This document shows positions 1 to 64,000 of a stretch of 64,000 bases of DNA, one piece after another. The stretch spans positions 2,418,001 through 2,482,000 of the forward strand of contig NZ_CP063785.1 of assembly GCF_025860405.1 (NCBI RefSeq). Direction: 5' to 3'. Numbering within the stretch: position 1 is the first letter of the stretch; every line of letters begins with the position of its first letter. The notes beneath the pieces are model-generated. The model was not told where the DNA came from. It saw nothing but the letters and a program-made list of their open reading frames with translations, and did no database searches. Made by a program: the position numbers and the translations under genes. Source of the DNA: Tolypothrix sp. PCC 7712 (GTDB lineage: Bacteria > Cyanobacteriota > Cyanobacteriia > Cyanobacteriales > Nostocaceae).

Positions 1-1
1 A

Positions 2-370
2 GCAGCTTTGGCAGAATTTGCTGTTGGTAGAACAGCCGTCCCCGGAGAAAATAGCGCTTGTCAGTGGACAGCAATTAATGCTGATACCCCAATTTTAGGT
101 AAAAATTTAGCAGATTTAGATATTACTAACAAATACAGCGTCAAAGTAGAGGCAATCCGGCGTGATGGTAAATTTATCCGCTCTCCTGATAGCCACATGG
201 ACTTGCGAGACGGCGATCAAGTATTGTTATGCGGCAGCTTAGAGAGTCTCAATCAACTACAACCTTTATTTACTACATCTGAGGCAGTGCCGCTATCCAT
301 ACCAATTGTAAAAACTGATGAGGCAGAAGCCCTAAAAGAATTTCTGCCTGTAGATCAGTCAAGAAATTAA
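2..370 (+). CDS. RCK_C (TrkA-C) domain protein, 3' end only
   Basis: The reading frame is open from the window edge, so this is the C-terminal part of a longer gene and its start is not visible. The 120 or so residues contain an RCK_C/TrkA-C type ligand-binding domain: the run ADTPILGKNLADLDI, then VKVEAIRRDGKFI, then LRDGDQVLLCGSLESL, which is the usual strand pattern of the domain. Such domains sit at the end of potassium channels, Trk/Ktr regulatory subunits and some cation antiporters and bind a small ligand on the cytoplasmic side. Which of these this is cannot be told without the upstream part. The last 35 residues are an unconserved-looking tail. Confidence 0.7.
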   Translation, partial: AALAEFAVGRTAVPGENSACQWTAINADTPILGKNLADLDITNKYSVKVEAIRRDGKFIRSPDSHMDLRDGDQVLLCGSLESLNQLQPLFTTSEAVPLSIPIVKTDEAEALKEFLPVDQSRN

Positions 371-434
371 ATGGCATGGTTAAAGAAACATAACCTGCAA
401 ATACAAATTTGGGGAATTTAGCCAGCAAACAAGC

Positions 435-671
435 CTAAATTTTAGGCTTAATGTAAGCGATCGCCTGCTTCCAAATTGTAGTTTGCTGGCTGTTCTCGTC
501 CACAATACAGACACAGTGTGGATCTTGCCAAATGATCCTGCCTGTGACCAAATCGCCTGTCATCAGTTTGAAATCTACTGTTGCTGTATTTTTAATCAGG
601 TTTTGTACTTGCCGAATACTCGGCAGTGAAGTATCGAATTCCGTAAGGGTTTTTGGTGGTGATGAATGCAT
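435..671 (-). CDS. hfq: Hfq-family Sm-like protein, cyanobacterial type
   Basis: The 78-residue product begins MHSSPPKTLTEFDTSLPSIR and runs through the Sm1 strand region (VDFKLMTGDLVTGRIIWQD) and Sm2 (WKQAIAYIKP), the layout of cyanobacterial Hfq. In Synechocystis the homologue is needed for motility and binds the pilus ATPase PilB rather than acting as a classical sRNA chaperone; that role is family knowledge, not shown here. The same frame stays open upstream through a 9-bp tandem repeat (Pro/His/Leu repeats if translated), so a longer start would be artefactual; I chose the ATG at 671. It is divergent from dapF, an hfq-dapF arrangement I recall from Nostoc/Anabaena. Confidence 0.85.
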   Translation of the reverse strand: MHSSPPKTLTEFDTSLPSIRQVQNLIKNTATVDFKLMTGDLVTGRIIWQDPHCVCIVDENSQQTTIWKQAIAYIKPKI

Positions 672-793
672 AGGGGATTGGGGATTGGGGATTGGGGGAT
701 GAGGGAGATGAGGGAGATGAGGGAGATGAGGGAGATGAGGGAGATGAGGGAGAGAAATTCTTATGCCCCATGCCCAATGCCCCATGCCCAAAT
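672..793. repeat. Short tandem repeats between hfq and dapF
   Basis: About three copies of GGGGATT are followed by six copies of the 9-mer GATGAGGGA (698-751), then inverted-type ATGCCCC/ATGCCCA repeats (762-793). The block occupies most of the space upstream of hfq, so the hfq promoter must lie inside or beyond it. Such repeats are typical of heterocystous cyanobacteria. Confidence 0.9.
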
Positions 794-852
794 GACCACT
801 TTCTCATCCATAATCGACAGTAACTAATCTTTGATAATTCATCCTTGGGTAA

Positions 853-1692
853 ATGGCAATCGAATTTACTAAGTATCACGGTTTGGGGAATGACTTTATT
901 CTCATTGATAATCGCTCTTCATCTGAGCCAGTAATCACTCCAGAGCAAGCAATCAAGTTGTGCGATCGCCACTTTGGTATCGGTGCGGATGGTGTAATTT
1001 TTGCTTTGCCAGGAGAAAACGGTACTGATTACACTATGCGGATTTTTAATTCCGATGGTTCAGAACCGGAAATGTGCGGTAATGGTATTCGCTGTTTAGG
1101 TGTGTTTTTGGCTGATTTAGAGGGCGAAGCGAGAACTCAAGACTTATATCGCATCCAAACTTTGGCTGGTGTCATTACACCGCAACTGATGGCGGATGGT
1201 CAAGTGAAGGTGGATATGGGTTTACCCAAACTACTGGCTAGCGAAATTCCCACTACCTTGACTGCTGCAGATACCAAGGTAATTAATCAACCGATAGAAG
1301 TGGCAGGTAAAACTTGGGAAGTTACCTGTGTGAGTATGGGCAATCCTCACTGTATTACCTTTGTGGAAGATGTAGCCGCAATTCCTTTAGAAAGCATTGG
1401 CCCGCAGTTTGAACATCACCCAGTTTTTCCCCAACGCACAAATACCGAATTTATTCAAGTTGTCAGTCGTGATTACTTGAAAATGCGAGTTTGGGAACGA
1501 GGTGCTGGTATTACCTTAGCTTGCGGTACTGGTGCTTGTGCTTCCTTAGTAGCTGGTGTGTTAACCGGAAAATGCGATCGCATTGCCACTGTAGAACTAC
1601 CTGGTGGCCCCTTACAAATTGAATGGTCAGAAATTGATCAACGAATTTATATGACTGGCCCAGCAGAACGAGTTTTTACTGGAAAGTTATAA
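853..1692 (+). CDS. dapF: Diaminopimelate epimerase
   Basis: Converts LL- to meso-2,6-diaminopimelate, the last epimerisation before lysine and the peptidoglycan cross-linking residue; cytoplasmic. The 279 residues start [19 protein letters not shown] and carry both catalytic cysteines in conserved settings: Cys75 in [10 protein letters not shown] and Cys224 in LACGTGAC. Length is normal for the family. It is divergent from hfq across a repeat-filled spacer. Identification is secure. Confidence 0.97.
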
Positions 1693-1778
1693 TCTCTTCC
1701 ATAGGCAGGTATTTGGCCTGCCATACCCAAAAACTGAATTTGGTAGGATATGAGCAACGAGAATCACATCCTACCCTT

Positions 1779-2573
1779 ATGCGATCGCCATTTCCGGGGA
1801 TGAATCCCTACCTTGAAAATCCTGAACTGTGGCCAGAATTCCATCATTGGATCATCACAGCTATTGCAGAGTTATTAGTTCCTCAACTACGACCAAAATA
1901 TCGGGTAGCAGTAGAAAAACGAGTATATCAAGTAACCGATGAAAACTTTGTTCTAGTTGGTATCCCTGATGTAAGTGTAGGGCGATCGCTCACAAAAACT
2001 GAAGCAGAACCATCTAGCATGGCGGTTGTAACGCCAGCCGTTAAGCCGATTACAGTTAATGTTCCCATGCCGGAGGAAGTGCGAGAAGGATATTTAGAGG
2101 TGAGGGAAGTAGGGACAGGGGAAGTTGTCACAGTAATTGAGGTTCTCTCACCCAAAAATAAGCGTTCAGGAGAGGGACGGAGTGCTTATGAAGGGAAGCG
2201 TCAACAGATATTAGGTAGTTTGTCTCATCTGGTGGAAATTGATCTGCTAAGGGGCGGAAAACCTATGCCTATTTTAGGGAATGAGATTCAGTCCAGTTAT
2301 CGAATTTTAGTGAGTCGCAGCAACTCTCGCCCCAAAGCTGAGTTATATCCGTTTAATTTGCCAGAACCAATTCCATCCTTGCTGTTACCACTGCGAAAGG
2401 AAGATACAGAACCATTATTAGATTTGCAAACATTGTTACATGGGGTGTATGACCGGGCTGGATTGGATTTGGCTATAGATTATACTCGTGAGCCTGTGCC
2501 ACCATTATCGGCAGAAGATGCAGTTTGGCTTGATTCTTGGTTGAAAGAGCAAGGTTTAAGGCAATTAAGTTGA
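1779..2573 (+). CDS. DUF4058 family protein
   Basis: The 264-residue product starts MRSPFPGMNPYLENPELWP, the characteristic N-terminus of DUF4058 proteins, which are abundant in cyanobacteria and have no established function. The frame is open 66 bases further upstream, but the family motif begins exactly at the ATG at 1779, so that start is used. Other conserved-looking parts are the VPDVSVG-like segment (GIPDVSVGRS), the EVLSPKNKRSGEGRSAYEGKR motif region, which recalls a PD-(D/E)xK-like core (E..SPxNK), and YFTREPVPPLS-type C-terminus (DYTREPVPPLS). It lies convergent with the next gene and probably is transcribed alone. Confidence 0.85.
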   Translation: MRSPFPGMNPYLENPELWPEFHHWIITAIAELLVPQLRPKYRVAVEKRVYQVTDENFVLVGIPDVSVGRSLTKTEAEPSSMAVVTPAVKPITVNVPMPEEVREGYLEVREVGTGEVVTVIEVLSPKNKRSGEGRSAYEGKRQQILGSLSHLVEIDLLRGGKPMPILGNEIQSSYRILVSRSNSRPKAELYPFNLPEPIPSLLLPLRKEDTEPLLDLQTLLHGVYDRAGLDLAIDYTREPVPPLSAEDAVWLDSWLKEQGLRQLS

Positions 2574-2590
2574 CGCACAAGCTCAGAGGA

Positions 2591-3271
2591 TTAAAAGTTT
2601 TTTAATTTGGAATTTGCTGTTAGGGCACTGAGATAATAGTGCCAGAGGATTCTGGTAGCAACTGCACGCCAAGGCCGCCAATTTTGGGCGATCGCTTCTA
2701 TTTGTGTGGGTGTGGGGCGTGTTGTTAATCCTTTGAGCTTTTGTAAAGCGATCGCTATTCCTAAATCACCTTTGGGAAACACATCAGGACGTTGTAGCGC
2801 CATCAGCAAGTAAATATCAACTGTCCAGTCGCCAATCCCTTTGATACGCTTTAATTCAGTTCTAATAGTCGTTTCATCCATTGTCTCTAGTTGAACTAAA
2901 TTCAGTTGACCATGAGTAATTGCCTGCGCCAATTCTCGACAATAGAGCATTTTTTGCCGACTAAACCCAACTCCTCTTAATTGCATATCGTCAAGCGTTA
3001 AAAAATTCTCTGGTGTGAGTGGTTGGATCGCTTCACATAGGCGTACATAAACCGCCCTGGCTGCTGCTAAGGAAACTTGCTGTTCTAGAATAATCCGCAG
3101 CAAAGTAGGAAAACCCCTTTCTCTTTCCCACATTGGTGGCGGCCCAAATTTTTCGAGAATGCTAGCAAAATCACTGTCAAGATGAGCAAGCACCCTCAAA
3201 GCATGGGTAAAAGTTTCTGGAGTTAGTGATTCTATTTGTGGTGTTGGAGAAATCGTTTCTTTTAAAGTCAT
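2591..3271 (-). CDS. AlkA-like DNA-3-methyladenine glycosylase (HhH-GPD)
   Basis: A 226-residue base-excision repair glycosylase of the HhH-GPD superfamily, expected to remove alkylated purines. The helix-hairpin-helix is LKRIKGIGDWTVDIYLLMAL (about 140-159) and the catalytic Asp of the GPD motif is Asp169 in DVFPKGDLGI. It lacks the N-terminal Ada-like or AlkA N-domain of the E. coli enzyme, like many short bacterial homologues. It is convergent with the DUF4058 gene, the two stops being only 17 bases apart. Confidence 0.85.
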   Translation of the reverse strand: MTLKETISPTPQIESLTPETFTHALRVLAHLDSDFASILEKFGPPPMWERERGFPTLLRIILEQQVSLAAARAVYVRLCEAIQPLTPENFLTLDDMQLRGVGFSRQKMLYCRELAQAITHGQLNLVQLETMDETTIRTELKRIKGIGDWTVDIYLLMALQRPDVFPKGDLGIAIALQKLKGLTTRPTPTQIEAIAQNWRPWRAVATRILWHYYLSALTANSKLKNF

Positions 3272-3604
3272 TGTTTAATTAAATTGGGAATTTAAAATTA
3301 GGTTTGCTCAATAAAATTGTGCAGATGTTTAGACCGTTGTTGAAATTAAAAAATATTAAAGATATACAATATTATGTAAATAATTAGAATTATAAAAACT
3401 CTTTATTAATGAAGCGTATACTTTTATTTAAGCGTGCTAAGAAGTAATACACATCGTAATAACGATTGCCAAGAACAGCAATGAATTAATTGAATACTAA
3501 GAATTTTGGTAGGTGGCATTGCTAGATATTGCGTTCAGACTTTAATGATCAGTAGTACTTACTGTGGATACTATTCAGCACTAATTTAGGATCTGTTCAC
3601 CCGA
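3272..3604. other. AT-rich intergenic region
   Basis: About 330 bases between two divergently oriented genes, so it must hold both promoters. I see no open frame, hairpin terminator or repeat family member here. Confidence 0.6.
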
Positions 3605-6247
3605 TTGGGGGAATGCGATCGCATCAAGCAGAATTACCCTGAAATAAGGAGTAGTTTTGCTGCTGACAGCAATGATGTTACCCACATCAAAATTGTCAAG
3701 GTGGCAACAATTGCCTCAATTACATTAGTTCCTGGCTGTACAAAGGCACAAAAAGTGGATGAAACTGTAAAATTACTGCATAAACCAGATTTTCCACATA
3801 GGACTCTAACTTTGTTGGAGAAAATTGCTGCTAATTTACCGGGAATGATTTTCCAAGTCCTGCAACATGAGGATGGTTCTGAACAGGTGATGTATGTAAG
3901 TTCTGGTTGTCGTGAACTATATGAATTAGAACCAGAAGTTATTCAAGCAGATTTGCAGGTACTACACAAACTAGTTCATCCACAGGATGCGAACAGCCTC
4001 GCAGAATCTATTGAGGTTGCAAAAGCTACTTTGTCACCTTGGCGTTGGGAAGGCCGCATCATTACACCGAGTGGCAAAATCAAGTGGATTCAGGGCGCTT
4101 CTCAGCTAGAACTACAAGATAATGGTGATTGGCTGTGGGAGGGTTTGGTAATGGATATTACAGACCGCAAGCAAGCAGAAGAGCAATTGCGAACCAGCGA
4201 GAGGCGCTATAAGGCGATTTTAGATGTGGTTCCCGATTTGATGTTTCGCCTCAGCCGTGATGGTGAGTATTTGGATTTAAAAGGCGATGGTGCAAATATA
4301 GTTTTGCCCAGAGAAGAGATAGTTGGTAAAAATTTGGCAGATATATTGCCAACAGATGTAGTTGCAATTGGCCAAGAAGCGATCGCTAAAACTTTGGATT
4401 CTCATCATTTGCAAACCTGTGAATATCAATTACCAACGCCTTTAGGAATTCGCGATTATGAGGCCCGTTTGGTAGCTAGCGATACGGATGAAGTATTAGC
4501 AATTGTCCGAGATATTACGGAGCGTAAACAAGCAGAAGCAAATTTGCAAAGTCTGGCACAAAAGTATTCTAAAGCTTTTCGTTGCAGTCCCAATCCCATC
4601 AGTCTCAGCACCCTGCAAGAAGGACGCTACATCGAAGTTAACGACAGTTTTGTCAGGCTTTCGGGTTTTGAGCGAGAAGAAGCGATTGGGCGCACATCTT
4701 TTGAATTAAATATGTGGGTCAATAACCGCGATCGCATGAAATTATTACAACACTTGCGAGACCTGGGTATGGTACGGAACTTAGAAATAGAATTTCGCGC
4801 TAAATCAGGACAGATTCTCACATCACTGCTATCGGCAGAAATTATTGAATTAGATGGCACTCCCTGCATCTTAGCAGTCAATCATGACATTACTGAACGT
4901 AAGCAGGTAGAAGCTAAATTGCGCCTTTCCGCCCAGCGCGATCGCTTATTGACGGAAACTTTAGCGAGAATTCGCTCTTCCCTTAACTTAGAGCAAATTC
5001 TGCAAACTACGGTGACGGAAGTTAGGCAATTTTTACAAGCTGACCGAGTTTTTATTGGTCTCAATGATCCCAAACAAGGAGGTAAAACGGTTGCGGAATC
5101 AGTAGACCCCAAATATCCCGCCATTTTGGGTTGGACAACTGAAGATAAAACTTATCTCCAAGAATTAAAAAATCTCCTGACTACTAATCGGGTGCGTTTA
5201 GTAGAAGATATCGATCAAATAGCTGCATCGCCCAAATTAAAGGAACACTATCAACAATTCCATACCAGGGCGACCTTGGCTGTACCAATTATGGTCAATA
5301 ATGAATTATTGGGGGCATTAGTTGCTAACCAATGTTCTGGGCCGCGTCATTGGCAAGCTATAGAAATTGATTTACTCCAACAAATGTCCGAGCAGTTAGC
5401 GATCGCTATTCAACAAGCTCGACTTTACCAAGAACTAGCAATACTCAATACTAATTTAGAACACCAGGTAGAAGAACGCACCGCCCAACTCCAGCAGAAA
5501 ATGCAGGAACTAGAAGGACTGCAACGGGTAAAAGATGTAGTATTGCATACCGTTGCTCACGATTTGCGAACTGCAGTGATGGGTAATTTATTGGTGCTGA
5601 AAAATTTACTCAAAAATCGCGGACAAAATCAGGAAGCCACCCCATCGGAAATTCCTGTCCCGCGTTCGGTAATTGAGCGAATGATTCAAGGTAATGATCG
5701 CCAATTAGGAATGATTGACTCATTGCTAGAAATTCATAGCTGTGAAGGTCAAGAAATGGCCCTGCGCCGGGAATTGGTACATTTTAGTACGCTGCTGGAG
5801 TCGATTATTAAAGACTTGCAGCCGATGCTCAACCAAAACCAAGCCATACTGAATAACTTACTGCCTGACGATTTACCATTGGTGATGGCAGATCCCACTC
5901 AGTTGCAAAAAGTCGTGGCTAATTTATTTACCCACAGATTGCAAAATAATCCCCCAGGATTACGTTTTACCATTAAAACCAAAATTGAACCTGGCATGAT
6001 TCGCACCGAAATTCACGATAATGGTATCGTTATGAGCAAATTAGAGTGCGATCGCTTATTCGATTTATCTGTTCGCGAACCCCAAGCTTGTTGTTCCACC
6101 AGCCTAGCTTTAAAAATGTACCTCAGTCGGCAAATTATTCAAGCACATGGTGGCGAAATAGGTGTGATTAGTAGTCGCAAGCATGGTTTAACTTTTTGGT
6201 TTTCATTACCCTTAGCCACTCCATCACCGGTAATTCGTAATTCGTAA
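3605..6247 (+). CDS. PAS-PAS-PAS-GAF sensor histidine kinase, ATP-binding domain degenerate
   Basis: An 880-residue soluble sensor. Order: three PAS/PAC units (about 75-195, 198-310, 315-435, each ending in the DITxRKQAE pattern), a GAF domain (about 450-610), a coiled coil, a HisKA segment and an HATPase remnant. The GAF resembles phytochrome/cyanobacteriochrome GAFs (ATLAVPI...LLGALVANQCSGPRHW) but has Lys-Leu where the chromophore Cys-His pair is expected. The phospho-acceptor His652 is kept (AHDLR), yet the N-box Asn is His (NLFTHR, 773-778), the G1 box reads DNGIVM instead of DNGVGI, and the G2 glycines are gone (SLALKMY). ATP binding is therefore doubtful. The listed start is TTG; the true start may lie further in. 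The stop codon falls inside a 7-bp repeat. Confidence 0.85.
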   Translation: MGECDRIKQNYPEIRSSFAADSNDVTHIKIVKVATIASITLVPGCTKAQKVDETVKLLHKPDFPHRTLTLLEKIAANLPGMIFQVLQHEDGSEQVMYVSSGCRELYELEPEVIQADLQVLHKLVHPQDANSLAESIEVAKATLSPWRWEGRIITPSGKIKWIQGASQLELQDNGDWLWEGLVMDITDRKQAEEQLRTSERRYKAILDVVPDLMFRLSRDGEYLDLKGDGANIVLPREEIVGKNLADILPTDVVAIGQEAIAKTLDSHHLQTCEYQLPTPLGIRDYEARLVASDTDEVLAIVRDITERKQAEANLQSLAQKYSKAFRCSPNPISLSTLQEGRYIEVNDSFVRLSGFEREEAIGRTSFELNMWVNNRDRMKLLQHLRDLGMVRNLEIEFRAKSGQILTSLLSAEIIELDGTPCILAVNHDITERKQVEAKLRLSAQRDRLLTETLARIRSSLNLEQILQTTVTEVRQFLQADRVFIGLNDPKQGGKTVAESVDPKYPAILGWTTEDKTYLQELKNLLTTNRVRLVEDIDQIAASPKLKEHYQQFHTRATLAVPIMVNNELLGALVANQCSGPRHWQAIEIDLLQQMSEQLAIAIQQARLYQELAILNTNLEHQVEERTAQLQQKMQELEGLQRVKDVVLHTVAHDLRTAVMGNLLVLKNLLKNRGQNQEATPSEIPVPRSVIERMIQGNDRQLGMIDSLLEIHSCEGQEMALRRELVHFSTLLESIIKDLQPMLNQNQAILNNLLPDDLPLVMADPTQLQKVVANLFTHRLQNNPPGLRFTIKTKIEPGMIRTEIHDNGIVMSKLECDRLFDLSVREPQACCSTSLALKMYLSRQIIQAHGGEIGVISSRKHGLTFWFSLPLATPSPVIRNS

Positions 6248-6256
6248 TTCGTAATT
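6230..6256. repeat. GTAATTC heptamer repeat overlapping a stop codon
   Basis: Nearly four copies of GTAATTC; the last five codons and the TAA stop (6245-6247) of the upstream kinase gene are made of this repeat. Confidence 0.9.
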
Positions 6257-6472
6257 GATATGAAGCTGATACGCACCTAGTAGTAAGCCAAGGTAACGCA
6301 AGCGGGGTAAAGGGGAAAGGTTTTTGTCCCTTACCCTTTTCCCTTTAACCTTTACCCAACCTCCACCTCTTCAATGCGTAATAGCTTACCTCTTTAACCA
6401 ACGCTATTGATAAATCCACGCCCAAATATCAGGGTATTGTGGCAGTCTGGAAATAGGAAACACCTGCGACTT

Positions 6473-8263
6473 ATGGGTAAAGTGGGTAATAAGCGAATGG
6501 CTACCTTATTAAAAACAATGAAAAGGTGGGCTAAAACAGCCTTTTGTACATCAACTAATGAAAAAGTTGCTGTTGCTAAAACTAAAATTCAAGAATCTGA
6601 ATGGTTAACTGCTAGACAGCGCTTTTTATGGCAAAGGTTGCAATTATGGCTATTACTCGGGCTAATTTGCTTACTTACCTTTACTTTGCGTAATATTTAT
6701 GACTTATATTTTCCTTTAAAGGAATTTGACCAATTACCAGAGGCGTTCAGAACCCAAGGATTGTTGATCAATCTTGCTATGCTGGTAATTCTCATTATTT
6801 GCTTTAGCCTGCACAGAACTCAGTTTGGTCAGCGTTATCCGGGACTATTGTTTGTAGGGTCTTCTTGGTCAATTAGCCTCGCATCACAGTTATTTGCTAC
6901 CATCAAAGGCTTTGCATTCCCTGATACCCTGGGTTGGTCACTGCTGTTTTTAAGCCAAGCTACATTTATTCCCGTTTCCTGGCGTTTGCATTTGATGTCT
7001 CAGGTGGGTTTGCTGATTTACTATTTTGGTGTCAATACAATCTTAGGACTACCAACCCCAATACCAGAACATCCAGAAATTTATAATGTCACGTTTATCT
7101 TGTACGTTTTTTGGCTATGTGCAATCTGCGATTTGGGTGTTTATCTTTACGATCGCCTACAACGCTCAGATTTTTATGCTCATCAAGAATTAGAATCGGC
7201 TTATCAAAAGCTGAAGGTTGCAGAAGCAAAATATCGCAGTATCTTTGAAAACGCTGTGGAAGGGATTTTCCAAAGTAGTCCCGATGGTAAGTACATTACA
7301 GCTAATCCTGCCTTAGCTAAGATTTACGGTTACTCATCGCCAGAGGAAGTAACAGCTAACTTCACTGATATTGAGCATCAACTATATGTTAACCCCAACC
7401 GTCGAGCTGATTTTGTCCGCCTGATTGAAGAGAATGGTAGCATCTCAGAATTTGAATCCCAAATTTACCGCCGAGACGGGAGTATTGTTTGGATTTCCGA
7501 AAAAGCTTACGCAGTTCGCGACGAACAGGGAAAGCTGCTTTACTACGAAGGACTAATTGAAGACATCACCAAGCGCAAACAAGCTGAAGAAGCCTTGCGA
7601 GTCTTTTTCCATGCAGTTTCTCACGACTTACGCAACCCAGTACTAGGTACTTTAATGGTACTGAAGAATTTACTGGCAAACCCAGACAGCAAAGTTACTA
7701 TTTCCCGTTCGATTTTAGAACGGATGGTACAAAGTAGCGATCGCCAACTCAGCTTAATTAATTCTTTACTGGAAGCCCATAGCAGTGAAGTACAGGGGAT
7801 AGCTATACAACGCCAGTCAGTACAACTACACACAGTTATCGAAGCTGCGATCGCGGATTTAGAACCGATGCTAGCAGAAAACCAAGCGACACTGAAAAAT
7901 TCAGTCACCGCAGATTTACCATTAATTAACGCCGATCCGACACAACTGTGGCGTGTGTTTTGTAACTTGATTGTCAATGCAGTGAAACACAACCCCCCTG
8001 GGTTAGAGTTGAGAATTAACGCCACCATTAAAGAAGACAAGATTTATTGTACAGTCAGCGATAACGGTGTCGGCATCAGCCAGCAACAAAGCGATCGCTT
8101 GTTTGACCTTTACTATCGGGGTAATACCTCTCGTAACTCTGTCAGTTTGGGATTGGGATTATATCTCTGTAAGCAAATTATCCTAGCTCATAGTGGCGAA
8201 ATCGGCTTAAATAGCGCTTTAGATAAAGGTGCAACCTTCTGGTTTACATTGCCAATACAGTAG
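6473..8263 (+). CDS. Membrane-bound PAS sensor histidine kinase
   Basis: About 596 residues from the ATG at 6473 (an in-frame TTG lies at 6407). After a basic N-terminus come roughly six hydrophobic segments (for example LQLWLLLGLICLLTF, LLINLAMLVILIICF, VTFILYVFWLCAICDLGVYL), then one PAS/PAC unit and a complete kinase core: H-box SHDLRNP, N-box NLIVNAVKH, G1 DNGVGI, G2 SLGLGLYL. It is therefore probably an active membrane sensor kinase, input unknown. The kinase core is colinear with that of the preceding gene (DRQL..LLEAHS, ADPTQL, NPPGL, FWFTLP), so the two arose by duplication; this copy is the intact one. Confidence 0.88.
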   Translation: MGKVGNKRMATLLKTMKRWAKTAFCTSTNEKVAVAKTKIQESEWLTARQRFLWQRLQLWLLLGLICLLTFTLRNIYDLYFPLKEFDQLPEAFRTQGLLINLAMLVILIICFSLHRTQFGQRYPGLLFVGSSWSISLASQLFATIKGFAFPDTLGWSLLFLSQATFIPVSWRLHLMSQVGLLIYYFGVNTILGLPTPIPEHPEIYNVTFILYVFWLCAICDLGVYLYDRLQRSDFYAHQELESAYQKLKVAEAKYRSIFENAVEGIFQSSPDGKYITANPALAKIYGYSSPEEVTANFTDIEHQLYVNPNRRADFVRLIEENGSISEFESQIYRRDGSIVWISEKAYAVRDEQGKLLYYEGLIEDITKRKQAEEALRVFFHAVSHDLRNPVLGTLMVLKNLLANPDSKVTISRSILERMVQSSDRQLSLINSLLEAHSSEVQGIAIQRQSVQLHTVIEAAIADLEPMLAENQATLKNSVTADLPLINADPTQLWRVFCNLIVNAVKHNPPGLELRINATIKEDKIYCTVSDNGVGISQQQSDRLFDLYYRGNTSRNSVSLGLGLYLCKQIILAHSGEIGLNSALDKGATFWFTLPIQ

Positions 8264-8671
8264 TCATCAAATAACTGAGAGGTGTTTGGTAATTGGTAAT
8301 TGGTAATTGTCATTTATCCTTATTCTCCTCATCCTTCATGCCTAAATTGTTAAAAAAGTATGACATTTTTTTGTAGCTAAAGTTACTATAATTGTTGCTC
8401 AGAAATGAACAACTTTATTTATGTCATATAACTCCCCTAATTAAGTGGAGTTTACACCCCTTTATAGACAATAATTATCAGCAACTCACCCATATAAATA
8501 TCAGTAACTTAGGGGAAATTAAATCAAATTAACGGTAATCACATCGGGATAGTAAACTTATAAATCAGCCCGTAAAAACCCTATTGACTCCTCAAAAATA
8601 TGAGTCTAATGTGATAGGTAGTCCTTAGTAGGACTACTCACAATGCATCAAAAAGTTAGGAGGTATTTCCT
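8264..8671. other. Leader/intergenic region of the Met/Cys-rich gene
   Basis: Holds three GGTAATT heptamers (8288-8308), an AT-rich stretch, and just upstream of the next gene a perfect 8-bp inverted repeat (GTAGTCCT, loop TAGT, AGGACTAC). No open frame is evident. Confidence 0.6.
8618..8637. promoter_or_regulatory. Inverted repeat upstream of the Met/Cys-rich gene
   Basis: GTAGTCCT-TAGT-AGGACTAC, a perfect dyad 34 bases before the start codon of the copper-storage-like gene. It may be an operator for a metal-responsive repressor or an mRNA hairpin; the sequence cannot distinguish these. Confidence 0.4.
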
Positions 8672-9049
8672 ATGATGATGATGATGGCTGAATCCATGAC
8701 AACCGAAATGCAAACTTGCATGGATGCTTGTATGGAATGTCATAAAATGTGCATGGAAGCCATGACTCATTGTATGTCTATGTTCAAAGGCGGTAAGCAA
8801 ATGGACATGAACATGATGAGCATGATGGGCATGATGCGCGACTGCGCTGAAATGTGCATGATGTGCATGAACATGATGATGGGCGGTTCCGAATTTATGG
8901 GACGCACTTGTATGTTATGTGCAGAAATGTGCGATCGCTGTGCAATGGCTTGCGAACAAATGAGCGACAATCCTAAAATGATGGAATGTGCTGCTGCTTG
9001 CCGCAAGTGTGCAGAATCTTGCAGAATGATGCAAATGATGCCTGCTTAA
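8672..9049 (+). CDS. Four-helix-bundle copper-binding/storage-like protein (DUF326)
   Basis: A 125-residue protein in which about 40 residues are Met and 17 are Cys, with the spaced pattern CxxxCxxCxxxC repeated (TCMDACMECHKMC, DCAEMCMMC, TCMLCAEMCDRCAMAC, ECAAACRKCAESC). This is the DUF326/Csp-like four-helix bundle in which Cys side chains line the core and bind many Cu(I) ions. It has no signal peptide, so a cytoplasmic store like Csp3 is the nearest known type. A strong AGGAGG precedes the ATG. The Met richness (several MM and MMM runs) is unusual even for the family. Metal identity is inferred. Confidence 0.8.
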   Translation: MMMMMAESMTTEMQTCMDACMECHKMCMEAMTHCMSMFKGGKQMDMNMMSMMGMMRDCAEMCMMCMNMMMGGSEFMGRTCMLCAEMCDRCAMACEQMSDNPKMMECAAACRKCAESCRMMQMMPA

Positions 9050-9089
9050 TTTCAATAACTCGCAGAAGTTGAATCTGCAACCTAATATT

Positions 9090-9122
9090 CAAGCGCTCAG
9101 GCTCACAAAGTCTGGGCGCTTG
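9090..9122 (+). terminator. Hairpin after the Met/Cys-rich gene
   Basis: An 11-bp stem (CAAGCGCTCAG with CTGGGCGCTTG, one G-T pair) and an 11-base loop, 40 bases after the stop codon. There is no clear T run after it, so termination is likely but not certain. Confidence 0.55.
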
Positions 9123-9246
9123 AAGTATATTGATAGAAAAAAGTGCATAATAAAGAATTAAAATAACAAGTATCAATAGGTATATTAACTATTGAGAATT
9201 TCAATATTTAAATGATTGCGATCAAAATGAAATAAATGCAGAACTG

Positions 9247-9340
9247 ATACTAATTTGAAAAAAGAATGCGACAGATTGTAGGGGCACGGCGTGCCCTCTG
9301 GAATATATTGATGCGTCACGAACATTTTTTGATTTGGTAT
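9247..9340. mobile_element. MITE-like element, ATACCAATT family, copy 1
   Basis: About 94 bp bounded by imperfect terminal inverted repeats (ATACTAATTTG at the left, GATTTGGTAT at the right), with a central palindrome GGGCACGGCGTGCCC. It is colinear over its whole length with the copy at 9423-9521. No protein is encoded. Confidence 0.65.
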
Positions 9341-9422
9341 CACTTATTAAAGAAGCCAGAAGAATTGGGGGAGAATCCCCCAAACCCCCTCCAAAATTAT
9401 TGTTCGGTTTTTTTGTTGAGTA
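9341..9422. repeat. Dispersed repeat core lying between two MITE copies
   Basis: Reverse-complemented, this segment (ACTCAACAAAAAAAC..., TTTTGGAGGGGGTTT, GGGGAGA/TCTCCCCC) matches the core of the larger elements at 14354-14681 and 36610-36846, but lacks their terminal inverted repeats. Confidence 0.7.
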
Positions 9423-9521
9423 ATACCAATTTGAAAAAAGAATGCAACAGATTGTAGAGGCACGGCACGCCGTGCCCTCTAGCATATCTTGATGTGTCGC
9501 AAACATTATTTGAATTGGTAT
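9423..9521. mobile_element. MITE-like element, ATACCAATT family, copy 2
   Basis: About 99 bp with terminal inverted repeats ATACCAATT/AATTGGTAT and a central palindrome GGCACGGC-AC-GCCGTGCC. Same family and same orientation as the copy at 9247-9340. Confidence 0.7.
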
Positions 9522-9549
9522 GACCTTGACTCAAAAATCTACAGGAAAG

Positions 9550-9711
9550 ATGACAATGGTTAGTAGCCTTAAAGAACTAATTGATGAGTGAGAATTGGGT
9601 CACAGTAACGATCCAGAAGAAAGGTTTATTAGTAGCGGTGTGAGTTGAGAAATCTATGAAGCTGACGAATTTGAGCAGGGGTTGAAAGCAGCCGATGAAC
9701 GCCAGCAATAG
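9550..9711 (+). pseudogene. Small gene with two in-frame TGA codons
   Basis: An AGGAAAG ribosome-binding site is followed by ATG and a single frame reading MTMVSSLKELIDE, TGA, ELGHSNDPEERFISSGVS, TGA, EIYEADEFEQGLKAADERQQ, TAG. All three pieces are acidic and hydrophilic and look like one small protein of about 53 residues. The two TGA codons suggest a decayed gene. I do not recognise the family; an antitoxin-like or small regulatory protein is possible but unsupported. Confidence 0.4.
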
Positions 9712-9858
9712 CCCTGACAATTAAAATCTGTAATTAGACGTAGGCAAGAGTATATTACGTCTGTATAAGGGTAGGTAATGAAAACCGATAAATTTGGTAG
9801 GTTGGTAATAGGATGGGTGAAATTAAAATTTCCTGTCTGAATTACCAAGGATTTGCTT

Positions 9859-10158
9859 ATGAATTATCAGAAGCTAGACGCTGCCCTAGCCACAGCCCTT
9901 AATGATGTATCAGACCCAGAAACACCAAGTTTGACAGTATTTATCCATACCGAACCTATTTTAGATGCTGACGCAACTGCTGTCTTAGAAAATCTTAATG
10001 TGGCTGACGTAACTCCAGAAAAAGATACTTTTACAGCCACCCTTTCCGCCAATGCAATTGACCAGCTATCTGCACAACCTTGGGTACAATATCTCAAGTT
10101 ATCGCAGAAATTGCATTTAGTTAACACCAGGTTAAATTTCCGTAAATTGGGTGTTTAA
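9859..10158 (+). CDS. Conserved-looking hypothetical protein
   Basis: A 99-residue acidic protein starting MNYQKLDAALATALND. AAGGA lies 8 bases before this ATG, so it is preferred to the in-frame TTG six bases upstream. The body (LTVFIHTEPILDADATAVLENLNV, FTATLSANAIDQLSAQPWVQYLKLS) suggests a small alpha/beta fold with no membrane segment or signal peptide. I do not recognise the family. The nearest recognisable neighbour is glgC, 440 bases downstream. Confidence 0.6.
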   Translation: MNYQKLDAALATALNDVSDPETPSLTVFIHTEPILDADATAVLENLNVADVTPEKDTFTATLSANAIDQLSAQPWVQYLKLSQKLHLVNTRLNFRKLGV

Positions 10159-10597
10159 TTTACTATTTAGCGATCGCACTCTTATTAGCTATGTTTCTAT
10201 ACAGTTAAACACTGCATATTAAGAGTTGGCAAAGACTAAGCAAAAATATTGTGAACAGAATTTGACAATTTTTCTGAAAACTATAAGTAGCTACTTTGTT
10301 CTTTGTAAAACCTTGAGCATAGTAAGGCTTACTGCCTGAGAAAGTGGGTTTTGTTAAAAAAAGCTAAGTTGTTAATATAGAGAGATTGCCGAGTTGTCAA
10401 ACTTGATTGGCGATCGCATCTTTTTCCCAGGTGTTAATCAATACATAGCTTTTGATGTGCTATTTATTGGTAGCGACATATATCACCGGCAGCATTCTGT
10501 AAAATTCACTAACTATAATCTTTGATCCCCCCTTACCTATGGTGGCAGACAGTCCTAAACTTAAGGTGAGAGTTGAAAGGCAGTCGGGAGACATTTT
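10159..10597. other. glgC upstream region
   Basis: About 440 bases with one HIP1-like site and AT-rich stretches; it must contain the glgC promoter. No open frame or clear hairpin is seen. Confidence 0.5.
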
Positions 10598-11890
10598 GTG
10601 AAAAAAGTTATAGCAATCATTCTCGGTGGTGGTGCAGGTACTCGCCTTTACCCGTTAACGAAACTACGTGCTAAACCAGCCGTACCAGTGGCAGGAAAGT
10701 ACCGCTTAATCGATATCCCTGTCAGCAACTGCATAAATTCCGAAATATTTAAAATCTACGTCCTGACACAATTCAACTCAGCTTCTCTGAATCGCCACAT
10801 TGCTCGTGCTTACAATTTTAGTGGCTTCAGTGAAGGCTTTGTGGAAGTATTAGCAGCACAGCAAACCCCAGAAAACCCCAACTGGTTCCAAGGTACGGCT
10901 GATGCTGTGCGTCAGTACATCTGGTTGTTGGAAGAATGGGATGCAGAAGAATATCTAATTCTTTCTGGCGATCACTTGTACCGCATGGATTACCGTGAAT
11001 TTGTCGAACGCCATAGAGAAACGGGTGCCGATATTACTCTCTCAGTTATACCTATCGACGATCGCCGCGCTTCGGATTTCGGCTTAATGAAAATCGATCA
11101 ATCCGGTAGAGTGGTTGACTTTAGCGAAAAACCCAAGGGCGAAGCTTTAGCTAAAATGCGCGTTGATACTACCATCCTGGGATTAAGCCCAGAAGAAGCC
11201 CAACGCCAACCCTACATCGCCTCGATGGGAATTTATGTCTTTAAAAAAGATGTTTTGATCAAATTGTTGAAAGAATCTTTAGAAAGTACAGATTTTGGCA
11301 AAGAAATTATTCCTGATGCTGCTAAAGATTACAACGTTCAAGCTTACTTATTTGATGATTACTGGGAAGATATCGGAACCATCGAAGCCTTTTATAATGC
11401 CAATTTAGCTCTGACACAACTACCCCAACCGCCCTTTAGTTTCTACGATGAAGAAGCGCCAATTTATACCCGCGCTCGTTACTTGCCTCCCACTAAGCTG
11501 TTAGATTGCCAGATTACCCAATCCTTGATTGGTGAAGGTTGTATTCTGAAAAATTGTCGCATTCAACATTCAGTTTTAGGAGTGCGATCGCGCGTTGAAT
11601 CTGGTACTGTCATCGAAGAATCCCTGATTATGGGTGCCGATTATTACCAATCTGCGATAGAACGCCGCCAATGCAATACAGTCCCAGAAGAAATTTCTGT
11701 AGGAATTTGTGCAGATAGCATCATCCGCCGGGCAATTATTGATAAAAACGCTCGCATCGGTTGTGATGTGAAAATTATCAATAAAGACAACGTCCAAGAA
11801 GCAGATCGTGAAAGCCAAGGCTTCTATATCCGCAGCGGCATTGTCGTCGTGTTGAAAAATGCCGTAATTCCCGATGGGACAATCATTTAG
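10598..11890 (+). CDS. glgC: Glucose-1-phosphate adenylyltransferase (ADP-glucose pyrophosphorylase)
   Basis: Makes ADP-glucose from ATP and glucose-1-phosphate, the committed step of glycogen synthesis; in cyanobacteria it is activated by 3-phosphoglycerate. The 430 residues begin with GTG and the nucleotide-binding motif [24 protein letters not shown], followed by [21 protein letters not shown], the sugar-phosphate region [10 protein letters not shown] and the left-handed beta-helix C-terminus ending in [17 protein letters not shown]. Length and sequence are those of the cyanobacterial enzyme. It stands alone; glgP is 45 kb away. Confidence 0.97.
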
Positions 11891-11894
11891 TGAT

Positions 11895-11933
11895 TAGTCA
11901 TTGGTCATTGGTCATTGGTCATTAGTCAAGATT
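11895..11933. repeat. GTCATTG-type heptamer repeat
   Basis: Four to five copies of GTCATTG/GTCATTA directly after the glgC stop codon; a short related stretch (GACTAATGACTAATGAC) occurs at 12024-12041, running into the start of the next gene. Confidence 0.85.
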
Positions 11934-12037
11934 TATTGATTAAGGACTAATGACATACAAACTGTAGCAGTAAATTTCCTCCCCACAGGTGTACTGTTGT
12001 TGGTAATTATTTGTTTTCGACAAATGACTAATGACTA

Positions 12038-12547
12038 ATGACAAAACTCTTGTTGTTGATTGGTCTTCCGGGTAGCGGTAAGTCAACTTGGGTAAAACGA
12101 TTGCTCGCAGAATGCCCCCAAACACAGCTGATTTCTACAGATGGCATTCGGGGGCAGTTGTTTGGGAATGAAGCGATTCAAGGGCATTGGCTGCTGATTT
12201 TGCGAGAAATTCGGCGGCTATTACACCAGGCTCAAACCCAAGGGAAAACAGTGATTTACGATGCTACTAATGCCCAGCGTCGCCATCGCCGTGAAGTGAT
12301 TGCCCTAGCGCGTGAGTTCGGCTTTAGCCACATTACTGGGTTATGGGCAGATACTCCAGTATGGCTGTGTTTAGCACGAAATCAAAAGCGCGATCGCCAG
12401 GTTCCTGAAGAAGTCATTTTCAAAATGCATCGTCAATTACGGGACGCACCCCCAACCGTAGAAGATGGACTCGATAGCCTAATTCGCTTATCAGGATTGC
12501 GGGAGTACGGGAATCGCACTCATCCTACGAGCGAGAACCCCACTTGA
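12038..12547 (+). CDS. P-loop kinase-like ATPase (AAA_33 / polynucleotide-kinase type)
   Basis: The 169 residues start MTKLLLLIGLPGSGKSTWVKRLL, a Walker A motif at residues 9-17, and continue with STDGIRGQLFG, KTVIYDATNAQRRHRRE (Walker B/substrate region) and ARNQKRDRQVPEEVI, the lid-like basic segment of small kinases related to the kinase domain of polynucleotide kinase. The substrate is unknown. The start overlaps a TGACTAATGAC-type repeat, so translation begins within repeat sequence. The C-terminal tail (YGNRTHPTSENPT) looks unconserved. Confidence 0.8.
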   Translation: MTKLLLLIGLPGSGKSTWVKRLLAECPQTQLISTDGIRGQLFGNEAIQGHWLLILREIRRLLHQAQTQGKTVIYDATNAQRRHRREVIALAREFGFSHITGLWADTPVWLCLARNQKRDRQVPEEVIFKMHRQLRDAPPTVEDGLDSLIRLSGLREYGNRTHPTSENPT

Positions 12548-12668
12548 TTTTTGATGATGTTTGTTAATTTAAAATCAGAATCTATTTGCTGGGCATTATA
12601 CCTGGCAAATAACATATCTAACATCTTAGAAATAGAACATAACAGAAATTTCTACAGGAGGCTGGTAG

Positions 12669-13658
12669 ATGGCTGCAACCGACTTCAAAGACTATTACGC
12701 AATTTTGGGAGTAAGTAAGACTGCCAGTCCAGAGGAAATTAAACAAGCTTTTCGGAAATTAGCCCGCAAGTTTCACCCTGATGTTAACCCAGGCAATAAA
12801 CAGGCAGAGGCAAGTTTTAAAGAAGTGAACGAAGCCTACGAAGTTTTGTCAGACCCAGACAAGCGCAAAAAATATGACCAATTTGGTCAATACTGGAAAC
12901 AAGCTGGTCAAGGCTTCCCCTCTGGTGCTGGTGTGGATATGGGCGGTTTTGACTTCAGCCAATACGGTAGTTTTAATGACTTCCTCAATGAGTTATTTGG
13001 TGGTGCTGGCCCTCGCAGTAACCGTCAAAACTATTCTTATAGCACTAGCACTTCTTCCAGAAGACCAGGCGGTTTTGGCGGTTTTAACGATTTTGGCTTC
13101 CAAGATATGGGCGCAGGGACTAGCCAAGATAGCGAAGCCACAATTACACTGACTTTTGCGGAAGCATTTGCTGGGATTCAAAAGCGCTTTAGCTTAGGTA
13201 ATGAAACTATAGATGTACGTATACCTGCGGGTGCGAAAGCTGGTACGCGTTTGCGTGTGCGTGGTAAAGGTCAAATCAATCCCATGACTCAACAAAGGGG
13301 TGATTTGTACTTAAAAGTGGAACTTCAGCCTCATTCCTTCTTCCAATTTGAAGGCGATAACCTCATCTGTGAAGTTCCCATTACACCAGATGAAGCTACC
13401 TTAGGAGCTTCTATTGATGTTCCCACACCCGATGGTTCAGTGAATGTAAAACTACCTGCGGGAGTACGTTCTGGCCAATCCCTGCGTTTGCGTGGTAAAG
13501 GTTGGCCCCTAGCCAAGGGTGGACGTGGCGATCAGTTGGTGAAGGTGGCGATTGTCCCACCAAAAGATATGAGCCAACAAGAGCGCGAGTATTATGAAAA
13601 AATCCGAGCTATACGCACCTACAACCCCCGCAGTCATTTGCAGCAAGTCAAGCTATAA
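12669..13658 (+). CDS. dnaJ: DnaJ-class co-chaperone (type II, CbpA-like)
   Basis: Stimulates DnaK ATPase and hands over unfolded substrates. The 329 residues have a J domain with the HPD motif at 36-38 ([11 protein letters not shown]), a Gly/Phe/Ser-rich linker (about 80-145) and two DnaJ C-terminal beta domains ([19 protein letters not shown] and [20 protein letters not shown]). The zinc-finger domain of type I DnaJ is absent, so this is a type II/CbpA-like member. AGGAGG lies just before the ATG. It is followed by a good hairpin and is probably monocistronic. Confidence 0.93.
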
Positions 13659-13681
13659 CTTTGCTGCAGTTGTAAACAAAC

Positions 13682-13703
13682 AAAGCCTGCTGATGCAGGC
13701 TTT
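13682..13703 (+). terminator. dnaJ terminator hairpin
   Basis: A perfect 9-bp stem AAAGCCTGC/GCAGGCTTT with loop TGAT, 24 bases after the stop codon. Confidence 0.7.
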
Positions 13704-13869
13704 AACATAATTAGGTTGTCAATCAAATGAAATAAATAAGTTTGTATCGTTAGCCTTTGAGCGATTGAGAATGGTTGCTTGACTGATGCAGTGTGGTATT
13801 AGATTTGCCCCAAATCATTATTTTGCAAGTAGTTGCAAAATTACCAGGGTTTCAAGATGATTTCTGGAG

Positions 13870-14085
13870 TTATTCCTCAACATTCTCCAATGCATTAGGC
13901 TTATGCCCGGCTTTTTTCCCTGTTTTGTCGCTTTCTACCAAATATTCTGGATTGTCGGGAGAAGCGGCTACATGATGCCCTTTAATATCAGTAGGCGAAG
14001 TAATCTTTTCTTGCACTTCACCAGTGGTTTCACCTTGCGCTGTATTCCACTTCACCTTATCGCCTTTCTTAAACTCTTCAGTCAT
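13870..14085 (-). CDS. DUF2945 (HVA1 TUDOR-like) small protein
   Basis: A 71-residue protein beginning MTEEFKKGDKVKWNTAQGETTGEVQEKIT. The KGDKVxWN..QG.T.G.V pattern and the closing region (PEYLVESDKTGKKAGHKPNAL) are those of DUF2945, a small TUDOR-like fold found in bacteria and fungi whose function is unknown. It is convergent with dnaJ and read alone. Confidence 0.85.
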   Translation of the reverse strand: MTEEFKKGDKVKWNTAQGETTGEVQEKITSPTDIKGHHVAASPDNPEYLVESDKTGKKAGHKPNALENVEE

Positions 14086-14353
14086 GGGTTATTCTCACTG
14101 CTGTTTTATACCTGCTCATTATGTTGAACTTGTACAAAAAATTAATCACTCGATAGACATAAAACAAAGCTAAGTAGGGCGCTGCATTTAAAGATAAATA
14201 GTCATGGTCATTTTCACTTCAACGCTTTACCTTTTGAAACTCAATTTTTCGGTAATAATGACCACGGAAAACTGCATCAGCCTGTAGAGCTTTCACAAGT
14301 ACCAACTCTATATAAGTGCCATTTCACCTACTTTTATTTTTACTTTATAAATA

Positions 14354-14681
14354 AATACAGTTCAGAAAATTAATTGATAACAAAACAAAAAAACTAGTTA
14401 CTCAACAAAAAAACAGAACAATAATTTTGGAGACAATACTTGTCAGTTAAGGGGAAAAAGAGGAAGGGGAAAAGGGAAAGCAAAAACCTTTAACCCTTAA
14501 CCTTTAACCTTTTCCCCAAAATTGGTTTTGGGGAAAAGGTTAACCGAGTAGTATTGATTTTGGAGGGGGTTTGGAGGACGCAACCGTCACCCAATCGGGG
14601 GTTTGGGGGAGAATCCCCCAATTGATCTGGCTTCTTTAATAAGTGACAATCAATCGCTAATGAGCTTAACTGAACTGTATT
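14354..14681. mobile_element. MITE-like element with perfect 12-bp terminal inverted repeats, carrying a nested insertion
   Basis: Bounded by AATACAGTTCAG (14354-14365) and its exact reverse complement CTGAACTGTATT (14670-14681). The core (ACTCAACAAAAAAAC, TTTTGGAGGGGGTTT, CCCAATCGGGGGTTTGGGGG, TTGATCTGGCTTC) recurs at 36610-36846 and, inverted and without ends, at 9341-9422. Removing the inner element at 14433-14556 restores continuity with the other copies. No transposase is encoded. Confidence 0.75.
14433..14556. mobile_element. Nested MITE-like element with 9-bp target duplication
   Basis: Begins ACAATACTTGTCAGTTAA and ends TTAACCGAGTAGTATTG, i.e. imperfect inverted termini CAATACTnnTCnGTTAA. 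It is flanked on both sides by ATTTTGGAG (14424-14432 and 14557-14565), which occurs only once in the uninserted copies, so this looks like a target-site duplication. The interior is GGGGAAAAG/CTTTTCCCC type sequence. A related element ends just before rnhA. Confidence 0.75.
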
Positions 14682-14754
14682 ACTTCATAAATAACCTCTT
14701 AGTATTGCTCAAATTCTCCAGTTATGGGATAACAATCCCAATTTTTTCTTTTTG

Positions 14755-14849
14755 GGAGTACGGTAAACCTCATAACTGATATTGATGAGTATGAGTCAAA
14801 ATTAATCTATCTCAAGGGAAAGCCGCAAAATAGCCGGAGTACGGTAAAC
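14755..14849 (+). promoter_or_regulatory. Two identical 14-bp direct repeats upstream of the DUF4870 gene
   Basis: GGAGTACGGTAAAC occurs at 14755-14768 and 14836-14849, 81 bases apart, the second 68 bases before the start codon. The pair could be activator sites or two promoters using the same -35-like element. Confidence 0.45.
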
Positions 14850-14916
14850 TGCAATACTAAACTGCTGAAGCGACGATTACAATAAAAACTATAAAGCAAG
14901 TGGAGGAGCCACCAGG

Positions 14917-15291
14917 ATGCAAGTTACATACGACCCTGATAAGCGTAAATTGCTATCCTCTCTATGTCATGGGGCGATTTTCTTTAGTACAACATTGTTT
15001 TCTATTGGTATTCCCATCGTAATTAATATTATTTCTGATGACCCAGTTGTCAAAAGCAACGCCAAAGAGTCGATTAATTTTCACTTTAATGTTTGGTTTT
15101 GGGCTACTGTAATTGGAGTACCTATTGCGGTTCTATCTTTCCTGACTTTTGGCCTTGGCGGAATTTTATTCTTCCCGGTTGTAGCTTTGGGTTTTGCAAT
15201 CCACTGGGGATTAACAATCTGGGCGCTATTTCACTGTCTCACAAACCCAGATGAACCGTTCCGCTATCCGTTTATTTTTAGAGTTTTTTAA
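14917..15291 (+). CDS. DUF4870 domain membrane protein
   Basis: A 124-residue protein with three hydrophobic segments (about 15-37, 57-78 and 82-108), matching DUF4870: LCHGAIFFSTTLFSIGIPIVINI, SINFHFNVWFWATVIGVPIAVLSF, VALGFAIHWGLTIWALFHCLTNP. Function is unknown in the family; Tic20-like topology has been noted. A GGAGG site sits 13 bases before the ATG. The upstream 14-bp direct repeats and the strong downstream terminator suggest a separately regulated single-gene unit. Confidence 0.85.
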   Translation: MQVTYDPDKRKLLSSLCHGAIFFSTTLFSIGIPIVINIISDDPVVKSNAKESINFHFNVWFWATVIGVPIAVLSFLTFGLGGILFFPVVALGFAIHWGLTIWALFHCLTNPDEPFRYPFIFRVF

Positions 15292-15326
15292 TCTTACAAA
15301 CTACAGATAAAAGAGGATGTTTGCCC

Positions 15327-15354
15327 AAGGGATGATACTTTCATCCCTTTTTTT
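15327..15354 (+). terminator. Rho-independent terminator of the DUF4870 gene
   Basis: Nine-base-pair stem AAGGGATGA/TCATCCCTT, loop TACTT, followed by a run of seven Ts. Confidence 0.92.
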
Positions 15355-15383
15355 ATCAGGATGCGATCGCAGTTTTATTAAAA

Positions 15384-15761
15384 TTAAAACTCTAATATTT
15401 CTTTAATAATGCTCTTCAGGTCTTTTTCCGCAGGACGTTTTGCAAACTGCTCATGATTATAAATCCATACTAGCTTGATTACATAATCAATCGTATTCAC
15501 CAAGTACATCAATCTAACTTGTCCAGAAGCACCTTTACCAGCTTTTAACTCTAGTTTGTGAAATGTCCATCCTTCAGGTAACTGAATTTTTGCAGGTAAG
15601 GGTTCATTGCGAGAATTTATTGGATATGGATCATCAATTAAACCTTCTAAAACTTCCCCTAACATCTCCACAAAATCGCTTCCTAGAGCTTTCGCCAGTT
15701 TTTTAAAAGAACGCCTAAAATTATCAGATTCCTCAATCGAGAAGGGATTTGAGCCAGTCAC
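15384..15761 (-). CDS. RelE/ParE-superfamily toxin-like protein (partner of the Panacea gene)
   Basis: About 125 residues, beginning MTGSNPFSIEESDNFRRSFKKL from a GTG preceded by AAGGAG; the frame is open seven codons more. The layout, an N-terminal helix pair followed by GWTFHKLELKAG, GQVRLMYLVN and YVIKLVWIYNHEQFAKRP, fits the small RelE/ParE/YafQ fold of mRNA-interferase toxins, though similarity is recognised by pattern only. It overlaps the end of the upstream antitoxin-type gene by 29 bases (more from the earlier start), so translation is coupled. It is probably the toxin of a type II system. Confidence 0.6.
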   Translation of the reverse strand: MTGSNPFSIEESDNFRRSFKKLAKALGSDFVEMLGEVLEGLIDDPYPINSRNEPLPAKIQLPEGWTFHKLELKAGKGASGQVRLMYLVNTIDYVIKLVWIYNHEQFAKRPAEKDLKSIIKEILEF

Positions 15762-16320
15762 GCACTTCTCCTTTAGAAACACGAGTTGAGGGTTCTGAAT
15801 TAATAGCTTCCTCTAAAGTTTGAGACATTACCGATTCATAAGCAGGGTTTTCTCTCTCGATAATGTCAAGCTTCTGATAACCCAAAGCTTTCATATCGTC
15901 TAAGCGAATAGGCTCAGTTGAACTGGCTTGAGGTGCTAAACCCTTGCGAGCCTTTTTCCAAGGAAACTCACCATGAGTCATATCACTCAATCGATATGCA
16001 TGGTAGCCTCCAAAATGTTCCCAAATCTCTTCTAAAAGCTTCTTCTGTTCCTCAGCAATCTGTAACAAAAAATCCTTACTAGGAACAGGTAACTGATTAG
16101 CTTCAAATTCACTATAAAATCTGTATGCAGGTGGACAAACTGGGCCATATCGCCAAGCCTGAATCTCTTCATCAAATAATGGCTCATCATACAGTGCCAA
16201 ATGCAAGCTTTGTGAATAATATAGTAGCTTTTGTACCTTCATATTGGTCATTTCAGCTTCTATACCATCCTCATAAGCTTTAACAATAAAGTAGCGAGCT
16301 ATATTGAGACAATCAAGCAT
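15733..16320 (-). CDS. Panacea (DUF4065/SocA-like) antitoxin-type protein
   Basis: The 195 residues carry the Panacea signature: MLDCLNIARYFI, MTNMKVQKLLYYSQSLHLALYDEPLFDEEIQAWRYGPVCP, then FYSEF and a C-terminal LSDMTHGEFPWKKAR. Panacea domains are known as promiscuous antitoxins that pair with many unrelated toxins; the Caulobacter SocA protein is a relative. Here it is the first gene of a two-gene unit and its 3' end overlaps the RelE-like gene. In other Panacea systems the toxin partner is diverse, so this pair is worth recording. No DNA-binding domain is apparent in it. Confidence 0.85.
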   Translation of the reverse strand: MLDCLNIARYFIVKAYEDGIEAEMTNMKVQKLLYYSQSLHLALYDEPLFDEEIQAWRYGPVCPPAYRFYSEFEANQLPVPSKDFLLQIAEEQKKLLEEIWEHFGGYHAYRLSDMTHGEFPWKKARKGLAPQASSTEPIRLDDMKALGYQKLDIIERENPAYESVMSQTLEEAINSEPSTRVSKGEVRDWLKSLLD

Positions 16321-16492
16321 AACTCATATCTGCAATTAGCAAGTTTTTATGGGAACTTTTATATATTATTATAACTGAAGTTCAATTAATTTAGTACAAA
16401 AATACTATTTTGATAGCGATCGCACTTTGCAAGCATCACAAAACTGGATGTGAATTTAAAATAAAACATATAAAGCTTTTATTTACTAGTCC

Positions 16493-16738
16493 ATGTCGCC
16501 AAATATTCAAAAATATTTTATTCAGAAAACTCCAGGAATTTGCGGAGGTAATGCACGCATCCGCAATACTCGCATTGCTGTTTGGACTCTAGTTTCTTTT
16601 CGTCAGCAAGGTGCTTCTGAGGAAGAATTATTAAGAAATTATCCGACGTTAACAACTGAAAATTTAGCCGCAGCTTGGTTGTATTATAAAGAACATCCAC
16701 AAGAAATTGACCAAGTAATATCAAATCCGCTTAAATAA
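16493..16738 (+). CDS. DUF433 antitoxin-like protein, apparently orphan
   Basis: The 81 residues contain the DUF433 core: TPGICGGNARIRNTRIAVWTLV, QQGASEEELLRNYPTLT, AAWLYYKEH. DUF433 proteins are winged/HTH-like antitoxins that normally precede a DUF5615 PIN-like toxin gene in the same operon. The 214 bases downstream hold only a dispersed repeat and no toxin frame, so the partner has been lost or lies elsewhere. Confidence 0.85.
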   Translation: MSPNIQKYFIQKTPGICGGNARIRNTRIAVWTLVSFRQQGASEEELLRNYPTLTTENLAAAWLYYKEHPQEIDQVISNPLK

Positions 16739-16749
16739 CTCCTTTTTTA

Positions 16750-16800
16750 TCGAACCGCATTCGCGAAGCGTCTCGCAGAGAAGACACAAAGAACGCAAAG
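16750..16800. repeat. Short dispersed repeat (GCGAAGCGTCTCGCAGAGAAG type)
   Basis: A member of the Nostoc-type family that also appears at 44036-44097, 51605-51694, 54715-54765 and 55632-55663, followed by purine-rich sequence. Confidence 0.65.
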
Positions 16801-16952
16801 AGAAGAGGAGTAAGAAGATAAAGGGGTAAAGAAGCCGGATTTGGTATAATAACTGACGAAGGATAATCTGAAAAAGTTTTATACTAATGAAAATTTTCTG
16901 TCATATTGAGGTTAATGATTACATAAGCTTAGTTATGATGTGTTGATATTAT

Positions 16953-17831
16953 TTAAGATTGGAATTCTTTAAAAAATTGAATATCTACATCAAAGGTTTT
17001 TCGAGGCAATAAGCCAAGTTCTAAATTTTCAAACATATCAAGCAGTTTATCTCCATGAACTAGTTCAAGAGGCGGTACACCATCTCGTAAAGCTTCCTTT
17101 TGAGCATCTGGTGTAAAAGTACCTGTTGTTATAATTATTCCTTTATCAGCCCTACCCATCATCGCTCCTCGAAAATCTCTCACTTGCGAAGATGAGACAG
17201 AACCAGCATATCTCTTGCATTGAAAAAGTACTTTAAAACTGACAAATGGATTTATTTGCAAAATTCCATGTCCATCAATACCTCCATCTCCAGAACGTCC
17301 TGTTACTATAACTTGCTCAAAACCAGATTCTCTTAAAAGGCGTTGACATAGACGTTCAAAGCCTGATGGAGGTAATGAAAGAAGAATTTCAAGAAGTTTC
17401 TTACGATATGATGAGTCATCATTAATAGTTATTTCATGTGGAGCAATGCTTTCCTCTACTTCCTTATCTTCTTGTGCTAATTCTCCTGAAGAATCTCTAT
17501 CAGTCTGAAATTCAGCATGAACCTTTTTAAAAATAAGTAACGCATCATCGAATGATAGAGACTCAATTGCTCTACCGTTATCGTTAAGACTCCAAACACC
17601 ACGTTTAGAAGAATCCATTAAACCAAATTTCACAAGATAAAATCTAGCCCATGCAACTTGATTATCAAATCGGGGCGCGCCACCCTCAAGCAATTCTGTT
17701 CTTTCTTGTTCAGATATGTTTAATCTTTTTGCAATGAAATCCCTCACCTCAGAAGGACGACCAGAACCGCCTAATTCTTGAAGTGCTTCTATTACTGGTG
17801 AAAAGAATCGAACAAATTTAGGCCCGTTCAT
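16953..17831 (-). CDS. Mrr-family restriction endonuclease
   Basis: The 292-residue protein has an N-terminal winged-helix Mrr_N domain (about 1-95, ending GVWSLNDNGRAIESL) and a C-terminal PD-(D/E)xK nuclease domain. The catalytic residues are visible as SGDGGIDGHG (Asp186) and FQCKRY (Gln204, Lys206), the usual D...QxK variant of Mrr, followed by VRDFRGAMMGRADKGIIITTGTFT. Mrr proteins are type IV enzymes that cut modified DNA. No methylase is adjacent, as expected. It is separated from alaS by a hairpin, so it is probably transcribed independently. Confidence 0.88.
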   Translation of the reverse strand: MNGPKFVRFFSPVIEALQELGGSGRPSEVRDFIAKRLNISEQERTELLEGGAPRFDNQVAWARFYLVKFGLMDSSKRGVWSLNDNGRAIESLSFDDALLIFKKVHAEFQTDRDSSGELAQEDKEVEESIAPHEITINDDSSYRKKLLEILLSLPPSGFERLCQRLLRESGFEQVIVTGRSGDGGIDGHGILQINPFVSFKVLFQCKRYAGSVSSSQVRDFRGAMMGRADKGIIITTGTFTPDAQKEALRDGVPPLELVHGDKLLDMFENLELGLLPRKTFDVDIQFFKEFQS

Positions 17832-17859
17832 TATAAGTTTTACTATTAAAAATAGATCA

Positions 17860-17891
17860 AAGGTGGGTTAAGCAAAAACCTAACCCACCTT
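17860..17891 (-). terminator. alaS terminator hairpin
   Basis: A perfect 11-bp stem (AAGGTGGGTTA/TAACCCACCTT) with a 10-base loop, 57 bases after the alaS stop on the minus strand, followed by GATCTATTTTTAAT. Confidence 0.65.
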
Positions 17892-17947
17892 AACCTATAA
17901 ATTATTAAGGCTATCAAAGGTAAATAAAATACCTTATGTATCAGCAA

Positions 17948-20590
17948 TTAACTCAACCCAGCTTTCAAATCACTCAGCGCTTGTGTTAAAGCCTCTGGTA
18001 ACTTACTCGCATCACGTCCGCCAGCTTGAGCTAAATTTGGTCTTCCACCACCGCCACCGCCGCAAATTTTGGCAACAGCACCGACAAATTTACCAGCTTG
18101 CAAACCTTTCTTGTTCACCTCTGCACTAAAGGCTGCAACTATACTCACTTTCCCAGCTTCGGGAACTGAACCCAACACCACCGCACCGTTACCGATTTTT
18201 TGTAATAAGCGTTCGGCTGCGGTCTTCAAGGATTCTGGATCGACATCATCTAGTTGGGCGACGATGATTTGATAATCGCCTACAGATTGAGATGTTTGTA
18301 GCAAGCTATCAGATTTGGCGATCGCTAATTGTCCTTTCAAGACATCCAGTTGTTTTTGGCTGGTTCGCAGTTCGTTTTGCAGAGTTGTGATTCTCTCTGG
18401 TAGTTCTTCGGGTTTGACTTTAAAGCGATCGCTTAAATCTTTGACGACTTTATCCCGTATATTCAGATAATCTAGTATTGCCGGGCCAGAAACCGCTTCA
18501 ATGCGTCGCACCCCAGAAGCCACACCAGCTTCGGAAATAATCTTGAAAACGCCTATCTCCGCAGTATTACTGACATGGGTGCCGCCGCACAGTTCCATTG
18601 ATACGCCTGTAAAGTCAATCACCCGGACTTCATCACCATATTTTTCGCCAAACATGGCAACAGCGCCTCTAGCTTTGGCTTCTGCTAAAGGTAATATTTC
18701 TATCTTTGCACTGTGTGCCTCGGCAATCCAAGTATTTACTTGTTCTTCAACTTGCTGGACTTCTTCTGCTGTTAAAGCGCGGGGACAGTTGAAGTCAAAG
18801 CGCAATCTGTCGAAGGAAACCAAAGAACCTGCTTGGGAAATACCTTCATCAACAATTTTCTTTAACGCTGCTTGTAACAGGTGAGTTGCAGTGTGGTTAG
18901 CTTGCAGACGACGACGACAAGCACGGTCAATTTGAGCAGTTACAGCATCTCCTACTCGGATTGTACCGCGTTCGATGCGCCCGAAGTGGATAAAGAAATC
19001 CGATTCTTTTTTCACGTCATCAACTCGAATCACCACACCATCACCGGAGATATAACCGCGATCGCCTATTTGTCCCCCAGATTCGGCATAGAATGGGGTC
19101 TGATCCAACACCAGTTGTATTTCTGTGCCGGCTTCTGCTGCTTCTTGAGCTACACCACCCACTAACAGCGCTTCGACTTTGGCAGTGGCTGTAGGTTGGG
19201 TATAGCCTAAAAACTCGGTGGCGTGGATATGTTCTGCGAGTTTATCCAGGGAACCTTGCACCGTTAAATCGATGGTTTCATGGGCAGCTTTGGCACGTTC
19301 CACCTGTTTTTGCATTTCGGCATTGAACCCAGCTTCATCAACGGTGAGGTTGTTTTCTTCGGCAACTTCTTGCGTCAGTTCTAAGGGAAAGCCGTAGGTG
19401 TCGTACAGAGTAAAAGCACTTTCACCACTAATTTGGGTTTTACCTTGCTGTTTCACCTGTTGAATAATTTCTTCCAGCAGTTTTTCCCCTCTATCCAGAG
19501 TCCGCAAAAAATTGGCTTCTTCCCGTTGCAGTTCGGCTTTAATTGCTGCTTCTCGTTGTCGCACATTGGGGTAAGCTGATTCGGAAAGTGCGATCGCACT
19601 TTCGGCAACTTGGGTAGTAAATTCTCCAGAAATCCCGATTAATCGCCCATGACGCACTAACCGGCGAATCAGTCTCCGTAATACATAACCCCGTCCCACG
19701 TTGGAGGCGCGGATTTCATCAGCAATCATGTGGACAACAGCACGCACATGATCACCAATTACTTTTAAGGAGACTTTGGTTTTCTCGTCGCTGCTATGGT
19801 AATCAATCCCCGCAATTTGGGCTGCTGTTTGAATAATCGGGAAAATTAAATCAGTTTCGTAGTTATTAGGGACTTTTTGCAGGATTTGGGCCATGCGTTC
19901 CAAACCCATACCCGTATCAATGTTTTTATTTTGCAGTGGTGTTAAATTCCCTTCGGCATCCCGGTTATATTGCATGAAGACGAGGTTATAAAATTCGATA
20001 AACCGGGAATCGTCTTCTAAATCAATGGTGTCATCGCCGCGTTCTGGGTGGAAGTCGTAGTATATCTCAGAACAGGGGCCACAGGGGCCAGTGGGGCCAG
20101 ATACCCAAAAGTTATCATCTGCACCCATGCGCTTGATTCTAGCTGGTGTTACACCGATTTGATCGCGCCAAATTGCATAGGCTTCGTCGTCTTCTTCAAA
20201 GACGCTGACAACTAGGTTATTGGGGGAAAAGCCAAAAACTTGCGTGGAGATTTCCCATCCCCAAGCGATCGCTTGTGCTTTAAAATAATCTCCAAAGCTG
20301 AAGTTACCCAGCATCTCAAAAAACGTGTGATGGCGTTTAGTGCGGCCGACGTTTTCGATATCGTTGGTGCGGATGCATTTCTGGGAAGTAGTGGCGCGGT
20401 TAAAATCCGGCGTACGTTGTCCCAAGAATATTGGTTTAAATGGTAGCATCCCCGCGATCGTCAGCAGCACAGTTGGGTCTTCAGGCACAAGGGAAGCACT
20501 TGGGAGAATCTGGTGTCCCCGTTGAGCAAAGAAGTTAAGGAATTTTTGGCGAATTTCGTTACCGCTGAGGTTTTGGGGATTGGAAGACAT
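17948..20590 (-). CDS. alaS: Alanyl-tRNA synthetase
   Basis: Charges tRNA-Ala; cytoplasmic. The 880 residues cover the whole enzyme: class II catalytic core at the N-terminus ([38 protein letters not shown]), the GxGxGxxR-like motif 3 region ([14 protein letters not shown]), the editing domain with the zinc-site motifs NHTATHLLQ and [12 protein letters not shown], and the C-terminal C-Ala domain ending [14 protein letters not shown]. Length is standard. The start at [15 protein letters not shown] fits the family. Confidence 0.98.
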
Positions 20591-21115
20591 GGATTTTTAC
20601 AAGGTGAGTATCAATAAACTGGGAAGGTAGACAGAGGATCTTGCTTCGCTTTTACAGACAAAGTATGCCGCAATCCAGGACATCTGTGCTAAAAGTTTGC
20701 CACTTTCTCATATCTAGCACTATTCTCAAGAACTTTCGGGTGGAATATTACACGACTTAGGAACTCCCAATAAAAAATATCCCATTGCTTTTGCAGATTG
20801 GGGAGAAAAATCTATATTGTGGCGTATCTGGATTATTTGCATATATCTCTTTATGCTTATATATTTTTCCATTTTCAGGAATCTTGGAGTCAGCCAATCA
20901 CAGGCAAATTTTCCTGAAATAGCATAAAAATCTGTTTTTCCCATGCCTAATGCCCAATGCCCATTTTCAATCTAAGAACCTGAATTGTAGAAGCCGCTAT
21001 GTACTAAAATTGTCTACCCGCAAAATCACCTAACTCTAGTAGGATGAGCAATTTTTACAGAGACGATAATATTAAACCTTAAGAAGATATTAAGATTTTT
21101 TTTGAGGTTAGATTA
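20591..21115. other. Intergenic region between alaS and the HMA gene
   Basis: About 525 bases containing both divergent promoters. It has an ATGCCCA/ATGCCTA repeat at 20941-20962. The one modest open frame here (minus strand, 72 codons) has no family resemblance and I do not call it. Confidence 0.55.
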
Positions 21116-21316
21116 ATGGCATTAAAACTGAAAGTACCGAATATAGCTTGTGAAGACTGTGCAGCTAAAATCAGTAAATCAATTCATGTCATGGAACCTG
21201 ATGCCAAGGTAGATGTAGATGTTAACGACAAAACTGTTACTGTAGAATCTGCCGCTTCCGAGGAATCCATCAAACAGATTATTGTTGCTGCTGGTTATCA
21301 AATTGAAGGTTATTAA
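21116..21316 (+). CDS. Heavy-metal-associated (HMA) domain protein, CopZ/Atx1-like
   Basis: A 66-residue single-domain metallochaperone-like protein with the metal site CEDC (Cys12, Cys15) in KVPNIACEDCAAKISKSI and the closing VAAGYQIEGY. Single HMA domains carry Cu(I) to P-type ATPases; cyanobacteria use Atx1 to supply CtaA/PacS. The usual Met before the site (MxCxxC) is replaced by Ile-Ala, so the metal may differ. No transporter gene is adjacent. Confidence 0.85.
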   Translation: MALKLKVPNIACEDCAAKISKSIHVMEPDAKVDVDVNDKTVTVESAASEESIKQIIVAAGYQIEGY

Positions 21317-22261
21317 TCCTAAGATTAGCCTTCAGAGAAATTTACATCTCATAAATTTTGACACTCAAATAATTTGTTGCTGTGATTGTCCGTCTCCCAC
21401 CGAGGCGGACAATCTGCTATTTAAGGACAGATAACTAATAACTACCTAGGTAAAATATTTTCTTGCAAGATTTTGGACTGGTTAAAAGTTGCAAAAATGA
21501 CCATTAACCCTTGACTCTTGACCATTAACCCTTGACTCTTAGCCGTTTATCCCTTTAGCATATGATATATATACTTGTTACCTAAGTCGTGATAAATTTG
21601 GGTATAGTCACGGTTTATTTGGTTATTTGTGTAGAATTACTGATAGCCTTTGCAAATATTGTATGAAGAAGTAACTGATTAACTGTATACTCAATATCAA
21701 TACTTTGAACATAGAAAGACTATGACTTACTTTGTGTTATCCAATAATGCAGCAATATCAAGGCTTTATGATCAGGAAATGATGATTCAGTATTTTAATG
21801 GATATAAGATTTTATCAAGTTAGTAGATATATCGGTTTTCACTAAGGAATAAAAATTTTTATCTTTTTTTAAATTTTGTGCATCAGTAAGTTTTTATCTT
21901 GAGAATATGCTGGTTTTTATCAATCATTAAATTACATATTTGGCTACCAATGTTTAATACATGGAAAATACATAACCAATTTTGTTCTCCCCAGTAATAT
22001 TCAGTAATTATACTGTTTGAAAATTATTAGGTAAAAGCTGAAAGTATTTTCATCCGACCTTTTGTTGTAAGTAGAGTTGAGGTAAATTCTTAAAAGGAGA
22101 TTAAAGTTATCAGAAAAAATTAAATTAGGTAGTAAAACAAACAAATATAGGGTAAACCTCCCTAACCGAAAACACTGATATACTCAGTATTATTTAAGTA
22201 AACACAGCAAGTTTTACCAAATCATCCTTTTGAAATTTTAAATAGGGTAAAAAGCAAAGCA
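21317..22261. other. Long AT-rich spacer before the diguanylate cyclase gene
   Basis: About 945 bases with no believable open frame. It holds the hairpin at 21384-21414 and two perfect 21-bp tandem copies beginning GACCATTAACCCTTGACTC at 21499-21540. The remaining 700 bases show nothing I can name, though a small RNA could be hidden here. Confidence 0.5.
21384..21414 (+). terminator. Hairpin after the HMA gene
   Basis: A 13-bp stem with one G-T pair (GATTGTCCGTCTC/GAGGCGGACAATC) and loop CCACC, 67 bases after the stop codon. The following TGCTATTT is only weakly T-rich. Confidence 0.6.
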
Positions 22262-23287
22262 ATGAATATTTCCATTCTGGTCTTTGGGTGCCATAAATTT
22301 CTAAACACACTTCCAGATCAGATCCGTTATGCCACAGCTTTTAACGTAGAAGTTATTGACAATTTTGATCGGGCAGTTTCATATATTAAAAGCACACCAC
22401 CAGACATCATAATTGTGCAGGCTAGTATTGATGGCAGTATAGAACTATGTACCTGGTTGAAAGACCAAGTCAAGCTATCTTGGATATACTGCATTCTCTT
22501 TGAAGACCGTTCTCAGTACATCATTGAAAGAGCTAACTATGGCTGGGAATGGGATTTAGAAATGACTTCCTCTGCTTTAAAACAGGGAGCTGATGCTTAT
22601 ATTTGGCAAGTGAATGCAGAAAAATCAATCAATAATTTAGCAGAAATAACTGCTAATCACCGACTCATATTAGCTCAATTGTCAGTTGGCTTACGCAAGG
22701 CAGAAAAGTATCGCGATCTGATGCGGAAAAATGATTTATTATCATCAATTGCCTTAGCAGATTCCTTGACAGAACTCAATAACCGTCGCGCTTTAGAATG
22801 GGATTTGCCAAGACAAATTCAAAAAGCTCGCGAACAGCAACTTTCTTTGAGTTTAATTATTTTTGATGTAGATTTCTTTAAGAAAGTCAATGATACCTAT
22901 GGACATTTAGTAGGCGATCGCTTGTTGCAATTATTGGCTATTCGTGTCAAACACAATTTACGCTTCCAAGATACAGCTTTCCGCTATGGCGGGGAAGAAT
23001 TCGTGATTCTTTTAGCTAATACCTCTGGCGAAGAAGCCGCAATTGTGGCGCGTCGTCTGAATCGTATAGTTAGCGAACAACCATTTGCGATTAACAATCA
23101 ACTGAGTATTAATGTCACCATTAGTTTGGGTACTGCTTCACTCCAAGGTGACGATGACACGCAAGGAATGAGCCTATTGCATCGTGCCGATCAGTGCCTT
23201 TTAGAAGCTAAAAGCAGCGGACGTAATCGTGTCATTAGTTGGGAAAACTTCTGCCGTATCCCATATTTACAAGTCGCTTCTTCATAG
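22262..23287 (+). CDS. Diguanylate cyclase with degenerate receiver domain
   Basis: A 341-residue protein expected to make cyclic di-GMP. The GGDEF domain carries an active-site GGEEF at 243-247 (RYGGEEFVILL), the metal-binding SLIIFDVDFFKKVND and an I-site RFQD five residues before it, so feedback inhibition is expected. The N-terminal 120 residues fold like a receiver, but the phosphorylatable Asp position in PPDIIIVQASIDG is Gln, so control by phosphorylation is doubtful. It is preceded by a long spacer and read alone. Confidence 0.9.
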   Translation: MNISILVFGCHKFLNTLPDQIRYATAFNVEVIDNFDRAVSYIKSTPPDIIIVQASIDGSIELCTWLKDQVKLSWIYCILFEDRSQYIIERANYGWEWDLEMTSSALKQGADAYIWQVNAEKSINNLAEITANHRLILAQLSVGLRKAEKYRDLMRKNDLLSSIALADSLTELNNRRALEWDLPRQIQKAREQQLSLSLIIFDVDFFKKVNDTYGHLVGDRLLQLLAIRVKHNLRFQDTAFRYGGEEFVILLANTSGEEAAIVARRLNRIVSEQPFAINNQLSINVTISLGTASLQGDDDTQGMSLLHRADQCLLEAKSSGRNRVISWENFCRIPYLQVASS

Positions 23288-23378
23288 AATTAAGATTTAA
23301 TTCTGCTATTGCTATTTGGTATTGGACATTTCTTTTTAATAAATTTATTCCCACCATTGAGTCCCTGGTTTGTGTTCC

Positions 23379-24089
23379 CTATTTCCCAGCACTGGGTAAC
23401 TCATGGACTCCAAATTGAGCATTCTCAATCGCAATTTGACAATCTGCTATTGATGCTTTTTGAGCCATAGCATCAACTAAGGCTTTGTAACTAGACCAAT
23501 TTTCTTCTAGTAGGGTTTTGGCTTGGAGAGTATGAAAGCGTTGTTTCTGTTGAGCATTAGCAGCAGCAAAGCCGATATTTGCCAATACACCTACTAGCTT
23601 AGTGCGATCGTCAGCACCACCTTGAGCATTTTGGAAAACCAAGGTTTCTGCCGCCATCCCCGCCATCCAAACAGTGCAGTAGCGATCTAAGATATGTGCG
23701 CTAATTTTACCCGCTTCAAGTTGAGATACTAATTCCGCATCATTAAAAGTGACACCACCTTGTCCTGCTTGTCCCTGTTTCCAAGCTTCCCACGCACTGA
23801 GAGTATAAGCGCTAATTGGGATACCCAGCAGGTGTGCAACGAGAAAATGACCTGCTTCGTGATGCAAAATGCGATCGCGGTGTTCGCTGTTAAAACCAGC
23901 CAGCCAATCTAAAAGAAGAGTACCGCCTTTTCCCTGCAAGCTGAAACTGTCGAAGGTAGCTATCCCTAAAATAGTAAAAGTGGCAACTGCGGGGATTGCA
24001 GGCGAAAGATGCAGCAATGGCCCCAACAGCACCGATAGAGTCATTAAAAAGATAGATATGGCAATTAAATTTAGGGCAGTTTGGCTCAT
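23379..24089 (-). CDS. M41-like (FtsH-type) zinc metalloprotease domain without AAA module
   Basis: The 236 residues start with two hydrophobic segments (about 7-27 and 30-47), then contain the zinc-binding HEAGH at 77-81 (LHHEAGHFLVAHLLGIPISAY) and a GGADDRTKL segment (Asp160/161) matching the place where FtsH supplies its third zinc ligand. There is no Walker motif anywhere, so the protease domain stands alone in the membrane. Related AAA-less M41-like proteins occur in cyanobacteria and plastids; their substrates are poorly known. Confidence 0.8.
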   Translation of the reverse strand: MSQTALNLIAISIFLMTLSVLLGPLLHLSPAIPAVATFTILGIATFDSFSLQGKGGTLLLDWLAGFNSEHRDRILHHEAGHFLVAHLLGIPISAYTLSAWEAWKQGQAGQGGVTFNDAELVSQLEAGKISAHILDRYCTVWMAGMAAETLVFQNAQGGADDRTKLVGVLANIGFAAANAQQKQRFHTLQAKTLLEENWSSYKALVDAMAQKASIADCQIAIENAQFGVHELPSAGK

Positions 24090-24149
24090 ACTAAGTTTTA
24101 TGAATGCAGCTTAATCTTTCTTTATTATGAGCCGATCTGCAAATGATAT

Positions 24150-24476
24150 TCAGTTTTTCCAGGTATTAAGCACGTTAATTTTTAAACTTCCATAAATTTT
24201 TTGCACAACAGCGTCTAATACTCTCCATAAAGACGAAGCATTCAAAAAACTGGGAAACAATAAAGGTTCAATTTCAACATCTGACATCACTGCATCCAGT
24301 TCAGCCTCACTCAGATGTTCCTCCCATAATCCTTCTTCAACCAAGTTATTGGATAGAACAATAATCCGTTCGCGCAATAACTTTAATTGCTCATGCCTTG
24401 GTGCAGCAGGTAGGCGAATTGTACAAGGACAAGTCCCAAACAACACAACTACTTTTCCTGGGAGATATAGCGGCAT
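24150..24476 (-). CDS. Hypothetical protein downstream of the IS1-like gene
   Basis: A 108-residue frame beginning MPLYLPGKVVVLFGTCPCTIRLPAAP with an acidic centre (WEEHLSEAELDAVMSDVEIEP). I do not recognise it. It starts 24 bases after the stop of the zinc-finger/HTH gene on the same strand, so the two are probably cotranscribed. It does not contain a DDE catalytic domain and so is not the missing half of that transposase-like gene. Confidence 0.45.
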   Translation of the reverse strand: MPLYLPGKVVVLFGTCPCTIRLPAAPRHEQLKLLRERIIVLSNNLVEEGLWEEHLSEAELDAVMSDVEIEPLLFPSFLNASSLWRVLDAVVQKIYGSLKINVLNTWKN

Positions 24477-24500
24477 ATGTTCAGAGTCTGGAAATTGCGA

Positions 24501-24920
24501 TCAATTTTGTGATTCTTCTTCACTTACCTTAATTGTATGCTCTTTTTTGTTGGCAGCATGAACAATCTTGACTACAGTATTGTAAGCTAATCCACTAATC
24601 CGGCTAATCCCTCTTAAACTAATACCATCAGCATAGGACTGTAGTACAATTTGTACGTCTTCTTGATTCACTTGCCGACGGTAATAAAACGTATTAAAAG
24701 TTTCACTGAAAGTTTGCCGACAACTGAGGCAGAAATAGCGTTGGCTACCTTTACTTGTCTTACCGTGTTTACGAGTATGAGGATGGTTACATAAAGGACA
24801 GGGTACTGTCTGTTTAGCAAAACTTGTCTGCTTTTGATTATGGAAACCACTATTTCGATAAGAAACTATCAAGTTACTAGTGACTTTGTCCATTTCTAAT
24901 TGAACTGACATAAATTTCAA
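24501..24920 (-). CDS. IS1/InsA-type zinc-ribbon plus HTH protein without DDE domain
   Basis: About 139 residues. A zinc ribbon CPLCNHPHTRKHGKTSKGSQRYFCLSC-like segment (CPLC...CLSC) is followed by RQTFSETFNTFYYRR and an HTH, YADGISLRGISRISGLAYNTVVKIVHAA. This is the DNA-binding N-terminal half of IS1-family transposases. The frame ends after a Lys/Glu-rich tail and no catalytic half follows. It may be a truncated transposase or a domesticated DNA-binding protein; the intact reading frame and the adjacent cotranscribed frame favour the latter slightly. Confidence 0.7.
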   Translation of the reverse strand: MKFMSVQLEMDKVTSNLIVSYRNSGFHNQKQTSFAKQTVPCPLCNHPHTRKHGKTSKGSQRYFCLSCRQTFSETFNTFYYRRQVNQEDVQIVLQSYADGISLRGISRISGLAYNTVVKIVHAANKKEHTIKVSEEESQN

Positions 24921-25225
24921 TCTCCCTGGTAACAGAATTGAACTGATCAGTCTTGTTTTAGTGGATTTAATTGCTTTGCTGTTTTGCGAATAAAACAGTG
25001 GAAGTTACGATCCACATTTCATACAAGAACCTGGGGAGTAGAATACCAACTGGGTACTAAACTCTAGTACAAACACTAGTTAAGAATTCTGAGGAAATTC
25101 TGAGGAAGCAATATTTTTGGCACAATATTGGTCATCACCAGTATTTTCATCAAAGTACTGAAACCATTGCATAGCCATGTGCAATCTTGATTTCAGCCTT
25201 TTGTGTTTAAGAAGAAATCACCCAG
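24921..25225. other. Intergenic region before the CBS/PAS kinase
   Basis: About 305 bases between divergent genes; it contains a short direct repeat (AATTCTGAGGA twice near 25084-25105) and no other structure I can name. Confidence 0.5.
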
Positions 25226-28200
25226 ATGGATATTCGTAAACCATTGCTGACAGTTACAAAAAATATGCCAATACTTGAGGTGATTCAATTGATGAATCAG
25301 TCTCAGACAAGCTATGCACTAGTTTTAGATGCCGAGAAATTAATTGGTATTTTCACAGTTAGAGACGTATTTTCTGCCACTAGTAATCAATCTGCACTGG
25401 CCGATATAACTGTTGCTGAACTCATGAATCAACCCGTGATTACCTTGAGCGCAACAGAGGCAAAAAATTTATCCACTGTGGTGCAAAGATTTAACCAGTA
25501 TGGAATCAGCCACTTACCAATATTAGATAATTACGGGCAAGTATTAAGCGTGGTTACCAAGGATGAAGTGATTGAGAGACTCAGTCAAACTCTCGATCGC
25601 AAAACAGCAGATTTGGAACGCAAAGTAGCTCAAACAGAGCAAATGAGCAAATTGATTGCAGACAAAGAAAACTGTTATCAAGCATCACAAGCCATCATCC
25701 AAGATATTCTTGATAGTGCGATCGCTACTTCAATTGTCAGTTTCAGGATATTTCCCAACCGTGAATGGCAATTTGACTATCAATCACCAGGTAGCGAAGC
25801 GCTATTTGGCTATACACCCCAAGAAATTCTCACTCAAAAAAACCTTTGGATGTCGCGAGTGCATCCAGAGGATCGAGAAAAAGTGATCGAACCTTTATTT
25901 GAGGAGATTTTTGCTGAACGCACAGTCCATGTAGAGTATAGATTCCATCATAAAGACGGTTCGCTACGCTGGATTTGTGCTACCTATACATCGCGTTATG
26001 ATGCTAGAGCCAACTGTTGGATAGTCACAGGTGCTAGTGGCGATATCAGCGATAAAAAACTGGCACAAAAAACTTTATTAGAGCAAGCCAAACTCTTAGA
26101 ACTTTGTCATGATGCTATCATAATTCGCAATCTCGATAACCAGATTACATTTTGGAACCAGGGAGCAGAGCGAATCTATGGCTGGACAGCAACAGAAGTA
26201 ATGCACAAGAATAGTTATACTCTGCTTGCAACTCAGTTTCCTATACCTTTGGAGGAAGCCAATGCTGGCTTGATTAATGAAGGATATTGGGAAGGCGAAT
26301 TAGTCCATTTTCGGCGGGATGGTCAGAAAATTGTCGTAGAAAGTCGCTGGGCGTTGTTCAAACAAGCTGATGGTACACCCATATCTGTGTTGGAAATTAA
26401 TCGAGATATTAGCAAGCGCAAACAAGCAGAACTGACTTTGCAGGACAGAGAAGCGATGTTGCGCGGGATTGGAGATAATTTACCTAATGCAGCACTTTAT
26501 CAAGTAATCCGCGAAATCGATGGTAGCGATCGCTTTTCTTACCTGAGTGTAGGATGTGAAAGAATCATGGAAATCAGTGCAGAGGCGGCGCTACAAAATT
26601 CTAGTTTGTTGTATAGCCAGGTAATTGCAGAGGACGTACTTCGCTTACAACAAGCTGTTGAGCAGTCGATGCAGAATATGTCTGTATTTGACATCCAACT
26701 GCGGATTATCACCCCTAGCGGTCAACTGAAATGGTTAGATTTATGTTCTACACCACGCAAGTTGCATGATGGTCGCGTCGCTTGGGATGGATTGATGGTG
26801 GATGTTACTGATATTAAACAAACTGAAGAAACCTTACGCAAAAGCGAAGCCTTATTGGCAGAATCCCAACGCACTGCGCGTCTGGGTAACTGGGAATGTG
26901 ATGCAGCTACAGGTAAAGCCACTTGGTCAAAAGAACTGTTCCGCCTGTTCAATCGCGATTTCGACGCAGAACCCAACTATCAGGAAATACTCAGCTTATG
27001 GCAATCTGATGATGGAGAAAAATTACAGCAAGCAATTGAAGAAGCGATCGCTACTGGTAAATCCTACCACTTAATTCTGCGTGTACCCCAGTCTGATGGC
27101 TCTCATAGCTATTTAGAGGTGATTGGACATACACAATCGAACGCCGAAGGCAAAGTTGTTCGCCTTTATGGAACTGCTCAAGATGTTACCGCCAGAGAAG
27201 AAGCGCTCAACGAACGCCAACGAGTAGAGCAAGCACTGCGCGAAAATGAAGCCTTTTTACGCAGTATCTACTATGGGTTAGGATTATCAATTTTTGTAGT
27301 TGATGTTGTCGATGATGATTTCCGCTATGTGGGCTTAAACCCTATTCATAAGAATCTTACAGGACTGACAGCCGATGAATTACGTGGCAAACTACCTGAG
27401 GAAATCTTGCCCCCAATTGCAGCTGCGGCTGTACGACAGCATTATCAGGATTGTGTCCAAGCTGGGGAAACTATTACCTATGAAGAATGCTTACCTTTTC
27501 AAGGTAAGGATATTTGGTGGATTACTAGTCTCACTCCTTTAAAAGATGAAAATTCCCGCATATACCGCATTGTTGGCAATAGTCTTAATATTAGCGATCG
27601 CAAACATACTGAACAGATATTGGAACTGCAAGCAATCATCACTCGCAATATGGCTGAAGGAATTTGCTTAGTTCGAGTCGATGATGGTGTTTTAGTTTAT
27701 ACTAATCGCAAATTTGAGCAGATGTTTGGTTATGAAGCTGGGGAATTAATTGGTCAGCATGTGTCGATTGTTAATTATGCAGATGCACAAACCGATCCTC
27801 AAGCAGTGTATGAAGCTATTACTACCAAGATTAGGCAAAATGGGGAAAGCACTTATGAAGTTCGTAATGTCAAAAAAGATGGTACTCCTTTTTGGAGTTC
27901 TGGCACGTCATCGGTGTTTGAGCATCCTGAATATGGAACTGTTTTTGTGACTGTGCAACAAGACATCACAGAACAAAAACAAGCTGAAGACAAACTTAAA
28001 GCATCTTTGAAAGAAAAAGAAGTGTTACTTAAGGAAATTCATCATCGTGTGAAAAACAACTTAGGAATTATTAGCAGTTTGTTACAAATGCAGTGTAGGC
28101 GCATCCAGAATTCTCAAGCAATCTCTATCCTACATGATAGCCAAAACCGCATCGCTTCCATTGCTTTAGTGCATGAAAAATTATATGCTTCCGATCATCT

Positions 28201-28657
28201 GAGCGACATTGATTTTGCTCAGTACATTCTCGATTTAACAACTCATTTATTTAAATCTTATAATTTTAGTTCTAGTAATATCCAATTAAATATTCAAGTT
28301 GAACCTGTGCATCTAGATATTGAAACTGCCATTCCCTGCGGATTAATTATTAATGAACTAGTTTCAAATGCTTTAAAGTACGCCTTTCCAGACCAGCCTT
28401 CAGGAGAAATAAAAGTAATATTGTATCAAAAATATGAATATTGCTCAAAGATTCCGCTTCAACCCGATTTAGTTCTAATTATCCGAGATAATGGTGTTGG
28501 ACTACCTGCAGATTTTGATAGCAAAAAAGCAAGAACAATGGGAATGACCCTTCTGCATGGATTAGTCAAGCAGCTGAGGGGAACAGTTCAGATTCACAAC
28601 CAGCAGGGAACAGAGTTTAAAATTATTTTTTCAAGAAGCAAGGTAGAAAAGCAATGA
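25226..28657 (+). CDS. CBS-pair, multi-PAS, HisKA_2 sensor histidine kinase
   Basis: A 1143-residue soluble kinase. Order: two CBS motifs (about 1-120, likely nucleotide binding), a coiled linker, six PAS/PAC units (about 165-285, 285-405, 405-545, 545-675, 680-800, 800-930), a HisKA_2 dimerisation/phospho-acceptor region (LLKEIHHRVKNNLGIISSLLQMQ) and an HATPase with intact N box (ELVSNALKYAF), G1 (RDNGVGL) and G2 (GMTLLHGLV). It should autophosphorylate. It overlaps the next gene by four bases (ATGA), so the two are translationally coupled and probably form one signalling pair. Confidence 0.9.
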   Translation: MDIRKPLLTVTKNMPILEVIQLMNQSQTSYALVLDAEKLIGIFTVRDVFSATSNQSALADITVAELMNQPVITLSATEAKNLSTVVQRFNQYGISHLPILDNYGQVLSVVTKDEVIERLSQTLDRKTADLERKVAQTEQMSKLIADKENCYQASQAIIQDILDSAIATSIVSFRIFPNREWQFDYQSPGSEALFGYTPQEILTQKNLWMSRVHPEDREKVIEPLFEEIFAERTVHVEYRFHHKDGSLRWICATYTSRYDARANCWIVTGASGDISDKKLAQKTLLEQAKLLELCHDAIIIRNLDNQITFWNQGAERIYGWTATEVMHKNSYTLLATQFPIPLEEANAGLINEGYWEGELVHFRRDGQKIVVESRWALFKQADGTPISVLEINRDISKRKQAELTLQDREAMLRGIGDNLPNAALYQVIREIDGSDRFSYLSVGCERIMEISAEAALQNSSLLYSQVIAEDVLRLQQAVEQSMQNMSVFDIQLRIITPSGQLKWLDLCSTPRKLHDGRVAWDGLMVDVTDIKQTEETLRKSEALLAESQRTARLGNWECDAATGKATWSKELFRLFNRDFDAEPNYQEILSLWQSDDGEKLQQAIEEAIATGKSYHLILRVPQSDGSHSYLEVIGHTQSNAEGKVVRLYGTAQDVTAREEALNERQRVEQALRENEAFLRSIYYGLGLSIFVVDVVDDDFRYVGLNPIHKNLTGLTADELRGKLPEEILPPIAAAAVRQHYQDCVQAGETITYEECLPFQGKDIWWITSLTPLKDENSRIYRIVGNSLNISDRKHTEQILELQAIITRNMAEGICLVRVDDGVLVYTNRKFEQMFGYEAGELIGQHVSIVNYADAQTDPQAVYEAITTKIRQNGESTYEVRNVKKDGTPFWSSGTSSVFEHPEYGTVFVTVQQDITEQKQAEDKLKASLKEKEVLLKEIHHRVKNNLGIISSLLQMQCRRIQNSQAISILHDSQNRIASIALVHEKLYASDHLSDIDFAQYILDLTTHLFKSYNFSSSNIQLNIQVEPVHLDIETAIPCGLIINELVSNALKYAFPDQPSGEIKVILYQKYEYCSKIPLQPDLVLIIRDNGVGLPADFDSKKARTMGMTLLHGLVKQLRGTVQIHNQQGTEFKIIFSRSKVEKQ

Positions 28658-30330
28658 GCATCTCATCAGCAGTCGAAACAGCAAATATGATTCAAGTACT
28701 GGTTGTTGAAGATGAGTATATTCTTGCTATCAACCTCCAAGAAAGTTTAGAAGGTTTGGGCTACAGAGTTGTAGACATTGTAGATTCTGCAACCGAAGCA
28801 ATTGAAAAAGCAAATGAGCTACGTCCAAACTTAATTTTAATGGATATCCGCTTGCAGGGAGAAATGGATGGTATTCAAGCAGCGGAGGAAATTTGGAGAA
28901 AACTGCAAATTCCAGTAATTTACCTAACAGGACTCTCTGATAAAAATACAGTAGAACGAGCAACTTTAACATCACCTTTTGGATACATACTCAAACCTGT
29001 TAGTGAACAAGAACTTTATGTTGCGATTCAAACAGCACTAGAACGCTATCAACGCGAGCAATTTTTAAGTACAGTTCTCCGGGGAATGGGTGAAGGTGTA
29101 ATTGTGGCTGATTCTCAACTGCAAGTACAATACCTCAATCAAGTAGCCGAAACCTTAACTGGCTGGCGATTGGAAGAAGCTAAAAACCAGATGTTAACCG
29201 AAGTCGTGCAATTGATTGAGGAACAAACTCAGCGTCCCGCAGAAAATCCGATCGCCATAGCTTTACAAACACAAACAACTATCTATCTCAAAAATCGCAT
29301 TTTACTGGTTACCAAAAACGGGACAAAAATTCCTGTTGCTGATAGTGCTACGCCTGTGAGAGATAGAAGCGGAACCATCACAGGTGCTGTGATGGTTTTT
29401 CGTGATGACACACAACGTAGACTCAATGAAGAACGTAGTATTGCATCTGAAAGAGCTAGACAAATAGAAATTCAATTAACAGAACTGCAACGACTCAATC
29501 AGTTGAAAGAGGATTTTTTGGCAACTACTTCTTATGAAATGCGGATGCCTTTGTCAAATATTAAAATGGCAATTTCTCAGCTCGAAAATGTATTAAATCA
29601 ACTGGGAATATTGAATTATGAAGAACTGTCAACCTCTGAGTCTGTTGCTAAATACTTAACTATTTTGCGTAGCCAGTGTGAGCGAGAGTTAACTTTGATA
29701 GACACTTTACTCGAAATGCGGATGATTGATGCAGATGTCTATCCGTTGCAATTAACTAAAATTAATCTGCACAATTTTCTGTCGCAAATTATTGAGAGCT
29801 TTCAAGAGCTAGTGCAAGCACAACAACAAATTTTAGAAATTAATATTGCTGCAGATTTACCACCTTTTCTTGCCGACCTCAATCTTTTAACTCGGATATT
29901 GACAGAACTGCTAAATAATGCTTGTAAATATACACCTTTACGAGAAAAAATTACCGTCAATGTCGAATATATATCCTCAGCAAATAGTTACACAAATGAG
30001 CAGAATGAATCTGAAATAATAGGTAGTTATCAAGAACCTAGACTACAGATAAAAATTAGCAATTATGGTGTGGAGATTAACCAAGAAGAGCAAGCTTTAA
30101 TCTTTGAACCTTTCTATCGGATTACCAAAAATAAAACCAAACAAAAAACAACTATTTTTGATCCAGATTACCAGATTAACATCAGGAATCCTTTACAAGA
30201 TAGCGGTGCGGGCTTAGGTTTAACTTTAGTTAAAAAGCTAGTGGAACATCTGCAAGGCAGCATTACAGTTACTAGCAATCATCTCTGCACAACATTTACT
30301 GTATCATTACCGTTTATTCTGTCTCAGTAA
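28654..30330 (+). CDS. Receiver-PAS-histidine-kinase-like protein lacking the phospho-acceptor His
   Basis: A 558-residue protein. The N-terminal receiver is intact: VEDEYIL, phospho-Asp64 in LILMDIRLQ, Thr in YLTGLS and Lys in YILKPV. A PAS domain follows (about 140-265), then a kinase-like part. In its H box the expected His is Tyr294 (FLATTSYEMRMPLSNIKMA), and the G1 box is SNYGVEI with the Asp lost, while N box (ELLNNACKYTP) and G2 (GAGLGLTLVKKL) remain. It therefore should not autophosphorylate in the usual way. Coupled to the preceding kinase, whose phosphate its receiver probably accepts. Confidence 0.88.
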   Translation: MSISSAVETANMIQVLVVEDEYILAINLQESLEGLGYRVVDIVDSATEAIEKANELRPNLILMDIRLQGEMDGIQAAEEIWRKLQIPVIYLTGLSDKNTVERATLTSPFGYILKPVSEQELYVAIQTALERYQREQFLSTVLRGMGEGVIVADSQLQVQYLNQVAETLTGWRLEEAKNQMLTEVVQLIEEQTQRPAENPIAIALQTQTTIYLKNRILLVTKNGTKIPVADSATPVRDRSGTITGAVMVFRDDTQRRLNEERSIASERARQIEIQLTELQRLNQLKEDFLATTSYEMRMPLSNIKMAISQLENVLNQLGILNYEELSTSESVAKYLTILRSQCERELTLIDTLLEMRMIDADVYPLQLTKINLHNFLSQIIESFQELVQAQQQILEINIAADLPPFLADLNLLTRILTELLNNACKYTPLREKITVNVEYISSANSYTNEQNESEIIGSYQEPRLQIKISNYGVEINQEEQALIFEPFYRITKNKTKQKTTIFDPDYQINIRNPLQDSGAGLGLTLVKKLVEHLQGSITVTSNHLCTTFTVSLPFILSQ

Positions 30331-30363
30331 TTAAAGAGATAATCAACAGGCAGAGTAGAAAAA

Positions 30364-31218
30364 TTATTCAAAGACTACAGTTCTATTGGCATAGACTAAG
30401 ACCCGATTTTGTAAGTGTAAGCGTACGGCTCTAGCTAAAACAACTCGCTCTAAATCCTTACCTTTTCTAATTAAGTCTTCAACGTCATCGCGGTGGCTAA
30501 CTCTGACTACATCCTGTTCAATAATTGGGCCAGCATCTAACTCAGGAGTAGCATAATGCGCCGTAGCTCCAATAATTTTAACTCCTCTTTCAAAAGCGCG
30601 GTGGTAAGGGTTTGCACCCACAAAAGCAGGTAAAAATGAGTGATGAATATTAATAATTTGCGGAAATTTAGTAATAAAATCAGCACTGACAATCTGCATA
30701 TATTTTGCCAATACAACTAAATCAATTTTGTATTGCTGCAATAATTCTAGTTGTTTAATTTCCTGCTCTGCTTTGTTGTCTTTACTGATGGGAATGTGGT
30801 GATAATCAATGCCGAATTGCTCGGCTACTTTCTGCAGATGAGGATGATTACTAATAATTAGCGGAATCTCAGCTGCAAATTCTTGAGCACGATGTCGCCA
30901 AATTAAATCAAACAGACAATGGTCTTGTTTACTGACCCAGATAGCAATGCGGGGCACAGTATCCGAAAAATTTAGTTCCCATTTAGCACCTAAAGGTTGG
31001 GCAATGGCATTAAATGCTGGGCCAATTAAATCTCGTGGCAGGTTAAATCCCTCTAGTTGCCATTCGATGCGGCTGAGAAATAACTCAGCACCAAAGTCTG
31101 TATGCTGATCGGCATGGATAATATTGCCGCCATTAGAGTAGATAAAATTCGCAATTTTCGCCACTAATCCCCGCTGATCGGGGCAGGAAATAAGCAAGGT
31201 TGCTGTGGGTTTGGTCAT
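30364..31218 (-). CDS. purU: Formyltetrahydrofolate deformylase
   Basis: Hydrolyses 10-formyl-THF to THF and formate, balancing one-carbon pools. The 284 residues have an N-terminal ACT domain (ATLLISCPDQRGLVAKIANFIYSNGGNI) and a formyltransferase-type catalytic domain with the conserved NIHHSFLPAFVGANPYHRA and ATAHYATPELDAGPI. The frame stays open 27 codons upstream through short tandem repeats; the family sequence begins at MTKPTATLL, so the ATG at 31218 is chosen. Confidence 0.93.
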   Translation of the reverse strand: MTKPTATLLISCPDQRGLVAKIANFIYSNGGNIIHADQHTDFGAELFLSRIEWQLEGFNLPRDLIGPAFNAIAQPLGAKWELNFSDTVPRIAIWVSKQDHCLFDLIWRHRAQEFAAEIPLIISNHPHLQKVAEQFGIDYHHIPISKDNKAEQEIKQLELLQQYKIDLVVLAKYMQIVSADFITKFPQIINIHHSFLPAFVGANPYHRAFERGVKIIGATAHYATPELDAGPIIEQDVVRVSHRDDVEDLIRKGKDLERVVLARAVRLHLQNRVLVYANRTVVFE

Positions 31219-31227
31219 GTCATTTGT

Positions 31228-31368
31228 AATGGGCATGGGGCATGGGGCATGGGGCATTGGGTAATTGGTAATTGGTGATGGGTAATTGGTAATGGGCATT
31301 TCTCCCTTTTCCCCTTCCCCCTTCCCCCTTCCCCTTTCCCCTTTCCCCTTGTCCCCTTCTCTCCCTAT
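31228..31368. repeat. Short tandem repeats upstream of purU
   Basis: GGGCATG/GGGGCAT units, then GGTAATT-type heptamers (to 31297), then pyrimidine-rich CCCTTCC/CCTTTCC units (31303-31360). If translated in the purU frame they would add an artefactual N-terminus. Confidence 0.9.
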
Positions 31369-31970
31369 TTACTGCTGGGAGTTGGTATGGGTGTTTGATC
31401 GTTATTAACTACTGTTTGTTTCCACTCAGATAGGTCGCGATTGACTGCGTTTTCAAAATCTGTGGAAACCAACAAGATATCTATATTACCATCGGGTTTT
31501 ACAGATGGGTCAGCCTGAACATATAAGAGACGACGGTTAAAGTTAGTCGTACCTAAAAGCAATTGATGGCTTTGCTGATTTTTTAGGGTGATATTAATTG
31601 TCGCCTGGGGGTTATCTAAGCCAAAATCGCCTTTTTGATTAGCTGGGATAGATAAAGAGCGATCGCTCTTTCCTTTTACCAACAAATCCATTAAATAAGA
31701 AACGATAGCATCATTCGCTGGCTCTGACACAGGTGATTTTAACAACCACTTAGGCGGATTATCCTGCGGGTTTCGTTCCAAGGCTAAAGAGAGTTTTGCC
31801 GTTGCGATTTTCAAAGACTGCACATCATCAGCAGTAAAAGTGAAAATTTGCTGCTTTTTCTCCTTTACTTCCTCACGCTGAGTCGCCCCCCGAATTTCAT
31901 AGAAATAAACAAAGCTACCCAAACCCAGGGCTAGCAATATCAAAATTAAAGTTGTGCGCGAAAATTTCAT
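31365..31970 (-). CDS. DUF4340 domain protein, part of Gld-type ABC operon
   Basis: A 201-residue protein with one N-terminal membrane anchor (about 7-24, TTLILILLALGLGSFVYFY) and a periplasmic domain of the DUF4340 type (FTADDVQSLKIATAKLSLALERN, WLLKSPVSEPANDAIVSYLMDLL, INITLKNQQSHQLLLGTTNFN). DUF4340 proteins usually follow GldG-like genes, as here. It is the last gene of a four-gene export operon; function is unknown. Confidence 0.8.
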   Translation of the reverse strand: MKFSRTTLILILLALGLGSFVYFYEIRGATQREEVKEKKQQIFTFTADDVQSLKIATAKLSLALERNPQDNPPKWLLKSPVSEPANDAIVSYLMDLLVKGKSDRSLSIPANQKGDFGLDNPQATINITLKNQQSHQLLLGTTNFNRRLLYVQADPSVKPDGNIDILLVSTDFENAVNRDLSEWKQTVVNNDQTPIPTPSSK

Positions 31971-31977
31971 GTTTTAA

Positions 31978-32130
31978 TTTGTCATTTGTCATTTGTCATT
32001 TGTCATTTGGTAATGGGTAATTGGTAATTGGTAATTGGTAATGGGAATTTTGCCCCTTGCCTCCTCATCTTCCTCATCCCCCAATCCCCATTACCCCTTA
32101 TCCCCAGAGGGGGCCCCGAGTTCCCCAGTC
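31978..32130. repeat. GTCATTT and GGTAATT heptamer repeats
   Basis: Four copies of GTCATTT, then several GGTAATT/GGTAATG units, then C-rich CCCCAAT/CCCCTTA stretches, filling the spacer between two operon genes. Confidence 0.9.
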
Positions 32131-32139
32131 CCCAATCCC

Positions 32140-33864
32140 TCACCTCCTCCGCCACCAAATTAGAAAGGCAGATACTAACCCAATTAAGGGTAGAAGCAAT
32201 AAAGATGACAATGTTAAAAGATTTGCTTGGGCGGCTGTGATGTTGAGGCGGCGGTTTTTGGCTTCTTTGGGGCGAATGGATAAAGGTTGTCGATCCTCTT
32301 GTTTACTTAGCCAGGTGACTGAGTTGAGGAAGACATCACCGTTTAATTGCTGTTGAAATAAGCCATCGGTAGCAAAGTCGGAATTTCCGATGACTACTAA
32401 CCGGGATTCAGTAGCAGGTTTTTCACCTTGCTGATTGTTTAAAGGTGCAGCAGTTGTAGGAGTTGGCGAAGATGTAGCTGTGGGAGTTGGCGAAGGGCTA
32501 GCGCTGGGTGTAGGTGAAGTAGTAGCTTTTGGTGTCGCCTGTCCTTGGGTTGTGGGTGATGGTAATGGTGAAGGTGTGGGGTTAGGTTGAGTTGTGGATG
32601 AGGCTGGTAGTTTTTTCTCTAAAGCTACGCCCAAAGTTAAAGGCCCTTTTAGGTCTTTGTCGGCATTAAACTCTAATTTCTCGCTTTGCAGGTCGCTTTC
32701 TGCCCAGCTGTTAGGATAAGGTTTGGTTCGCAGCAAGGGTGTAGACTGAACACCAGCTACGGGATTAATTTGCAACGGTCTTGCTAACCGATAAAAAGAA
32801 ATGTTGTTACCAAATTCTTTAGTAATTGGATGTTGACCGTAGTCTGTAATGATGGGCACTGCTGGCCCTTGTTTTGCACCTTTTCCAGAAACATCAACAG
32901 CTAAACGACTATCTAGGGTAACACCCCACTGTTTCAACAAGTTCTCGAGTTTGGGGTCGGTACCAGGGTCAATCATTAGCAGTAAGTTACCGCCACGATT
33001 GAGGTATTTTTCTAAAGCTTGAACTTCACCCTCAAATAGGGCTTCTTTTGGCCCTGCTACTACGACCGCCGCCGCATCATCAGGGACTTTTGCGGCTTCT
33101 GCTAAATTTAAGGGCGAGGTGGTGAAATTTTTATCAGTTAATCCCTGAATAGCTTGGGACATTCCACTTTCAGATGCTGTCAGTGGATGTTCGCCATGAC
33201 CTTGAAGGAAGTAAACTTTGGCGGCGTTAGCAGTAGTAATTTGTTGCAGGCGATTAGTTAACCGCACTTCTGAAAGTCGTTCATTTTCTGGATTAACTAC
33301 TTGTACTAACTGCCTTTTATCTTGATATTCTAAATAAACTTCTCCATAGTCTTTATAACCAAACTTTGTGGCGAGTCCTGGTCTAGCATCTGGATCGACA
33401 TACTCAAATTGAAACTTAGAGCTTTGCCGACGATAATTTTCCAGTAAATCTCGGTCTTGGGGATTTTGATTCACATCAAAAATCCAGACTTTAACTGGCT
33501 GATTTAGATTATGTAATAATTCCTGGGATTGGGGTGCAAGGGTAAATAATTGCGTTTCTGTTAAATCGGCGCGGTAATGGTAGCGAACACCCAAAAAGTT
33601 AATTAGCCCTAAAATTGCTAATACTGCTAAGGTGGCAACTAAAGCATTAGTCCCGGCTTGGGTAGAACGACTTCCTAACCATTGATTGTTTTGGCTTTGT
33701 AAGATAATCCATATACCAATAACTGCAATTCCGGTAATGAGAAATGCTAAGGAAATTGGACTCCAATATGAGGAAATTAAGCTAGAAGTTAAGCCCGCCA
33801 CTAAGAAGAATGGGCCTAGCCAAAACAGATATTTCCAAAGTTTCTTTTTAGCAACGATTTTCAT
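32140..33864 (-). CDS. GldG-like auxiliary protein of an ABC-2 exporter
   Basis: About 574 residues from MKIVAKKKLWKYLFW (ATG at 33864; a TTG lies four codons upstream). Three membrane segments near the N-terminus (about 10-60, 70-95) precede a large GldG/DUF4350-type extracytoplasmic domain (FTLAPQSQELLHNLNQPVKVWIFD, VYFLQGHGEHPL, LLLMIDPGTDP), and a final TM segment (LTLSSLLLLPLIGLVSAFLIW). A Pro/Thr/Ser-rich linker of about 65 residues interrupts the C-terminal part. In gliding bacteroidetes GldG works with GldA and GldF; the cyanobacterial substrate is unknown. Confidence 0.85.
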   Translation of the reverse strand: MKIVAKKKLWKYLFWLGPFFLVAGLTSSLISSYWSPISLAFLITGIAVIGIWIILQSQNNQWLGSRSTQAGTNALVATLAVLAILGLINFLGVRYHYRADLTETQLFTLAPQSQELLHNLNQPVKVWIFDVNQNPQDRDLLENYRRQSSKFQFEYVDPDARPGLATKFGYKDYGEVYLEYQDKRQLVQVVNPENERLSEVRLTNRLQQITTANAAKVYFLQGHGEHPLTASESGMSQAIQGLTDKNFTTSPLNLAEAAKVPDDAAAVVVAGPKEALFEGEVQALEKYLNRGGNLLLMIDPGTDPKLENLLKQWGVTLDSRLAVDVSGKGAKQGPAVPIITDYGQHPITKEFGNNISFYRLARPLQINPVAGVQSTPLLRTKPYPNSWAESDLQSEKLEFNADKDLKGPLTLGVALEKKLPASSTTQPNPTPSPLPSPTTQGQATPKATTSPTPSASPSPTPTATSSPTPTTAAPLNNQQGEKPATESRLVVIGNSDFATDGLFQQQLNGDVFLNSVTWLSKQEDRQPLSIRPKEAKNRRLNITAAQANLLTLSSLLLLPLIGLVSAFLIWWRRR

Positions 33865-33876
33865 GGGATTTGTCAA

Positions 33877-33973
33877 AAGTCAAAGGTCAAGGGTCAAGAG
33901 TTAAGGGTCAAGGGTCAAGGGTCAAGAGTGGAGAATTTTGACTTTAGACTCTTGACTTTGGACTTTGGACTCT
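33877..33973. repeat. GTCAAGG heptamer repeats with hairpin potential
   Basis: GTCAAAG/GTCAAGG/GTTAAGG units are followed by ACTCTTGAC and GACTTTG units in opposite sense, so GTCAAGAGT and ACTCTTGAC can pair across about 18 bases. It fills the spacer between permease and GldG genes. Confidence 0.85.
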
Positions 33974-33976
33974 TAT

Positions 33977-34789
33977 TTATTGACGCTGAAAGCGCAGGGC
34001 ATCAATTGATTGAGATGTGAGGAAGATACCCAGAAAGATGTAACTGAGAAATAATAGTAGGGCGCTAGTATCAAAAATGCCTTCGATAAAAGTATTAAAA
34101 TGTTTGAGTAAGGAGATATAACTCAAGGCTTCGCCAATGGGGCCGGGAACAGTTTTAGCAATTAAATCAACGAATAACAGTAATAAAATCACTGCAAAAG
34201 TGAACACAGCAGAGAGAATTGTACTATCTGTTAACGATGAAATAAACATTCCCAAAGACAAAATTGCGGCTGCTAGCAAGATTAATCCCAAATGACCAAA
34301 TAACAGCACGGTTGGTGCCATAGGTGGATTTGATTGTTGAATCACAAACGCTTCTAGTGCTAGCAAAGGTAAAACCATTGTGATGAAAAAAGTTAGCACG
34401 CCTAATAACTTACCCACAGCTACTGCCCAGTTTGTCACTGGTGACGTGGCTAATAGTTCTAAAGTGCCGCGTTTACGTTCTTCGGCATAAAGTCCCATAG
34501 AAAGAATGGGCAGTACAAATAATAATAGCCATCCCATCCGGTCTAGAAATGCCCGTACAAATTCATAGGGAACATCAATTGGCGGTACTGGTACTCCTAG
34601 TTGTTGTCCTTGTAAATCTAAGGCGGTGATTGTCGGCAAAATACCGCCTGGCCCTAGCAAAATCATGACTAAGAATAAGCCAGAAATAAACCAAAATATG
34701 CCAGCAATCACATAAGCCAAAGGTGATACAAAATAACTCTGCAATTCTCGGCGATAAATGGCAATAATATTACTCAGTACTATACCCAT
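33977..34789 (-). CDS. ABC-2 type permease (GldF-like)
   Basis: A 270-residue inner-membrane protein with about six TM segments (for example YVIAGIFWFISGLFLVMILL, WLLLFVLPILSMGLYAEERKRGTLELL, VLTFFITMVLPLLALEAFV). The LYAEERKRGTLELLATSPV motif is typical of ABC-2 permeases. Its start codon follows the stop of the ATPase gene directly, with no gap, so the two are translationally coupled subunits of one exporter. Confidence 0.9.
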   Translation of the reverse strand: MGIVLSNIIAIYRRELQSYFVSPLAYVIAGIFWFISGLFLVMILLGPGGILPTITALDLQGQQLGVPVPPIDVPYEFVRAFLDRMGWLLLFVLPILSMGLYAEERKRGTLELLATSPVTNWAVAVGKLLGVLTFFITMVLPLLALEAFVIQQSNPPMAPTVLLFGHLGLILLAAAILSLGMFISSLTDSTILSAVFTFAVILLLLFVDLIAKTVPGPIGEALSYISLLKHFNTFIEGIFDTSALLLFLSYIFLGIFLTSQSIDALRFQRQ

Positions 34790-35794
34790 CTACGCTGCTT
34801 CTCCTTCTTTGGGGGCTGAGTCTTGGATAGATTCTAAATTCTTTTCTTCTGTTGTTAACTGCAAAAACACATCTTCTAGGGTAGCGCTGACACGGCGCAT
34901 TTCATATAAAGCAAATCCCGCACGGATTATTGTGGCGGCAATATCTTTTCCGGGTTCGGTTCCTGGTTGCGATATTACTCGTAAATAGGCGCGGTTTGCT
35001 GACACTGGGTGATGACTTCCAGATGTAGGAATTGATTCTACCAGACTCACACCTGATATGTTTTGCAATACTTGTTTTGCCAAGCTAGCTTCACCTTCAA
35101 TTTCTAATTCATACCCAGAGCCACCTGTCAACTGTGTCATGAGATTTTCTGGTGTATTGGTGGCGACGACTTTACCGCGATTGATAATGGCAACACGGCT
35201 ACAAGTCATGCTCACTTCTGGCAGAATGTGGGTAGAAAGAATAATAGTATGAGTGCCGGCGAGACTTTTAATTAAATTCCGCACATCGATGATTTGCCGG
35301 GGGTCGAGTCCTACCGTTGGTTCATCTAAAATAATGGCTGGTGGATCGTGGACGATCGCCTGAGCAATCCCCACTCTTTGACGGTATCCTTTAGACAGCT
35401 TGCGGATCAGTACCTTGCGCTTATCTTCTAAATTACACCGCGCGATCGCAGCTGTTACTTTATGATTGCGATCGCCTGCGGATACTCCTTTAATTCTGGC
35501 AACAAAATGCAAAAACCCCTCCACTGTCATATCTGGATATAACGGCGGCGTTTCCGGTAAATAGCCAATCCGCTGACGCACAGCCAGAGAATTCTCATGG
35601 ACATCAAAACCAGCAATCTTCGCCGTCCCCTTCGTTGCAGGTAAATAACCAGCTAAAATCCGCATGGTAGTAGTTTTACCAGCACCATTTGGGCCTAAAA
35701 ACCCTAGAATTTCCCCAGGTTCGACATTAAAAGTCACATCAGTAATCGCTGGAGTCGAACCGTATATTTTACTTAGATGCTCAACTTCAATCAT
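34790..35794 (-). CDS. ABC transporter ATP-binding protein (GldA-like)
   Basis: A 334-residue ATPase, first gene of the exporter operon. Motifs: Walker A GPNGAGKTT, signature LSKGYRQRVG, Walker B AIILDEPTVGLDP and the switch His in ILSTHIL. After the 215-residue nucleotide-binding domain there is a C-terminal regulatory part of about 110 residues ending in an acidic tail (EEKNLESIQDSAPKEGEAA). Partners are the permease, the GldG-like and the DUF4340 proteins downstream. Confidence 0.93.
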   Translation of the reverse strand: MIEVEHLSKIYGSTPAITDVTFNVEPGEILGFLGPNGAGKTTTMRILAGYLPATKGTAKIAGFDVHENSLAVRQRIGYLPETPPLYPDMTVEGFLHFVARIKGVSAGDRNHKVTAAIARCNLEDKRKVLIRKLSKGYRQRVGIAQAIVHDPPAIILDEPTVGLDPRQIIDVRNLIKSLAGTHTIILSTHILPEVSMTCSRVAIINRGKVVATNTPENLMTQLTGGSGYELEIEGEASLAKQVLQNISGVSLVESIPTSGSHHPVSANRAYLRVISQPGTEPGKDIAATIIRAGFALYEMRRVSATLEDVFLQLTTEEKNLESIQDSAPKEGEAA

Positions 35795-35870
35795 CAGTCT
35801 CAGGCGATCGCGATTTTATAGAATACCCAACAATATTAGATCACGACGTTGGGAAAAGAGGGATTGATTC

Positions 35871-36036
35871 GGGGGATTGGGGATGAGGGGGATGAGGGGG
35901 ATGAGGGGGATGAGGGGGATGAGGGGGATGAGGGAGATGAGGGGGATGAGGGAGATGAGGGAGATGAGGGGGATGAGGGGGATGAGGGGGATGAGGGGGA
36001 TGAGGGAGATGAGGGAGATGAGGGAGATGAGGGGGA
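35871..36036. repeat. GGGGATGAG nonamer minisatellite
   Basis: About seventeen tandem 9-bp units, alternating GGGGATGAG and GGAGATGAG. Because the unit is three codons long, all six frames stay open across it; the frames are low-complexity artefacts, not genes. The same unit occurs upstream of hfq. Confidence 0.95.
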
Positions 36037-36084
36037 ACGAACACCAATTACCAATTACCCATTACCAGTAAACCAAACCCCAGT

Positions 36085-36405
36085 TTGAGAAAGCAATATC
36101 TACTGTGGCTTGCTAAATATACTGAATGGAGAAAGCAAAAGCTGCTGGTGAGAAAGCAATATCTATTTTGGCTTGCTGAATATACTGAATGGAGAAAACA
36201 AAAGCTGCTGGTGAGAAAGCAATATCTATTTTGGCTTGCTGAATATACTGAATGGAGAAAGCAAAAGCTGCTGGTGAGAAAGCAATATCTGCTTTGGCTG
36301 ACTAAATATACTAAACGGAGAAAGCAAAAGCTGCTGGTGAGAAAGCAATATCTGCTTTGGCTGACTAAATATACTAAATGGAGAAAGTAAAAGCTGTTTT
36401 GACTT
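36085..36405 (+). repeat. 63-bp tandem repeat with open frame (21-residue repeats)
   Basis: Five copies of a 63-bp unit, each reading RKQYLxWLxxYTxxRKQKLL plus V in one frame; the frame opens at TTG 36085 and closes at TAA in the fifth copy. Units 2 and 3, and units 4 and 5, are near-identical pairs. If made, the product would be a 101-residue, strongly basic helical repeat protein. There is no ribosome-binding site or ATG, and differences between units change amino acids as readily as not, so I regard it as a minisatellite first. Confidence 0.8.
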
Positions 36406-36434
36406 ACTAAATTCGACTTTATGTATTACGCCTG

Positions 36435-36542
36435 ATGTGAATTAGAAACGCCTCTTATTCTATAAGGGTTTCAAGATTCATTCAAAATCATTGTTTTGGA
36501 ACTACCTACGAAATTTCAAGGGTTTCAAGGCTTAATTCACAT
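36435..36542. repeat. Small element with terminal inverted repeats
   Basis: ATGTGAATTA at 36435-36444 and its exact reverse complement TAATTCACAT at 36533-36542 bound 108 bases that contain the direct repeat AGGGTTTCAAG twice. It may be a small MITE or a structured RNA. Confidence 0.4.
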
Positions 36543-36609
36543 TAAACGTGTATTTTTTTGGTGAAGTTATGAGTTATAGCGATCGCCAGCAGTAAAAATA
36601 GTATATTTC

Positions 36610-36846
36610 AATACATTCAAGCCAAGAAAATTAATCGGCAAAAAAACCAAAAAACTATTTACTCAACAAAAAACAGATCAATCCTTTTGGAGGGGGTTTG
36701 GGGGACGCAACCGTCCGAAGTTTTGTGGAAGGAAACCTTCCCCACAAACTTCACCCAATCGGGGGTTTGGGGGAGAATCCCCCAATTGAGCTAGCTTTTT
36801 ACCCAACTGACAAATCAATCACCAAGGATTTTATCTGAACTGTATC
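36610..36846. mobile_element. MITE-like element, AATACAGTTCAG family, copy without nested insertion
   Basis: Colinear with the element at 14354-14681: ends AATACATTCAAG and CTGAACTGTATC, core ACTCAACAAAAAAC, TTTTGGAGGGGGTTT, CCCAATCGGGGGTTTGGGGG. It lacks the nested 124-bp element but has its own extra palindrome of about 40 bp at 36716-36751 (GAAGTTTTGTGG ... CCCACAAACTTC) between the CCGTC and ACCCAATC blocks. Confidence 0.7.
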
Positions 36847-37039
36847 ATAGTTAACTTTAGAATTTGCTAGTGATTGAATGAGAAGGCGTTAAGGCATTTT
36901 GCTTGAGGAAAACACCAAAATTGAGAAGGCTGTAATTTTTAGGCATTTACAATAAGTATTAAATTAGACTTGATAGACATTCTCTTGGGTAACTCTCTCC
37001 AGTAAAATATTTGATAAAACTGATACAAGGTTGCAGCAG

Positions 37040-40000
37040 ATGCTCAAGCGGCTTTGGCTATTAATTAAGGATTATATTCAGCAATTATCCGGCAATGAAC
37101 AGTCTATTTATAATTATTTAACAGAAGAAAAACTAGCAGAAATACGCAGAGAGTTAGAAGATACGGAGTATGAATCGTTATTTATTCAATTATTGGTAAG
37201 AGTCAATGATGAAGGCTGGAATCGAGGACAAGTAACAGATTTTTTGGATGCAAATCGCATCAATCAGAGAAATTTAGCCAAATGGTTGCGTGGCTATGGT
37301 GAAACCTTGTTAGCTTCACCCAGAGAGAATGATGCTTTAGCGAGTCGGATAGTGCGGTTAGGGGAGTTGGGCGCTGGGGAAGTTAGTGATGTTGCTTATG
37401 ATATTGGTGTGCGCTTATTAGGGCGGGGGAAAGCAACAAACCAGGTTTTTGGAGAATCTCGCCCAGCAAATGCAGAGGAAGCAAAGGAACAAGGGGACGC
37501 AGCAGCTTGGTTTAACCAAGGGAATCAACAATTAATGCATGGAGATTTTGCAGGTGCGATCGCCTCATTGAAAAAAGCTACCAAAATCAACCATAACTTA
37601 CATATAGCTTGGTTTAACCAGGGAGCAGCATTTTATCAATTACAGCAATTTGAGCAAGTAATTAGTGCTTGTGACAAAGCCATAGACATCAAACCAGATT
37701 TTTACCAAGCTTGGTTTAATCAAGCTACAGCACTAGAACAGTTAGGAAGATTCGATGAAGCGATTAGTTCATTAGAAACAGCTATAAAAGTAAAACCTGA
37801 CTTCTACCAAGCTTGGTACAAGCAAGCTGAAATTTTGAGTCAGTTAAAACGATTTCCGGAAGCGATCGCCTGCTGCGATCAAGCCGTAAAAATCAAACCT
37901 GATTATTATCAAGCTTGGTTCCATTGGGGCTATATGTTAGCTCAACAAAGGCAATTTGAACAAGCAATTATTTATTATGACACAGCTATAGCCATCAAAC
38001 CAGACTACTATCAAGCTTGGGTAAATCGCGGTGCAGCAATGCACGCATTAAAGAAATTATCAGCTGCACTTAGCTCTTATGATAGAGCTATAGAAATTCA
38101 ACCTCAAGCTTATCTAGCTTGGCACAATCAAGGTAACATTTTAACTGAATTAGAACAGTTTGCAGCAGCGCTGAATGCCTATAATCAAGCCTTAAAAATT
38201 GAACCAAATTATTATCAAGCTTGGAATAATAAGGGTTTGGTATTAAGAAAATTGCGGCTATTTCAAGGATCAATTGCTGCTTACGATCGCGCTATAGCCA
38301 TAAATCCTCAAAATTGCTTAGTCTGGAATAACCGGGGTTTAACGCTGAGTGAAATGGGAGAATATCAAGCAGCGATCGCCTCTTATGACAAAGCTATCAA
38401 AATCAACCCTAACAATAAATTTGCTTGGAACAACCGAGGTACAGCCTTATCCGATCTCAAACTATTGGAAGAAGCGATCGCTTCATTTGACAAAGCCATA
38501 GAAATCTCCTTTGACTTCTACGAAGCTTGGCTAAACCGGGGGATGACAGCCGGAAATTCTGTGAATTGCGATCGCTTGCTGGCTTTGTTGAGTACAGTAG
38601 CAATCCAAAATCCTCAGCTTAACCAGCGAGGCTATGAGGGAGAATTGGCAAGTTATGAGGAAGGGTTAAAGTACTGCGATCAAGACACCCACCCCAAAGG
38701 TTGGGGAAAATTATATCAGGCAATGGGTAATGCTCTCTACTTTCGTGGGAGAGCCGATTCTCGTCCCCACAGCTATTGGTACAAAGCTGTTACCAACTAT
38801 AACGAAGCACTGAAAACTCTCACAGCCGCAGATTTTCCCCATTTGCATCTAGAAGTATTACAGAATTTAATTCGCGTGCAGTTGAATTTGGGGGAAAAGG
38901 CTAAAGCCGAAGAACTCAAGCGACGAGGAACGGATATTTTACGGCGTTTATTGGATGAGTGTAAAAGTCCTGAAAAGAAAAAGCAGTTAGCGTTGAAGTT
39001 TGCAGGCTTTCAACAGTTAACTGTAGATTTAGCCGTGCAGTCAAGAAACTTGAGTACAGCCTTGGAATTAGCAGAACAGGGAAAAAATGCTTGTATGTCT
39101 TGGCTGCTAGATGGGTGGAGTGATGATTCCCCTAAATGGGTGGAGATGAAAAAATTACTCAATCCCCATACTGCCATAGTTTATTGGCATCTCAGCCCAG
39201 CCGCCTTACATACTTTCATCTTCCAGCACAATACCCCATCACTCATTGTTTTAGGAGCAAAGTCTCTAACACCAGTGCAACGTCTGCGTGATTTTGAAAG
39301 CTGGCTGAAAACTTGGAATGAACAATACGCTAATTATCGCCAAGGTAAAGACAAGCATAGCCAAGATGCCAAAACTTGGCGCGACAATTTACCCGCAATG
39401 CTAAATAAACTGAGTGAAATTCTCGATATCAATACTATTGTTTCCCAAATCCCAGATATTACCCAGTTAATTCTCATTCCTCACCGCGACTTACACCGCT
39501 TTCCGCTGCATACGCTATTTCCAAGAGAATTCACTATCAGCTATTTACCCAGCATTCAATTAGGCTTAATCTCCCAAAGCAATGAAAATCAGCTAAGTAA
39601 TCAGCTACTCAGTATCGAACATCCCAACAGCGCAGGTTATCCCGAACTAGAATTTGCTCAAGTTGAATCACAAGCGATTTGTCGCCTCTTTCCCCACAAC
39701 ACCCGTAAGCGTTCTGAGGAAGCGACAAAAGATGCAGTCATTAATGCTTTGCCCCAAGGCTACGGTATTCTACACTTTAGCGGACATGGCGAATACAATT
39801 TCCACAATCCAGCCTTATCTCACTTAGCCTTAGCAGATAAAGATAAACTGACTCTCACAGATATCCGCGATTTTGATTTACGCAGCTATCAACTCGTCAG
39901 CCTAGCTGCTTGCGAAACGGCGATTACAGGTAATCACACCATCACCACAGAATATGTTGGGCTTGTCAGTGGTTTTATGAGTTGCGGCGTGGCTTCTGTT

Positions 40001-40327
40001 GTCAGTACCCTGTGGACAGTAGAATCAGCTGCTAGTGCTTTAGTGATGATTCAGTTTTACCAACGCTTACAACAAGGTAAATCAAAGGTAGTGGCTTTAG
40101 CGGAAGCTACCCAATGGCTGCGGAATGTCACTCACGATGAACTAGCTGCATGGTATGCAGAGGAAATTGCTAAACTCCCAGAAGAAGAAGGTATTTTGCG
40201 CCGTTTTTTATTACGTCATTTAAATAATCTTCAGAATCAACTAGAACCTAGTAATCAACCCTATAATCACCCGTACTTCTGGGCAGCTTTTACAATTACT
40301 GGTATCTTTCCAATACTACTCAGTTAA
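37040..40327 (+). CDS. TPR-repeat CHAT-domain caspase-like protease
   Basis: About 1095 residues from the ATG at 37040 (a TTG lies three codons upstream). A helical N-terminal domain (1-150, LIKDYIQQLSGNEQSIYNYL) leads to about eleven 34-residue TPRs (155-520, recurrent YYQAWFNQGxxL and AIxxYDKAIxIKP), a second helical part, then a C-terminal CHAT domain with the catalytic pair His916 (HFSGHGEYN) and Cys958 (SLAACETA). CHAT is a clan CD peptidase fold of the HetF/Craspase type used in signalling and defence. Its target is unknown. It faces a set of other caspase and nuclease genes downstream. Confidence 0.92.
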   Translation: MLKRLWLLIKDYIQQLSGNEQSIYNYLTEEKLAEIRRELEDTEYESLFIQLLVRVNDEGWNRGQVTDFLDANRINQRNLAKWLRGYGETLLASPRENDALASRIVRLGELGAGEVSDVAYDIGVRLLGRGKATNQVFGESRPANAEEAKEQGDAAAWFNQGNQQLMHGDFAGAIASLKKATKINHNLHIAWFNQGAAFYQLQQFEQVISACDKAIDIKPDFYQAWFNQATALEQLGRFDEAISSLETAIKVKPDFYQAWYKQAEILSQLKRFPEAIACCDQAVKIKPDYYQAWFHWGYMLAQQRQFEQAIIYYDTAIAIKPDYYQAWVNRGAAMHALKKLSAALSSYDRAIEIQPQAYLAWHNQGNILTELEQFAAALNAYNQALKIEPNYYQAWNNKGLVLRKLRLFQGSIAAYDRAIAINPQNCLVWNNRGLTLSEMGEYQAAIASYDKAIKINPNNKFAWNNRGTALSDLKLLEEAIASFDKAIEISFDFYEAWLNRGMTAGNSVNCDRLLALLSTVAIQNPQLNQRGYEGELASYEEGLKYCDQDTHPKGWGKLYQAMGNALYFRGRADSRPHSYWYKAVTNYNEALKTLTAADFPHLHLEVLQNLIRVQLNLGEKAKAEELKRRGTDILRRLLDECKSPEKKKQLALKFAGFQQLTVDLAVQSRNLSTALELAEQGKNACMSWLLDGWSDDSPKWVEMKKLLNPHTAIVYWHLSPAALHTFIFQHNTPSLIVLGAKSLTPVQRLRDFESWLKTWNEQYANYRQGKDKHSQDAKTWRDNLPAMLNKLSEILDINTIVSQIPDITQLILIPHRDLHRFPLHTLFPREFTISYLPSIQLGLISQSNENQLSNQLLSIEHPNSAGYPELEFAQVESQAICRLFPHNTRKRSEEATKDAVINALPQGYGILHFSGHGEYNFHNPALSHLALADKDKLTLTDIRDFDLRSYQLVSLAACETAITGNHTITTEYVGLVSGFMSCGVASVVSTLWTVESAASALVMIQFYQRLQQGKSKVVALAEATQWLRNVTHDELAAWYAEEIAKLPEEEGILRRFLLRHLNNLQNQLEPSNQPYNHPYFWAAFTITGIFPILLS

Positions 40328-40427
40328 GCGTTTTGATTTCAAAATTGGTTTTGGAGAAAAGGTTAAAGGTTAAGGGTTAAATGTTTTTTCTTTCCCTTTT
40401 CCCATTCCCCTGCTAGAAGTTAAGACC

Positions 40428-40470
40428 ATTCATTGGTGCGTTACGCTTTCAGCTAACGCACCCTACCAAA
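40428..40470. repeat. GGTGCGTTA ... TAACGCACC hairpin repeat
   Basis: GGTGCGTTA and TAACGCACC flank a 10-base loop (40436-40463). Related GTGCGTTAG pieces occur near 44320. This is a common intergenic cyanobacterial repeat. Confidence 0.6.
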
Positions 40471-40540
40471 ACTTGTCCAATGAGATTGAATTAAGCTGCT
40501 TTTAGAATAATATATTCATGGCATGAATTAGGTTGATATC

Positions 40541-41365
40541 GTGAGTTTTGATAATGTCTGTAAATTGCTTGCAGAAAAATATCCAGAAGATTTTGTCCGG
40601 TGGTTAATTGCTGAAGAATCTACCAATATTAAGGTATTAAAAACTGAGTTAAGTTTAGAACCAATTCGTGCAGATTCTGTGACTTTTCTCCAAACTGGCA
40701 ATCAGATTTTGCATATTGAATTTCAGACTTTAACACAGTCTAATCCTGCAATTCCTTTCCGAATGTTGGATTATTCTGTGAGGTTAAAACGTCAGTATAA
40801 GTTTCAAGTTGTACAGGTAGTAATATTTTTGCAGGAGACGGATGATGAAATTGCTTTTACTGAAGAGTATGTGGATGATACAACTATACATCGCTATCGT
40901 GCAGTAAGAATGTGGGAGCAAGATTCCAGCTTATTTTTGGGTAATAAGGCATTGTTACCTTTAGCACCTTTGTGTCGAACTGATTCACCACGAGATTTAT
41001 TATCGCAGATTGCTCAGGAAGTCGCTAAAATTTCAGATAGAGAGACAAGGCAAAATACAGCAGCCTACACCGAGATTTTAGCAGGTTTGCGATTTGATAA
41101 GGGTTTGATTCGTCAGTTATTAAGTGAGGATATTATGCAGGAATCGGTTATTTATCAGGATATTTTTCAGAAGGGAGATAAAATAGGTGAGGAACGTACA
41201 ATCATACGCCAGCTTAATCGACGTTTTGGTGAAATAGATTTGTCATTGATTGATCAGATTAAACTGTTACCTATTGAAAAACTAGATACTTTGGCTGAAG
41301 CATTACTAGATTTTTCAGCTTTATCTGATTTAGTTGCTTGGCTTGAGCAAAATACAAGCAGTTAA
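40541..41365 (+). CDS. Rpn/DUF4351-type PD-(D/E)xK nuclease family protein
   Basis: A 274-residue protein starting at GTG. The N-terminal part has the nuclease-like core EPIRADSVTFLQTGNQILHIEFQT (Asp and a Glu-x-Gln in place of ExK) as in recombination-promoting nuclease (Rpn) and related cyanobacterial families. The C-terminus is a DUF4351 domain (IIRQLNRRFGEIDLSLIDQIKLLPIEKLDTLAEALLDF). Such genes are numerous in Nostocales, often next to mobile DNA. Function in this organism is unknown. Confidence 0.85.
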   Translation: MSFDNVCKLLAEKYPEDFVRWLIAEESTNIKVLKTELSLEPIRADSVTFLQTGNQILHIEFQTLTQSNPAIPFRMLDYSVRLKRQYKFQVVQVVIFLQETDDEIAFTEEYVDDTTIHRYRAVRMWEQDSSLFLGNKALLPLAPLCRTDSPRDLLSQIAQEVAKISDRETRQNTAAYTEILAGLRFDKGLIRQLLSEDIMQESVIYQDIFQKGDKIGEERTIIRQLNRRFGEIDLSLIDQIKLLPIEKLDTLAEALLDFSALSDLVAWLEQNTSS

Positions 41366-41528
41366 GTAATCGTAGGTAAAATTTTGGTTTCCGCATAAAT
41401 GTTAGATGTTTGTAGGGTAGGCACAATTAGATCTTTCGTTCCAAGCCTGATAATAATAGTGCCCACCCTATGGTTTAATGGGGACTGGTCGCAGCAATGT
41501 TGTTAATAGCATTCAACATTGTTAAAGT

Positions 41529-43442
41529 TTACAAGTCTCGGCGCGAGAGAAGAGATGGCACACACACCCAGCCCCCACCAAAGTCATGATGTTCTCCCTC
41601 CCCTCTAGCTACTGTTGCAGGAAGGTGTCCTTCGGGAGCATGAATATCAAAAGTGAGGTCTGTGTAGTAAAGCCATTTCCCACCCATCGTCGTTACGGCT
41701 TTTTCTTGGAATCCCAGCTTTTGATTAATCTCCTCTAAATGTTCTACGATTTTCTTGTGTATAACTGTCTCATACGTCCGCCAGCCGATGCGATCGCCTA
41801 ACTTTGTGTAGTCTTTTGCCACACTTTCCCAAATGAGCTTCTGCACACTAAAGCCAAAGCGTCCATCACTGTATTTAACCCACAGTTGGTCAATGGTGCG
41901 TAAGTCAGTGGAAGGAAAGTTTTTTATCGATTCGGGATCAAGCCAGAGTTTTTGTTCTCTGTCAACAACTTTTAGCATCACTTCCAGAGTTTCTTGATCT
42001 GCTTCTTCCCACTTTCTAGCTTTGAGTAAATCGCGCAACCGCGTATAGTCTATACCCTTCTCAGAACTGAGATCATTATTCTGCTGCGTTGGTTTTTTTG
42101 TGGTTGTTTGAATAGATTGTTGTTCTTGTTGCTGCTTCTTGGCTTGTTGTTGTTTCTGGTACTCTGCTCGTTTTATGGTTAAAAGTGGTGCTTCAATTCG
42201 CTCTACATCTTCATCGTTGAGTCCTAAAGACTCTTGAAACTGTTTTAATCCATTGCGGACATATTCATCTAGCGGGTATTGCGCTTTAATTGCTTTTATA
42301 AATTCCTGCTCATAATACTGCAGGCTATTTTCATACTCTTCTTTTTCTTGTTGTTTCTGTATCTGAACCTGTTTTCGATATTCCGCTTTTTTAGCAGATG
42401 TAATCTCTAACTCAATTGGTGCAACATCCTCATCTCTAAGACCTAAAATATCCTGCTGATAATCCTTCAATATCTTACGAGTATGTTCATCCAAGGGATA
42501 TTTTTGCTCAACTACCTCAACAAAAGCTTGTTTGTAACTTTCCAAGTTGGCAAAGCGTCTGCGTAAAGGCTCTAATACTTCGTTTTCTATTTGCTCGGCT
42601 TTTTCATCTGTAATTCCAGATGTTTTCCGTTTCGGCTTTAATATTAAGTAGGAAAGTTTACTAAGTTCACCATTTTGGGCATATTGTTCAACCAGTTTGC
42701 GATACTCTGATTCTGGATTTTTAGGGGCATAAGCCAATAATATATTGAATCCTTCCTTATCCAGAATGATGTCTGGTGTCATCTTCGGTTTTACCGCTTG
42801 GACTTTTGCCTTAGCGTAAGCGTGCAGTTCCTGCACATGAATATTGCCATCGTTATCTGTGTCTGCTGCGCCCGTCTCAATTCCCTCAACTAAATATTGA
42901 GTGTAGAGCGAAAGTGTTGAACCTTCTTGTTCAAATGAAGTTTGAGTTGCACTGGAAGATGTGAGAACAACTCGCCCCTCCGCGCCTAGCTGCTTTTTGA
43001 TATCTACACCGATACTTTTTGTCTTCCAACCTTGAGCGATCGCACCACTGTAGCAAGCATCTAAAATCAAAACTTGCCGTTTAGCATAGCAATTGTTTGA
43101 TTGCCCTCGGATAAAACTTGCGTCTACAGCAGTAGCTTCAAAATCGTCTTTTGCTGTATTTCGAGTCGCTAAATAGAGATGATCTTCATCATTAGTAATA
43201 CCATGACCAGAGAAAAAGAATAATACTAAATCTTCTTTAGAAGCTTCTCTAAACAGCTTTTGAATTGCCTTTCGCATGGCGATCGCATCGGGATTCAGCA
43301 GCCGTTCTACCTGTTCAAAACCTCCCAGGTTTGGATCTTGTAAAACTCGCTGCATAGCTTCGACATCATTGAGCGCAGATGACAGGGGAGGAATACCTTG
43401 ACTGTACTCACTGACTCCAATCAGTAGTGCTATCTTAGCCAT
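41529..43442 (-). CDS. Caspase-family peptidase fused to GUN4 domain
   Basis: About 637 residues from the ATG at 43442 (GTG codons precede it). The N-terminal peptidase C14 domain has the catalytic dyad in FFFSGHG (about His80) and LILDACYSG (about Cys130). The middle (about 240-465) is a charged, helical region with two copies of a segment of the type YPLDExxRxxLKxxQ...LGLxDEDVxxIE, rich in KQQQ. The C-terminal 170 residues are a GUN4 domain (RLRDLLKARKWEEADQETLEVML, GWRTYETVIHKKIVEHLEEINQ, HLPATVARGEGEHHD), a fold that binds tetrapyrroles in chlorophyll synthesis. It overlaps the upstream EACC1-like gene. Confidence 0.88.
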   Translation of the reverse strand: MAKIALLIGVSEYSQGIPPLSSALNDVEAMQRVLQDPNLGGFEQVERLLNPDAIAMRKAIQKLFREASKEDLVLFFFSGHGITNDEDHLYLATRNTAKDDFEATAVDASFIRGQSNNCYAKRQVLILDACYSGAIAQGWKTKSIGVDIKKQLGAEGRVVLTSSSATQTSFEQEGSTLSLYTQYLVEGIETGAADTDNDGNIHVQELHAYAKAKVQAVKPKMTPDIILDKEGFNILLAYAPKNPESEYRKLVEQYAQNGELSKLSYLILKPKRKTSGITDEKAEQIENEVLEPLRRRFANLESYKQAFVEVVEQKYPLDEHTRKILKDYQQDILGLRDEDVAPIELEITSAKKAEYRKQVQIQKQQEKEEYENSLQYYEQEFIKAIKAQYPLDEYVRNGLKQFQESLGLNDEDVERIEAPLLTIKRAEYQKQQQAKKQQQEQQSIQTTTKKPTQQNNDLSSEKGIDYTRLRDLLKARKWEEADQETLEVMLKVVDREQKLWLDPESIKNFPSTDLRTIDQLWVKYSDGRFGFSVQKLIWESVAKDYTKLGDRIGWRTYETVIHKKIVEHLEEINQKLGFQEKAVTTMGGKWLYYTDLTFDIHAPEGHLPATVARGEGEHHDFGGGWVCVPSLLSRRDL

Positions 43443-43830
43443 TTCCACCACCCATTGCGGCTAACAGGTCTTTTGCTATTCTTTCACCTTCTAGTAGCTC
43501 TTTTCGGCTTTTAGCTTCTATGTTGACTTCTTTATCTCCAGCTTTGACAGTAATTTTCATTGGTTTGTCACCCAGGCGATCGCTCAGAAAGCTTAAAAAC
43601 CCTTTGACATTCTTGAGACTCACCTCAGCCGTCAACACACCGATCAAAGTAGCAAATCCTGGCTTGCTTCCTGCTTCTGGGTTCACATCTTCCGCGCGAT
43701 CAGCTTTCTCCACCTCATCCAGTTCCCGAATTTCCCGTAGCAGCTTGCTAGCTATTTTTTGCCTTCTCTCATCATCTAACTCTGGGTCATCAACAGCAAA
43801 AGTAAATTTAATAGTTGGTTTACCTGTCAT
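43435..43830 (-). CDS. EACC1-like effector-associated protein
   Basis: About 131 residues starting MTGKPTIKFTFAVDDPELDDE, with GGAG before this ATG (a TTG four codons upstream is less likely). The pattern, a strand, a helix with LLREIRELDEVEKADR, then KPGFATLIGVLTAEV, a helix, PMKITVKAGDKEVNIEAKS and a closing helix, resembles effector-associated constant component 1, a small protein that accompanies caspase-type effectors in NTP-dependent conflict systems. Its stop codon lies inside the start of the caspase-GUN4 gene, so both are translated together. Family assignment is by pattern only. Confidence 0.6.
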   Translation of the reverse strand: MTGKPTIKFTFAVDDPELDDERRQKIASKLLREIRELDEVEKADRAEDVNPEAGSKPGFATLIGVLTAEVSLKNVKGFLSFLSDRLGDKPMKITVKAGDKEVNIEAKSRKELLEGERIAKDLLAAMGGGNG

Positions 43831-43983
43831 CGTCAACTCCAAGGTTCCCTTATCTACGTGGTGATAAACTACACCTTCAAATTTTAAGATTTCGTATCAG
43901 AATAATCTAATTAAAATTAACAAATTACCGTGCTCGCGTTACTGTCAGTTTGGGTAAGTAGTTAAACAAAATTAATTACAAAA

Positions 43984-44103
43984 TGTCATTGCGAATGGAG
44001 CGGAGCGGAATGAAGCAATCGCAAGGGTTGAGATTGCTTCTCTTCGAGACGCTGCGCGTTAAGCGAAGCTATGCCGAAGGCTTTACGCTGCGCTCGCAAT
44101 GAC
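43984..44103. repeat. REP-like palindromic element (GTCATTGCGA ends)
   Basis: GTCATTGCGA (43984-43993) and TCGCAATGAC (44094-44103) are perfect inverted ends; inside, GAAGCAATC and GATTGCTTC form a second pair, followed by GCTGCGCG/GCGAAGC dispersed-repeat sequence. Non-coding. Confidence 0.75.
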
Positions 44104-44127
44104 TGTAATTAATTTTGCGTGGTTACT

Positions 44128-44212
44128 TATAGGCTTGATTTTTGATGCGCTAACCTATATAGTTCTTTTCTCATATTTCGCTGCTAAATTACTTAAAGTA
44201 CCAACGCGGTTA
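44128..44212 (+). pseudogene. Remnant of the 3' end of the two-TM membrane protein gene
   Basis: This stretch (ATAGGCTTGATTTTTGATGC, CTAACCTATATAGT, TTTCGCTGCTAAATTAC, GTACCAACGCGGTTA) is colinear with 46245-46327, which covers the last codons, stop and 3' flank of the 450-residue gene. It is a fragment left from a duplication and is not itself functional. Confidence 0.75.
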
Positions 44213-44415
44213 GTAAATGAGGTGTGTTGTCGTGTAGTGCAACGCACCCTTTGGGTTCAGTATTCGCCTGCGGAGGAAAACCCACACGCAGCACTGCTTT
44301 ACTGTCAACCATTCTAGGTGCGTTAGCCTAAGGCATAACACACCCTACGTCAAATTTATATTTTGTGATAAGTATCGAATTTTTTTATTGACTGAATTAC
44401 TGGTATCCTTCCATC

Positions 44416-44838
44416 ATGCAACCAATAGAAGTATCTGAACTAAAAGCCTTTATTTTGGCACTATCCCAACTTGATACCCCATTACCAGATGATATCCAAG
44501 CCAAGGTAAATACAATTAAGATTCCTGGGGATATTAGTAAACTGTATGCGATCGCCACTAGTTATCCACCCCTAGCCACAGCATACAATCAAGTCTGGGA
44601 TAATTTAGATGCGATCGCCAAAGTCCGCAGTAAAGGTATTGATAGCATACCTGAGTATGTTCCTGAATCACTCAATACGGAAATTGACAATTCTTCTATA
44701 GAAGTTGCTGCGGCGTTAGTGCAGTTAGACAAAAAAGTAGATCGTAATAAATTGGCAATCTTATCTAACCAAATATTTCAGGCGTTAAATTCTGTTAAAA
44801 CAGCAAAAGATGTCATCTCAACTATTCTTTCTCAATAG
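44416..44838 (+). CDS. Uncharacterised small helical protein
   Basis: A 140-residue acidic protein, MQPIEVSELKAFILALSQLD, predicted mostly helical, without membrane segments or known motifs. I do not recognise it. It precedes the two-TM protein gene on the same strand by 111 bases that include a perfect hairpin, and may form a unit with it. It lies divergent from the EACC1-caspase pair. Confidence 0.65.
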   Translation: MQPIEVSELKAFILALSQLDTPLPDDIQAKVNTIKIPGDISKLYAIATSYPPLATAYNQVWDNLDAIAKVRSKGIDSIPEYVPESLNTEIDNSSIEVAAALVQLDKKVDRNKLAILSNQIFQALNSVKTAKDVISTILSQ

Positions 44839-44887
44839 TTAAGCATTTTGAACTACAACCTGTTGCAGGTTAATAAAATTCACAGAT

Positions 44888-44912
44888 AAGGGCACAACAA
44901 TGTTGTGCCCTT
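44888..44912 (+). terminator. Perfect 12-bp hairpin between the two uncharacterised genes
   Basis: AAGGGCACAACA and TGTTGTGCCCTT separated by one A, so the whole is a palindrome. No T run follows; it may be a terminator, an attenuator or an operator for the downstream gene. Confidence 0.5.
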
Positions 44913-44949
44913 ATAATCATCTCTACTTCACGGAGCGAAAATCTTTTAT

Positions 44950-46302
44950 ATGAGTCCACAATATGAGTTAATTTACCCAACTATTGATTTATTTCTGTAT
45001 AACCTGAAAGAAGGTTTAGGACAAGATGAAGCCAAAATTTCAGAAAATCGTCGACTATTTTGGCAAAAAATTTATGGGAGCCAGTTAGACAATCGGCAAC
45101 TAGAACAACTCCAACAAGCTGAAATTGATGGTTCTGATTATCATGAGTTACTGAGTAATCCCAAGATTATTCCTTTTAAATCACCGCTAGATGGTTATTA
45201 TTACCCCGTACAATTAGGCGATACTTACGGACTCCAAATAGACTGCACAGCTAATTACATCAAAGATTATAAATACTCACCTCAACCTGTTAGCTGTTTG
45301 CAAAAAGTACAAACAGAAATATTCTCTAAAATTAATACCCAAGAAGGTAAACTTGGTCAAACTTGGTTCGTTTGGGGTCAACTAGCGATAGATAACCAAG
45401 ATGCAGCAGCTACTGCTCAAGCTTGCTACGAACAATTAATCTTAGACTCAGAGCAGAATTGGCAAGCTGATTTACGAGGAAGAGGAGAATTTTTTGGCGG
45501 AACTATATTTGAACTTTGGCGGCTTCCTTCTGAAGTGCAGCAAAGTGAAGGTTATCACCTGTTAATCTGTTTATTTCCCTATCAACTAAAAACCGATGCT
45601 ATTAGAGAAGCCAATCAAAAGCTATATCCAGAATTGATGCAATTATTTAGATATAGAAATAAAGTTATTTGGGCTTATCATCAAAGTCGCGCTATTAAAA
45701 GTAATTTAAAAACAGTATCTCAAGTCTCTCAAGGTATAATTAATAATTTAAATCAAGAATCTCAAAAACCCAAAATTGATATTAGTAATTTACAAAATAT
45801 CCTTAAACAAACGCCAGAAATATTGTTAAGATATACATATACTAATAACTTAAGTTATCTAAATGACCAATATAGAACTGTTGAGATTAACATCAGTAAT
45901 TATCAAAAACGCTGGCAAAAGCTGCTAATATTAGAAGCTAATAGTGATTGGCAATTTTTGCAAGCATTTAGTGAATTTGCTCAAGAGAAATTTTTAGTCC
46001 AAATCGAAACAGACCAAGCTTACTACAGCCCTGGCTTAAATTTAGTCGAGAATTATATCAAGACCATCCAAGGAATAATTGACCTAGAACAAACCAAAAG
46101 CGATCGCACTCTCAACACTACCATTGCGATCGCAGGTATCGGGTTAGCAACCAGCCAAATCGCTTCTGCTGTCATCTTGGCAGAAATCCCCAAAGACCAA
46201 AACCCTACTTCCTACCAAACCACAGCTTTTAGCCTCAGTTTAGGTATAGGCTTGATTTTTGCTGCTCTAACCTATATAGTGCTTCGCATCTTTCGCCGCT
46301 AA
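44950..46302 (+). CDS. Uncharacterised protein with two C-terminal membrane segments
   Basis: A 450-residue protein. The first 380 residues are soluble, with no motif I recognise (for example [61 protein letters not shown]). Two hydrophobic segments close the chain (about 388-413 and 425-447), giving a membrane-anchored cytoplasmic domain with a short basic end (LRIFRR). This topology resembles membrane effectors paired with soluble sensors, but function is inference. A fragment of its 3' end occurs at 44128-44212, showing past duplication. Confidence 0.7.
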
Positions 46303-46337
46303 ATTACCGAATGTACCAATGCGGTTATTTCATCTTC

Positions 46338-46435
46338 TAATACTTTTCGGTTAAGGGGGAAAGGGAAAGAAGATACCTTTAACGCTTGTCCCTAAACTAA
46401 ATTAGGAGTCCAAAATACTTAACTGAGTAGTATTG
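46338..46435. mobile_element. MITE-like element, CAATACT family, before rnhA
   Basis: Starts TAATACTTTTCGGTTAAGGGG and ends TTAACTGAGTAGTATTG, the same inverted termini as the nested element at 14433-14556. It ends three bases before the rnhA start codon, so rnhA may take its ribosome-binding context from the element. Confidence 0.65.
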
Positions 46436-46438
46436 CTT

Positions 46439-47344
46439 ATGTCCCAACGCAGAATCCAAAGTATCTACACCGATGGCGCTTGTACAGGAAATCCTGGCCC
46501 TGGGGGTTGGGGTGTAGTCGTTTATTTCAATGATGGCTCAATTCACGAAATCGGCGGCGCATCATCCCACACCACCAACAATAAAATGGAAATGCAAGCT
46601 GCGATCGCAGGTCTGCAATTTTTGCAAACATCTGGACAAACTCAACCTATAACCCTTTATACCGATAGCGAATATTTAATTAATTCCGTTACCAAGTGGA
46701 TCAAAGGCTGGAAACAAAGAGGTTGGAAAAAAGCCGATGGTAAACCTGTGCAAAACCAAGACCTGTTAGAAACTTTGGACGAACTTAATAGTTATATAGT
46801 AAAGTGGGAATATGTCAGGGGTCATTCTGGTAATGTAGGTAACGAGCGCTGCGATGTCATTGCTCGTACTTTTGCTAGTGGTAGAGTTCCAGATCTTAAA
46901 CAATCTTTTACCACAGATGCCGATCAATCTTTACCACAAACTAATCAAATAAATGTAGCAAAAGTAACTGAATCTTCAGCAACCTCTACAATAATTGACA
47001 CAAGGACACCAGAAAGCAGTACTCTTGCATCAAATATAACAATTATGGAGCCAACTATCACAAACTCTACTAATCCAATTGAAGATAAGCCACCAGCCCT
47101 GAGGGTAGAACAACTGCGTGACTTAGTTGAAACCCTACGGATTGCTGATGAAATCGCCACCAAAGGTTATTTAATCACCAGTTCCGAACTTGCAGACCTC
47201 ATGGATGTTCACGCTAGCGCTGTCACCAGTCGCGGCGACCAATGGCGCTGGCGCAACTGGATAGTTTCACGGGTAAGACGCGAAGGTAATCAAATTCTTT
47301 GGGAATTGGAACGTGGTGATCAGGTAGGAGGTGAGGAGGAGTAG
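46439..47344 (+). CDS. rnhA: Ribonuclease HI with C-terminal extension
   Basis: Removes RNA from RNA-DNA hybrids. The N-terminal 150 residues of about 301 are a complete RNase H: Asp in SIYTDGACTGNPGPGGWG, Glu in TNNKMEMQAAI, Asp in TLYTDSEYLI, and the histidine loop VRGHSGNVGNERCD. A Ser/Thr-rich linker (about 160-225) leads to an extra 75-residue domain (LRVEQLRDLVETLRIADEIA, LADLMDVHASAVTSRGDQWRWRNW) of HTH-like character that E. coli RNase HI lacks but which recurs in cyanobacterial proteins. The ATG at 46439 is used rather than the TTG at 46433. Confidence 0.93.
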   Translation: MSQRRIQSIYTDGACTGNPGPGGWGVVVYFNDGSIHEIGGASSHTTNNKMEMQAAIAGLQFLQTSGQTQPITLYTDSEYLINSVTKWIKGWKQRGWKKADGKPVQNQDLLETLDELNSYIVKWEYVRGHSGNVGNERCDVIARTFASGRVPDLKQSFTTDADQSLPQTNQINVAKVTESSATSTIIDTRTPESSTLASNITIMEPTITNSTNPIEDKPPALRVEQLRDLVETLRIADEIATKGYLITSSELADLMDVHASAVTSRGDQWRWRNWIVSRVRREGNQILWELERGDQVGGEEE

Positions 47345-47443
47345 CGGGGATTGGGGATTGGGGATTAGGGGACTAGGGATTGGGGATTGGGGACTGGGAA
47401 GAAATAATTGTGATCCTTGACCCTTAACCCTTGACCCTTAACT
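47343..47443. repeat. GGGGATT and CTTGACC heptamer repeats
   Basis: About six GGGGATT/GGGGACT units (47347-47397) and then three CTTGACC/CTTAACC units (47415-47443) between the convergent rnhA and cruG genes. Confidence 0.88.
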
Positions 47444-48619
47444 ATACTTCCTTCCCCGCCACTCTTTAGGAGTGCGGAATGCAGATAGAAAGATTCGCAG
47501 CACAGCTAGAGGATCGGCTAGGGGTGAAAGCCAGAATAACCAGCCGCCTTTAGCAGTTGTGCGATCATAGGAAGGTGCGATCGCCAGTAACATTGCAAAG
47601 CGAATTACTAACAGAAATATATTTAGTCCTAATAACAAATTCAAAGGAAGCAGGGAAGGCTGGGGAAATAGGAGAGCCAGCAAACCGTAACTAAGTAAAA
47701 TTAGTAGGGGTAAACCTTGCACTGCTGAAAGTAGCCATAAATCTCCCCAAATCTGAGCGCGGGGTGATGCGTCTTTTAAGTCGAGGCTGCGTCCCCATTC
47801 TTTCCATGTCTCGATTGCACCCTCATACATCCGCACCTTTAGCACCTTCGCGCCATCTAAAAAGCCTACTTTAAAACCTTGAGCAGCAATATATCGAGCT
47901 AAGGTAACATCATCACAAAATGAACCACTAGCGCTGGTATAACCATCTACAGCAGCTAAAACCGAACGCCGACATAAAAAGCATTGACCATTAGCCATTA
48001 CCCTTTCTGGCTGTTCTGTATTCACACCAGCCGGATCGAATCGATACAGCAGAGTCATTAACAAAGCAGGCTGTAACAAACATTCCCCTGGATATTTAAG
48101 AATAAACTGAGGTGAAAGCGATACCAAGTCATAACCTTGGGCTTTGGCTGTCTGCACTAAACCAGCAACTAAACCAGGATGGGGTACAGTATCAGCATCC
48201 ATCCCTAAAAACCATTCACTCTCTGAGGAACTCTGCAAAAAGCCATTATGTAACGCCCAAGGACGACCAACCCAACCAGGGGGTAGAGGATCGTCTGTAA
48301 ATACACGAAAACGGGGGTCTTGCTGTTGCGCGGCTTTGACTAATTCTGGCGTACCATCTTGCGACCTGCTATCTACAACGATCGCTTCCCTAACTTCATA
48401 ACTTTGTTTACTTAACCCAGTTAACAACGGGCTAATACGCGCAGCCTCATTCAGTGTTGGCACCACAACGCTGACATTACCCAAAATATCCGGTGTCGGC
48501 TGTTGTGGTTGAATCGGCGGATGGCGTGTCGGCCCTTTAAATAATCTTGAAAGTAGAATCGCTGTTGCTGGTATTTGCAGTAATAGTAATAACAGCGATA
48601 GGTTACTAACTAAAATCAA
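47438..48619 (-). CDS. cruG: CruG-like family 2 glycosyltransferase
   Basis: A 393-residue membrane-associated glycosyltransferase. An N-terminal TM segment is followed by a GT2 domain (SVVVPTLNEAARISPLL, DSRSQDGTPELV, GMDADTVPHPGLVAGL) and C-terminal TM segments (LPLLILLSYGLLALLF, LLGLNIFLLVIRFAMLLAI). With the DUF422 gene just upstream this matches the cyanobacterial cruF-cruG pair, in which CruG adds the sugar at the 2'-hydroxyl of myxol. The start is TTG with AGGAG seven bases before it. Confidence 0.85.
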   Translation of the reverse strand: MILVSNLSLLLLLLQIPATAILLSRLFKGPTRHPPIQPQQPTPDILGNVSVVVPTLNEAARISPLLTGLSKQSYEVREAIVVDSRSQDGTPELVKAAQQQDPRFRVFTDDPLPPGWVGRPWALHNGFLQSSSESEWFLGMDADTVPHPGLVAGLVQTAKAQGYDLVSLSPQFILKYPGECLLQPALLMTLLYRFDPAGVNTEQPERVMANGQCFLCRRSVLAAVDGYTSASGSFCDDVTLARYIAAQGFKVGFLDGAKVLKVRMYEGAIETWKEWGRSLDLKDASPRAQIWGDLWLLSAVQGLPLLILLSYGLLALLFPQPSLLPLNLLLGLNIFLLVIRFAMLLAIAPSYDRTTAKGGWLFWLSPLADPLAVLRIFLSAFRTPKEWRGRKYS

Positions 48620-48631
48620 AGCATCATCTCC

Positions 48632-48748
48632 TAGGGCATGGGGTATTGGGTATGGGGCAATTCAATTTTGGATTTTGGATTTGCGATTTTGGATTAAGTT
48701 TGAATCCAAAATCTAAAATCTAAAATCTAAAATTCCCCAGTCCCCAGT
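48632..48748. repeat. Heptamer repeats and hairpin between cruF and cruG
   Basis: GGCATGG/GGTATTG units, TTTTGGA units and CTAAAAT units. GATTTTGGATT and AATCCAAAATC (48685-48713) form a perfect 11-bp stem. It lies inside a probable operon. Confidence 0.85.
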
Positions 48749-48757
48749 CCCCCAAAA

Positions 48758-49663
48758 CTACTTCAAAGCAACTTTGACATTTGCCACTGAAATTTCCTGA
48801 GTTGCAGGTTCGATCGCCACAGATTGTCCATTTGAACCTTGCCACCAAAGTGCTACAGCTGGAGCAACACCTGTTAAAAAGCCAAGCAATACAGGGATAG
48901 AGAAGCCAGCAGCCAAACTCATCACCGTAGCAAAGGTGAAATTGCCTAAATAAACTATCAAAGGCAAATTGAGTTGCGATCGCTCTAATTTAATGGGGTT
49001 GTTTCTCCAGAGGAATGCTGCCACAGTCATAAATAGCGCCCCTGTTCCCATCCAGCCAGCAAAGTTTTGGTAAGGCATACCAAAGAATGGGCCTGGTTGT
49101 TGCCAATACCAGAAGGGGAGAGAGGTTTGGCTCATTGCTGGATCTAAGACAAAATCCCAAGAGGTCAATAATAAAGCACCTAATGCGATCGCACCTATAT
49201 GACGCAACAAGCTGGGCTTTTTGTCTACTTCTAAGCCAGCACGTGCTAACAGGTAAGAAACACATCCCACATAAAACCACGATAAGGGAATTGTGAAGGG
49301 AACTAAACCAGCAATTTTATAGCCCAGTCCACTGAGGTAACTATAGTGCCCAAAAGGAAAGCCAGTGCTGGTTCCCGACAGTTCGCTTCCTAAGGAAATA
49401 AACACTGATGGCAGCAAAAATGCCAAAGCGCGACCCAATCCCAACGTCCGGTAGGCATACAAAAAGACAGCCGCTGCGCCCAAAATCATATAAACAACAC
49501 CGCCTCCAGCCATACTCCACTGCATGGCGGTTTGCCCAACCTCAGTTAGGTTCATAATAATTTCCGCATTCGGCACAACTAGTAGTATGCCTACAAGTCC
49601 AAACACCATCGACACGATATGACCAATCAGGCATACGCGCTCAACAATAACAAGTTGTCTCAT
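48758..49663 (-). CDS. cruF: Carotenoid 1',2'-hydratase (CruF, DUF422)
   Basis: A 301-residue integral membrane protein with about seven to eight TM segments and the DUF422 core (FLLPSVFISLGSELSGTSTGFPFGHY, PFTIPLSWFYVGCVSYLLAR, TSWDFVLDPAMSQT, PFFGMPYQNFAGWMGTGALF). CruF hydrates the psi end of gamma-carotene in myxoxanthophyll synthesis. Position immediately upstream of the cruG-like gene on the same strand supports the assignment; the two are probably cotranscribed across a repeat-filled spacer. Confidence 0.9.
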   Translation of the reverse strand: MRQLVIVERVCLIGHIVSMVFGLVGILLVVPNAEIIMNLTEVGQTAMQWSMAGGGVVYMILGAAAVFLYAYRTLGLGRALAFLLPSVFISLGSELSGTSTGFPFGHYSYLSGLGYKIAGLVPFTIPLSWFYVGCVSYLLARAGLEVDKKPSLLRHIGAIALGALLLTSWDFVLDPAMSQTSLPFWYWQQPGPFFGMPYQNFAGWMGTGALFMTVAAFLWRNNPIKLERSQLNLPLIVYLGNFTFATVMSLAAGFSIPVLLGFLTGVAPAVALWWQGSNGQSVAIEPATQEISVANVKVALK

Positions 49664-50203
49664 GATAATTCCTTAACAAGATGTGACACGCGGCTACTCG
49701 GCTGCTAACAGTTTACAAATGTTTAAGAAAAAATTTAACTAGTTTGTCTGCAAATTCTCTGTGAACTTGCTGTGATGTTGTGGCAACAACATCATCAACA
49801 ATGGCTGAAAGCCAGAACATACAAGCAATTTTGCAGGTTTGGTACCTGCTAACCTTTTATTCAAATCCTGATGATTATATTGTGGACACTACCCAACCTC
49901 AAGTTATGGTAATGTTACAAGATGTCAGCCAGAGCATCATCAACGATTGTTAACAGCTAGAAAACATCAGATGATAGAGTTATAGTCTACGGCATGAGAT
50001 TAACAATCTATACGTTTGACTCAAATGTTTCTCGATTGTGCTGTGCGATCGCTCCCAACCATAAACCCATATAGTCCTATCATCAAAGAACAAATTCGGG
50101 AGATATATCGATAAAAAACTCCCAAAACCTCATCCCATCAAGTCTTTTGTTATTTCATTGAGTTGAGTAATAATGGTTTAACTTGCTACCAAAAACCTAA
50201 CCC
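49664..50203. other. Intergenic region upstream of cruF
   Basis: About 540 bases between divergent genes. One clear dyad, GATGTTGT-GGCA-ACAACATC (49774-49793), lies 110 bases before cruF and could be an operator. CATCATCAAC recurs at 49790 and 49936. No gene is seen. Confidence 0.5.
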
Positions 50204-50650
50204 ATGTCGATTTTGCAACGCATCCCTTGGGTTTCCCTAACACTATTATTACTGAGCTACAGCACCCTAGGCTGGGTCATATCCGAGACAAAAGCCCCTT
50301 TATTTGTCTGGGCAATAACTGTGCTTGCTATCTTACTGTTTGTGGGAAGCTTAACCGTTCCCTGGACAAATTTGGCACGATTTTCTAGTACTGTATTTAA
50401 ATCTAGTACCAGGACTTTTGTATTCTCAGTTTTCGCAGCATTCTTGTTTTTTGTCATGCTTGCTTGGTTTCGGATGTTCCTTGACACTTTACTAATTATT
50501 GCTGCCGCTATCTTAGCAAGGATAGACTTTCAAGCAGCAGGTGTGAAGGAAGGACAAGCTTTCTGGCTAACATCTCTACTTTCATTGGCGGGTGTCGCTT
50601 TAGGTGCAACAACGCAAATGCTATTTGTGCGCCACGTGTTAATTCGTTAA
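50204..50650 (+). CDS. Conserved-type small membrane protein
   Basis: A 148-residue protein with about four TM segments (PWVSLTLLLLSYSTLGWVI, FVWAITVLAILLFVGSLTV, FVFSVFAAFLFFVMLAWFRMFLDTLLIIAAAIL, SLLSLAGVALGATTQML). It resembles uncharacterised membrane proteins common to cyanobacteria, recognised only in general terms. It is convergent with rpmA, from which a strong hairpin separates it. Confidence 0.7.
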   Translation: MSILQRIPWVSLTLLLLSYSTLGWVISETKAPLFVWAITVLAILLFVGSLTVPWTNLARFSSTVFKSSTRTFVFSVFAAFLFFVMLAWFRMFLDTLLIIAAAILARIDFQAAGVKEGQAFWLTSLLSLAGVALGATTQMLFVRHVLIR

Positions 50651-50696
50651 GTTGGCTCAGTTAAACAACTTCACAGTTCATTCAGTATAAATTTTT

Positions 50697-50719
50697 AAGG
50701 GTGGGCAATGCCCACCCTT
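50697..50719. terminator. Bidirectional hairpin between convergent genes
   Basis: Perfect 10-bp stem AAGGGTGGGC/GCCCACCCTT with loop AAT, between the membrane-protein gene and rpmA. No strong T run on either side. Confidence 0.65.
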
Positions 50720-50723
50720 CTTG

Positions 50724-51005
50724 CTAGCTAGCGGTTGCTTCAGCAGCCGCAGCAGGTGCATAAACACTAACTTTTTTACGAGTTTTACCTTTTCTTTCAA
50801 AGGTAACAACGCCATCAATTAAAGCAAACAAAGTGTCATCACTACCAATGCCAACATTGTTACCAGGGTGGAATTTGGTACCGCGCTGGCGCACGAGAAT
50901 GTTGCCTGCACGAACAACTTGACCACCGTAGCGTTTTACACCTAGACGTTGAGCATTAGAGTCACGACCGTTGCGTGTACTACCTGTTCCTTTCTTATGA
51001 GCCAT
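50724..51005 (-). CDS. rpmA: 50S ribosomal protein L27
   Basis: The 93 residues start [20 protein letters not shown] and contain [23 protein letters not shown], unmistakable L27; it lies close to the peptidyl-transferase centre. The C-terminal tail is Ala-rich. It follows rplU by 30 bases, the usual rplU-rpmA order. Confidence 0.98.
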
Positions 51006-51035
51006 AATTTCCTTTTTTGACCTAACTGTTATTGA

Positions 51036-51422
51036 TTATTCAGCAGCGGTTTCTTCAGCAGAAGTCTCTTCAGCAGCTTTTGCTTCTTCCGCTGCTAGGA
51101 CTGTACCATTGAGGTTAATAGAATTAATCAACAGTCTAGTGATTTCCTGGCGATGTCCGCGTTTTTTGCGGGTTTTCTTTTTCGGCTTCATTTTGTATAC
51201 CAGGACTTTACGACCTCTGAGGTGTCGTAGTACTGTCCCTTCTACAGTCGCCCCTGACACTAATGGCTGTCCAATGTTGACTTCGCCATCGTGCTGTATG
51301 AGTAAAACCTTATCTATTGTAACTTTCTCATCAGGTTGGGCAGTCAGTAACTCGATATCGTAAAAGCGACCAGCCTCAACTTTAAGTTGTTTGCCGCCAG
51401 TTTCAATAATTGCGTAAGTCAT
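51036..51422 (-). CDS. rplU: 50S ribosomal protein L21
   Basis: The 128 residues start [24 protein letters not shown] and include [21 protein letters not shown], the conserved rRNA-binding part of L21. The acidic Ala/Glu tail (about 22 residues) is an extension beyond the short E. coli form. First gene of the rplU-rpmA operon. Confidence 0.98.
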
Positions 51423-51992
51423 GAAATTGTCCTTGAGGTTGCCGTACAGGTATCTGGCTAATCTCTGTTGTGGAGATGCGATTTAGCGCTTTCGCCAGCT
51501 TTTGTAGGATGTCTACCTGATCCGAGCAGGAATTAGACAGACAATCTAAAATCATATTTGATGAACTGCTATAGAGTCAACACCCACAACGGATTTTAGA
51601 TTTTGCGTTCGCGTAGCGTGTCGTTGGCGCAGCCTCTCGTAGAGAAGACAAAAGTTGCGTGCGGGGGTTCCCCCCGTTGAGCAAACTTTTCAAGACGGAT
51701 TTTAGATTTTGGATTAAAAGTCTTGTCTGCAAGGACTTTTGACTAATTGCTGTGTAGGTAAGCCAAAAAATATCAGATTTTTTCCAAAAATTTTGAGTTA
51801 ATTGTCGAAATTGAGATTTGTGCTGCTGTAGTTAGGTGAGACACAGAACAGCACCGACAAGTCTGAGTAACTAGAGATGTTGCTCAGATTTTCTCTATGT
51901 AATGGCACTTTATTGAATTTTTGAATGAATAACTAAACTTTGGGGTATCTTTAATGCCCAAATTATAGAATTTAAATGTGTGAAACATTAAT
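51423..51992. other. rplU leader and upstream spacer
   Basis: About 570 bases. The 170 nearest rplU are probably promoter and 5' leader; I cannot see a clear L21 leader structure. Further up are a dispersed repeat flanked by 16-bp direct repeats (51589-51710) and an imperfect dyad AAAAGTC...GACTTTT (51716-51741). Confidence 0.5.
51589..51710. repeat. Dispersed repeat bounded by 16-bp direct repeats
   Basis: ACGGATTTTAGATTTT stands at 51589-51604 and again at 51695-51710. Between them is a 90-bp segment of the GCGTTCGCGTAGCG/CTCTCGTAGAGAAG family with a G-run/C-run hairpin (CGGGGGTTCCCCCCG). Confidence 0.75.
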
Positions 51993-52313
51993 TTAACGAT
52001 TAGCAAATACTAATAAGAAACAACTACCATTTAATAAAGCTGTAATCACAGCACCAATAATTACACCTTTCATCATTGCTAGGCGCTGTTGTCTTCTGAG
52101 CAAAATGCATAAAGGGATGACATATAAAAGCTGCCAAATAAAAAATCCCCAACCGCCAATCAGCCAAACACCTAAATAACTATAATTAGCATAGCCAAAT
52201 ATTTGAGCAGCGAGTAAACCTACTCCAAATATGATGCCTACTGCTATCAAATGCAAACCAAATAAAATTAATATTCCTAAAAAAATCTGTAAATTTTCAT
52301 TCCTTTGAGACAT
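51993..52313 (-). CDS. Small membrane protein of the radical SAM/Lgt-like cassette
   Basis: A 106-residue protein with three hydrophobic segments (about 8-40, 45-71, 78-104) and almost no soluble part. I do not recognise a family. It follows the radical SAM gene by 37 bases on the same strand, so it is probably the third gene of that operon. Confidence 0.65.
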   Translation of the reverse strand: MSQRNENLQIFLGILILFGLHLIAVGIIFGVGLLAAQIFGYANYSYLGVWLIGGWGFFIWQLLYVIPLCILLRRQQRLAMMKGVIIGAVITALLNGSCFLLVFANR

Positions 52314-52350
52314 TAATTGAGTCCTGTAGATGACACTTGATAAATTAGAT

Positions 52351-53769
52351 TTACGAATTACGATGATTCACTAAATGGTAGCCAGCGCTGCCTTCGCGAT
52401 AAAACATATTAAATGTATCAAATGGAATAATCCTACCATCTGGATGCACAATATGAATACAAGACCGCTTAACAGAACGGACATCAAAGTTAAAAGCATC
52501 AAGAAACTGCACAATCATTACCCGAAATACATTGGAGTAGTTAATACCTTCTGGTACAGCAATCATTGGCAAACAACACAAAAGCTGCTTGAGCGATAAA
52601 GCGGCAGATTTGGGTGAATGACTTGTTGAAAATAATTCAAATATTTGTTTTTTCAGTTCTTCATTTTGTTCATAAAGCACGCTATTGGGCATAATTTTCA
52701 CAAAAACATCTGGATTAATTAACCCAGTTAATGGTATTACTTGACCATTTAGTTTTAATGCATAAGTCATAGCTAAAGAATCAGGATGGCAGGGAACAGG
52801 GAGAATATCTTCAGGTTTAAAATAAGGACTCTGTTCTAAAATGGAGCGTCGGACTTCGGTTAAAGTATATCTATCTCGTTTAGGGTCAAATCCTTCTAAT
52901 CTTCCTGCTGCTTGTATTGGTTGAAATGTCACGCCTCGAATACATTTCTGCTGCAAAGCATACTCAATAATTTTGCCAATCTCACAATCGTTCAGTCCCT
53001 TTTTGAGAGTGACAACTAAAGTTGTAGAAATATTATATTCATTGAGATGCTCAATTGCTTTTTGCCTAACTGCCCGTAAATCTGCACCGCGTAACTCTTT
53101 TAACGCGTCTAATTCAAAGCTATCAAATTGCAAATATATCTCAATTCCTGGCATATATTGGCTGAGGCGATCGCAAAAAGATTTATCCTTAGCAATCATT
53201 ACGCCATTGGTATTGATCATTAAATGCTTAATCGGCTTAGTTTTGACAATATCTAAAATTTGAAAAAACTCAGGATGAATCGTAGGTTCACCACCGCTTA
53301 ACTGCACTATCTGCGGTTCTCCTTCATTGGCGACAACCGCATCAATCATCTTTTCGATTTGCGCTAGACTCCGATGCAGTCTTGGTTGATGGGAGATTTC
53401 TGAAAATTCTTCTGCACCAGAATCGGCATAACATATTGGGCAAGAAAGATTACATTTATCTGTAACTTCAATTAATGTTAAACAGCTATGCTGTTCATGA
53501 TCTGGGCAAAGTCCGCAATCATAAGGACAGCCATATTTTATGGGTGTATTAAACTTTAATGGCATATCTCCAGGTTTGATAAACTCTAGAGATTTTTTAT
53601 AGTATTCAATATCATCCGCGATTAAAACTTCTTCTCGTCCGTGGGTGGGACAGTGTTTTACTAAGTAAACACAATCATCCTGAAATATAATTTTTGCTTC
53701 TACCTTGACTAAACATTTTGAACAAACACTATTAGTTAAGGCATAAAAGAGATAATTACGAGTAGGCAT
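52351..53769 (-). CDS. Radical SAM protein resembling tetraether lipid synthase (Tes) relatives
   Basis: A 472-residue radical SAM enzyme. The [4Fe-4S] motif is Cys106-x3-Cys110-x2-Cys113 (KCNLSCPICYADSG), followed by the SAM-binding QLSGGEPTIHPEF. Before it are two more Cys clusters: SVCSKCLVKVEA with HCPTHG (rubredoxin-like, Cys16/Cys19/Cys40) and YGCPYDCGLCPDHEQHSC (Cys81-96). That three-part cysteine layout is the one I know from archaeal Tes/MJ0619-type enzymes, which join or modify lipid chains or methylate. Substrate here is unknown. Neighbours on both sides are membrane proteins, one Lgt-like. Confidence 0.75.
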   Translation of the reverse strand: MPTRNYLFYALTNSVCSKCLVKVEAKIIFQDDCVYLVKHCPTHGREEVLIADDIEYYKKSLEFIKPGDMPLKFNTPIKYGCPYDCGLCPDHEQHSCLTLIEVTDKCNLSCPICYADSGAEEFSEISHQPRLHRSLAQIEKMIDAVVANEGEPQIVQLSGGEPTIHPEFFQILDIVKTKPIKHLMINTNGVMIAKDKSFCDRLSQYMPGIEIYLQFDSFELDALKELRGADLRAVRQKAIEHLNEYNISTTLVVTLKKGLNDCEIGKIIEYALQQKCIRGVTFQPIQAAGRLEGFDPKRDRYTLTEVRRSILEQSPYFKPEDILPVPCHPDSLAMTYALKLNGQVIPLTGLINPDVFVKIMPNSVLYEQNEELKKQIFELFSTSHSPKSAALSLKQLLCCLPMIAVPEGINYSNVFRVMIVQFLDAFNFDVRSVKRSCIHIVHPDGRIIPFDTFNMFYREGSAGYHLVNHRNS

Positions 53770-53890
53770 AATAAATAAATTTGTAAGTTGTTACTAGGCT
53801 AAACGCGATGCCAAACAAGCAAGATTTATGGATTTCATATAGCGTACTGAAAAACTATTTTTATTCAGAGTTTCTGAATTTAAAGGTAAA

Positions 53891-54634
53891 TCAGTTGTGA
53901 AATTGAAATATCTGAGAGATGGTGTGGCGATAATACACAATAGTTAATAAACAAGCCACTTGAATTGCACTTAAGCCCCAGAAAGGATGAAAATCAGGTT
54001 TAATGAAATCTACCAGAAAACGAAAGCTAAAATAAGAAATTAAATAAAATTTAAATAAATCACCATTTTGATATTGATAGCGACTGCGAAATTGCAAAAA
54101 TATAATTAGCAACCCTAAAAATAAGATTTCATATAACTGTGTGGGATGGCGGAAAATACCATCGCCAAAATCTATACCCCACGGTAATTTTGTGGCGATT
54201 CCATAAGTGCGATCGCTCAATCCCGTGAGAAAGCATCCAATTCTACCAATGGCTGTGCCAACAATCAGAGGATAAACAAATACATCACCTGTAGACTGAT
54301 GAATGCCAATAATTTTTTTAGTAAGTTCTACACCAATTAACCCGCCTAAAAGTGCCCCAACGACTGTTTTACCCTGGAGTAATAGTAATAGAAACTGCTG
54401 TTGATTTTGCCAAATCAAATCAATATGTTCCACCCCTACCAGAAGTTTTGCTCCCATTAAAGCGCCTATCATACCGCCAACAATTACAGAACTGCGCTGG
54501 CTAGGTGCGATCGCATCTTTGCGAAGCCGAAATATTAACAAACGAAATGCTACTGCATAAGCTAAAGATTCAAATAAAATATGAGGATGAATTCGCAAAG
54601 AACCCAACCAAATATAAACAGGGAAATTCAGCAT
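53891..54634 (-). CDS. Lgt-like membrane protein, divergent paralogue
   Basis: A 247-residue protein with about seven TM segments and the fold order of prolipoprotein diacylglyceryl transferase: IRIHPHILFESLAYA-like start, GKTVVGALLGGLIGVE, GRIGCFLTGLSDRTYG, GIFRHPTQLYEI. In true Lgt the signature is GRxGNFxNxE; here the essential Asn is Cys and the following Asn and Glu are Thr and Leu, while the Arg and the RHPxQLYE motif stay. So it may bind a phospholipid but act on something other than prolipoproteins. It lies directly upstream of the radical SAM gene. Confidence 0.8.
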   Translation of the reverse strand: MLNFPVYIWLGSLRIHPHILFESLAYAVAFRLLIFRLRKDAIAPSQRSSVIVGGMIGALMGAKLLVGVEHIDLIWQNQQQFLLLLLQGKTVVGALLGGLIGVELTKKIIGIHQSTGDVFVYPLIVGTAIGRIGCFLTGLSDRTYGIATKLPWGIDFGDGIFRHPTQLYEILFLGLLIIFLQFRSRYQYQNGDLFKFYLISYFSFRFLVDFIKPDFHPFWGLSAIQVACLLTIVYYRHTISQIFQFHN

Positions 54635-54714
54635 AATTTGTAATTATATTCAGCACTTATGCCATAGCTTTTACACTGATAAATATAGCGAAATTTATCT
54701 GCGTTCATCTGCGT

Positions 54715-54765
54715 ACCCTGCGGGTTCGCTATTAGGCGTTCTCGTAGAGTAGCCGCTACGCGTCT
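54715..54765. repeat. Short dispersed repeat between Lgt-like and PadR genes
   Basis: ACCCTGCGGGTTCGCT, GGCGTTCTCGTAGAG and AGCCGCTACGCG blocks of the same dispersed family as at 51605 and 55632. Confidence 0.65.
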
Positions 54766-54877
54766 ATATCCTCTTTTATCTGCGGTTAATTTTTGATTCA
54801 AAACACTTCTACTTAACAGATTAAATTCTCTAATTCCCTTGTGAATGTGGCAAAATGCCCGCCTGAGAGTACAACGC

Positions 54878-55420
54878 CTACTTCAGCAACATCATGATTT
54901 CGTCACACCAAGCTAGCCAGCCCATTTCGTAGTGAATTCCTTTCAGCAACGTCATGTACTGGAACTTGAGGGTATTTGATAAATCTTGCGGATTCTGGAA
55001 GTACTGGTTCTGAATTTCTTGATAGATTGCTAATCGCTGCTGATGTTGCCGACGATGCACTTCCAGCTTGGCTACTATCGTTTGCTGCGGTACTAGATGC
55101 CCAGCATAAAGTTTTAACAGCAATTCATCTTTGAGGGGTGCCATTTCCTCAGATTCAGCAATCCACTCACATAACTGCTGTTTACCTAACGCCGTCACAC
55201 TATATATCCGTTTGTCGGGTCGATTTTCTTGCTGTACAGATTCAGCTTGCAGCCATTCCTTTTGTTCTAAGCGGTTCAGTTCTCGATAAATCTGTTGAAA
55301 ACTGGCACTCCAGAAAAAACCAACCGACCCTTCTACCGAGGGGTTAAAACGCTTGGCAAGGTCATAGCCGCTACTAGGGGCGCTAACTAAGACCGACAAA
55401 ATGGCATAGGTAAGAGACAT
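54878..55420 (-). CDS. PadR-family transcriptional regulator
   Basis: A 180-residue repressor. The N-terminal winged helix is MSLTYAILSVLVSAPSSGYDLAKRF, FQQIYRELNRLEQKEWL, RIYSVTALGKQQL, and the C-terminal half is the helical Vir_act_alpha_C dimerisation domain (HRRQHQQRLAIYQEIQNQY). PadR proteins respond to phenolic or other small molecules and repress a divergent gene. The divergent gene here is broken, and a large palindrome lies between the two. Confidence 0.92.
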   Translation of the reverse strand: MSLTYAILSVLVSAPSSGYDLAKRFNPSVEGSVGFFWSASFQQIYRELNRLEQKEWLQAESVQQENRPDKRIYSVTALGKQQLCEWIAESEEMAPLKDELLLKLYAGHLVPQQTIVAKLEVHRRQHQQRLAIYQEIQNQYFQNPQDLSNTLKFQYMTLLKGIHYEMGWLAWCDEIMMLLK

Positions 55421-55430
55421 GGGTAATGGG

Positions 55431-55485
55431 TTGACATATTCACTTAGTTGAATATAACTTAGAATATATATTCAATTAAGTGAAT
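55431..55485 (+). promoter_or_regulatory. Promoter and palindromic operator between PadR gene and the broken gene
   Basis: TTGACA (55431-55436) and TATAAC (55453-55458), 16 bases apart, form a promoter facing right. Overlapping it, ATTCACTTAGTTGAATAT (55438-55455) and its near-perfect inverse ATATTCAATTAAGTGAAT (55468-55485) form an 18-bp dyad with a 12-base spacer. Another TTGAATAT half-site lies at 55496-55503. This is the expected PadR binding site. Confidence 0.75.
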
Positions 55486-55552
55486 AATATATTAATTGAA
55501 TATTTAGCTGACACAAAGCAACACCATCAACAACTCTCAAGAGGGTAGTGCA

Positions 55553-55969
55553 ATGAGTTATTCAATTTATCAAATTAATTTGCCCGAAAGTCCCGAGGCT
55601 GTTGTCTTTGTCAACGGCATCATAGCGCGCGATTCTCCATAGGAGAGGCTACGCCAACGCATCGGCTTTTTCTGGATGTGGAAAAATTTATTTTGGATAA
55701 GTAGTTCAACTACCAAAGCTGAAGGTTGCGTACAAGTTAAAGCGGGAATTTGTTCCGCCAACGAAGTGATTATGGTTAGCTACTGGCGTTCCGCCCATGA
55801 CTTGAAACAGTTCTTCCGTGGTGAACCCCATCGGCGGATGATGCAGTTTATCAGCAAAAATCCCAACAGTTTGTGTTTGTATAACGAGACATACCAACCA
55901 CAGCACAGTGGCAAATACAGCCATGAACCTCAAGCAATGGCAAGGCTGTACCCAAGTGTAGCGAAATGA
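55553..55969 (+). pseudogene. DUF4188-like gene interrupted by an in-frame TAG in a dispersed repeat
   Basis: One continuous frame of 139 codons from ATG 55553 to TGA 55967-55969, broken only by TAG at 55640-55642. Before it: MSYSIYQINLPESPEAVVFV; after it: RLRQRIGFFWMWKNLFWISS, VQVKAGICSANEVIMVSYWR, FFRGEPHRRMMQFISK. The product resembles a small DUF4188/monooxygenase-fold protein, a tentative assignment. The stop lies in GATTCTCCATAGGAGAGGCT, part of a repeat family dispersed in the window, so repeat insertion or conversion probably broke the gene. It was the natural target of the PadR regulator. Confidence 0.75.
55632..55663. repeat. Dispersed repeat inside the broken gene
   Basis: ATTCTCCATAGGAGAGGCTACGCCAACGC-type sequence (split: ATTCTCCATAGGAGAG, GCTACGCCAACGC); its inverse matches the CTCTCGTAGAGAAG/GTTGGCGCAGCC blocks at 51625-51650. 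Confidence 0.7.
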
Positions 55970-56000
55970 AAAACTCCACCCACAAGGGGATGGAGTTTTT
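55969..56000 (+). terminator. Rho-independent terminator of the broken gene
   Basis: Perfect 10-bp stem AAAAACTCCA/TGGAGTTTTT with a 12-base loop, starting at the stop codon and ending in five Ts. Confidence 0.9.
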
Positions 56001-56062
56001 GGGCATGGGGAATCGGGCATGGGGCATGGCGAAGAAATTACCAATGCCCAATGCCCAATGCC
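56001..56062. repeat. GGGCATG / CAATGCC heptamer repeats
   Basis: GGGCATG units followed by CAATGCC units in opposite sense, so the block can fold back on itself. Confidence 0.85.
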
Positions 56063-56122
56063 CAAAGCGGCGAGGCGCGCACCTTACGAACCCAAAAGAG
56101 AATACAGTTTCCCGCCGCTTTC

Positions 56123-56150
56123 AAAAAAAAGAGGTGGTTAACCCACCTCT
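56123..56150 (-). terminator. Rho-independent terminator of glgP
   Basis: On the minus strand an 8-bp stem AGAGGTGG/CCACCTCT with loop GTTAA is followed by eight Ts, 27 bases after the glgP stop. Confidence 0.92.
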
Positions 56151-56176
56151 ATCATCTAACCAGGAAACCCAAACTT

Positions 56177-58390
56177 CTAAACTAGAACCTTCGCCAAAAT
56201 CGGTTCTACACTCTTAGCAATTTCTGGGACGTAAACCTGGGAAACATAGTCAGCAATCATCCTATCGGTGTTAAATAGTGGTGCATTGGTTTTAATTGAT
56301 GTCTTCATCATCTGCACCCAACCCGAGGAAACACCTTGAGAATTTTGGTTATAGTACAAAGGCACAATTTCTTGTTCTAATAGCTGATAAAGCGATTGAG
56401 AATCTATGCGATCCTGTAATTCTTGATCACTAGTATGAGCATCTTCACCGATAGCCCAACCATTAAGCCCTTTACCATCGCTTCCAGCTTTGTAGCCTTC
56501 ACACCACCAACCATCAAGGACGCTTAAATTTAGTCCACCGTTAAAGCAGACTTTTTGTCCACTGGTACCTGATGCTTCTAGAGGACGACGGGGGTTATTT
56601 AACCACACATCCACACCTTGCACGAGTTTTTGTCCGGTGTAAATGTCGTAATCTTCAATAAAGGCGACTCGATTACTCAGCCCGGAATTTCGGCACCATT
56701 CCATCAATCGTTGGATAATCCGCTTCCCTTCTTCATCCGCAGGGTGAGCTTTTCCTGCGAAGATAATTTGGACTGGATTTTGAGCATTGCTAAAAATCTT
56801 CTTCGCCCGTTCTGCATCTCGTAAAATTAAATCTCCCCGTTTGTATGGGCTAAAGCGGCGGGCGAATCCAATCGTTAACACATCAGGATCAAGCAGGGTA
56901 TTAGTAGATTCAATAAAGTTGTAATCTTCTCCCAGTTGTTCCCTGGCTTTCCTAACTTTATAACGGGTGTAAGCGATGAGTCTTTCTTTGAGGACGCGAT
57001 GTCGCCACCACAGTTCTTCATCAGGAATCTCGTCAACTTTTGCCCACATTTCCGGCAACATGGCGCGATTTTTCCAATCTTCGCCCAAATACTGATTGTA
57101 CAAGTCACCTAATAAAGGCGCAGTCCAGGTAGGTGCATGAACACCGTTAGTAATGTAACCAATAGGAACCTTATCTTCTGTATGTTGTGGATAGAGGACA
57201 GTCCACATTTTGCGGGAAACTTGACCGTGTAATTCACTTACACCATTGCAAGCACGAGTCATCCGCAAAGCTAAAACCGTCATTCCGAATGGTTCCCAAG
57301 GATCACCCAATCTCCTTGCACCTAATGCCAAAAATTGCTCGCGGGAAAGTCGCAACTGCGGCCAGTATTGAGCAAAGTAGGAGTCGATTAAATCTGGAGA
57401 GAAGACATCATGTCCGGCGGGAACAGGGGTGTGGGTGGTAAAGACACAACGATTCCGCACCGCTGCTTCAATGTCATAGAAAGATTTGCCAGTCTTTTCG
57501 ATTTCTAATCGAGCAACTTCTAATGTACAGAAAGCGGCATGTCCTTCGTTGAGGTGATAAACAGATGGTTGAATACCTAAAGCATTCAAAGCACGCACAC
57601 CACCAATGCCTAATACTACTTCTTGGGCGATACGAGTTTCTAAGTTACCGCCGTAGAGGTGTCCAGTTAGCCAACGGTCAATGGGGTCATTGTCTTCGCG
57701 ATCGCTATCGAGTAAATATAAAGTTACTCGCCCGACTTGTACCTGCCAAATTTGGACTTTTACTTGCCTTTGACGAACATCTAGGTGAATAATCAACGGT
57801 TCCCCATTTTGAGTTTTTACTAACTCAATGGGCATGTGTTGGAAAGGGTTATCAATATAATAATCTTCTTGCCAACCGTGACGGTTCAAGCGTTGACGAA
57901 AGTAGCCTTGGCGATATAACAAGCCTATACCCACCATTGGTACACCCAAATCTGAAGATGATTTGAGGTGATCCCCAGCCAGAATTCCTAAGCCACCTGA
58001 GTAGACTGGTAAGGATTCATGAATACCAAATTCCGCACAAAAATAAGCAATAGGATTGTCTTTGCTAAGTTGCGGTGCAACGCCGCTTACCCAAGTATCT
58101 TTTTGCAGCAGATATTGGTCAAACTCTTTTGCCAAGGCAGAGATTTGCTTCAGATAAAAAGGGTCTTCTGCTAATTGGGTGAGACGTTCATAACTTGCTG
58201 ATTCTAAAATCGCCACTGGGTTATGCCCACAGCGTTCCCATTCTTGGGGATCGATAGTTTGGAATAGAGCAATGCGATCGCCACTCCAACTCCACCAATA
58301 GTTATAAGCCAAATCTGCCAAACGCTTTAACGGAAAAGGTAACTTTTCGCTTAAGCGTAGCGCTGCGGTCATTGCACTACTATTAGCCAT
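56177..58390 (-). CDS. glgP: Alpha-glucan (glycogen) phosphorylase
   Basis: Releases glucose-1-phosphate from glycogen using a pyridoxal phosphate cofactor. The 737 residues match the short alpha-glucan phosphorylase family: LAYNYWWSWSGDRIALFQ, FCAEFGIHESLPVYSGGLGILAGDHLKS, YHLNEGHAAF, TTHTPVPAGHD, GYITNGVH, FARRFSPYKRGDL, and the PLP-lysine region EASGTSGQKVCFNGGLNLSVLDGWW. It is shorter than the E. coli-type enzyme, mostly at the C-terminus. Read alone, with its own terminator. Confidence 0.95.
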   Translation of the reverse strand: MANSSAMTAALRLSEKLPFPLKRLADLAYNYWWSWSGDRIALFQTIDPQEWERCGHNPVAILESASYERLTQLAEDPFYLKQISALAKEFDQYLLQKDTWVSGVAPQLSKDNPIAYFCAEFGIHESLPVYSGGLGILAGDHLKSSSDLGVPMVGIGLLYRQGYFRQRLNRHGWQEDYYIDNPFQHMPIELVKTQNGEPLIIHLDVRQRQVKVQIWQVQVGRVTLYLLDSDREDNDPIDRWLTGHLYGGNLETRIAQEVVLGIGGVRALNALGIQPSVYHLNEGHAAFCTLEVARLEIEKTGKSFYDIEAAVRNRCVFTTHTPVPAGHDVFSPDLIDSYFAQYWPQLRLSREQFLALGARRLGDPWEPFGMTVLALRMTRACNGVSELHGQVSRKMWTVLYPQHTEDKVPIGYITNGVHAPTWTAPLLGDLYNQYLGEDWKNRAMLPEMWAKVDEIPDEELWWRHRVLKERLIAYTRYKVRKAREQLGEDYNFIESTNTLLDPDVLTIGFARRFSPYKRGDLILRDAERAKKIFSNAQNPVQIIFAGKAHPADEEGKRIIQRLMEWCRNSGLSNRVAFIEDYDIYTGQKLVQGVDVWLNNPRRPLEASGTSGQKVCFNGGLNLSVLDGWWCEGYKAGSDGKGLNGWAIGEDAHTSDQELQDRIDSQSLYQLLEQEIVPLYYNQNSQGVSSGWVQMMKTSIKTNAPLFNTDRMIADYVSQVYVPEIAKSVEPILAKVLV

Positions 58391-58852
58391 AAATTCTCAG
58401 TTCTCTGCTATTTTCCCTAGTTCACTTCACATCTGCTTGCGCGTAACTGCTATTCAGTTCGATTACAACGGCGACTTCATCGATCAATTCTCCCGGAAGT
58501 CGAAGCAGTTACTCAAAAATTAAACACAATTCTAGTGAATGGTTTTTATTGTTTCTACGATTACAAAATTATCTCTGTTTTTGTGATTTTTTTATATCAA
58601 TTTCAATCACATTTTTTTAAACAAAATATTTGATGTTTAACATTTATTTATAAACTGCAATAATTCACTACAAAAAATGTTAATTAATTCCGAAAGTCAA
58701 TATCTGTATAGACTCTGTTCTTTACAAAAATAAGTTTGAACCGAGAATAACTGTAATTTTACTGTGATTTATAGCCAACCTAATGGCTTTTAAAGGCGCA
58801 ATGAATGAACATATATTCATTTTGTAAAAATACGGAAGGTGAATAGTGGATT
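58391..58852. other. AT-rich upstream region of glgP
   Basis: About 460 bases; contains the glgP promoter. Strongly AT-rich between 58540 and 58720. No gene, repeat or clear hairpin is seen. Confidence 0.5.
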
Positions 58853-59230
58853 TTGATACTGGATTGCGAGCGATCGCCTTCACAACTCCATCATTGCACT
58901 TCAAAACAGAAAACTTCGCACTCCAAAGTCAAGCGATCGCCTTCACAATCTCATCATTCCACCTCAAAACAGGAAATTTCTCGTTCCAAAGTCAAGCGAT
59001 CGCCTTTACAACTCCATCATTCCACCCCAGAACAAGAATATTCTCGTTCTAAAGTCAAGCGATCGCCTTCACAACCCCATCATTCACCTTTAGAACAGGA
59101 ACATTCTCGTTTGGAACAAGAACGTTCTCGTTTAAAACACGAAAATTCTCAATTGGAACTGAAACATTCTCGTTTGGAACAGGAAACTTTGAGTTCAGAA
59201 CACGAAACTTGGAGATTAAAGCTTGATTGA
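58853..59230 (+). repeat. 63-bp HIP1-containing tandem repeat with open frame
   Basis: Four 63-bp units each starting GCGATCGCCTT (58870, 58936, 58993, 59059), followed by 21-bp units (GAACAGGAACATTCTCGTTTG type). One frame stays open for 125 codons, reading 21-residue repeats (KVKRSPSQ...HHSTSKQE) that pass into heptads (LEQERSRLKHENSQ). There is no ribosome-binding site and the start would be TTG. I treat it as a minisatellite whose unit is a multiple of three; a coiled-coil product is possible. Confidence 0.7.
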
Positions 59231-59250
59231 TGAGGCTGAGAACTTAAATT

Positions 59251-60879
59251 TTACTTTTCTGAGGCGAGGCGATCGCTAAGAAATGCTAAATTGTCACGCA
59301 CAGTAATAGTATTGGGATGATTTATCCCTAAAGTCTGCTCACAAATATCTAAAGCTTGCAGATACAGGGGTTCGGCTTCGCTGTATTTTCCTTGGGATTT
59401 GTAGAGTGTAGCCAGATTGTTGAGGCTAGCAGCAACATCTGGATGTTTGTCACCTAGCAAGCGTCGCATGAGTGACAAAGCTTGCTGGTACAGGGGTTCG
59501 GCTTCGCTGTATTTTCCTTGGGATTCATAGAGTGTAGCCAGATTATTGAGGCTAGCAGCAACATCTGGATGTTCTTCACCCAGCAAGCGTCGCTTGAGTG
59601 ACAAAGCTTGCAAGTACAGGGGTTTGGCTTCGCTGTATCTTCCTTGGGATTTGTAGAGTACAGCCAGATTATTGAGGCTAGCAGCAACATCTGGATGTTC
59701 TTCACCCAGCAAGCGTTGCCTTAGTTCTAAAGATTTTTGATACAGGGGTTCGGCTTCGCTGTATTTTCCTTGGTAGTAGTAGAGTGCAGCCAGATTATTG
59801 AAGCTAGTAGCAACATCTGGATGTTCTTCACCCAGCAAGCGTTGCCTTAGTTCTAAAGATTTTTGATACAGAGGTTCGGCTTCGCTGTATCTGCCTTGGG
59901 ATTCATAGAGTAATGCTAGGTTATTGAGGCTAGCAGCAACAGCTGGATGTTCTTCACCCAACAAGAGTCGCCTTAGTTCTAAAGATTTTTGGTACAGGGG
60001 TTCGACTTCGCTGTATCTGCCTTGATAATCGTAAAGTAATGCTAAATTGTTGAGGCTGGTAGCTAAATCTCTCTCTAAACCTAATTCTTTTTGCAATTCT
60101 ACAGCTTTGCTTAAATACTCAATGCCTAATTCTTGCTCTTTCTTATAATCTTGACACTCACCCCGGTCGAGTCTTTTTCTATAAATATCTCCTAAGCTAA
60201 AGTATAAAGTCGCTAAATTTACATCCTTAACACCACGCTGTTCTAAATTTTGAATAAACCCTTGTAAATCTTCTATAGGCAACAAATAATCATTGTCATC
60301 ATCAAAACCAGAAATTTCATTATCCCGGAAAGCAAAACGAATCGCTTCTAAATCTCTACCAGCAACAGTATTTTTTCTTCTAGACACAAACCGAAAAACA
60401 CCATTGCGCCAACTCCAAAAATCAGGGGCTTTTTTAATTAACTCAACTAATATTTGATTAGTCACCCACAAGACAATGGCAAAAGGAAATGCCCTCAAAG
60501 CTTCCCTAGTCCACTGTAAATAACCGAAAAAAACCTCTTGTTCCGAACGTTCCTTGCCCAGTTTCAGAAAATGAAGCTGTTCTGCACCAGTCACCGTAAT
60601 TACTGCTGGTTGATTTTGCTGCAAATACTCTTCACTTCTGACTAATTGAGAAATAGCAGCCGTCAAACTCGGCTCATCCCTTGCCAATGTCACCCGATAA
60701 CAACGGATTTCCGGCTGTAATTCTGCTTCATACTCAGCAATAATTTCATCCCGAAAACTAGCATCATCACATACAGCAATTAGCAAATTTAACCGATTGG
60801 CTTTAGCCTCAATAGAAATAGTTAAAGAATCATAAGCATCTCTGTTGTCATCATCTGTCAGTAAATCTTCATTCATCAT
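59251..60879 (-). CDS. Degenerate NTPase-TPR protein of a two-gene ATPase cassette
   Basis: A 542-residue protein. The first 200 residues look like a STAND-type P-loop domain that has lost Walker A (LNLLIAVCDDASFRDE where the loop should be) but keeps a Walker-B-like PAVITVTGAEQL and the FPFAIVLWVTNQILVELIKKAPDFWSW segment. From about 245 onward come seven kinesin-light-chain-type TPRs of 42 residues (SLNNLAxLYxSQGxYSEAEPLYxxxLxL). The 126-bp DNA repeats are almost identical, so recent expansion is likely. Its start overlaps the stop of the ATPase gene (TAATG). Confidence 0.85.
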   Translation of the reverse strand: MMNEDLLTDDDNRDAYDSLTISIEAKANRLNLLIAVCDDASFRDEIIAEYEAELQPEIRCYRVTLARDEPSLTAAISQLVRSEEYLQQNQPAVITVTGAEQLHFLKLGKERSEQEVFFGYLQWTREALRAFPFAIVLWVTNQILVELIKKAPDFWSWRNGVFRFVSRRKNTVAGRDLEAIRFAFRDNEISGFDDDNDYLLPIEDLQGFIQNLEQRGVKDVNLATLYFSLGDIYRKRLDRGECQDYKKEQELGIEYLSKAVELQKELGLERDLATSLNNLALLYDYQGRYSEVEPLYQKSLELRRLLLGEEHPAVAASLNNLALLYESQGRYSEAEPLYQKSLELRQRLLGEEHPDVATSFNNLAALYYYQGKYSEAEPLYQKSLELRQRLLGEEHPDVAASLNNLAVLYKSQGRYSEAKPLYLQALSLKRRLLGEEHPDVAASLNNLATLYESQGKYSEAEPLYQQALSLMRRLLGDKHPDVAASLNNLATLYKSQGKYSEAEPLYLQALDICEQTLGINHPNTITVRDNLAFLSDRLASEK

Positions 60880-62165
60880 TAATTAATCATCCCCCTACGT
60901 CTCAAAGTTTCTACAAGAATGGGGTGAATATCATACCAAGTCTCATCATTACGATATTCCAATATATACAATCCATGCAGTAATTCTAAAAACTCTGACT
61001 GCTTGACATCTTCAGGCTCAAAATTATGATAAGTAGTTGCCAAAATTCTCAAATCTTCTTTTCCTAAGCGCAGAGAAAGTTCATTCCGAATTTCTTTAAT
61101 TGCTTGTTCTATAACTTGGTCATCAATTACAATTCTTTCTTCTGGTTTACGCCTAATCAGTCGTAAACAAATAAGGCAACATACATTAGCCAGACGAATC
61201 AACTCCCGCAACACTCCACCACTGTAAATAACAATCTTCTCTGTAGCTGATTTGTCTATTAATTCACTAGAAATTCGTTTTTGTAATATTTCACATAAAA
61301 TATCTGTTGCTTCCCGTCGCGGCTTACCATCAGGCAAGCGATTCTCACCCTTTGTAAAAATTTTTATTACAGGCATCACCACAATTCTGTAGTTACTTTC
61401 TGCTTTAATAATTTCCCAAAGAAAAGTATTGCACATTACCGCAATAGGGACAGTATAAATAATCCGAATATTCGGTTGAAACAGAGATTTAATATTGTTG
61501 CCATAAATTTCATTGACTCTTGCTAAATCTAGTTTATCTAAGTCATCAATGATCACTATAGTTTCTTTTTTAGTAGCTACTTGAATCAAGGCTGCAATTT
61601 CATTAATCCGAGCAACTAAATCAGATATTTTGCCTTCAAATTCCTGTTTAATTTCTTCTCTAACTTTGGCATCAGCTTTTAATTGAGCTTTAATAAATTT
61701 GAGTAAATTAAAACCAACTTCCAGCCCACCTCCTAGCTCTACCTCTGTAGTCCGAGTGCGAGTTGCAAACCACCCGTAGATTTGAGCTTTAGTAGTGTTA
61801 GGGATTTCTACTTTACGTGCTTCCGCCTCAAACATTAAATCAAGCGCGATCGCAAACAAAATATTAATATGATTAACAGCCGACATTTCAATACTGTCAG
61901 CAATCGAAAATACAACTACAAAATAATTATCTTTAATTTGTCTACTTAATTCAGCTAATAAAGAAGATTTACCGCATCCCCGATGTCCAGTAAATACAAT
62001 CTTCGCATCACCATTAGGACTATATTCAATGTATTGAATTAACTTCTCTATAGAATCATTACCATAATCAACTCTAAAATTATCTGTTTCCTTCTTTTCC
62101 AGTAAGGGAAATAATTCGAGATTGTTATATGCTTGCTTAAAAGATTCTTGTAATTCGCTAGACAT
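60879..62165 (-). CDS. P-loop ATPase (AAA/STAND type) of the same cassette
   Basis: About 428 residues from the ATG at 62165 (a TTG lies four codons upstream). Walker A is KIVFTGHRGCGKSSLLAEL, Walker B TIVIIDDLDKLD, followed by a sensor region (IRIIYTVPIAVM) and a C-terminal winged-helix part (LHGLYILEYRNDETWYDIHPILVETLRRRG). A long charged helical insert (about 170-205) separates the motifs. It is cotranscribed with the degenerate-NTPase/TPR gene and probably forms a hetero-complex with it; role unknown, conflict-type signalling is likely. Confidence 0.85.
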   Translation of the reverse strand: MSSELQESFKQAYNNLELFPLLEKKETDNFRVDYGNDSIEKLIQYIEYSPNGDAKIVFTGHRGCGKSSLLAELSRQIKDNYFVVVFSIADSIEMSAVNHINILFAIALDLMFEAEARKVEIPNTTKAQIYGWFATRTRTTEVELGGGLEVGFNLLKFIKAQLKADAKVREEIKQEFEGKISDLVARINEIAALIQVATKKETIVIIDDLDKLDLARVNEIYGNNIKSLFQPNIRIIYTVPIAVMCNTFLWEIIKAESNYRIVVMPVIKIFTKGENRLPDGKPRREATDILCEILQKRISSELIDKSATEKIVIYSGGVLRELIRLANVCCLICLRLIRRKPEERIVIDDQVIEQAIKEIRNELSLRLGKEDLRILATTYHNFEPEDVKQSEFLELLHGLYILEYRNDETWYDIHPILVETLRRRGMIN

Positions 62166-62297
62166 TGGCTTTGACAAAATAATATTTTTACTGCCTATTT
62201 ATATTAATGCCTACCTAGCCCTAACTCAAAAATCTGTTTACCATCTCTCTACATTTCTAGCGTAAACAGAAAATCTCATCTTCTTCCATTCTAACCC

Positions 62298-62334
62298 CAA
62301 AAAAACAATACCCCTCTCCGCCGCCGGAGAGGGG
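62298..62334 (-). terminator. Terminator of the ndhC-ndhK-ndhJ operon
   Basis: On the minus strand a perfect 10-bp stem CCCCTCTCCG/CGGAGAGGGG with loop GCGG is followed by TATTGTTTTTTT, 54 bases after the ndhJ stop. Confidence 0.9.
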
Positions 62335-62387
62335 TTAGGGATGAGATATCACACTTCTCACTGCTGACACTCAGCAATCAACACTGT

Positions 62388-62912
62388 CTAATAAGCGTCT
62401 TGCAACTCGTAGAAATCAGGCGAGATGTAATCCTTCCGCAAAGGCCAACCTACCCAATCTTCAGGCATTAAAATCCGCTTCAGGTTGGGGTGTCCTTCAT
62501 AGACAATGCCGAACATATCATAAGACTCGCGCTCTTGCCAGTCTGCGGTCTTCCAAATCCAGTAGACTGAAGGCACTGTGGGGTTTTCCCGTGGGAGGAA
62601 CACCTTCAATCGTACTTCTTCAGGGCGATCGCTATTATCACCTACTTTAATTAAGTGATATACACTCACCAACTCTTGCCCAGGGCCGAGGTCAACACCA
62701 CCTTGGAACTGGAGACAATTAAACCCGTAAGCATACAAAGCTGTAGCGGTGGGAAGTAAGAAATCTCGTTCCACCTTGAGTATTTCTACTCCGTTAACAT
62801 CTGGTGCCAAAACCTCATGGTCGAAGCCATTTTCGCTCAACCATTGAGAAACTTTACCGGCTTTTACCAGTGAATCTTCTGCTGGTACTGGCTTAGATTC
62901 TTCATCAGCCAC
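62388..62912 (-). CDS. ndhJ: NAD(P)H-quinone oxidoreductase subunit J
   Basis: A 174-residue peripheral-arm subunit of cyanobacterial NDH-1 (30-kDa/NuoC type) on the thylakoid membrane. Conserved parts: [66 protein letters not shown]. It starts at GTG and overlaps the end of ndhK by eight bases. Last gene of the operon, followed by a strong terminator. Confidence 0.97.
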
Positions 62913-63642
62913 GGTTTGTTTCCTCCTTCTGTTTCTGGGATGTCAATAAAGCTGGTGGAACTGGTAAACCAATCGCTTCCGCCAATTCCTTAGGTGGTGT
63001 AAAGCGAGTATCTGACTGCATATACTTACCAGTCAAAATTTCCGCCACAGGCTTCAGATTGTGAGTTGTGCTGTAATAGCGGTGGGTTTGCTTAATTTGA
63101 TCCCGTTCTTGGATGGAATCGTTAGCTATCTTCTTCCGCAGCTTAATAATTGCGTCAATAATCGCTTCTGGACGCGGCGGACAACCAGGCAAATACACAT
63201 CTACAGGAATGAGTTTATCAACTCCACGCACAGCCGTGGGGGAATCAACGCTAAACATCCCGCCTGTGATTGTACAAGCTCCCATCGCAATTACATACTT
63301 TGGCTCAGGCATTTGCTCATAAAGACGTACCAATTGCGGTGCCATCTTCATGGTGATTGTGCCAGCCGTAATAATTAAATCGGCTTGGCGCGGGCTGGAA
63401 CGGGGAATTAACCCAAAGCGGTCAAAGTCAAACCGAGAGCCAATTAAAGCTGCAAACTCAATAAAGCAGCAAGCCGTACCGAATAGCAACGGCCACAAAC
63501 TAGAAAGCCGCGCCCAGTTGTAAAGGTCATCAACCGTAGTCAGAATCACGTTTTCTGAAAGGTCTTGAGTGACAGTGGGACGCTCAATAGGGTTGATGAT
63601 GCGTTCTTTGTCCTGAGTTGGTAAATTAGAATTCAAGACCAT
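62905..63642 (-). CDS. ndhK: NAD(P)H-quinone oxidoreductase subunit K
   Basis: A 245-residue NDH-1 subunit (PSST/NuoB type) carrying the N2 [4Fe-4S] cluster. Ligand cysteines are visible in [13 protein letters not shown] (Cys58, Cys59), MGACTITGG and LPGCPPRP. The last 60 residues are the variable cyanobacterial tail. It overlaps ndhC at its start by ten bases and ndhJ at its end. Confidence 0.98.
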
Positions 63643-63995
63643 TCCAAAGCTCCTTTACGCCATGCGTAAACTAAGGCGATTACAAGAATTGCAATAAAAA
63701 TTAGCGCTTCAATGAATGCCAATAGCCCTAGACGGTGGAAAGCTACCGCCCAAGGATACAAAAACACAGTCTCCACATCAAAGACGACAAAGACCAGCGC
63801 AAACATATAGTAGCGAATGTTGAACTGAATCCAGGCTCCGCCAATGGGTTCCATCCCGGATTCATAGGTGGTGCGCCGTTCCGCACTTTTGCCGCTGGGT
63901 CGTAGGAGCTTGGACGCTGAGAGCGCCAGGGCAGGCACTAGGCTACAGATAATGAGAAAGCCTAGAAGGTACTCGTAACCGCTGAGAACAAACAC
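63633..63995 (-). CDS. ndhC: NAD(P)H-quinone oxidoreductase subunit 3
   Basis: A 120-residue membrane subunit (ND3/NuoA type) with three TM segments. [20 protein letters not shown] and the conserved loop [24 protein letters not shown] and [15 protein letters not shown] identify it. It is complete, starting at GTG five bases from the window edge; the promoter lies outside. First gene of ndhC-ndhK-ndhJ. Confidence 0.98.
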
Positions 63996-64000
63996 AATGG

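Follow-up and report, generated by a model that had tools for sequence, protein, structure and literature searches.

A conserved three-gene cassette joining an Lgt-like membrane protein, a Tes-like radical SAM protein and a small membrane protein with a near-invariant Cys

Among described systems, those closest to the locus reported here are the tetraether lipid synthase Tes (GDGT-MAS; MJ0619, structures 7tol/7tom), the TrsS family (NCBIfam NF045646) and the prolipoprotein diacylglyceryl transferase Lgt (5azb/5azc). For Lgt, Arg143 and Arg239 are described as essential for transfer, variants of Tyr26 and His103 as inactive, and peptide binding is proposed near His103 (PMC4728403). Bacterial Tes homologues have been counted as possible signs of membrane-spanning lipids (PMC8941075, PMC11868695). 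The bacterial membrane-spanning lipid synthase Mss, compared by its description, reportedly has the Tes catalytic architecture; the text consulted mentions no Lgt-like partner (PMC13274423). The Skillet-1 lipocone resembles the system proposed below in being predicted to perform a dedicated, non-canonical lipidation of a lipobox-like peptide; it differs in belonging to another enzyme superfamily and in using Ser rather than Cys, and the available text names no radical SAM partner (PMC12419801). A literature search of partial coverage found the pairing of an Lgt-like protein with a radical SAM protein described nowhere, which does not establish its absence in print.

The window, the whole stretch of 64,000 nucleotides that was analysed, comes from Tolypothrix sp. 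PCC 7712. Open reading frames and membrane helices were called by custom scripts based on hydropathy and charge, with no gene caller or topology predictor. The locus comprises the following features.

53891..54634, minus strand: LgtL, Lgt-fold membrane protein of 247 aa, a diverged paralogue of prolipoprotein diacylglyceryl transferase (Pfam LGT, AF2 model, 5azb match)
54233..54235, minus strand: TGC, coding for Cys134 of LgtL, the counterpart of Asn146 in E. coli Lgt
52351..53769, minus strand: Tes-like radical SAM protein of 472 aa (profiles, motifs, predicted fold)
51993..52313, minus strand: SMP, hydrophobic membrane protein of 106 aa, probable acceptor or partner (same-strand small membrane proteins occupy the same place at other loci)
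52020..52022, minus strand: TGT, coding for Cys98 of SMP, the near-invariant residue at the predicted outward end of the last membrane helix

The genes for LgtL, the radical SAM protein and SMP follow one another in this order, all on the minus strand and separated by 121 bp and 37 bp, in agreement with the initial annotation, which had described them as co-directional. The cassette is real and conserved.

Concerning LgtL, the Pfam LGT profile matches with 98.2 bits (cut-off 24.9), and the scores lie far under the NCBIfam lgt cut-offs (TIGR00544, 54.3 against 118.9 bits; NF000778, 77.1 against 334). The AlphaFold2 model (mean pLDDT 95.1) aligns with E. coli Lgt 5azb over 238 residues with a Z of 13.8, the second-ranked match reaching only 7.0, and Foldseek returns the Lgt fold at an E of 1.6e-06; on the predicted model, LgtL has the Lgt fold. 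In the window protein, Cys134 takes the place of the Asn within GRIGCFLTGL, and the second motif reads RHPTQLYE, so that the Arg, the RHPxQLYE motif and the Cys-for-Asn exchange noted in the initial annotation were all borne out. The equivalents of R143, R239 and Y235 are each kept in 81 of 81 alignment rows (mean pairwise identity 47%), and LgtL further shares with Lgt the G142, G145 and G154 equivalents and an HPxxLYE-type motif. In contrast, Tyr26 is replaced by His in 80 of the 81 rows, His103 by Val (72), Met (5), Ile (2) or Leu (2), and Asn146, which we take to be essential in E. coli Lgt, by Cys in all 81; Arg246 corresponds to Lys. A further difference from Lgt is the radical SAM gene that accompanies LgtL almost without exception. 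The expectation that the window's genome should hold a separate true lgt was confirmed (G000:C1:6237041-6237790, 288.1 bits). With its key residues replaced, we rejected LgtL as a redundant Lgt.

The radical SAM protein consists of a rubredoxin-type Zn ribbon, an N-terminal Cx3Cx2C..H cluster site, a core with the motif CNLSCPIC and a C-terminal domain. The three-part Cys layout of Tes/MJ0619-type enzymes ascribed to it from the outset, Cx2C..Cx2H (16,19,40,43), Cx3Cx2C..H (81,85,88,91) and Cx3Cx2C (106,110,113), proved invariant in 89 of 89 family rows and aligns with the corresponding sites of GDGT-MAS/Tes (7tol). The predicted model superimposes on GDGT-MAS with a Z of 43.9 over 399 residues at 2.3 A; this was the best and the only near-full-length match among the matches listed, with the next at 19.5, and identity to the partial GDGT-MAS chain is 31%. 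No grouping with an unrelated characterised family emerged, the nearest structure and profiles being those of Tes and TrsS. The resemblance to Tes holds for sites and fold, but the protein does not qualify as Tes itself: the NCBIfam Tes profile NF045702 gives 275.3 against a cut-off of 450, and the C-terminal signature is incomplete. At the columns of Tes Met439, Tyr459 and the C-terminal Cys residues, the window protein has V420, S436, I440 and D451. Among 18 family rows, Met occupies the Met439 column in 12, Tyr the Tyr459 column in none, and Cys columns 436 and 451 in none; the two Tes Cys residues left without a counterpart are presumed cluster ligands. Instead, the C-terminal domain carries its own invariant Cys residues, C327, C398, C399 and C437 (the last in 18/18). 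Met439 and Tyr459 variants of Tes are reported to keep activity (PMC9433317), so that even with these residues lost the protein may catalyse the Tes reaction or Tes-like chemistry. The best NCBIfam profile was that of TrsS (310.7 bits over 12-462), but its cut-off of 490 is not reached, and more distant relatives in M. vanbaalenii and a haloarchaeon adjoin a methyltransferase, which presumably marks the Trs context and is a different one from that found here. Assignments as a true Tes and as a TrsS equivalog were both rejected.

A neighbourhood survey, proposed in the initial annotation as a check, found the linkage of the two enzymes conserved across phyla. Three group samples comprising 883 genomes were searched, with E thresholds for the radical SAM protein and LgtL of 1e-20 and 1e-50 in the window's phylum and 1e-100 and 1e-40 in Bacteroidia and Bacilli. 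Both enzymes occurred in 39 genomes, one in 2 and neither in 842; these figures include the centre genomes G000, G396 and G395, in which the pair was known beforehand. By group, both were present in 9/386 genomes of the window's phylum, 10/198 of Bacteroidia and 20/299 of Bacilli. The ten Bacteroidia pairs lie within ~600 bp, and in Bacilli the two enzymes occur in the same 20 genomes, adjacent to each other and never more than 151 bp apart, which indicates pairing beyond chance. The partnership is near-obligate. The two genomes with a single enzyme were G004, with a family radical SAM protein and no LgtL, and G481, with LgtL and no radical SAM protein; a search of the latter with the TrsS profile found no match. 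In G030 LgtL is split, a 72-aa piece adjoining the radical SAM gene and the best match lying on another contig, and G388 and G389 give weak LgtL-like matches (174 and 158 bits) whose motif, GCFxNGCCYG, belongs to a different type. Pieces in G050, a 64%-complete genome, were taken as other Tes-like proteins (28-34% identity) and excluded from the family counts. Beyond the three genes, the recurrent neighbour clusters listed, those from at least 3 loci, judged by eye from sequence starts, were transporters, dehydrogenases, regulators and genus-level synteny, and none keeps a fixed place across phyla.

Of the enzyme set acting on lipids or lipid-linked molecules that the initial annotation had proposed, the cassette itself was borne out; the small membrane protein had been given no role, and its near-invariant Cys, which makes it the likeliest acceptor, went without mention. 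The window SMP ends in ...ALLNGSCFLLVFANR. It has no Pfam or NCBIfam match at E 0.1, and a Pfam scan of ten homologues gave matches below curated cut-offs only. SMPs were aligned in 81 rows from 65 loci, which contain wrong-frame ORFs; three such rows with the Cys (L093_1_69, L096_1_72, L100_1_394) were left out of the identity and lipobox counts, and more may remain. Mean pairwise identity is only 21%, yet one column is nearly invariant, with Cys in 74 of the 77 rows having a residue there (3 of the 74 being probably wrong-frame). In these 74 rows, the same three included, the 17 residues before the last helix carry a mean net charge of +2.2, negative in four, and the 15 residues before the Cys have a mean hydropathy of 2.0. 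Only a short stretch follows the Cys (median 9 residues). SMP thus has a lipoprotein-like layout of a positive inner side, a hydrophobic helix and a Cys at the outer end. The canonical lipobox is [LVI][ASTVI][GAS]C. This pattern occurs in none of 71 aligned SMP sequences, and two small residues (A, G, S, T) precede the Cys in 52 of the 71. SMP genes are duplicated at up to 8 of 63 loci, where some second copies may be wrong-frame.

At loci without the usual SMP, unrelated small proteins with the same helix-Cys junction stand in, for instance proteins with an N-terminal helix in Acidobacteria and, in some Paenibacillus and Saccharibacillus, tail-anchored ones encoded upstream of LgtL. A usual or stand-in protein was found at 71 of 79 loci as against 63 of 779 background zones (8%), a figure that is partly post hoc because the helix-Cys rule was loosened after the misses had been inspected; L071 was skipped, its contig ending in the radical SAM gene, hence the 79. 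Under the stricter first rule the count was 61 of 80 loci, where 0.09 per zone would be expected. A second set, for which the background under the loosened rule comprised 0 zones, reached 9 of 10 by the strict rule, namely 8 of 9 Bacteroidia and Persicobacter. In the Bacteroidia sample, the protein was found at 9 of 9 loci, of which 8 are new and L171 repeats L107. By the loosened rule it is absent from 8 of the 79 loci. L038 is cut before the Cys at a contig end, L036 has masked bases, L090 has the Cys but lacks the charged loop, longer candidate ORFs occur at L072 and L076, and L061 is a further miss; at L098 and L101 no helix-Cys candidate was seen.

Taking these features together, the reading we favour, held with somewhat less than even confidence, is a dedicated three-component system in which LgtL lipidates the SMP Cys and the Tes-like radical SAM enzyme modifies the lipid chains. 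At the outer face of the cytoplasmic membrane, LgtL would transfer a diacylglyceryl or similar moiety from phosphatidylglycerol to the SMP thiol. The Cys, at the outward end of a helix following a positive inner loop, would be presented in prolipoprotein-like geometry; unlike in a prolipoprotein, it would lie in an internal or C-terminal helix lacking a lipobox. We infer the membrane side from the positive-inside rule and homology. The radical SAM enzyme might work from the cytosolic side on the hydrocarbon chains, either of the donor lipid or of the product, and might join them through C-C bonds or functionalise C-H positions in some other way, for example by inserting sulfur. What results would be a modified lipid borne by a small membrane protein or, if this is cleaved, by a short peptide of ~10 residues. 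SMP is the likeliest acceptor because of its single near-invariant Cys, but transfer to a peptide Cys is not assured, given that no SMP among the 71 matches the lipobox and LgtL is without His103. The more specific proposal, that a repurposed Lgt performs lipobox-free lipidation of an outward helix-end Cys while the radical SAM enzyme edits or cross-links the chains, possibly bridging the leaflets or releasing a short lipopeptide, is doubtful. If it is true, this would be, to our knowledge, the first case of radical SAM chemistry producing a lipid bound to protein.

A rather unlikely alternative places the chemistry on free lipids, with the radical SAM enzyme coupling or modifying acyl chains of free phospholipids, LgtL binding or remodelling the phosphatidylglycerol head, and SMP serving as a docking or assembly subunit whose Cys is structural or catalytic. 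The closest structures are GDGT-MAS and Lgt, and the Met439 column has Met in most family rows, though Val in the window. In addition, membrane lipids are the substrate of Tes, whose architecture Mss reportedly shares (PMC9433317, PMC13274423). Both enzymes are more conserved than SMP, and the mean identity of the radical SAM protein, 65%, speaks against the variable SMP as its own substrate. With SMP the likeliest acceptor, the joined or methylated acyl chains originally envisaged, if borne by free lipids, are one of several possible products. However, free-lipid chemistry leaves the helix-end Cys unexplained as the sole near-invariant SMP residue, and accounts neither for unrelated proteins keeping the same junction nor for SMP duplication, where some second copies may be wrong-frame. 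In another alternative, the SMP polypeptide is the substrate of the radical SAM enzyme, which would form a RiPP-like cross-link or a thioether at the Cys, with LgtL adding a lipid or aiding binding. Tandem SMP genes, and a conserved Cys close to the end of the chain, are reminiscent of precursor peptides, and the other well-scoring radical SAM folds include the peptide enzymes SuiB and SkfB. We consider this improbable, since the Pfam matches of 46 members (E 0.001) contain no SPASM domain, the nearest structural relative is by a wide margin a lipid enzyme, and the predicted outward orientation of the Cys does not suit an enzyme expected in the cytosol.

LgtL might also be no transferase, its Cys134 forming with the SMP Cys a thiol/disulfide pair for redox sensing or relay to the radical SAM enzyme. 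The two Cys are predicted on the same membrane face, and a distant relative in Mycolicibacterium vanbaalenii adjoins CcdA and a disulfide oxidoreductase. Nevertheless, a mere scaffold would have no need of the phosphatidylglycerol-binding arginines (81/81) and most Lgt structural motifs, which are kept, and no thiol-redox family was recognised by eye among the recurrent neighbour clusters; we regard a redox pair as quite improbable. Ordinary lipoprotein maturation, with LgtL a redundant Lgt beside incidental neighbours, would agree with a score above the Pfam LGT cut-off. It is very improbable in view of the replacement of the His103 and Asn146 equivalents throughout the alignment, the canonical lgt already present in the window's genome, the lipobox-free SMPs and the near-obligate linkage of the enzymes.

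If SMP is indeed the acceptor, protein lipidation would extend beyond lipobox signal peptides and be linked to radical chemistry on lipid tails. With its conserved Cys and small size, SMP is directly testable by mass spectrometry. As a Tes-related family with a partial signature is linked here to an enzyme resembling Lgt and to a membrane peptide carrying a Cys, some 'bacterial Tes' may act otherwise than assumed. A helix-Cys protein beside LgtL and the radical SAM gene provides a search handle across phyla. The cassette occurs in cyanobacteria, Bacilli, Bacteroidota, Acidobacteria, Planctomycetes and others; a viral-contig scan gave no relative. A diverged form resides on actinobacterial plasmids, where the radical SAM proteins have 28-32% identity, the Lgt-like protein shares the Cys, within GR[IL]GCHLTEAPG, and there are membrane proteins that end in ..GICTGLNP.. 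or similar.

The cassette, in a genome of 10.1 Mb that groups with cyanobacteria by its closest named relatives, consists of three genes in the following transcription order.

54634-53891, minus strand, LgtL (the diverged Lgt paralogue), first
53769-52351, minus strand, gene of the Tes-like radical SAM protein, second
52313-51993, minus strand, gene of the small membrane protein (SMP), third

The intergenic gaps are 121 bp (LgtL/radical SAM) and 37 bp (radical SAM/SMP). Genes for ribosomal proteins L21/L27 (recognized by eye) and a PadR-type regulator flank the cassette, and both were absent from the neighbour clusters recurring in three or more loci.

The distribution of the radical SAM family was examined with a nine-sequence alignment as query, taking one genome per species. 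At least 80 best loci were obtained, with 58-90% identity among the matches listed, from Cyanobacteria, Bacillota, Bacteroidota, Acidobacteriota, Planctomycetota, Verrucomicrobiota, Omnitrophota, Pseudomonadota, Myxococcota and Melainabacteria. Among the 80 loci listed, LgtL was present inside the fetched flanks of the radical SAM gene in 74, and in 72 it shared the strand of that gene and ended no more than about 1.2 kb upstream of it; the broken-up locus L111 is included, and LgtL is farther away in L036 and downstream of the radical SAM gene in L073. The genomes of the six loci with no LgtL in the flanks all have a match elsewhere: a strong one with the Cys motif (297-338 bits) for L090, L102 and L109, an incomplete one where a contig begins (187 bits) for L038, and only weak ones (174 and 158 bits) with the motif GCFxNGCCYG for L098 and L101. 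In the L102 genome, both genes are found at contig ends. This Lgt-like type with a different motif, GCFxxGCCYG, and Cys in the Asn146 position was noticed at L121, L122 and L125 (genomes G388 and G389), in genomes where LgtL does not adjoin the radical SAM gene.

As a scan for relatives favours near relatives, three evenly drawn samples (883 genomes) were added, counting their centres (G000, G396 and G395), in which the pair was known beforehand. In the phylum of the window (386 genomes), the radical SAM gene occurred in 11, one of them a distant relative (G050), and LgtL in 9, all among these 11. The corresponding numbers were 10 and 11, with both in 10, for Bacteroidia (198 genomes), and an identical set of 20 for Bacilli (299 genomes). 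Pooled, 39 genomes harbour both enzymes and 842, including G050, neither; the singletons are G004 (radical SAM without LgtL) and G481 (LgtL without radical SAM). The pair is separated by at most 151 bp in the 20 Bacilli and about 600 bp in the 10 Bacteroidia. Eight of the 9 LgtL matches in the window's phylum directly adjoin a radical SAM gene or a fragment of one, and the ninth (G030) is split across two contigs. The G481 LgtL (L168 6653-7498, 241 bits), with no radical SAM partner and no SMP evident nearby, is possibly a relic or a gene with an independent function.

The radical SAM protein matched two profiles, each below its cut-off: TrsS with 310.7 bits (cut-off 490) and Tes with 275.3 bits (cut-off 450). 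The structure best matching its model was that of GDGT-MAS (Z 43.9; next 19.5). The family has every one of the three metal sites that Tes carries in its N-terminal part. The C-terminal signature differs: Tyr459 and the Cys at columns 436 and 451 occur in 0/18 family rows, the Met439 column holds Val in the window protein and Met in 12/18 rows, and C437 is common to Tes and the family. The C-terminal Cys residues of Tes are presumably cluster ligands. C327, C398 and C399 of the family are invariant (89/89); as C398/C399 lie within a low-confidence model segment (residues 351-407), the cluster geometry is tentative. Because Met439 and Tyr459 variants of Tes stay active according to PMC9433317, loss of the signature should not be over-read. 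Some Acidobacteria carry a separate Tes-like paralogue (G405:C10:93312-94871 and G394:C88:4449-6014) that retains the Met, the Tyr and the Cys columns and lacks the N-terminal cluster Cys, so that two kinds, this paralogue and the cassette family, coexist in these genomes. A 27-row tree, with several long branches flagged by the tree program, contained a supported split (99/95) that separates MJ0619 (partial), the G405/G394 pair and a haloarchaeal protein from the cassette family together with the actinobacterial and Mycolicibacterium vanbaalenii proteins.

LgtL is homologous to Lgt by sequence and by predicted fold. With E. coli Lgt positions mapped by motif via the genome's own Lgt, the equivalents of Arg143, Arg239 and Tyr235 were invariant in 81 LgtL sequences. 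The Tyr26 position is His in 80/81, the His103 position Val (72), Met (5), Ile (2) or Leu (2), the Asn146 position Cys in 81/81 and the Arg246 position Lys in 80/81. According to PMC4728403, changes of Arg143, His103, Tyr26 and several Gly residues of the E. coli enzyme abolish function, Asn146 is part of a buried hydrogen-bond network, and the polar portion of the cavity is on the periplasmic side. Taken with these roles, the residue pattern makes the donor side of LgtL look kept and the acceptor side rebuilt.

In most loci, a hydrophobic protein of about 59-165 residues, the upper length being a limit imposed in the search, is encoded 3' of the radical SAM gene. Averaged over all pairs of sequences, identity amounts to 21% for SMP, 65% for the radical SAM protein and 47% for LgtL. 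A single SMP alignment column is Cys in 74/77 rows (3 of the 74 probably wrong-frame); outside the region of the start Met, the runner-up in uniformity is at 73%. The residues leading up to this Cys are hydrophobic and follow, in the majority of sequences, a loop bearing positive charge (net charge +2.2 on average), and the tail after the Cys has a median of 9 residues (range 1-17). The positive-inside rule predicts that this Cys lies at the outer face. A lipobox was found in 0/71 SMP sequences.

Loci apparently without SMP usually encode a different small protein that has this junction, a Cys at the outward end of a membrane helix. In some Paenibacillus and Saccharibacillus the stand-in is tail-anchored and its gene lies upstream of LgtL; Acidobacteria (L079 has three) and deep relatives of the window's phylum (L027, L028, L029) have proteins with a single helix at the N terminus. 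Either form was present in 71/79 loci, in 9/9 loci of the Bacteroidia sample and in 8/9 of the window's phylum, compared with 63/779 and 6/59 background zones, under a two-form rule relaxed after the misses were inspected; the stricter rule gives 61/80 loci.

A protein search of plasmids, returning 9 records, provided actinobacterial cassettes that took no part in finding the Cys pattern. Diverged cassettes (radical SAM identity 28-32%) are present on Mycobacterium avium pS2b and M. branderi pJCM12687.

L165 3222-6542, diverged plasmid cassette (M. avium)
L167 2352-5545, diverged plasmid cassette (M. branderi)

The order is an Lgt-like gene (annotated 'prolipoprotein diacylglyceryl transferase family protein', motif GR[IL]GCHLTEAPG), two small membrane protein genes, then the radical SAM gene. 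The small proteins end in ...GICTGLNP.., ...GYCTGLNP.., ...GLCTGLNP.. and ...GVCTGLNP.., sharing the tail CTGLNPxxY in both species. Nonomuraea has the same arrangement with a single such protein, a 368-aa ORF that is extended at length on the N-terminal side and contains ..GICTGINP... The actinobacterial plasmid radical SAM proteins are without the N-terminal Cx3Cx2C site. Persicobacter (54% identity) conforms to the main family. In M. vanbaalenii (38%) and a haloarchaeon (29%), the neighbour is a methyltransferase instead. On the M. vanbaalenii plasmid (L163 3299-8339), the radical SAM gene adjoins methyltransferase, CcdA and disulfide oxidoreductase genes, and a second radical SAM gene is nearby; this locus represents another context of the same superfamily.

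Going beyond the gene order, co-occurrence, predicted folds and residue conservation observed for the cassette, we propose that LgtL would attach a diacylglyceryl-type group to the small protein at its helix-end Cys, since the junction is the only visible likeness among otherwise unrelated partners and suits the geometric need of Lgt. Lipid chains are the most likely substrate of the radical SAM enzyme, as its nearest structural kin act on them; these include Tes (PMC9433317), and Mss is reported to have the same architecture as Tes (PMC13274423). The enzyme may join, methylate or thiolate the chains, either before the transfer or afterwards. The parts of the cassette are variants of known families, and a non-exhaustive literature search found no described system combining them. 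We consider it rather doubtful that the cassette represents a categorically new form of lipidation.

The gene of the PadR-family protein (54878-55420, minus strand) immediately precedes LgtL in the same orientation; its product is a possible cassette regulator. Two mutually adjacent carotenoid genes on the minus strand, at 48758-49663 and 47438-48619, encode CruF (gamma-carotene 1'-hydroxylase, 495.9 bits) and CruG (2'-O-glycosyltransferase, 686.9 bits), both scoring above their NCBIfam cut-offs. By eye, positions 58846-59230 are rich in repeats, with frames reading as short tandem motifs, and a tetratricopeptide-like ORF (59251-60879) is located downstream.
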